Source: a virus
Reading direction: 5' to 3' (one strand)
IMG/VR virus record: IMGVR_UViG_3300013117_000272
Span: 1 to 21,424 of that record
Length of the DNA: 21,424 nucleotides
Part shown: one piece after another, positions 1 to 21,424 of the stretch
Numbering within the stretch: the stretch's first letter is position 1
Layout of the letters: each line of letters begins with the position of its first letter
Program-made: the position numbers and the translations under genes
Notes under the pieces: model-generated
The model's input: only the letters and a program-made list of their open reading frames with translations
Told to the model about the DNA's origin: nothing
Database searches by the model: none

Positions 1-9
1 AGATAAGCG

Positions 10-237
10 ATGGTATTGAAAGAGAACAGTTATAACAAAGGGATAAACCAGCATATTTTTATTAAGGATACAAAGGTGTCTGAAATAACAGGGATTGGTG
101 TTCAGACCTTGAGAAATTACCGACATAAGGGAATCGGGCCTTCCTTTATTCGTATTGGGCGCAGTATCCGGTATTCTATCGAAGATGTGATGGATTATAT
201 GAATTCTCGGAAAGTCCAGACCAAAGATTTGCCGTAA
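10..237 (+). CDS. Small HTH DNA-binding protein (AlpA/excisionase-like)
   Basis: A 75-residue protein with a MerR/AlpA-type winged helix-turn-helix. The segment around residues 23-38 (VSEITGIGVQTLRNYRHKGI) reads as helix-turn-helix. It is followed by a wing (FIRIGRSIRYSIEDVMDYM), the usual pattern of excisionase and AlpA-type proteins that bind att sites or prophage promoters. It is the first of four such small HTH genes here (also 985, 12818 and 15572). Its place at the head of a small-gene run leading to integrase suggests a recombination directionality factor or lysogeny regulator. The ATG at 10 lies too near the window edge for its ribosome site to be judged. The fold call is good; the specific role is inferred. 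Confidence 0.75.
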   Translation: MVLKENSYNKGINQHIFIKDTKVSEITGIGVQTLRNYRHKGIGPSFIRIGRSIRYSIEDVMDYMNSRKVQTKDLP

Positions 238-290
238 CAATTTATTTAAGGGTGTAAATACTACGGGAATCAAGGTCTGGATGGGACTAA

Positions 291-413
291 ATGGAACGAA
301 ATCAAGATTACACTGATAGACAACGATACTGTAAATGGGACGAATGGTTAGATGTATATGATTATGGAGAGTTAACGGACCTTTACGCCTGGATACAACC
401 CACGGAGATGTAG
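291..413 (+). CDS. Hypothetical small acidic phage protein (40 aa)
   Basis: A short reading frame of 40 codons, rich in Asp, Glu, Tyr and Trp, with a tail reading WDEWLDVYDYGELTDLYAW. The skewed composition and the two-base gap before the next small gene support translation. A purine-rich GGATGGGA stretch lies just upstream as a possible weak ribosome site. I recognise no family. Small acidic phage proteins are often DNA mimics or inhibitors of host enzymes, but nothing here shows that. It could be a chance open frame. Confidence 0.4.
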   Translation: MERNQDYTDRQRYCKWDEWLDVYDYGELTDLYAWIQPTEM

Positions 414-415
414 AA

Positions 416-604
416 ATGAATATTCCGAGAATATTAAACGGGAAAATAACAGTACACTATTTTAGACATAATAAATGGAATGCTTGCAAAATTAATAAAT
501 ATTGGTCTGGTCGGCTAATATATATCGATATCTCCAAATTTAGTTTTTTAATAGATTGCCGGATAGACTGGATAGAAGATATGGTTAACGGCAATCCGCG
601 ATAG
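416..604 (+). CDS. Hypothetical small phage protein (62 aa)
   Basis: A 62-residue basic, aromatic-rich protein with no recognised domain. Its ATG follows a GGAG ribosome site at a usable distance and starts two bases after the stop of the 40-codon gene, so the two may be translationally coupled. The DNA is AT-rich compared with the integrase gene, like the other short genes at this end. Family and function are unknown. Confidence 0.45.
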   Translation: MNIPRILNGKITVHYFRHNKWNACKINKYWSGRLIYIDISKFSFLIDCRIDWIEDMVNGNPR

Positions 605-766
605 CCCCTGAATGTACCGGCCAGCGGTCTAAACGTCAACGTGACCATCATGAGGGGAGAATAGACCCCGGTGGACGCACCGGCCCCCAAGGAATAGTGA
701 AAATTAGTGGGCGTGACAGTCGGGAGAGACCGGCCCCTTTTTGAAAAAAAATGGAGAATTGTCGTT
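605..766 (+). other. GC-rich gene gap with three ACCGGCC copies and a stem-loop
   Basis: This 162-base stretch is GC-rich between AT-rich neighbours. ACCGGCC occurs three times in the same orientation (616-622, 679-685, 729-735). A perfect 6-bp stem with a 4-base loop lies at 668-683 (CCGGTG / CACCGG). There is no convincing gene. The open frame running in from 707 has a much better start at 767, behind a GGAG. The repeats could be protein-binding sites for one of the nearby HTH proteins, which is inference. Confidence 0.35.
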
Positions 767-988
767 ATGAAAAGATTCGACCAAAAAGAAATTGATGAAA
801 TTTACGAATACGCGGTTAATGAACTGGAGTGTGCTTATCGTGACAAACCTGTGTGTAGAAAGCGGCTTCGATATGTGCTGATTGACATCGACATTGCAAA
901 TGAACCAGTAGAAAAATTCGATATCGATTCGAGCCGGGTCCCGGTAATTCAGAGCATCATTAAAAAGATCGGCGGTGATGAAATATGA
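767..988 (+). CDS. Hypothetical small phage protein (73 aa)
   Basis: A 73-residue mixed-charge, probably helical protein with no recognised family. I place the start at 767 because GGAG sits about ten bases upstream; the frame is open back to 707 but has no ribosome site there. Its end overlaps the next start by four bases (ATGA), so it is probably coupled to the HTH gene that follows. Confidence 0.6.
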   Translation: MKRFDQKEIDEIYEYAVNELECAYRDKPVCRKRLRYVLIDIDIANEPVEKFDIDSSRVPVIQSIIKKIGGDEI

Positions 989-1218
989 AACGCTGGCTGT
1001 CTTTAAAAGAAGCAATGGAATACTGCCCATACGGCGAAAAAAAGCTGATCGAGCTGATCAAGGAAGGCGAAATCGACGGCGGCCAGTCTCAGCACAAGAA
1101 AAACGCCTGGTTTATCGACCGCAAAAGCATCGATAAGCACTTTGAGGGCATGTATAAAAACACCCAAGTCCGCATCGATAAACTGAAAATAGTTGAATTT
1201 TGCCAAAAAGGTGTGTAA
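985..1218 (+). CDS. HTH DNA-binding protein, excisionase-like
   Basis: A 77-residue protein whose first 55 residues read as a MerR/excisionase-type winged helix: WLSLKEAMEYCPYGEKKLIE (helix-turn-helix), then an Ile-Asp-Gly-Gly turn and a wing ending in AWFIDRKSIDKHF. It overlaps the previous gene by ATGA and ends two bases before the integrase ATG. Short HTH genes directly upstream of integrase commonly encode the excisionase that biases recombination towards excision, so this is the best Xis candidate in the window. Family identity is by pattern only. Confidence 0.7.
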   Translation: MKRWLSLKEAMEYCPYGEKKLIELIKEGEIDGGQSQHKKNAWFIDRKSIDKHFEGMYKNTQVRIDKLKIVEFCQKGV

Positions 1219-1220
1219 CC

Positions 1221-2270
1221 ATGGATTTTATGCAGCTGTATAAAATGCCTAAATACGGGACCTATTACATCCGTTATTCGCGCACCGAAGTGCCGCCCGA
1301 CGGCAAGCTGATATCCATGCGTAAAATCGTGGGCCGTTCCATCACCGATCCGGATGAAGCGCAGCAGGTATTCGATGGTGTTAAAAAAACCAATTTAAAA
1401 TCCAAAATGGCCGAGCTCCAGCGCGGCCGCCGCATTTCATTAGAAGATTTTAGCAAAGAATACATCGAGGATCCCGGGCGGGCCGATCTCAGCCCCGATA
1501 CCCTGCGCATGGACGCCCTGGCCCTGAAAAGCCTGGGCAACGTTGTCGGTCACTCCCGGGCCGTCCGCGCCGTTAATTCCAGTGATCTAAAAAAATTCAA
1601 ACAGGTGTGCCTTGATCGCGGCCTGTCTGTCTGGAGCGTGATATCATACATGGGCCATATCAAGGCGGCCCTGAATTTTGCCGTCGAAGCCGGCTACCGC
1701 CAAAAGGCGCCCCGGGTCCCCCGGATGCGGCGGCCGCAAAGACTGCCCAAGGTCATACCGTCCCATCATCTGGATGTGCTGCTGCCCTATCTAAAGGCCA
1801 ACGATTTTGAAATATGGCGCTATGCTGAATTCGCCCTGGCCACCGGCTGCCGTTTGTCCGAGATCCACGGCCTGACCGGTCCGGATATCACCATGTACGA
1901 ACAGCCCAACCAGAAAGTGTACGGCCGCGCCCGCATTATCGGCAAGGGCGATAAAGAGCGCAACACGCCCCTGATCAAAGAGGCCCTGGCGGCCATGGGC
2001 TCTGTCCCGGACATCGGCCCGGTATTTTTACAGCACCATCCGGACAATATTTCGCACCGCATCCGGGCCGCCGTAAAAGCCTGCGGATTGGACGGCCTGG
2101 GCATCACCATGCACGCCCTGCGCCACACCGCCGCAACCCGCATGGTAGAAAAAGGCTACCGCCTAGAGATCATCCAGCAGATCCTGGGCCACAGCGATAT
2201 CCGCACAACCCAGATCTACGCCACCATTTACGATCAGGTAGTAGAAGACGAAATCAACCGCCGAGGCTGA
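1221..2270 (+). CDS. int: Tyrosine-family site-specific integrase
   Basis: A 349-residue tyrosine recombinase, normal length for phage integrases. The N-terminal part (about 1-85) is the arm-binding region, about 85-175 is the SAM-like core-binding domain, and the rest is catalytic. Expected active-site residues are visible: Arg211 in ATGCRLSEI, Lys242 in GKGDKER, His298 and Arg301 in HALRHTAATR, His324 in LGHSDIRTT and the nucleophile Tyr333. I chose the ATG at 1221, after AAAGG, over an upstream TTG at 1200. It catalyses strand exchange between attP and a host att site. The tRNA-Thr fragment about 280 bases downstream, flanked by direct repeats, is the likely attP. The gene appears complete. 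Confidence 0.95.
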   Translation: MDFMQLYKMPKYGTYYIRYSRTEVPPDGKLISMRKIVGRSITDPDEAQQVFDGVKKTNLKSKMAELQRGRRISLEDFSKEYIEDPGRADLSPDTLRMDALALKSLGNVVGHSRAVRAVNSSDLKKFKQVCLDRGLSVWSVISYMGHIKAALNFAVEAGYRQKAPRVPRMRRPQRLPKVIPSHHLDVLLPYLKANDFEIWRYAEFALATGCRLSEIHGLTGPDITMYEQPNQKVYGRARIIGKGDKERNTPLIKEALAAMGSVPDIGPVFLQHHPDNISHRIRAAVKACGLDGLGITMHALRHTAATRMVEKGYRLEIIQQILGHSDIRTTQIYATIYDQVVEDEINRRG

Positions 2271-2271
2271 T

Positions 2272-2475
2272 ATGGAAATACAAGAATTTAAAGAAGAGAA
2301 AGACGAACTTGAAAAAGACATATTGCAGAGTGTTGACAGACTGGTTGAAGGCTTCCGAAACCGCACCGGCTTTTCACCCCACGACATAAAAATTTATCTG
2401 GCCGATGTCTCCGGTCGCGGAGAAAATCCCCGCCGCTGGGTAGTGTCTGAAACGGAAGTAAATATCGATTTATAA
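2272..2475 (+). CDS. Hypothetical small protein downstream of integrase
   Basis: A 67-residue charged protein: a Lys/Glu-rich N-terminal helix (about residues 1-30) followed by a short beta-rich tail (IKIYLADVSGRGE...RRWVVSETEVNIDL). Its ATG lies one base after the integrase stop, so it is probably translated from the same message by re-initiation. I recognise no family. Position between integrase and attP suggests an accessory role in recombination or simply a late-added gene. Confidence 0.55.
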   Translation: MEIQEFKEEKDELEKDILQSVDRLVEGFRNRTGFSPHDIKIYLADVSGRGENPRRWVVSETEVNIDL

Positions 2476-2494
2476 CAAAAAAATTTAATCCAGC

Positions 2495-2520
2495 TGCGTA
2501 AGAAAAGCAGAACATTGAAT
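2495..2520 (+). repeat. Left arm-type direct repeat of candidate attP
   Basis: The sequence TGCGTAAGAA-NN-GCAGAAC-N-TT here recurs in the same orientation at 2694-2719; I count 21 of 26 matching bases. The two copies lie on either side of the tRNA-derived core. Lambda-type integrases bind such repeats through their N-terminal domain, so these are likely integrase arm sites. The repeat is seen; the role is inferred. Confidence 0.6.
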
Positions 2521-2550
2521 GTAACTATGCGAAATCATTACACCCACAAT

Positions 2551-2599
2551 CTGATTCGTAATCAGCAGGTCAGCAGTTCAAATCTGCTCGTCGGCTCCA
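2551..2599 (+). other. Candidate attP core: 3' half of a tRNA-Thr(CGT) gene
   Basis: This stretch reads as the 3' half of a tRNA. It has an anticodon stem CTGA/TCAG around the loop TTCGTAA (anticodon CGT, threonine), a T arm AGCAG-TTCAAAT-CTGCT, the acceptor strand CGTCGGC, discriminator T and an encoded CCA. No acceptor 5' strand or D arm lies upstream, and the outermost anticodon pair is broken (T2550/C2566). The fragment cannot therefore be a working tRNA on its own. Phages that integrate into tRNA genes carry exactly such a 3' segment in attP so that insertion restores the tRNA. Its position 280 bases from integrase and between two direct repeats supports attP. Confidence 0.8.
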
Positions 2600-2610
2600 T
2601 AGTGTTTAAA

Positions 2611-2646
2611 GGCATTTCGGATACTTATATCCGAAATGCCTTTTTT
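2611..2646 (+). terminator. Rho-independent terminator after attP core
   Basis: A perfect 12-bp stem (GGCATTTCGGAT at 2611-2622 with ATCCGAAATGCC at 2629-2640), with a further A-T pair closing a tiny loop, is followed by six T residues and more T-rich sequence. This is a textbook intrinsic terminator. On the phage it ends the integrase message. After integration it would also terminate the restored tRNA-Thr gene. Confidence 0.9.
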
Positions 2647-2693
2647 GTTTTTTGGGCCGTATGTCCGCATATTGGGGCATTTTGGCCCCTTTG

Positions 2694-2719
2694 TGCGTAA
2701 GAACTGCAGAACTTTTAAC
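2694..2719 (+). repeat. Right arm-type direct repeat of candidate attP
   Basis: Second copy of the repeat at 2495-2520, in direct orientation and 199 bases further on. A short GGGGC/GCCCC stem-loop (2674-2689) sits just before it. Together the two repeats bracket the tRNA half and the terminator, the layout expected of a P-core-P' attachment site. Confidence 0.6.
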
Positions 2720-2737
2720 GAACGATTTTTGCATAAC

Positions 2738-2932
2738 ATGAAAACCTCAATCAAAATAATCAAGGTTAAAGAGATAGCAGAAAACACCGTAACAGTCATC
2801 AAAGAAAATGGCGATGAATTAAAATTGCCGATCAGTCAAACCGAACGGTTCGGCAACCGGGTTTTTATCCCGACTTGGTTGGCTCAAAAAATAGGAGGGC
2901 AAAGAAATGGAAAAAGAAGTGTGTATCCATAA
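2738..2932 (+). CDS. Hypothetical small beta-rich protein (64 aa)
   Basis: A 64-residue protein whose pattern (KIIKVKEIAENTVTVIKENGDELKLP) suggests a small beta-barrel, superficially like CsrA or SH3-type folds, but it lacks recognisable CsrA motifs. I start it at 2738 because the frame further upstream runs back into the attP region. It overlaps the strong start of the next gene by 26 bases, which fits a coupled early operon. Function unknown. Confidence 0.5.
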   Translation: MKTSIKIIKVKEIAENTVTVIKENGDELKLPISQTERFGNRVFIPTWLAQKIGGQRNGKRSVYP

Positions 2933-3644
2933 TTCGAATTTGACGCCTGAAACATGCGCCATCTGTATCAAGCAAAAAGGCGAAAAATTACCGATCGACA
3001 ACCAGGACGATGAAACAAAACTGCATCCCAACCTTCTGGTCGTCAAAATGGTCCGGGATGCCGGGCTTGATATTAAGGCCTTTCTTAGGCAAGGAGTAAG
3101 AACAAGAGAATATTCAGACCTCAAAGATAAGATTCTGTCGGAACTGCAGGCAAATCATCCGGAATTATCACAGCAGAATCTCGGCCAGCTGCTGAACCTT
3201 TCCCCTGCTGCAATAAGCCAACGGTTATCAAAAATAAAGATGGCTTCTGACTGGGCCCGTGAAGATGAAGCCGCCACACAGGTTTGTAAAGATCCTGATT
3301 GTGAATCTAATGGCGAACCGCAGCCTGTAGATACCAATTTTCAGATTCATGGGCCCAGTCAGAAGCCATTGGAGATATGCAAAGAGTGCATGGCCCGAAG
3401 ATTTAAAAACGGGATAAAAAAGAAATCCGTTAAAAAGCCTGAACCGAACAAAAAAAAGAAGGCGGCGCCGGCAACGATTCCATCGGATTGCAGCCTGGTG
3501 ATCGATTTTTCAAAATTTCCGGATGTGCTGAAAAAGATCCGGAGCGTGGCCTATGATGAAGTTCGAACACCCGAAGGCCAGGTCTTATACTGGCTGAAAG
3601 AATTCTCACTTCTCCAAAACCAAAAAACCGAAAAAGCCGCCTAA
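2907..3644 (+). CDS. Cys-rich HTH regulator, phage early region
   Basis: A 245-residue protein behind a strong AGGAGGG ribosome site. Residues 1-20 hold a possible zinc motif (Cys6, His8, Cys17, Cys20). Residues 87-110 (ELSQQNLGQLLNLSPAAISQ, then RLSKIK) form a clear helix-turn-helix. Residues 127-161 hold a second Cys cluster (127, 132, 158, 161). A Lys-rich linker (about 170-188) leads to a C-terminal domain. It is probably a DNA-binding regulator or replication-control protein of the early operon. A 24-bp inverted repeat lies within the gene, its second arm falling inside the second Cys cluster. I do not recognise the full-length family. Confidence 0.65.
   Translation: MEKEVCIHNSNLTPETCAICIKQKGEKLPIDNQDDETKLHPNLLVVKMVRDAGLDIKAFLRQGVRTREYSDLKDKILSELQANHPELSQQNLGQLLNLSPAAISQRLSKIKMASDWAREDEAATQVCKDPDCESNGEPQPVDTNFQIHGPSQKPLEICKECMARRFKNGIKKKSVKKPEPNKKKKAAPATIPSDCSLVIDFSKFPDVLKKIRSVAYDEVRTPEGQVLYWLKEFSLLQNQKTEKAA
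3240..3369 (+). repeat. Long inverted repeat inside a coding region
   Basis: The arms 3240-3263 and 3346-3369 are reverse complements over 24 positions: 19 Watson-Crick pairs in a row, one G.U in RNA at 3259/3350, then four more pairs. The gap between arms is 82 bases. There is no T tract, so it is not a terminator. Both arms are coding (first MASDWARE, second HGPSQKPL). Such a long perfect stem is not expected in coding sequence. Confidence 0.9.
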
Positions 3645-3660
3645 AGGAGCAAAAAAACTG

Positions 3661-5052
3661 ATGCATTTAATGGAATATCAGAAGTTTTTGGAGTCGAAAA
3701 TAATACAGCACGAAGCAAGCGGATTTGATGTTTCGCTTGACGATTTAAACCCCATGCTTTTTGACTGGCAGAAGGTTTTGATTAGGTGGGCATTGTTCAA
3801 GGGCAGGGCGGCCATTTTCGCAGATTGCGGTCTTGGCAAAACTCTGATGCAGCTTGAATGGGCCGATAAGGTTTGCCGCAAAACAGGCGGAAGTGTCCTG
3901 TTGTTTGCACCATTGGCGGTGTCGATTCAGACGAAACATGAGGGCCAGAAGTTCGGCATCGATGTTAATGCGTGCAAGGATCAATCCGATATGGTCTCGG
4001 GCGTCAATATAACCAATTATGAGCGCATGGAAAAATTTGATCCGGGTGAATTTGTTGGGATCGTGCTGGATGAATCCAGCATCCTGAAAAACTTTGCCGG
4101 CAAGATACGCAACTACATAATCGATGCTTTTTTATATACACCGTATAAACTGTGCTGCACAGCAACCCCGGCACCAAACGATTATATGGAACTTGGCAAT
4201 ACGTCAGAGTTTTTAGGGATAATGACGCGGGCAGAAATGCTGTCCATGTATTTCATTAACGATGCTTCAAAAACAGGAACATGGAGGCTGAAGGGGTATG
4301 TCAAAGATAATAAGTTTTGGGAGTGGATTTCAACATGGGCCGTAATTATGCAAAAACCGCAAGATGTCGGCTACCCAAACAACGGCTTTGACCTGCCCCC
4401 GCTTTACATTCACGAACACATTATAAAATACAACGGCGCAAAAACGTCTTTATTTACAGAAGAAGCGAGAACGCTTTCAGAGCGCCGGGCATCAAGAAAA
4501 GAATCTATGCCCGGAAGATTAAAAAAGACCCTGCAAATTATTCAAGACGATCCCGGCGAAATTTGGCTTACATGGTGCAACCTTAACATCGAAAGCGACA
4601 TGCTTAAAAAGTCTATTAGTGGGTGTGTCGAGGTCAAGGGCTCGGATTCTGTCGAACATAAAGAAAATTCAATAATTGGGTTTTCGAATGGTGATATAAA
4701 ATCGCTCGTGACAAAGCCTAAAATCGCTGGCTTTGGTGTAAACTGGCAGGTGTGTAATAATGTTATATTTTTTGGGTTGTCTGATAGTTATGAGCAGTTC
4801 TATCAAGCTACCCGGCGGTGTTGGCGGTTCGGTCAAAAAAAGCCCGTCAACCTGCATATTGTGATTGGCGAAAAAGAGAAGTCTGTTCTTGATAACGTTA
4901 AAAGAAAGGAGGCTGATGCAAAGAATATGTTTCATGAAATGGTGGGGTATATGAAAAAAAATACACTTCACCAATTAGAAAATCTTGAGATCAAAACAGC
5001 ACCATATAACCCCAAAAAAGAAATGGAGCTCCCGCAATGGCTAATGTTTTAG
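3661..5052 (+). CDS. SNF2-type DEAD/DEAH helicase
   Basis: A 463-residue superfamily 2 ATPase. Residues 56-61 are the Walker A CGLGKT and 137-140 the DESS box (motif II). CTATPAPNDYME is motif III, and residues 382-392 (QATRRCWRFGQ) are motif VI with its arginine fingers. This set is typical of compact phage SNF2-like translocases, which move on duplex DNA rather than unwinding it fully. The ATG follows AAAGGAG closely after the regulator stop. The end overlaps the methyltransferase gene by 16 bases, so the two are co-translated and probably act together, for example in modifying or protecting phage DNA. The partner role is inferred; the ATPase call is firm. Confidence 0.92.
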   Translation: MHLMEYQKFLESKIIQHEASGFDVSLDDLNPMLFDWQKVLIRWALFKGRAAIFADCGLGKTLMQLEWADKVCRKTGGSVLLFAPLAVSIQTKHEGQKFGIDVNACKDQSDMVSGVNITNYERMEKFDPGEFVGIVLDESSILKNFAGKIRNYIIDAFLYTPYKLCCTATPAPNDYMELGNTSEFLGIMTRAEMLSMYFINDASKTGTWRLKGYVKDNKFWEWISTWAVIMQKPQDVGYPNNGFDLPPLYIHEHIIKYNGAKTSLFTEEARTLSERRASRKESMPGRLKKTLQIIQDDPGEIWLTWCNLNIESDMLKKSISGCVEVKGSDSVEHKENSIIGFSNGDIKSLVTKPKIAGFGVNWQVCNNVIFFGLSDSYEQFYQATRRCWRFGQKKPVNLHIVIGEKEKSVLDNVKRKEADAKNMFHEMVGYMKKNTLHQLENLEIKTAPYNPKKEMELPQWLMF

Positions 5053-5981
5053 ATCAGAAACTTGGTGATGGTTGGGCAATGTATCATGGGGATTCGGTTG
5101 AGGTTATTAAGCCCATCCCTGACAACTCGGCGCACTATTTTTTGTTTAGCCCGCCGTTTGAGGACCTGTTTACATATTCTGACTCAGAGAGGGATGTTGG
5201 AAACTGCAAGAAGGGCGAGTTTGATAAGCATTTTGGGTTTTTGGTAAAAGATATATACAGGGCACTAATGCCCGGCAGGTTGGTTAGTGTTCACTGTATG
5301 GACCTGCTGGCTACTATTACAAAAGATGGATTTATCGGACTAAAAGATTTTTCTGGATCAATTATAAGGCTATTTGAGGCGGCTGGCTTTATCTACCATT
5401 CAAGGGTTTGTATATGGAAAGATCCGCTTGTGCAGGCTGTCAGGACAAAGGCTTTGGGGTTGGCCCATAAGCAAATATCAAAAGACTCGTCAAGGTGTAA
5501 TATGGGCCTGCCTGATTATATAATTACAATGCGCAAGGCGGGAGAAAACCCGGAACCAATATCCCACGGCAGAGGGTTTGAGCGGTATATAGGCGAAATG
5601 CCAGAGCCAAAAAGACAAAAAAACGATGATCCACGAAAAAACAAATATAGCCATGAGGTTTGGCAGCGATACGCATCCCCCGTGTGGTTTGATATTAACC
5701 AAACTAACACATTAAACATACGGGCTGCCAGAGACGAGAATGATGAAAAACATATTTGCCCGCTGCAACTTGATACAATAGGCAGGTGTTTAGATTTATG
5801 GTCTAATCCGGGCGATGTTGTGGTAGATCCGTTTTCGGGCGTTGGCTCGGTCGGGTATCAGGCGTTGAAAATGGGCCGTAAGTTTGTTGGTGTTGAATTA
5901 AAAGAATCGTATTACAAACAGGCTATTAAAAACCTTGACAAGGTGGCGTGGGAGCAAAAACAAGTCGGCCTTTTTAATTAA
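5037..5981 (+). CDS. DNA methyltransferase (N4-cytosine / N6-adenine, beta type)
   Basis: A 314-residue site-specific DNA methyltransferase. The catalytic motif IV is SPPF (residues 38-41), and the S-adenosylmethionine motif I is DPFSGVGSVG (264-273), followed by VGVEL. Motif IV before motif I marks the beta class. SPP(F/Y/W) is more usual in N4-cytosine enzymes, though some N6-adenine enzymes share it. The start lies inside the helicase gene behind GGAG. No restriction endonuclease is adjacent, so it is probably an orphan phage methylase giving protection against host restriction or marking DNA. Target sequence cannot be read from the gene. Confidence 0.93.
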   Translation: MANVLDQKLGDGWAMYHGDSVEVIKPIPDNSAHYFLFSPPFEDLFTYSDSERDVGNCKKGEFDKHFGFLVKDIYRALMPGRLVSVHCMDLLATITKDGFIGLKDFSGSIIRLFEAAGFIYHSRVCIWKDPLVQAVRTKALGLAHKQISKDSSRCNMGLPDYIITMRKAGENPEPISHGRGFERYIGEMPEPKRQKNDDPRKNKYSHEVWQRYASPVWFDINQTNTLNIRAARDENDEKHICPLQLDTIGRCLDLWSNPGDVVVDPFSGVGSVGYQALKMGRKFVGVELKESYYKQAIKNLDKVAWEQKQVGLFN

Positions 5982-5990
5982 CCAAAAAAA

Positions 5991-6119
5991 ATGCCTGGTG
6001 AACAATTTATAGAAATTTCACTATCAAAGATCCGGGCCAATCCGCACAACCCGCGCCAACGGTTTGACGGCCCTGAGTTTGAAAATCTGGAGAAATCCAT
6101 TGAAAACGTCGCCGGATAA
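5991..6119 (+). pseudogene. Truncated ParB N-terminal domain (remnant)
   Basis: A 42-codon frame starting nine bases after the methyltransferase stop. It reads as the first strand-helix of a ParB/Srx fold: IEISLSKIRANPHNPRQRF, then FENLEKSIENVAG and a stop. The NPxNPR motif and the following helix are the conserved start of ParB-family domains, which normally continue for well over 100 residues. Here the protein ends just where the catalytic/CTP-binding strands should begin. Phage methyltransferases often sit beside or are fused to ParB-like domains, so this is best read as a deletion relic. A poly-A run precedes the ATG, with no good ribosome site. Confidence 0.75.
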
Positions 6120-6133
6120 AGGGAGTTTGGCTT

Positions 6134-6391
6134 ATGAAAAACAATACGAAAAATAAACTGATACATTTAAACGATCATTTATTTGCCCAAATGGAACGCT
6201 TGTCAGACGAAGATCTGAAAGGCGATAATCTCACGGAAGAAATCATGCGGGCAAAGTCGATCGGTTTTGTGGCCAGTCAGATCATAGGTAACGCAAAGTT
6301 GGCGCTGGATGCACAAAAAATAATATATGAACATCTAATCAAAAAACCGCCCAAAATGCTTGGATTAGATGGCTATGACGAAGCCGAATAG
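6134..6391 (+). CDS. Conserved small helical phage protein (85 aa)
   Basis: An 85-residue, mainly helical protein (NDHLFAQMERLSDEDLKGDN, then a long helix to ALDAQKIIYEHL) behind AAAGGGAG. The pattern resembles a family of uncharacterised small proteins encoded next to HNH genes in many prophages; that is from memory and not checked. It overlaps the HNH gene by 23 bases. Its biochemical role is unknown. Confidence 0.7.
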   Translation: MKNNTKNKLIHLNDHLFAQMERLSDEDLKGDNLTEEIMRAKSIGFVASQIIGNAKLALDAQKIIYEHLIKKPPKMLGLDGYDEAE

Positions 6392-7190
6392 ATACACACC
6401 GGAACAGATCGAGTTTTTGCGGGAGGGCTATCAGTCTATGAACACCCGCGATCTGACAAAAGCCTTCAATGCAAAGTACGGCGCCAGCAAAACCGAAACT
6501 GCAATTAAATCGGCCTTGGCTAATCGTAAAATAACCTGCGGGCGAGCTCACAAAGACAGGCTGGTTACTCTCCGCCGGCTATGCACTCCGGAGCAAGATC
6601 AGTTTATAAAAAACAATTATATAAAACTGAGCCAGCGTGAATTGACAACCATGCTTAACGCGAAATTCAATACCGGCTTTACCGTAGGGCAAATTAAAAC
6701 GTATGTAAAAAACCATAAGATCCGGTCAGGCCGGACAGGCTGTTTTGAAAAGGGTAACACGCCTTGGAATCACGGTACAAAAGGGCAGGGATTAACGGGC
6801 CCGAATAGCGGCTCTTTTAAAAAAGGGAACGTGCCGGCGAACCGCAAACCACTGTGGAGCGAGAGGGTTTGTTCGAAGGATGGGTTTGTATTAATGAAAG
6901 TTCCGGAGGTTGACCCGTATACCGGATTCCCGACGCGCTATAAGCATAAGCACGTTTACATATGGGAGCAGGAGAACGGCCCGGTACCGGAGGGAGTGGT
7001 CGTAGCATTTAAAGGTGGAGATAAAACAAACTGCGAGCCAGAAAACCTGATGCTGATTTCGCGTGCGGAGCTACTCCGGTTAAACAAGCATGGATACAAA
7101 GACGCGCCCGATGAATTAAAGCCGAGCATACTGGCGTTGGCCAAACTTGAAGTAAAAGCATTTGAAAAGGGACACAGTAAAAACATATGA
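6369..7190 (+). CDS. HNH endonuclease with two N-terminal HTH repeats
   Basis: A 273-residue protein. Residues 9-59 and 72-122 are two related repeats (YTPEQIEFLREGY... and CTPEQDQFIKNNY..., each ending KI.(C/S)GR) that look like Myb/SANT-type DNA-binding helices. Residues 123-160 hold the GNTPWN and GNVPANRKP linker motifs common in phage HNH proteins. Residues 195-230 (HVYIWEQENGPVPEG, then NCEPENLMLISR) carry the HNH nuclease core with His193/195, Asn221 and Asn226. It nicks or cuts DNA, either as a free-standing homing nuclease or in replication or packaging. It overlaps genes on both sides. Confidence 0.88.
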   Translation: MAMTKPNRYTPEQIEFLREGYQSMNTRDLTKAFNAKYGASKTETAIKSALANRKITCGRAHKDRLVTLRRLCTPEQDQFIKNNYIKLSQRELTTMLNAKFNTGFTVGQIKTYVKNHKIRSGRTGCFEKGNTPWNHGTKGQGLTGPNSGSFKKGNVPANRKPLWSERVCSKDGFVLMKVPEVDPYTGFPTRYKHKHVYIWEQENGPVPEGVVVAFKGGDKTNCEPENLMLISRAELLRLNKHGYKDAPDELKPSILALAKLEVKAFEKGHSKNI

Positions 7191-7390
7191 ATTTACCATC
7201 ATGGATATATCCATTGGAGCGATTGATTCTAAGCAAGCAAATGGGTGTCAATGTCTATGCCACGGCCAGGTTCGCCGGCTTACACCTGGAACGAATCAGA
7301 CACCTATCAACATGCCGGCACATAGCTCTGATTGGCACATCGTTAAAAGGCCAATTGTCTCTATTTAAACCACCAAAACAAGACCGTTAG
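7187..7390 (+). CDS. Hypothetical small protein (67 aa)
   Basis: A 67-residue protein whose ATG overlaps the HNH stop (ATGA), implying translational coupling, with AAGGGAC upstream. The middle (QMGVNVYATARFAGLHLERIRHL) could form a small helix-turn-helix. A second frame over the same bases (7162-7368) also stays open but has a poorer start. Family unknown. Confidence 0.45.
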   Translation: MNLPSWIYPLERLILSKQMGVNVYATARFAGLHLERIRHLSTCRHIALIGTSLKGQLSLFKPPKQDR

Positions 7391-7397
7391 CAAACTT

Positions 7398-7583
7398 ATG
7401 AGACCTTTTGTCTGGATAGATACAAAACCGAATCGCGCTTTTCCCGCCGGCCCGCCTGGCTTAACTAAAAAATTTCAGTCCAATCATCCAATTAGGATGC
7501 GGATGGCTATATATAACAATGGGTCCTTCCAGAGACCCCGCTCTTATACGGTTTCGAGTGGCGCGGGTGAAGGGTACACTTAA
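7398..7583 (+). CDS. Doubtful small ORF (61 aa)
   Basis: A 61-codon open frame rich in Pro, Arg and Ser with no good ribosome site and no recognised family. The same stretch holds a small stem-loop (GGGTC 7521-7525 with GACCC 7534-7538), so it could be untranslated leader for the zinc-ribbon gene that follows. I list it because otherwise this 220-base gap would be empty. Confidence 0.25.
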   Translation: MRPFVWIDTKPNRAFPAGPPGLTKKFQSNHPIRMRMAIYNNGSFQRPRSYTVSSGAGEGYT

Positions 7584-7610
7584 TTTTGAAAATCGGAAGG
7601 AAAATGGAAA

Positions 7611-7940
7611 ATGGTTAAATTTTATAAGTGTTTAGAGCCGCAAGATAGGATTTGCCCGAATTGCAAGGATGATAAAGGCGAGCCCATGAACGAAGGGGAA
7701 CCATTACCAAGAACTCACTTGCTCATATCCGGTTTTCTTTCATCGGTAATGAGCGGTCAAGGGCGGAGTTGTTGCCTGGTGGAATATGCCGAGGGCTGGT
7801 GTGGATTCCCTGGTTTTAGTGGTTTTTCGGTGATGTGTCCGGATTGTGGGTGTGAAGCTGGAATTGATCCGCAGCCGATGCCGGATATGGCGGTGTTGGA
7901 ATGGCGAAAATGGCAGGTAGAGAATAAGGTGGCGGCTTGA
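7611..7940 (+). CDS. Lar-like zinc-ribbon protein with capsid-derived insert
   Basis: A 109-residue protein behind GGAAGG. The ends match the restriction-alleviation Lar pattern: a first knuckle CPNC (Cys15, Cys18), a second knuckle CPDCGC after FSVM, then a tail with MAVLEWRKWQVEN resembling the family's closing AIEAWNxR. Lar proteins modulate type I restriction in some phages; here that role is inferred. Oddly, residues 19-37 (KDDKGEPMNE, then GEPLPRTHL) are encoded by a 59-base block that is a rearranged copy of part of the capsid gene. The spacing between knuckles is also longer than I would expect. The gene end overlaps the helicase start by four bases. Confidence 0.6.
   Translation: MVKFYKCLEPQDRICPNCKDDKGEPMNEGEPLPRTHLLISGFLSSVMSGQGRSCCLVEYAEGWCGFPGFSGFSVMCPDCGCEAGIDPQPMPDMAVLEWRKWQVENKVAA
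7664..7722 (+). repeat. Rearranged copy of capsid-gene DNA (31 nt direct + 28 nt inverted)
   Basis: Bases 7664-7694 are identical to 20287-20317. The next 28 bases, 7695-7722, are the exact reverse complement of 20321-20348; counting base 7694 in both, the inverted match is 29. Thus 59 bases here correspond to one continuous 63-base capsid segment with its second half flipped and three bases (20318-20320) lost. Flanking bases on both sides do not match. The block keeps the reading frame open. Confidence 0.95.
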
Positions 7941-9601
7941 CGGATCAAACGGACCGACCGGACCAGGATAAGGTTGAGCGGTATAAAAAGCAGGTTGAAG
8001 AGCGTAAAGCAGCCGAGGCGGAGAAGTATAAAACGGATGATCCTGTAAAGGAAATTCTGCCGTGGTTCATCCGCGACTGTTTAAACGCCAATGAATTCGG
8101 CGACGGGATGCTTTTCAAGGAATTGTATCGTGGGAAATTTCTCTACAATAAAGCAATGGCCTGTTGGATGATCTGGAATGGCCACCATTGGGAAATCGAT
8201 TACATGGACGCGGCACTGGCCGCGGTGGAAGGTGTTGTGGCCGAATATCAGAAGGAATTTAACCGGGTTGATATCGAAATCAAGAAAATGGATGAAAAAG
8301 ACCCGGCCCTGGGGTACATGAAATCGGTTAGAAAATCGATTAAAAGCCGTATAAACGCCCTGCGCGGCAAATCCCGCCGGCAAAACTGCCTTTTATTTGC
8401 GCACACGACCGACGATCCGGTCGCCATCCAAGGGGATGAAATCGATAATCAACCGTGGCTGCTGCCCTGCCCTAATGGTGTTGTGGATTTAAAAACCGGT
8501 ATTTTCAGAGGTGGGCGGCCGGATGATTACCTTCTGAAAGCCTGCCGGGTAAAATGGGCCGGGATCGATGCACCCAGGGACGCCTGGGAATCGGCGCTGA
8601 TGCAAATTTATGATGATGATGCGGCGGTGGTCGGTTTTATGCAGCGACTTTGCGGCTGCGCTCTGGTGGGCGCGGTGATCGAACATATTTTTGCGGTATT
8701 GATCGGCAAGCGCGGCCGCAACGGCAAAGGGTCTATTTTTATGGGGATGCTGCTGCACGTTTTGGGCCAGCTGGCCGCGCCGATCACGCCGGAAATGCTG
8801 CTGGCCCAAGCGACCAAGGGTAGTTCATCGGGGCCCACGCCGGATATTATGTCCCTGCGCGGGCTGCGGTTTGCGTTTGCCACTGAAACAGACGAACACG
8901 CGCGGTTTTCAGCCGCCCGGGTAAAATGGTTTTCAGGCGGTGAAGAGCTTACCGGCCGCAATCCGCACGATAAATACCCGACTACATTCAAACCGACCCA
9001 TACGCTTTTTTTACTAACCAATTACGAGCCGCACGCGCCGGCGGATGATGATGCCTTCTGGGAAAGAATTCTGCAGATCCCGCACAATATATCGTTTGTC
9101 AACCGCGATCCCAAAGAGCCGCACGAACGTAAAGCGGATTTGTATTTAGCTGAAAAACTCAAAGCGCAGGCCCCGGGTATTCTGGCCTGGATAGTGGAAG
9201 GTTGTCTGTTGTGGCAAAAAGATGGCCTGGACCCGCCGCCGGAGATTTTAGCGGCCAAACAAAAATACCGGCGCCGGGAAGATGTGCTGCTGGATTTTTT
9301 GGATGAATGCTGCCTTACAGAAAAAGAGTCCACCGGCGGGGCATCGCATCTTTTTACGGTTTTTGAAGTCTGGTGGAAGATCAATGTTTCAAAACACGCG
9401 CCCAAACAAAAATCATTCGGTAATTTGATGGGTAAAAAGTTCGAAAAAGATAAAATCGGCGGTGTTTATCGATATTATGGCGTACGGCTTAAAGATCACC
9501 TGCAAGCATATTTGGATCAAAATAAAGCTATAAAAGAAATTGAACTTGAAACACTGATCCGTTACGGGCCCAATCAGGACGATCAGGACCATTTGATTTA
9601 A
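7937..9601 (+). CDS. Phage replicative helicase, P4/D5 primase C-terminal family
   Basis: A 554-residue superfamily 3-type ATPase. The N-terminal 35 residues are charged and helical. About 40-200 correspond to the D5_N-type region. Walker A is G257-KRGRNGKGS-266, and Walker B is within RFAFATETDE (311-320). A winged-helix-like C-terminal domain runs from about 425 to 525. Proteins of this kind unwind the origin and fork in P4-like phages and plasmids. The start appears to be a TTG at 7937 overlapping the preceding stop, with AAGGTGG upstream; there is no nearby ATG in frame. Primase function is supplied by a separate gene at 9859. The C-terminal domain recurs in the protein at 11874. Confidence 0.9.
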   Translation: MTDQTDRPDQDKVERYKKQVEERKAAEAEKYKTDDPVKEILPWFIRDCLNANEFGDGMLFKELYRGKFLYNKAMACWMIWNGHHWEIDYMDAALAAVEGVVAEYQKEFNRVDIEIKKMDEKDPALGYMKSVRKSIKSRINALRGKSRRQNCLLFAHTTDDPVAIQGDEIDNQPWLLPCPNGVVDLKTGIFRGGRPDDYLLKACRVKWAGIDAPRDAWESALMQIYDDDAAVVGFMQRLCGCALVGAVIEHIFAVLIGKRGRNGKGSIFMGMLLHVLGQLAAPITPEMLLAQATKGSSSGPTPDIMSLRGLRFAFATETDEHARFSAARVKWFSGGEELTGRNPHDKYPTTFKPTHTLFLLTNYEPHAPADDDAFWERILQIPHNISFVNRDPKEPHERKADLYLAEKLKAQAPGILAWIVEGCLLWQKDGLDPPPEILAAKQKYRRREDVLLDFLDECCLTEKESTGGASHLFTVFEVWWKINVSKHAPKQKSFGNLMGKKFEKDKIGGVYRYYGVRLKDHLQAYLDQNKAIKEIELETLIRYGPNQDDQDHLI

Positions 9602-9615
9602 ATTGTCCTGATTTT
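9582..9615 (+). terminator. Stem-loop with T tract at end of helicase gene
   Basis: ATCAGGAC (9582-9589) pairs with GTCCTGAT (9605-9612). After one mismatch, ATTT pairs with AAAT inside, and the stem is followed by a T run that continues from the last paired base. It overlaps the last codons of the helicase. It could terminate the helicase message, or serve as a binding site, because the AGGAC motif recurs through the next 250 bases. Confidence 0.6.
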
Positions 9616-9858
9616 ATATAGTTATAACTATTTTAAATCACTTGTTTTAATTTAACGGATTTCTATTTTTGCCATATAGGACCATTGAGGCCCTATATAT
9701 AAGAAAAACTTTGTTTTTAAGTATCACTTTGAATGTTTATACCGTCTTATAGTCCTATCATCCATAACTATATTTATTAATAATAATATTAATAAATTAT
9801 AAATATGACTATAAACAGGACCTTTTTTTAAAGGTCCTGATATTAATAAAATAAAATT
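9602..9858 (+). other. AT-rich intergenic region, candidate replication origin
   Basis: This 257-base gap between helicase and primase is strongly AT-rich in an otherwise GC-rich region. AGGAC or its complement occurs at 9576, 9585, 9605, 9678, 9752, 9817 and 9834. A 14-base palindrome (ATAGTTATAACTAT) lies at 9618-9631, and a 7-bp inverted repeat ATATAGG/CCTATAT at 9674-9698. A long run of only A and T (TATTTATTAATAATAATATT...) lies near 9768-9800 and could serve as an unwinding element. Repeats plus an AT-rich stretch next to the helicase and primase genes is the usual make-up of a phage origin. Function is inferred. Confidence 0.5.
9816..9839 (+). promoter_or_regulatory. 10-bp palindromic stem upstream of primase
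   Basis: A perfect 24-base inverted repeat: CAGGACCTTT and AAAGGTCCTG around four T residues, ending 19 bases before the primase ATG. No T tract follows, so it is more likely an operator, origin element or message-level stem than a terminator. It contains two of the seven AGGAC/GTCCT copies of the region. Confidence 0.6.
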
Positions 9859-11091
9859 ATGAACGTATTGGATTTGTTAATAAAATTCGGGATCGAACCG
9901 GTAAAAGCATCGTCCAGCAAGGGCGGGGAATGGTGGTCGCCGTGCCCCGGGTGCGGTGGTGATGATCGGTTCCACGTCTGGCCGGCGCAAAACAACGGCG
10001 GCGGATCGTACTGGTGCCGCCGGTGTGACAAGGGCGGCGACGCGATCCAGTTTTTAATGGATTTTGAAAACAAGACCTTTCCGGAGGCCTGTACGGCCCT
10101 GGGCCGGGAAATTCCTTCGTCCGAGAGTTTCAGGCGGCCGTTTCAGCGGCCAAAAACCGCAAAAACAGCTTGGAAACCAACCGAATATAAAGCGCCTACG
10201 GAACTGTGGCGGAAAAAAGCAGGCGCGTTTATCGATAAATGTCACTCGGATTTACTCATAAAACCGGAAAAACTGGCCTGGCTGGCCGGCCGCGGGTTGG
10301 ATATCGAGGCGGTAAAGGCGTTTAAGCTGGGTGTAAATCTGGATAATTACTTCAGATCGCGGGAATCCTGGGGCCTGGAAACGATCTTAAAGGCCGACAA
10401 AAAGCCCAAAAAACTGTGGATACCCAGGGGGATCGTGATTCCGTACCTGGTTAACGGCATCGGGTCGAACATCCCGCTGCGGATCCGGATCCGGCGGCCG
10501 AAGGCGGACCTGAAAACCGAAAAAGGCCGTAAATACTACATCGTGCCCGGTTCCGGTATGGATACCATGCTGATCCGGCTGCATGGCAACCTTTTTGTGA
10601 TACTCGAGGCCGAGCTGGACGCCATGGCCACGGCCGCGGCCTGCCCGGACGATATCGGTGCCCTGGCTGTGGGATCATCTTCAACCAAACCGGATATGGC
10701 GGCCGCGGCGATCCTGAAACACGCGGACCGGATACTGGTGGCCCTTGATTTCGACGAGGCCGGAGCCAAAGCCTGGCAGTGGTGGCAGCAACAATATCCC
10801 CAGGCCGAGCGTTGGCCGGTACCCGACGGTAAGGATCCGGGCGATGCCATCAAAGCCGGGGTGGATCTGTACGCCTGGGTGTATGCGGGCCTGCCTCCAT
10901 CTATGACCGTCGGACGTTCTTTTTTGGATTGTGGAAAAAAGGGGGGCGCGGATATTTTACCGGAAACGGTCGCGGAAAAAGCGGCGGCGGCGCCGGAAAA
11001 AGAACTGGGCGCGGAATTGGAAAAAAAGCACAAATGCAAGGTTTGCGGCTGGTATGGTGAACATTATGAGTTTTGCCCGGCGAAGGGATAA
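9859..11091 (+). CDS. DNA primase, CHC2 zinc finger plus TOPRIM
   Basis: A 410-residue phage primase. Cys29 and Cys32 (CPGC) with Cys53 and Cys56 (CRRC) form the N-terminal zinc ribbon that reads template DNA. A TOPRIM-type domain follows, with Glu250/Glu252 (VILEAELDAMA) and an acidic pair Asp297/Asp299 (LVALDFDEAG) for metal binding. The last 20 residues hold an extra cluster CKVCGWYGEHYEFC (Cys393, Cys396, His402, Cys406) that may bind a second zinc. It would make RNA primers for the D5-type helicase encoded upstream. The ATG at 9859 has no strong ribosome site. No helicase domain is fused, unlike P4 alpha protein. Confidence 0.9.
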   Translation: MNVLDLLIKFGIEPVKASSSKGGEWWSPCPGCGGDDRFHVWPAQNNGGGSYWCRRCDKGGDAIQFLMDFENKTFPEACTALGREIPSSESFRRPFQRPKTAKTAWKPTEYKAPTELWRKKAGAFIDKCHSDLLIKPEKLAWLAGRGLDIEAVKAFKLGVNLDNYFRSRESWGLETILKADKKPKKLWIPRGIVIPYLVNGIGSNIPLRIRIRRPKADLKTEKGRKYYIVPGSGMDTMLIRLHGNLFVILEAELDAMATAAACPDDIGALAVGSSSTKPDMAAAAILKHADRILVALDFDEAGAKAWQWWQQQYPQAERWPVPDGKDPGDAIKAGVDLYAWVYAGLPPSMTVGRSFLDCGKKGGADILPETVAEKAAAAPEKELGAELEKKHKCKVCGWYGEHYEFCPAKG

Positions 11092-11095
11092 GTAT

Positions 11096-11158
11096 ATGAA
11101 TTGCTGTTTTGACGGCTGCGGATGGCGGCAGGATGCTGAAAATGAACGCAAAGATTGA
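11096..11158 (+). CDS. Possible 20-aa Cys-rich peptide
   Basis: A 20-codon frame reading MNCCFDGCGWRQDAEN and then a short charged tail, placed five bases after the primase stop and behind AAGGGATA. It overlaps the start of the next gene in another frame. It may be a real micropeptide or only a re-initiation step that couples primase to the gene below. Weak support. Confidence 0.25.
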   Translation: MNCCFDGCGWRQDAENERKD

Positions 11159-11873
11159 AAAGCTGAAAGATAAGATCACCGGGGAAGAGGCCGAGGATCT
11201 GGCGCTGTTGCAGACAGCGGTGGAAGAAACCCGCAAGGCGTACCAGGCGGACTATTCGGCGGCGGCCAAGCGCAACTGGGACGCGGCCAAAGACGGCCTG
11301 GCCGGGGCGATTGCGGGCCTGGAAGCCCGGTATCTGTCTGTGGAACCGCCGTTTGCAACCCGCACCGAGGCTTTAAAGTATTTGCAGGGCCAGGGGTATA
11401 AAATCAAAAAAAGCAAACTGTATAACGACGCCAAGGCCGGGCTTTTGGCGGTGCAGGCCGACGGCACGGTTTTGAAAGCCGATGTGTCTGATTATATTTT
11501 ACGGGGGGATTTAAAGCGCACGTCCGATGAATTCGGCAATATGAGTAAAACCCAGGCTGAAAAACTGGTCAACGAAAACGAAAAGCTGAAAATACAGATT
11601 GAAAAATTAAGGTTCGATTTTGAAAAAGATAAAAAACTGCATATTTTGCGCTCGGACGCTGAAACCGCCACGGCCGTTAAAATCGGGGCTTTGGAATCGG
11701 GGTTAAAACACCTGGCCATGATCAAGGCTGTTGACTGGATTGTGGCTGTGGGCGGCGATCCCAAAAAAGTGCGGGTGTGGCAGGAATTGTTTTATGCCGA
11801 TGTGGATGATCTGCTGCACGAATTCGGCAATATGGATGAAATAGAAGTTTTGGTTAGGAAAGGAGGTAAGTAA
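11142..11873 (+). CDS. Putative terminase small subunit
   Basis: A 243-residue protein. A helical N-terminal region rich in Lys, Glu and Ala leads to an HTH-like segment (TRTEALKYLQGQGYKIKKSK, then LYNDAKAGLL) of the sort found in Nu1-type terminase small subunits. A coiled coil follows (AEKLVNENEKLKIQIEKL...), then a C-terminal domain. Small terminase subunits recognise the packaging site and recruit the large subunit, which is encoded 1.4 kb downstream. I prefer the ATG at 11142 (AGGA nine bases upstream) to ATG 11133 or TTG 11109. The assignment rests on HTH plus coiled-coil layout and position, so another packaging or DNA-binding role is possible. Confidence 0.55.
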   Translation: MNAKIEKLKDKITGEEAEDLALLQTAVEETRKAYQADYSAAAKRNWDAAKDGLAGAIAGLEARYLSVEPPFATRTEALKYLQGQGYKIKKSKLYNDAKAGLLAVQADGTVLKADVSDYILRGDLKRTSDEFGNMSKTQAEKLVNENEKLKIQIEKLRFDFEKDKKLHILRSDAETATAVKIGALESGLKHLAMIKAVDWIVAVGGDPKKVRVWQELFYADVDDLLHEFGNMDEIEVLVRKGGK

Positions 11874-12635
11874 ATGCCCAATGTAGTTATTAGAACAAAA
11901 TTAAGAAATATATTGATTTGTGATTTCGAGCTTAGCATGAGAGCAACAAGAATATTATCTTATTTGATTATTGATCATACTATAGAAGATATTTTAAAAA
12001 TGGTCGAAAGTGGTCAGTTGAAAAAAATTAAAGGAATAGGAGATAAAACATTTATAGAAATTACAGAGTGTTTTTCAAAACAAATTACAGCGTCATGGTT
12101 AAGAGAAAAATGGGGGGAGCTTGAAACAGAATTAAGCCTATTACGAGCGCAAATAAAATATATGAATGAAATATTAAAAAGGCTAAGAGAAGAAGCTATG
12201 TCCGTAAGAGGTTTATGGACTGATAAAATAAACTTGGTTGAAGGCTACCTGTTGTGGCAGAAGCAAGGTTTAAACCCGCCTCCTATGGAATATATATCCC
12301 AATGGCACCACCCAAGGATGGAAAAATCCCATCCCAGATCATGTTCCACCGTAAAACAGGCCCTCGCGGAATACAGGCGGAAGCGGACAATCCGCAGGGC
12401 CTGGTCCAGCGAGGATATTCTTTCAGACTTTCTTGATGAGTGTTGCGAGATCGGACCGGAATTGAATGAAGGCGCATCTGTTCTCTATGATTGTTTCGAA
12501 AATTGGTGGACGAAAAAAGTTTCGAAAAATCCTCCCAAACAACGGCGATTCGGCCAGTGGCTTGGAATGCGGTTTGAAAAGCGAAAGATTAAAGGTGCTT
12601 ATGTTTATAAAGGTATTTCACTTCAAATTGAATAA
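11874..12635 (+). CDS. Fusion of RNA polymerase alpha-CTD-like domain with D5-type C-terminal domain
   Basis: A 253-residue protein behind a perfect AAAGGAGG. Residues 15-70 (DFELSMRATRILSYLIIDHT, then IEDIL... LKKIKGIGDKTFIEI) match the C-terminal domain of bacterial RNA polymerase alpha, including the helix-hairpin-helix that contacts DNA. Residues 72-118 look like a coiled coil. From residue 122 (VEGYLLWQKQGLNPPP) to the end it resembles the last 130 residues of the phage helicase at 7937: shared DFLDECC, a GAS patch, an F..WW pattern, and PPKQRRFGQWLG against APKQKSFGNLMG. An extra 20-odd residues sit near 138-160. The first half is AT-rich, the second GC-rich, which fits a mosaic join. 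It may bind DNA or polymerase and compete with or regulate the helicase; this is inference. Confidence 0.75.
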   Translation: MPNVVIRTKLRNILICDFELSMRATRILSYLIIDHTIEDILKMVESGQLKKIKGIGDKTFIEITECFSKQITASWLREKWGELETELSLLRAQIKYMNEILKRLREEAMSVRGLWTDKINLVEGYLLWQKQGLNPPPMEYISQWHHPRMEKSHPRSCSTVKQALAEYRRKRTIRRAWSSEDILSDFLDECCEIGPELNEGASVLYDCFENWWTKKVSKNPPKQRRFGQWLGMRFEKRKIKGAYVYKGISLQIE

Positions 12636-12817
12636 CAGCTACCCTGGTAGACCTAAAAGGTCCCTGTGCATAAACTTTCTATATAAATTTTCTTTTTTTT
12701 CTTTTTAAAAGTTATAGTAAAAAAAGACTTAAAGTCTACCTATAAGAATAACCGATAGAGTGGGCAGGAATTTTTAAACGAAATAAAAATCTTAAACAAA
12801 AAAAAGGAGATTTTACA
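12636..12817 (+). promoter_or_regulatory. AT-rich spacer with inverted repeats, possible operator/promoter
   Basis: A 182-base gap after the fusion gene. It contains GACCT-AAA-AGGTC near 12652-12664 and AGACTT-A-AAGTCT at 12725-12737, and ends with a strong GGAG ribosome site for the HTH gene. The AAGGTC half-site echoes the hairpin upstream of primase. The small symmetric sites next to an HTH gene suggest autoregulation. No clear -35/-10 pair is visible to me. Confidence 0.3.
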
Positions 12818-13048
12818 ATGGTTGAATTGGATAAGTTCAAACTCCATGCTCATGAGTTTATTACGGTGGATCTATTAACGGTTGATGAGCTTGCGGGTGT
12901 TTTACGGGTACCTAAGAGCTGGGTATATTCCAGGACCAAGGAAACCGGACTGGGGTCTATGCCCAGGGTCGTCGTGGGGAAATATCGGCGTTTTGTGCTG
13001 GCTGATGTGATGGCCTGGCTGGAAAAGCAAACCGAAAAAAAGGGTTAA
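12818..13048 (+). CDS. Small HTH protein, AlpA/MerR-like
   Basis: A 76-residue protein with a winged HTH in residues 20-70: LLTVDELAGVLRVPKSWVYS, then a turn and a wing PRVVVGKYRRFVLADVMAWL. This is the standard pattern of excisionase-like and Mor/AlpA helper proteins. AAAAAGGAG lies upstream. It opens the short AT-rich block just before the large terminase gene, and may control late genes or assist packaging-site recognition. Specific role unknown. Confidence 0.7.
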   Translation: MVELDKFKLHAHEFITVDLLTVDELAGVLRVPKSWVYSRTKETGLGSMPRVVVGKYRRFVLADVMAWLEKQTEKKG

Positions 13049-13049
13049 A

Positions 13050-13331
13050 ATGTATGAATTTAAAATGGGCAGATTGTTTGTAATTGGTGGAATTAGAAAA
13101 AAAACCAGAGGTAAAAAACCAACTTGCCAAATATGTGAAAAAACAATTTTGGAAAATGAAGAAGCGCTTTCGATTAAAGCTATTGGTGAATATGAAAGAA
13201 GTCATCATTATAAATGTTTGATGAAATTATTTAATAAAATTAAGAAACAAAGAAGTCATCATTATAAATGTTTGATGAAATTATTTAATAAAATTAAGAA
13301 ACATGGCGATACCGCAACCGATAGAGATTGA
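13050..13331 (+). CDS. Small zinc-finger protein with an internal 18-residue duplication
   Basis: A 93-residue basic protein, one base after the HTH gene. Cys26 and Cys29 (CQIC) with His52/His53 and Cys56 (HHYKC) make a likely C2HC zinc site, reminiscent of short PARP-type or treble-clef fingers. A perfect 54-base tandem duplication repeats 18 residues, giving a second HHYKCLMKLFNKIKK (His70/His71, Cys74). The last ten residues are read from DNA that also starts the terminase gene in another frame, so the ancestral protein was probably shorter. The DNA is much more AT-rich than the flanking terminase genes, a sign of acquired cargo. Confidence 0.55.
   Translation: MYEFKMGRLFVIGGIRKKTRGKKPTCQICEKTILENEEALSIKAIGEYERSHHYKCLMKLFNKIKKQRSHHYKCLMKLFNKIKKHGDTATDRD
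13195..13302 (+). repeat. Perfect 54-bp tandem duplication
   Basis: Bases 13195-13248 are repeated exactly as 13249-13302, two full copies with no mismatch. The unit is 18 codons long, so the frame of the zinc-finger gene is kept. The second copy ends on the base before the terminase ATG at 13303, so the terminase ribosome-site region (weak AAGAA) is itself duplicated. Identity of the copies indicates a recent event or an assembly slip. Confidence 0.97.
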
Positions 13332-15285
13332 TCCGGCCTGGCTTTCCGGCTTCGCCTTGCAGGCTACGCCGGACAAGCCCGTTAAAATGACCGTCAAGTG
13401 GTCGCGGGGCGAAAAGAAGATGCTGCGCAAAAAGCGCGACATCCGGCCGTCGAAGTGGGTTGAAAATCACATTGTGCTGCCCCAGGATTCGCCCATGCCG
13501 GGCCGCTGGAAAAACGACACCACGCCGTACCTGGCCGGGATCATGGATGCATCGTTTTTTGATTCGGTGCAGGAAATTATCGTGTGCGCCGCGCCCCAGA
13601 CCGGCAAAACCCAGTGCGTGATCAATTGTCTGGGGTATGCTGCCGACCGCAAGCCGGGCAACGTGCTGTGGGTTGCGCCCAATGAAAAAGAGTCCGGCGA
13701 TACATGCAAGGACCGCCTGCAAACCACCATTCGGGATTCAAAACGCCTGGCATCTTACCGCACCGGGTATGAAGACGATGAGACCACGCTTAAAATCAAG
13801 CTACAACACCAGATTATCCATATGGCCTGGGCCACGTCGGCGGCGCGATTGGCGCAGCGGCCCCTGCCCTACGGCGTGGCGGATGAAGAAAACAAATATC
13901 CTTTAACTGTCGGCAAAAAAGAGGCCGGGCCGGTGGATCTGCTGCGCAAACGGATGCGCAATTTTCCGCACATGCGCAAGCTGTGGCGCCTTTCATCCCC
14001 GACCAAGGAAGATGAAGGTGTGTCCCGGGCCCTGGAAGGCTGCCCGGATCCTGACAACCCCGGCCTGATGATTGCGCCCGAGGCCGAGGTGGTGTTCGAT
14101 TTTTGGGTGCACTGCCCGGATTGCGGCGCCATGCAAAAAATGAATTTTGAGCAGATCAAGTGGCCGGACGGATCCGGGGCTGATGCACGCATCGTTGAAA
14201 CCAAAAAAACAGCGCATTACGAGTGCGAAAAATGTAACAGTGAGTGGTCGGACGCCAAGCGCAACTTTGCGGTGCGTATGGGTGAGTGGCGCGACCGCGA
14301 AAAGGGGCTTTCCCTGTTTACATATTTAAAAACCTTCCGCCCCCGGGTGATCGGGTTTCACATACCGGCCTGGCTTTCCCCTTTTGTGAGTTTGTCCGAA
14401 TGCGCGGCCGCGTTTTTAAAGGGCCTGAAAGATAAAATCAAGCTAAAAGACTTTTTAAACGGTTTTGCAGCCGGGCCCTGGAAAGAGTATGTCAAGGAGC
14501 GCCACGAAGATCGCATTTTGCTGTTGCGCGACGACCGCCCCAGGGGCCGGGTCCCGGGCGGCGGGGTTGTGGCCGGCCTGCTGGCCAGTGTGGACACCCA
14601 GGATCACGGCCTTTGGTACCGCATCCGGGCCTTTGGGTACGGCGGCACCGAGCTTTTAAAAGAATCCTGGGGCATCCGGGAAGGGTATTTGGCCATGGTG
14701 GGCAGCGACAAAAAGTCGGATTTTCGGGCCTTGGAACGGGTGCTGTGGGAAGATCAGTATCTGGATGCCGAGGGCAATCGCTACCCGGTGATGATGACCA
14801 TCCAGGATGCCCTGGGGCACCGCACGTCCGAGGTGTACGATTTTTGCCGCAAACATCGCGGAAGGATATTCCCTTCATTCGGGCGCGACACCATGGCTCA
14901 GCCGTTTACGTGGCGTAACCTGGAATATTACCCCGGCCGTCAAAAGCCGATCCCCGGCGGCCTGAAAGCCATCAACGTCAACACCAAATATTACAAAGAC
15001 GAACTTTCCCGGATACTGGAAGTGGACCCGGCCGATCCCGGGGCCTGGCACGAAAACGCCGAGTTTGCCCCGGACTGGGCCCGCCACATGACGGCCGAGT
15101 TTACCAACGAAAAGGGTTTATGGGAATGCCCGTCCGGCAAGGCCAACCATCTGTGGGACTGCGCGGTTTTATGCCTGGTGGCCCATGATATTCAGGGGAT
15201 GATGCATTGGAAGGTGCCGGAAAATCAGGAAACACCAGGGCAAAAGACAGGCCGCAAGGTCAGAAGCGTTGGTATTGGATTCTGA
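13303..15285 (+). CDS. terL: Terminase large subunit, lambda gpA family
   Basis: A 660-residue packaging ATPase-nuclease. Walker A is APQTGKTQ (97-104). A zinc-like Cys quartet CPDC...CEKC lies in the middle (about 271-310). A C-terminal nuclease half carries SVDTQDHGLWYRI and a late WDCAVLCLVAH segment with the expected acidic residues. Size and order match the lambda gpA group, which cuts concatemers at cos-type sites and pumps DNA into the procapsid through the portal encoded next. The ribosome site is poor, and the start overlaps the zinc-finger gene by 29 bases, so translation may depend on it. The gene looks complete. Confidence 0.93.
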   Translation: MAIPQPIEIDPAWLSGFALQATPDKPVKMTVKWSRGEKKMLRKKRDIRPSKWVENHIVLPQDSPMPGRWKNDTTPYLAGIMDASFFDSVQEIIVCAAPQTGKTQCVINCLGYAADRKPGNVLWVAPNEKESGDTCKDRLQTTIRDSKRLASYRTGYEDDETTLKIKLQHQIIHMAWATSAARLAQRPLPYGVADEENKYPLTVGKKEAGPVDLLRKRMRNFPHMRKLWRLSSPTKEDEGVSRALEGCPDPDNPGLMIAPEAEVVFDFWVHCPDCGAMQKMNFEQIKWPDGSGADARIVETKKTAHYECEKCNSEWSDAKRNFAVRMGEWRDREKGLSLFTYLKTFRPRVIGFHIPAWLSPFVSLSECAAAFLKGLKDKIKLKDFLNGFAAGPWKEYVKERHEDRILLLRDDRPRGRVPGGGVVAGLLASVDTQDHGLWYRIRAFGYGGTELLKESWGIREGYLAMVGSDKKSDFRALERVLWEDQYLDAEGNRYPVMMTIQDALGHRTSEVYDFCRKHRGRIFPSFGRDTMAQPFTWRNLEYYPGRQKPIPGGLKAINVNTKYYKDELSRILEVDPADPGAWHENAEFAPDWARHMTAEFTNEKGLWECPSGKANHLWDCAVLCLVAHDIQGMMHWKVPENQETPGQKTGRKVRSVGIGF

Positions 15286-15571
15286 TTTTATTTAAATAAG
15301 CCAAAAACAAGCGGCGGCGTCATTGGCCGTATATGCGACGATCTTCCAGTGCCGCAACTACTCCCATGTATAAAAAATAATCTCTATTTATTTTCGATCT
15401 ATATATACTGTAAAAAACAGCAGGTTATGAAAAAGCGAGTTCCGACAAGCCAACCGTAACCACATAAAAAATAAAATACAATAAAAACAAAGGCTTACAG
15501 TTATTATTTTTAATTATTATTCACAACGTCTTTCAAATATTTATAAGTTATATATTTAAAAAAAACCTTAA
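15286..15571 (+). other. Non-coding gap after terminase
   Basis: About 286 bases. The first 80 bases are GC-mixed; the rest is AT-rich with runs of A and T. I see no credible gene or RNA, only a tiny CTGT/ACAG stem near 15409-15421. It is long for a phage head operon. It could hold a promoter for the HTH gene that follows, the packaging (cos) site, which often lies near terminase genes, or the scar of a deleted gene. Confidence 0.3.
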
Positions 15572-15772
15572 ATGAAATCAAACAAAATATTTACCAGTAA
15601 AGACGATATTTTGAAATATATGCAAATCAGCAATCGGCTGTTTGAACATTTTTTAAAGATAGGGTTGCCGGCGGTGCAGATCAACACCCGCTGGTATGCC
15701 CATGCCGACAATCTGGATGATTGGTTTCGGAAGAATACTAAAAAGCAAGGCTCAATTACCATCCCCGAATGA
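15572..15772 (+). CDS. Small HTH protein between terminase and head genes
   Basis: A 66-residue protein: FTSKDDILKYMQISNRLFEH (helix-turn-helix), then a wing with RWYAHADNLDDWFRK. The layout resembles Nu1-type terminase small-subunit N-domains and AlpA-like regulators. That makes it an alternative terminase small-subunit candidate to the gene at 11142. Being alone and flanked by non-coding DNA on both sides, it may be regulated separately. Ribosome site weak. Confidence 0.6.
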   Translation: MKSNKIFTSKDDILKYMQISNRLFEHFLKIGLPAVQINTRWYAHADNLDDWFRKNTKKQGSITIPE

Positions 15773-15803
15773 CACCTGAAAAGCTGTGTCAAGAACTTTA
15801 ACA

Positions 15804-15847
15804 CCCTATTTCCCCCCTATTTCACCTCGATTTCACCCTGATTTCTC
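15804..15847 (+). repeat. Four imperfect 11-nt tandem repeats
   Basis: The run reads CCCTATTTCCC, CCCTATTTCAC, CTCGATTTCAC, CCTGATTTCTC, with a strict 11-base period and the core ATTTC kept in all four. It lies about 75 bases upstream of the first head gene. A period near one helical turn places identical bases on one face of DNA, as in regulator or iteron arrays. It is also pyrimidine-only apart from A and G at set positions. Confidence 0.7.
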
Positions 15848-15923
15848 CCACATGGCCCAAAATTGATAAAAACCCATGTTATAGTGTTCTAAGTTTTAAA
15901 TACCACCATACATGGGGTTTTTT

Positions 15924-16136
15924 ATGACGCAAACCTGGGCCGAAATCGTTGCCGAGCTGGAAACCGCCAAAACTGCAATTTTGACCGGCGCTCAATCCTA
16001 TTCAGGCACCGGGGGCCGATCAGCGACCAATGCCGATCTTAAAGCGGTGATGGAAGAGTTGAGAAAAGCCAAGTTAATGGCGGCCCGCGAAGCCAACGGC
16101 GGCATATTAATCAAAGGGGCAACTCCGGTGGACTGA
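15924..16136 (+). CDS. gpW-like head-tail joining protein
   Basis: A 70-residue protein in the lambda gpW position, between the large terminase and portal genes. Two helices flank a short turn: WAEIVAELETAKTAILTGAQ, then LKAVMEELRKAKLMAAREAN. gpW-type proteins plug the portal after DNA packaging and form the platform for tail binding. I start at 15924 (GGGG upstream) rather than 15912. The stop overlaps the portal ATG (TGATG). Sequence likeness is modest, so position carries much of the call. Confidence 0.6.
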   Translation: MTQTWAEIVAELETAKTAILTGAQSYSGTGGRSATNADLKAVMEELRKAKLMAAREANGGILIKGATPVD

Positions 16137-17698
16137 TGCGCGAAGTTATTCATAAAAACAAAATTGACATCAAGCCCAACATCATTGACCGGGCGGTTTC
16201 CTTTTTATCACCGGTTCGCGGGGCCGTGCGCATGCGTGCCAGAATAGGCATGACCCTGATCCAGAGTTATGCCGGCGCATCCAAAAGCCGCCGCTCGCTT
16301 TCCGAGTGGAAAACCAGCAGCGGTGATGCCGACACCGACATTCTGCCGTACCTGGCCGACTTGCGGGAGCGCTCCCGGGACCTGGTGCGCGACAACCCTC
16401 TGGCTGCCGGCGCCATCAATACCAAGTTGACCAGCATTGTGGGCACCGGCCTGGTGTTACGATCCCGCATCGACCGCGATATTTTGGGATTAAATGAAGA
16501 TAATGCCGATGCCTGGGAAAAAAGGACCGAAGCCGAATGGAGATTGTGGGCCAATTCGACCGATTGCGATATTACGCGTACCTTGAATTTTGCCGGCATT
16601 CAGGACCTGGCGTTAAGATCGACCCTTGAAAACGGCGATGTTCTTATTTTGACGCCCGAAAAAGAGATAAAGGGCCGTCCCTACCGGCTACGGTTGCAAC
16701 TTGTAGAATCGGACCGCGTTTGCAATGCCGACAATATCGCCGATACCGAAACCCTGGCCGAAGGCGTACAAAAAGACATGTACGGGGCGCCGGATGAATA
16801 TCACATTCTGCAGGGCCATCCCGGGAACCTTTATTCCGAACAAAACAAATGGAAAAGAATCAAGGCATACGGTTCTAAAACCGGCCGCAAAAATGTGCTG
16901 CACCTTTACAACAAGCGCCGTGTGGGCCAAACCCGGGGCGTGCCCGACCTGGCCCCGGTGATTGAAATTTTAAAGCAGCTCGGACGGTACACCGATTCCG
17001 AAGTTGCCGCCGCTGTTGTCAGTTCTTTTTTTACGGTTTTCATCAAATCCGAATCTCAAGACGGCCTGGGCGTTATGCAGCCCCAGACCGAAACCGGCGG
17101 CAAAGCCAGCGACAAAGACTATAAACTGGCATCCGCAGCCATCCTGGACCTGAATCCCAACGAAAGCATCGAAACCGCAAATCCCGGACGCCCCAACCAA
17201 TCGTTTGATCCGTTTGTTTTGGCGGTAATGCGGCAGGTCGGCGTGGCCCTGGAGTTGCCCTTTGAACTGCTGGTCAAACATTTTACCGCCAGTTATTCGG
17301 CGGCAAGGGCCGCGCTGCTGGAGGCCTGGCGATACTTCAAGGGGCGCCGCAAATGGCTGGCAGATAATTTGTGCCGCCCGGTTTACGAATTATGGATGAC
17401 CGAGGCGGTTGCAAGCGGCCGCATCGCCGCCCCCGGGTTTTTAACGGGCGACTCTCTGATCAGACAGGCGTATCTGGGGTCGGAATGGACCGGCCAGGCC
17501 CCCGGGCAAATCGACGAAAAAAAAGAGGTCGAAGCCGCCGAGAAACGAATTGACCTGACGCTGACAACTCATTCGGAAGAAACCGCCGCTTTAACCGGCG
17601 GCGATTGGGATCAGAAGTTCCCGCAGCGGGCCAAAGAACAAAGAAAGATCATAGATGCCGGGCTGGACAGAGACAAAACAGAAACAAAGGAGGATTAA
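16136..17698 (+). CDS. Portal protein, lambda gpB family
   Basis: A 520-residue portal protein. The early region (LRERSRDLVRDNPLAAGAIN, then TKLTSIVGTGL) and the later LYNKRRVGQTRGVPDLAPVI are hallmarks of the lambda-type portal family, as is a C-terminal AARAALLEAWRYFKGRRKWL segment. Twelve copies form the ring through which terminase pumps DNA. It is coupled to the gpW-like gene by TGATG and followed by a strong AAAGGAGG. Confidence 0.93.
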   Translation: MREVIHKNKIDIKPNIIDRAVSFLSPVRGAVRMRARIGMTLIQSYAGASKSRRSLSEWKTSSGDADTDILPYLADLRERSRDLVRDNPLAAGAINTKLTSIVGTGLVLRSRIDRDILGLNEDNADAWEKRTEAEWRLWANSTDCDITRTLNFAGIQDLALRSTLENGDVLILTPEKEIKGRPYRLRLQLVESDRVCNADNIADTETLAEGVQKDMYGAPDEYHILQGHPGNLYSEQNKWKRIKAYGSKTGRKNVLHLYNKRRVGQTRGVPDLAPVIEILKQLGRYTDSEVAAAVVSSFFTVFIKSESQDGLGVMQPQTETGGKASDKDYKLASAAILDLNPNESIETANPGRPNQSFDPFVLAVMRQVGVALELPFELLVKHFTASYSAARAALLEAWRYFKGRRKWLADNLCRPVYELWMTEAVASGRIAAPGFLTGDSLIRQAYLGSEWTGQAPGQIDEKKEVEAAEKRIDLTLTTHSEETAALTGGDWDQKFPQRAKEQRKIIDAGLDRDKTETKED

Positions 17699-17701
17699 CC
17701 G

Positions 17702-17749
17702 ATGGCTTATAACACCACACAGAGACAAAAAGGGGGAAAGGGAAAATGA
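17702..17749 (+). CDS. Possible 15-aa leader peptide before protease
   Basis: An ATG eight bases after a perfect AAAGGAGG (17686-17693) opens a 15-codon frame, MAYNTTQRQKGGKGK, whose stop overlaps the protease ATG (ATGA). The best ribosome site here therefore belongs to the tiny frame, not directly to the protease, although GGGGGAAAGGGA inside it also serves the protease. It may act as a coupling leader. It may equally be an accident of spacing. Confidence 0.35.
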   Translation: MAYNTTQRQKGGKGK

Positions 17750-18888
17750 AGTGGTTTTCGATTCAGGCAAAGACGAATAACAAATCCGCCGATGTGATGA
17801 TTTATGACCGGATCGGAAAGGATTTCTGGGGGGATGGTTCGACTGTCGAGGCCAAGCGCCTGATCAATGAATTAAAGGCGTTGGGCGAGCTGGAAACCAT
17901 CAATGTTTTTATAAACTCACCGGGAGGTTCCGTGTTCGACGGCAACGCCATTTACAACTACCTGAAATCTCACAAGGCCGAAATAAATGTCAAGGTTGAC
18001 GGCATAGCCGCTTCAATCGCGTCGGTTATCGCCATGTCCGGTGATGAGATCGAAATGCCGGAAAACGCCATGATAATGATACATGATCCGGCCGGTCTGG
18101 TGGCTGGCACGGCTGAAGATATGAACAAGATGGCAGTGGCCCTCGAAAAAATTAAAACCGGCATGATCGCGGTCTATCATAACCGATCACGACTGGAGAA
18201 CGATCAAATATCGGAAATGATGACCGACGAAACCTGGCTAACAGCCGCCGAGGCGGTAAAATACGGTCTGGCGGACAAAGTTACCGAAAAAGTCAGCATT
18301 CAGGCCGGCCTTAAGGGCCTGGAGCAATATAAGAATGCTCCCAAAAATTTAATCGCCGGGATTTCCGGCCAGAAAAATGTAAAGGAGGATTTTAAAATGG
18401 TAGATAACAAACCAAAAGCGCCGGAAATCACGCTTGAACTTATCAAGGCCGAATATCCGGATATCGTAACGGACCTGACATCCGAGGGCAAACAGGCGGG
18501 CTTGCGGGAAGGGGCCGCCAATGAACTGGCCAGAATCAAAGCGGTTTCCGAACAGCTCATCCCCGGCCACGAAGATCTGATCACGGCCCTGATGTGGGAC
18601 GGCAAAACCACCGGCGAACAAGCCGCCGTTCAGGTTTTGGGTGCTGAAAAGGTTTTAAGGACCACTGCTTTGGCTAATCATCGATCTGACGCCCCGGATT
18701 CCGTGCATCATACGGCAATCGACGCACCGGCAGCGGTTGATGACAACCTGTCGGTTGAAGAGAAGTGCAAAAAGGCGTGGGCCGAAAGCGCAGAAATAAG
18801 AGCGGAGTTTATGGATGATTTTGAAACATATGTCGCCGCCGAAAAAGCAATTGCCGCGGGCCTGGTGAAAACCATTTCCAAAAAATAA
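17746..18888 (+). CDS. Prohead protease, ClpP-like, with C-terminal scaffold region
   Basis: A 380-residue protein. Residues 15-185 are a ClpP/S49-type serine protease: NSPGG oxyanion loop (57-61), nucleophile Ser90 in GIAASIAS, His113 in MIHDP, and an acidic pair near 161-162 before WLTAAEAVKYGL. It cleaves scaffold and capsid precursors during procapsid maturation. Residues about 200-380 are charged and helical, fitting a scaffold. An in-frame ATG at residue 218 has its own perfect ribosome site. This matches the lambda C/Nu3 plan of a protease-scaffold fusion with a nested scaffold gene. Confidence 0.9.
   Translation: MKWFSIQAKTNNKSADVMIYDRIGKDFWGDGSTVEAKRLINELKALGELETINVFINSPGGSVFDGNAIYNYLKSHKAEINVKVDGIAASIASVIAMSGDEIEMPENAMIMIHDPAGLVAGTAEDMNKMAVALEKIKTGMIAVYHNRSRLENDQISEMMTDETWLTAAEAVKYGLADKVTEKVSIQAGLKGLEQYKNAPKNLIAGISGQKNVKEDFKMVDNKPKAPEITLELIKAEYPDIVTDLTSEGKQAGLREGAANELARIKAVSEQLIPGHEDLITALMWDGKTTGEQAAVQVLGAEKVLRTTALANHRSDAPDSVHHTAIDAPAAVDDNLSVEEKCKKAWAESAEIRAEFMDDFETYVAAEKAIAAGLVKTISKK
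18397..18888 (+). CDS. Nested in-frame scaffold protein (lambda Nu3-like)
   Basis: An ATG in the same frame as the protease gene is preceded by AAAGGAGG (18381-18388) with eight bases between. The product is the 163-residue C-terminal part of the protease: acidic, helical and without cysteine, apart from one near the C-terminal third. In lambda, Nu3 is made in this way from inside gene C and forms the assembly core. The strong internal ribosome site is the evidence; independent expression is inferred. Confidence 0.7.
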   Translation: MVDNKPKAPEITLELIKAEYPDIVTDLTSEGKQAGLREGAANELARIKAVSEQLIPGHEDLITALMWDGKTTGEQAAVQVLGAEKVLRTTALANHRSDAPDSVHHTAIDAPAAVDDNLSVEEKCKKAWAESAEIRAEFMDDFETYVAAEKAIAAGLVKTISKK

Positions 18889-18929
18889 CAACAATTAACC
18901 AATAACCAAAAATATAAAGGGGATTAATT

Positions 18930-19697
18930 ATGACTACTTTAGCCGCCGATACTCCCAGAGACATAGAAGTGGGGGATCGCAACGAATTTCCTGTTATTGC
19001 CGCCGATATTGTTTATGAAGGGGCGGCTGTCGGATTGGTGGATGGTACGGGCCATGCACAACCGTTGACGTCTGCAGACAGATTTGCGGGATTTGCAGAA
19101 AAACAGGCGGACAATTCCGCTGGGGCCGCCACGGCAATCAACGTGCGGGTGATTGAATCCGGGAAGGTTAAACTTTCGGTTACAGGTGCTGTGATTACCG
19201 ATGTTGGGCAACCTGTTTATGCACAGGATGATAATGCGTTTTCATTCCTGAAGGCGTCCGGTGTGTTCATTGGCTTTATCCACCGTTATGTTTCCGCCGG
19301 TGTTGCCATTGTGCGGTTTGATGCAACTGCCTTCCGTGATCCGCATGAAGGCTTAACGGCTGAAACATTAACGGATAACAAAACCCTTGATGAACAAGAT
19401 TCAGGGAAATTGTTTCAGATCGGAACGGATGCCAAGGTGATCACCCTTCCCGCCGTGGCGGGAATGGCCTTCAGGATTGTCAATTCCGGGGCCTTTGGTG
19501 TTGCGATTGTTGACATTGCACCAAATGCAAGTGATGGCCTTGCATCCCCGGATCGGGCTTCAACGGACAATCATGGCATTGTCAACACCAAGGCCACGGC
19601 TTGCCGGGGTGACTATGTTGACATTGAATACGGTGATGCCGACGGGTGGATTGTCACCAAGATGGTTGGAACGTGGGCTAATAAAGACAACTCATAA
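18930..19697 (+). CDS. Head decoration / capsid cement-like protein
   Basis: A 255-residue beta-rich protein behind AAAGGGGA. The N-terminal 130 residues (PRDIEVGDRNEFPVIAADIV, YEGAAVGLVDG, FAGFAEKQADN, VRVIESGKVKLSV) follow the DUF2190/gpD-like pattern of proteins that bolt the expanded capsid. Residues about 140-255 are a second beta-rich domain (TLTDNKTLDEQDSGKLFQI, VITLPA) resembling surface or fibre-type modules, which may project from the head. Position between protease and capsid genes supports the call. Confidence 0.75.
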   Translation: MTTLAADTPRDIEVGDRNEFPVIAADIVYEGAAVGLVDGTGHAQPLTSADRFAGFAEKQADNSAGAATAINVRVIESGKVKLSVTGAVITDVGQPVYAQDDNAFSFLKASGVFIGFIHRYVSAGVAIVRFDATAFRDPHEGLTAETLTDNKTLDEQDSGKLFQIGTDAKVITLPAVAGMAFRIVNSGAFGVAIVDIAPNASDGLASPDRASTDNHGIVNTKATACRGDYVDIEYGDADGWIVTKMVGTWANKDNS

Positions 19698-19726
19698 CCG
19701 ATTTTATAAAATAGGGGGATTTTAAA

Positions 19727-20683
19727 ATGGGAGTCAAACTTTTAACAGAAAGGCAGATTATCGGCACTTTCTATAAGGCGTTAGAACAGGATGTCGGTTC
19801 CGCCTGGGTTTCGAAGGTGTCAAACCTTTTCAATTCCGATCAGGCGTCCGAGCAATACGCCTGGTTGGGTATGAGCCCGGCTTTGCGTGAATGGGTCGGT
19901 GGCCGAAATGCCAAGGGTTTCAGGGAAAACAACCTGACTATCACCAATAAGCATTACGAGGCCACCCTGGAGGTTCTGGTTCGAGATTTGCGCCGGGACA
20001 AATCCGGGCAGGTGTTGATTCGAATTGCGGAAATGGCCAGAAGGGCCAACGCCCATTGGGCGTCCCTGCTTACCACCCTGATCCTGAATGCCGCCTCCAC
20101 GACTTGTTACGATGGTCAGTATTTCTTTGATACGGATCATTCAGAGGGTGATTCCGGGACCCAGGACAATGACATTACGGTTGATATTTCCGCCATGCCC
20201 GTTGCAACGGCAGGAAGTGTGACCGTTCCGGCAGTTGCGGAAATGCAATGGGCAATCGTTCACGGCATCAATGCGATTTGCGGTTTCAAGGATGATAAAG
20301 GCGAGCCCATGAACGAAAACGCAAGTGAGTTCTTGGTAATGGTTCCCCTGACCTTGGGAATGGCGGCACAACAGGCCGTTGCAACACCGTTTGCCGGGGC
20401 GCCTACCGAACTGGCATTGAAGTCGGTTCCGCCGGGTTTTTCAATTTCGGTGGTGCCAAATGCCAGAATCGGCACCGACTGGACCGATGAATTTGTCGTG
20501 TTTCGAACGGATTCGGCTATCAAAGCTTTCATCCGCCAGGAAGAAACCGCGGTGCAGATGAAGGTCAAAGGCTACGGGTCGGAATACGAATTTGACAACG
20601 ATGCCCATCAGTACGGCATCGATACGTGGCGAAATGTCGGATACGGTTACTGGCAGAATGCTTGCTTTGTAACGATGGTTTAA
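19727..20683 (+). CDS. Major capsid protein, Mu gpT-like
   Basis: A 318-residue head protein behind AGGGGGAT. The start (LLTERQIIGTFYKALEQ), the WLGMSPALREWVGGR and NLTITNKHYEATLEV segments, and the FFDTDHSEG patch are typical of the Mu-like gpT group of HK97-fold capsid proteins. The closing GYGYWQNACFVTMV is also usual. A Mu-type capsid beside lambda-type portal and terminase makes the head module a mosaic. Bases 20287-20349 within it (residues about 188-207) are the donor-like segment for the rearranged copy in the zinc-ribbon gene. Confidence 0.92.
   Translation: MGVKLLTERQIIGTFYKALEQDVGSAWVSKVSNLFNSDQASEQYAWLGMSPALREWVGGRNAKGFRENNLTITNKHYEATLEVLVRDLRRDKSGQVLIRIAEMARRANAHWASLLTTLILNAASTTCYDGQYFFDTDHSEGDSGTQDNDITVDISAMPVATAGSVTVPAVAEMQWAIVHGINAICGFKDDKGEPMNENASEFLVMVPLTLGMAAQQAVATPFAGAPTELALKSVPPGFSISVVPNARIGTDWTDEFVVFRTDSAIKAFIRQEETAVQMKVKGYGSEYEFDNDAHQYGIDTWRNVGYGYWQNACFVTMV
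20287..20349 (+). repeat. Capsid segment matching the zinc-ribbon insert
   Basis: Bases 20287-20317 match 7664-7694 directly, and 20321-20349 match 7694-7722 as reverse complement; only 20318-20320 are unmatched. The protein here (DDKGEPMNENASEFLVMVP) runs smoothly within the gpT-like sequence, so the capsid copy is probably the original and the copy at 7664 is derived. Confidence 0.95.
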
Positions 20684-20701
20684 TCCTGGAAGGGGGTTGT
20701 T

Positions 20702-20986
20702 ATGATCAAATATAAAACCACCGGGATTATTGATATAACAGCCGGGGTGTCGGTCGGATTGACCGATGCCCAGGCAAAATCCCGGAAAAGAAATTTAGAG
20801 CCCTTGGGCCAGGGTGTTTATCGGGTCCTGACTTCCCTGCAGTTTAAAGCCGGGGAAATCATTAAATTGTCCGGCGTGTCGAAACAGATGCTTGCCTGTC
20901 TGGAATGTATGGAGTTGAAAAAGTTAGACGCCCGGGCCAAGGCCAAAGCGGAAGCGGATAAGGGATCGGGTAGTGGCCCTGATTGA
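20702..20986 (+). CDS. Hypothetical head-region protein (94 aa)
   Basis: A 94-residue protein behind GGAAGGGGG, directly after the capsid gene. The first 55 residues are mixed alpha/beta; the middle (LQFKAGEIIKLSGVSKQMLA) looks like a short helix pair, and the end is a low-complexity Ala/Lys/Gly tail. Genes at this place in Mu-like phages encode small head or connector proteins (for example the Mu gp35 position), but I cannot match the sequence. It overlaps the next gene by 14 bases. Confidence 0.6.
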   Translation: MIKYKTTGIIDITAGVSVGLTDAQAKSRKRNLEPLGQGVYRVLTSLQFKAGEIIKLSGVSKQMLACLECMELKKLDARAKAKAEADKGSGSGPD

Positions 20987-21308
20987 CAATCACTATACTT
21001 TTCACGGCGTGGCGGCCACCTATACGCCGCTGGGCGGATCGGCCGCTTCGGTAACGGTTATTGTTGATGAGGATTTTAACCGTTTGCCGGAAGGGCAAAG
21101 CCGGCGCCACGAGGCTGAAATATCGGTGCGGATTTCCGAGGTTCCTGCCCGGCCGGTTTATCGCAGCACGTTTGTTGTGGCGGATGGAGCCGGCGACAAC
21201 CAGACATGGACGGTTGTTTCCGACGGCGTCAAGGAGTTGTCAGAATTTCAGGATATTGGCGGTGAGTGGGTGTGCAAATGCACCCGCGACGAAAGGCCGG
21301 TGCTGTGA
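20973..21308 (+). CDS. Head-tail joining / neck protein, putative
   Basis: A 111-residue beta-rich protein with a GTG start behind AAGGGA. The pattern (TYTPLGGSAASVTVIVDEDF, VSVRISEVPARP-like strands, DNQTWTV, EWVCKCTRDERPVL) resembles small head-completion proteins of the lambda FII and Mu-like groups that close the neck. The call is from fold pattern and position. Its stop overlaps the next start (GTGA). Confidence 0.55.
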   Translation: MALIDNHYTFHGVAATYTPLGGSAASVTVIVDEDFNRLPEGQSRRHEAEISVRISEVPARPVYRSTFVVADGAGDNQTWTVVSDGVKELSEFQDIGGEWVCKCTRDERPVL

Positions 21309-21424
21309 AAGCCCCGGCCGCGGATCTGATCTGGCGCAACGCCCTGCAGGTCAAAAAAGACCTGGACGCGGTGGAAAAAAAGCGCGTCAAGGCGGCCGAA
21401 GTGTCCGCCCGGGTTGAAGGTTTC
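21305..21424 (+). CDS. Tail/neck gene, truncated by window end
   Basis: A GTG start overlapping the previous stop opens a frame that continues past the window. The 40 visible residues (APAADLIWRNALQVKKDLDA, then a Lys/Glu/Val helix) are helical and charged, consistent with minor tail or tail-completion proteins in this position, but too short to assign. Confidence 0.5.
   Translation, partial: MKAPAADLIWRNALQVKKDLDAVEKKRVKAAEVSARVEGF

Follow-up and report, generated by a model that had tools for sequence, protein, structure and literature searches.

Diversity-generating retroelements transfer sequence from a template into a variable target gene. Complex insertions at DNA double-strand breaks in yeast often combine two pieces of a single locus, inverted relative to each other; in rtt105 mutants these pieces lie next to one another and overlap little or not at all; for yeast inversions, the available text gives a junction overlap with a median of 6 nt and a range of 2-11 nt (PMC11724301). 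Reverse-complement copying via template switching has been described with four switch points in the accessible part of another study (PMC8794818). As far as its available text goes, the literature found concerns short template-switch insertions in eukaryotes or at local quasipalindromes in bacteria, and no title or abstract in the open-licence literature reported fragments of this kind in a phage.

The locus described here lies in a virus record of 21,424 bases, which was analysed as a whole and is referred to as the window. Over most of its early half, the window is almost the same as two records of other metagenomes, 3300009314_000713 and 3300009320_000939 (about 99.9% identity, indels aside). 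These are referred to as the sister strains 9314 and 9320, each derived from another metagenome assembly, and each has a capsid-bearing partner contig (L115, L117). All exact repeats of at least 13 nt in the window were searched, and a small early gene was found to contain a block that matches the major capsid gene in two parts. The features concerned are the following:

7611-7940, plus strand: small early gene (recipient) of 109 aa with CPNC...CPDC motifs and without a family match; a mosaic of copied fragments
7664-7694, plus strand: direct copy of capsid 20287-20317, 31 nt, exact
7694-7722, plus strand: inverted copy of capsid 20321-20349, 29 nt, exact reverse complement
13195-13303, plus strand: exact tandem duplication, 54 nt, in frame (exact-repeat search)
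19727-20683, plus strand: major capsid gene, Mu-like gpT (Pfam E 1.1e-40; PHROG major head protein)
20287-20349, plus strand: donor site within the capsid gene, identical in the sister contigs L115 and L117

The two arms (31 + 29 nt) have one A at 7694 in common, and the three donor bases 20318-20320 are skipped at the switch. Apart from the tandem duplication, which gives a 55-nt match, both arms are the longest exact repeats of the window; the chance expectation in about 41 kb is about 4e-10 for 31 nt and 6e-9 for 29 nt. The initial annotation had reported this composite block, and its 31-nt direct arm and three skipped bases hold, but the inverted arm measures 29 nt and not 28, and its donor end lies at 20349 and not 20348. 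The ends, which had been called sharp, are so with respect to exact identity; if one mismatch is tolerated, however, the direct match reaches 20284 (97% over 34), and in the sister strains a gapped alignment with mismatches takes the inverted match as far as donor base 20306 (87% over 46 columns), so that the right border of the block may be less clean than exact identity implies. As had been noted before, the block keeps the frame of the small gene open (109 aa) and is flanked by the two CxxC motifs. Translation of its direct half follows the reading frame of the capsid gene (KDDKGEPMNE).

At the donor site, the stretch GFKDD(K/Q/R)GEPMNE was found exactly in 11 of the 18 aligned capsid proteins and in close variants in the remainder. 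As the encoded stretch is conserved among capsid relatives, the DNA originally belongs to the capsid gene, which, judged from this alignment, served as donor, with the small early gene receiving the copy. The reverse direction, from the small gene into the capsid gene, is ruled out by the same conservation.

The small gene had been assigned to the Lar family with a role in anti-restriction. At E values up to 10, with most weak matches removed by the HMMER filters, none of the profiles listed from Pfam, NCBIfam or PHROGs was a Lar profile; the family membership was rejected for this reason, and the anti-restriction role is unsupported; the label 'zinc ribbon' rests on the CPNC and CPDC motifs in the translation. 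The best profile match of the sister-type protein was to PHROG 17873 (function unknown; E 0.0095) over residues 14-30, hence through the block, and the same residues weakly matched DUF3797 (E 0.33); with the window-type protein, the PHROG 17873 match was absent. Such weak profile matches are taken to be driven by the CPNC motif. If they were real, which would count against the explanation favoured below, this stretch would in part belong natively to the sister reading frame; the DNA match to the capsid gene makes this hard to believe. The searches made, two of which are uninformative when empty, returned no homologues outside the two sister strains, and no small-gene homologue was recognised directly upstream of the D5 gene in L102, L103, L106 and L110.

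The sister strains carry the same composite block, shortened by 5 and 7 nt, and retain 26 nt of the inverted arm and 9 + 17 nt of the direct arm. The two differences are:

7673-7677, plus strand: strain-variable TAAAG, in the window and missing from both sister strains; first of two compensating indels
7720-7726, plus strand: strain-variable 7 nt, in the window and not in the sister strains; second of the compensating indels, with a position uncertain by one base

A change from the window type to the sister type by two small deletions looks simpler than the opposite. No outgroup with the small gene was found in the searches made, which counts against the explanation favoured below, since the state before insertion is not seen. 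Likewise, no empty allele of the capsid block was found among the records searched.

The 9314 and 9320 assemblies differ by SNPs and indels and are thus not one assembly listed twice. For 9320, an early contig of 21,400 b and a late contig of 19,735 b overlap by 119 nt at either end, suggesting that the map is circular with a length of about 40.9 kb, so that close to the whole phage could be searched; the two contigs (about 41 kb) were searched unjoined. In a scan of the viral collection, which may omit the window's own record, a 24-base piece of the inverted arm occurred in four records, namely both sister records and their capsid-bearing partners; the exact window-type block was found in no record besides the window.

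The window and 9320 are distinguished by 16 single SNPs and one two-base change versus seven indel or complex changes (at 856, 2269 with a 526-nt difference, 7673, 7720, 7924, 17679 and 18413), five of which touch copied fragments (856, 7673, 7720, 7924 and 17679). Among 11 other near-identical record pairs, 120 SNPs and 3 indels were counted, the indels within aligned pieces only; two of the 13 control rows represented one public record twice and were left out. The pair L115/L117, which belongs to the same phage, showed 15 SNPs and no indel within its aligned pieces.

Several strain differences were observed in addition. At window 2269-2276, 9320 (L092 7240-7765) carries about 526 nt extra, completing a helix-turn-helix (HTH) gene that looks antitoxin-like by eye, and the window keeps the tail of that gene near 2269. 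As the ends of the extra segment share the 8-nt repeat GATATGGA, a deletion in the strains other than 9320 is likely. Genes for an SNF2-like helicase and a DNA methylase (window 3661-5982) are present in the window and 9320 and absent from the 9314 contig. Substitution clusters between the otherwise nearly identical strains occur at window 15935-15951 and at L154 13079; for the multi-base change at 15935, matches elsewhere did not exceed 11 nt. At window 18413 (L155 2592), the sister strains have a 12-nt insertion whose longest match elsewhere is 12 exact bases, CTTATAGTCCTA, at joined coordinate 15260 of L092/L008; this could be one more templated insertion or chance.

Beyond what the initial annotation had noted, the capsid fragment is one of several templated fragments, whose donors include genes other than the capsid gene. 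Within the small gene itself, one further fragment was found in the window and two in the sister strains:

7795-7818, plus strand: direct copy, 24 nt, from the tail-gene region (L155 18235-18258; a late gene containing internal repeats); within the small gene
7924-7925, plus strand: sister-strain insertion site, 31 nt in the sisters versus 2 in the window
8046-8074, plus strand: template of the 7924 sister insertion, at the start of the next gene (D5 gene)

Of the 31 nt inserted at 7924, 29 are an inverted copy of window 8046-8074 (in 9320, 33 nt at 97%, 29 of them exact); the pair is present in both sister strains and missing from the window. The change is not a multiple of three, and the sister small protein is altered and ends differently.

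Two inverted copies were found in a primase-helicase paralogue:

11874-12635, plus strand: D5-like primase paralogue, carrying 62-nt and 25-nt inverted copies
12285-12346, plus strand: inverted copy of late-gene DNA (L155 15855-15916), 62 nt, 1 mismatch (98%)
12383-12407, plus strand: inverted copy of the radical-SAM gene (L092 4507-4531), 25 nt

In each of the eight tblastn alignments that cover this region, seven of them to relatives and one to the window's own D5, the D5 paralogue carries a 21-residue and a 9-residue insertion, and the corresponding gaps coincide with the 62-nt and 25-nt inverted copies; a further, ninth alignment begins downstream of the region. The paralogue has a C-terminal D5-like domain, and its N-terminal part resembles a helix-hairpin-helix region by eye. 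The radical-SAM gene, donor of one inverted fragment, lies in the phage at L092 3929-4693. A separate D5-like paralogue was observed in G053 at 4796-5080. In the genome collection, 26 stretches matched a pattern for D5 relatives, none of which was confirmed.

Elsewhere in the window, three further sites were recorded:

843-869, plus strand: strain-variable site with TAGAAA, CTGGCA or nothing; either arm of the pair may be the donor
3346-3369, plus strand: inverted match, 24 nt, to 3240-3263, 1 mismatch (96%) in the window and 9320, exact in 9314
17679-17730, plus strand: window-only insertion, 52 nt, consisting of a 40-nt copy of a tail-gene start (L154 near 10208) and a 12-nt target duplication

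Without the 6 nt, as in 9320, the site at 843-869 gives a 21-nt exact inverted match to 3267-3287. The 3240/3346 pair is located within a protein (2907-3644), between its cysteine pairs CKDPDC and CKEC, and here too either arm may be the donor. The insertion at 17679 entered over a 7-nt match, GACAAAA; it is not a multiple of three and changes the last residues of the portal protein. An entry match of 7 nt together with a 12-nt target duplication is as expected at a repaired break.

Thus, the inserted pieces are near-exact copies of other places in the same genome, and an insertion is visible against an allele without it at 7924 and 17679 (between strains) and against homologues without it in the D5 paralogue. 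Reverse-complement copies predominate, and direct copies occur too (the capsid arm, the tail fragment and 17679). At the junctions, the matches measure 7 nt (entry at 17679), about 2 nt (exit at 7924) and 1 nt (between the capsid arms). The reading frame is kept by changes of 6, 12 (5+7), 12, 27, 54 and 63 nt, the values of 27 and 63 being taken from residue counts; it is, however, broken at 7924 and 17679, which counts against the favoured explanation. A dispersed, MITE-like repeat element was considered and rejected, as each fragment forms a single pair and not many copies.

The abundance of such pairs was compared with that in 23 phage sequences of 31-40 kb from the same capsid family or from D5 relatives. 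Pairs were kept at E values up to 1e-3 and at least 90% identity if they were of complex sequence and single copy; hairpins (inverted arms under 60 nt apart) and near-tandems were removed, and hits of at least 110 nt, low-complexity hits and multi-copy families were dropped. After filtering, 9320 (about 41 kb, two contigs) had six inverted pairs and one direct pair, 9314 four and one (contigs in matching orientation), and the window two and one; an extra direct match of 21 nt at 95% (E 0.02) was excluded from the counts. The 23 comparison sequences together yielded a single inverted pair under the same filter, in the GC-rich (0.72) G027; mutual relatedness is probable for many of the controls G057-G069. 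The highest-scoring D5 relative, G053 (57%), had no inverted pair. Before the low-complexity and multi-copy filter, however, 17 inverted pairs were present in four of the 23 controls (5 in G027, 9 in G051, 2 in G065 and 1 in G066) versus six in 9320, which counts against the favoured explanation. In addition, 20 stretches of 20 kb gave two exact inverted repeats of at least 19 nt, with L134 excluded as a repeat-array record (14 repeats, several of them inverted among the matches listed), its arrays being of another kind. Short dispersed repeats of the GGTTCAAAGGTT or GCCACAAAGGCAC type in the related phages L134, L162 and L159 belong to a different repeat class, and multi-copy dispersed repeats are also present in the relatives G006, G007 and G051.

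The best explanation, which we regard as probable, is that the block arose by a two-step template switch and that the same short self-copying, with the opposite strand preferred, has been repeated in this lineage; a template-switch copying event had already been proposed by the initial annotation. In such an event, a DNA end or nascent strand in the small gene would be extended by copying 31 bases of the capsid gene, would then jump to the opposite strand about 32 bases further on and copy 29 bases back, and the copied strand would finally rejoin the small gene. A recurrent process of this kind would leave fragments of about 20-60 nt, as in the small gene, the primase-helicase paralogue and the portal end, and would probably also have hit the second cysteine-pair protein (2907-3644). 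Template switching fits the shortness and exactness of the copies, their bias towards the opposite strand, donor distances that are small in some cases (about 80-120 nt) and large in others, and the short or missing microhomology. The excess of inverted fragments over the comparison phages also speaks for it. The copying would have occurred during replication or break repair, presumably by host enzymes, and selection may have kept mostly frame-preserving products. Neither a DNA polymerase nor a reverse transcriptase was found among the proteins scanned, which include an integrase, SNF2-like helicase, DNA methylase, D5, terminase, portal, HNH, primase, lysozyme and radical-SAM protein. It is a more doubtful proposition, which we put forward tentatively, that an unusually active phage or host process moves self-copies of 20-60 nt, largely from late genes and mainly inverted, into early accessory genes. 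A gene such as the 109-aa cysteine-pair gene would then be assembled and diversified out of the phage's own fragments, and template switching would provide gene innovation without a retroelement.

The source of the initiating DNA ends may be more specific. One neighbouring gene would be a candidate:

6369-7190, plus strand: gene for an HNH endonuclease, located upstream of the small gene; breaks may originate from it

Breaks made by this enzyme could have been repaired repeatedly with filler copied from the genome, which would be a special case of template switching with a named trigger. The gene ends about 470 nt upstream of the block, and the 12-nt duplication at 17679 is break-like. Seven of the 12 other D5-carrying records end within about 620 nt upstream of the D5 match, which may mark a variable site; the ends could, however, have arisen for different reasons, and the seven include one sequence twice. 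The enzyme has no known cut site, and the fragments near 0.9, 3.3, 12.3 and 17.7 kb lie far from its gene, so that we consider an HNH trigger unlikely. The records ending upstream of D5 are L103, L104, L105, L107, L108, L109 and L111, with L107 equal to L108 over 7.8 kb. These ends fall where the mosaic gene lies in the present phage and may indicate a variable or assembly-breaking site.

A chimera from amplification, library preparation or assembly had also been suggested by the initial annotation. Strand-displacement amplification with a phage replisome can yield template-switch chimeras, according to the available part of PMC9484634, and only one assembly contains the window-type block in its exact form and the 52-nt insertion at 17679. 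No paper on the sample of 3300009314 was found. The composite block, however, is held in slightly shortened form by two other assemblies (3300009314, 3300009320), and the 62-, 25- and 24-nt copies and the 3240/3346 pair likewise recur in further assemblies with SNP differences; these fragments must therefore predate the libraries. Protein alignments, moreover, independently mark two fragments as insertions. Taken together, an artefact is very unlikely.

We regard it as just as improbable that the inverted fragments serve as functional antisense, by which early transcripts would silence late genes. Several fragments do exactly complement late or neighbouring genes, but the same gene also holds capsid and tail fragments in direct orientation, the lengths range from 21 to 62 nt, the targets lie inside coding sequence at no common position, and the fragments differ between strains.

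Least probable of all is a retroelement or diversity-generating system in which a reverse transcriptase copies RNA before insertion: the transfer from template to target and the strain variability give a superficial likeness, but a reverse transcriptase was absent among the proteins scanned and, by eye, from the larger open reading frames listed, no fixed template repeat is present, and the copies are exact or nearly so and mostly inverted. The data do not demonstrate the dedicated mobile or diversity mechanism that had been offered as an alternative.

Template switching within an environmental phage would provide several templated insertions at once, from donors about 80 nt to many kilobases away and still variable between strains. 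It would thereby offer a natural system to study the rate of such events, the host or phage functions that enable them and the gain of residues in phage accessory genes. It also calls for caution, as short inverted matches between phage genes need not mean assembly errors.

Compared with the known systems, the phage block shares with diversity-generating retroelements the transfer from template to target, but no reverse transcriptase and no template repeat were seen. The likeness to the yeast insertions is closer: as described in the available text of PMC11724301, two short fragments of the same distant locus, the second inverted, lie adjacent at an unrelated site. In contrast to yeast, the phage fragments occur in natural genes, the frame is mostly kept, and there is no known break, replication-protein defect or flap-nuclease defect on the phage side; the arms overlap by 1 nt compared with the yeast median of 6 nt (PMC11724301), which counts against the favoured explanation. 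Template-switch mutations (PMC8794818, PMC7954356) and the quasipalindromes of E. coli (PMC7202029) likewise involve short reverse-complement copies that return to the original template. As far as the accessible parts of these studies describe them, those events are short-range or local, whereas the phage donors are located about 80-120 nt or many kilobases away and single phage genes collect several fragments. Exact inverted repeats inside protein genes are also known from the coding palindromes of Nematomorpha mitochondria; there, according to the available text, both arms encode conserved sequence (PMC6649704), whereas most phage pairs have one arm that is inserted sequence within an accessory gene. 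On these comparisons, the best reading of the phage fragments is that of template-switch or templated-insertion mutation.
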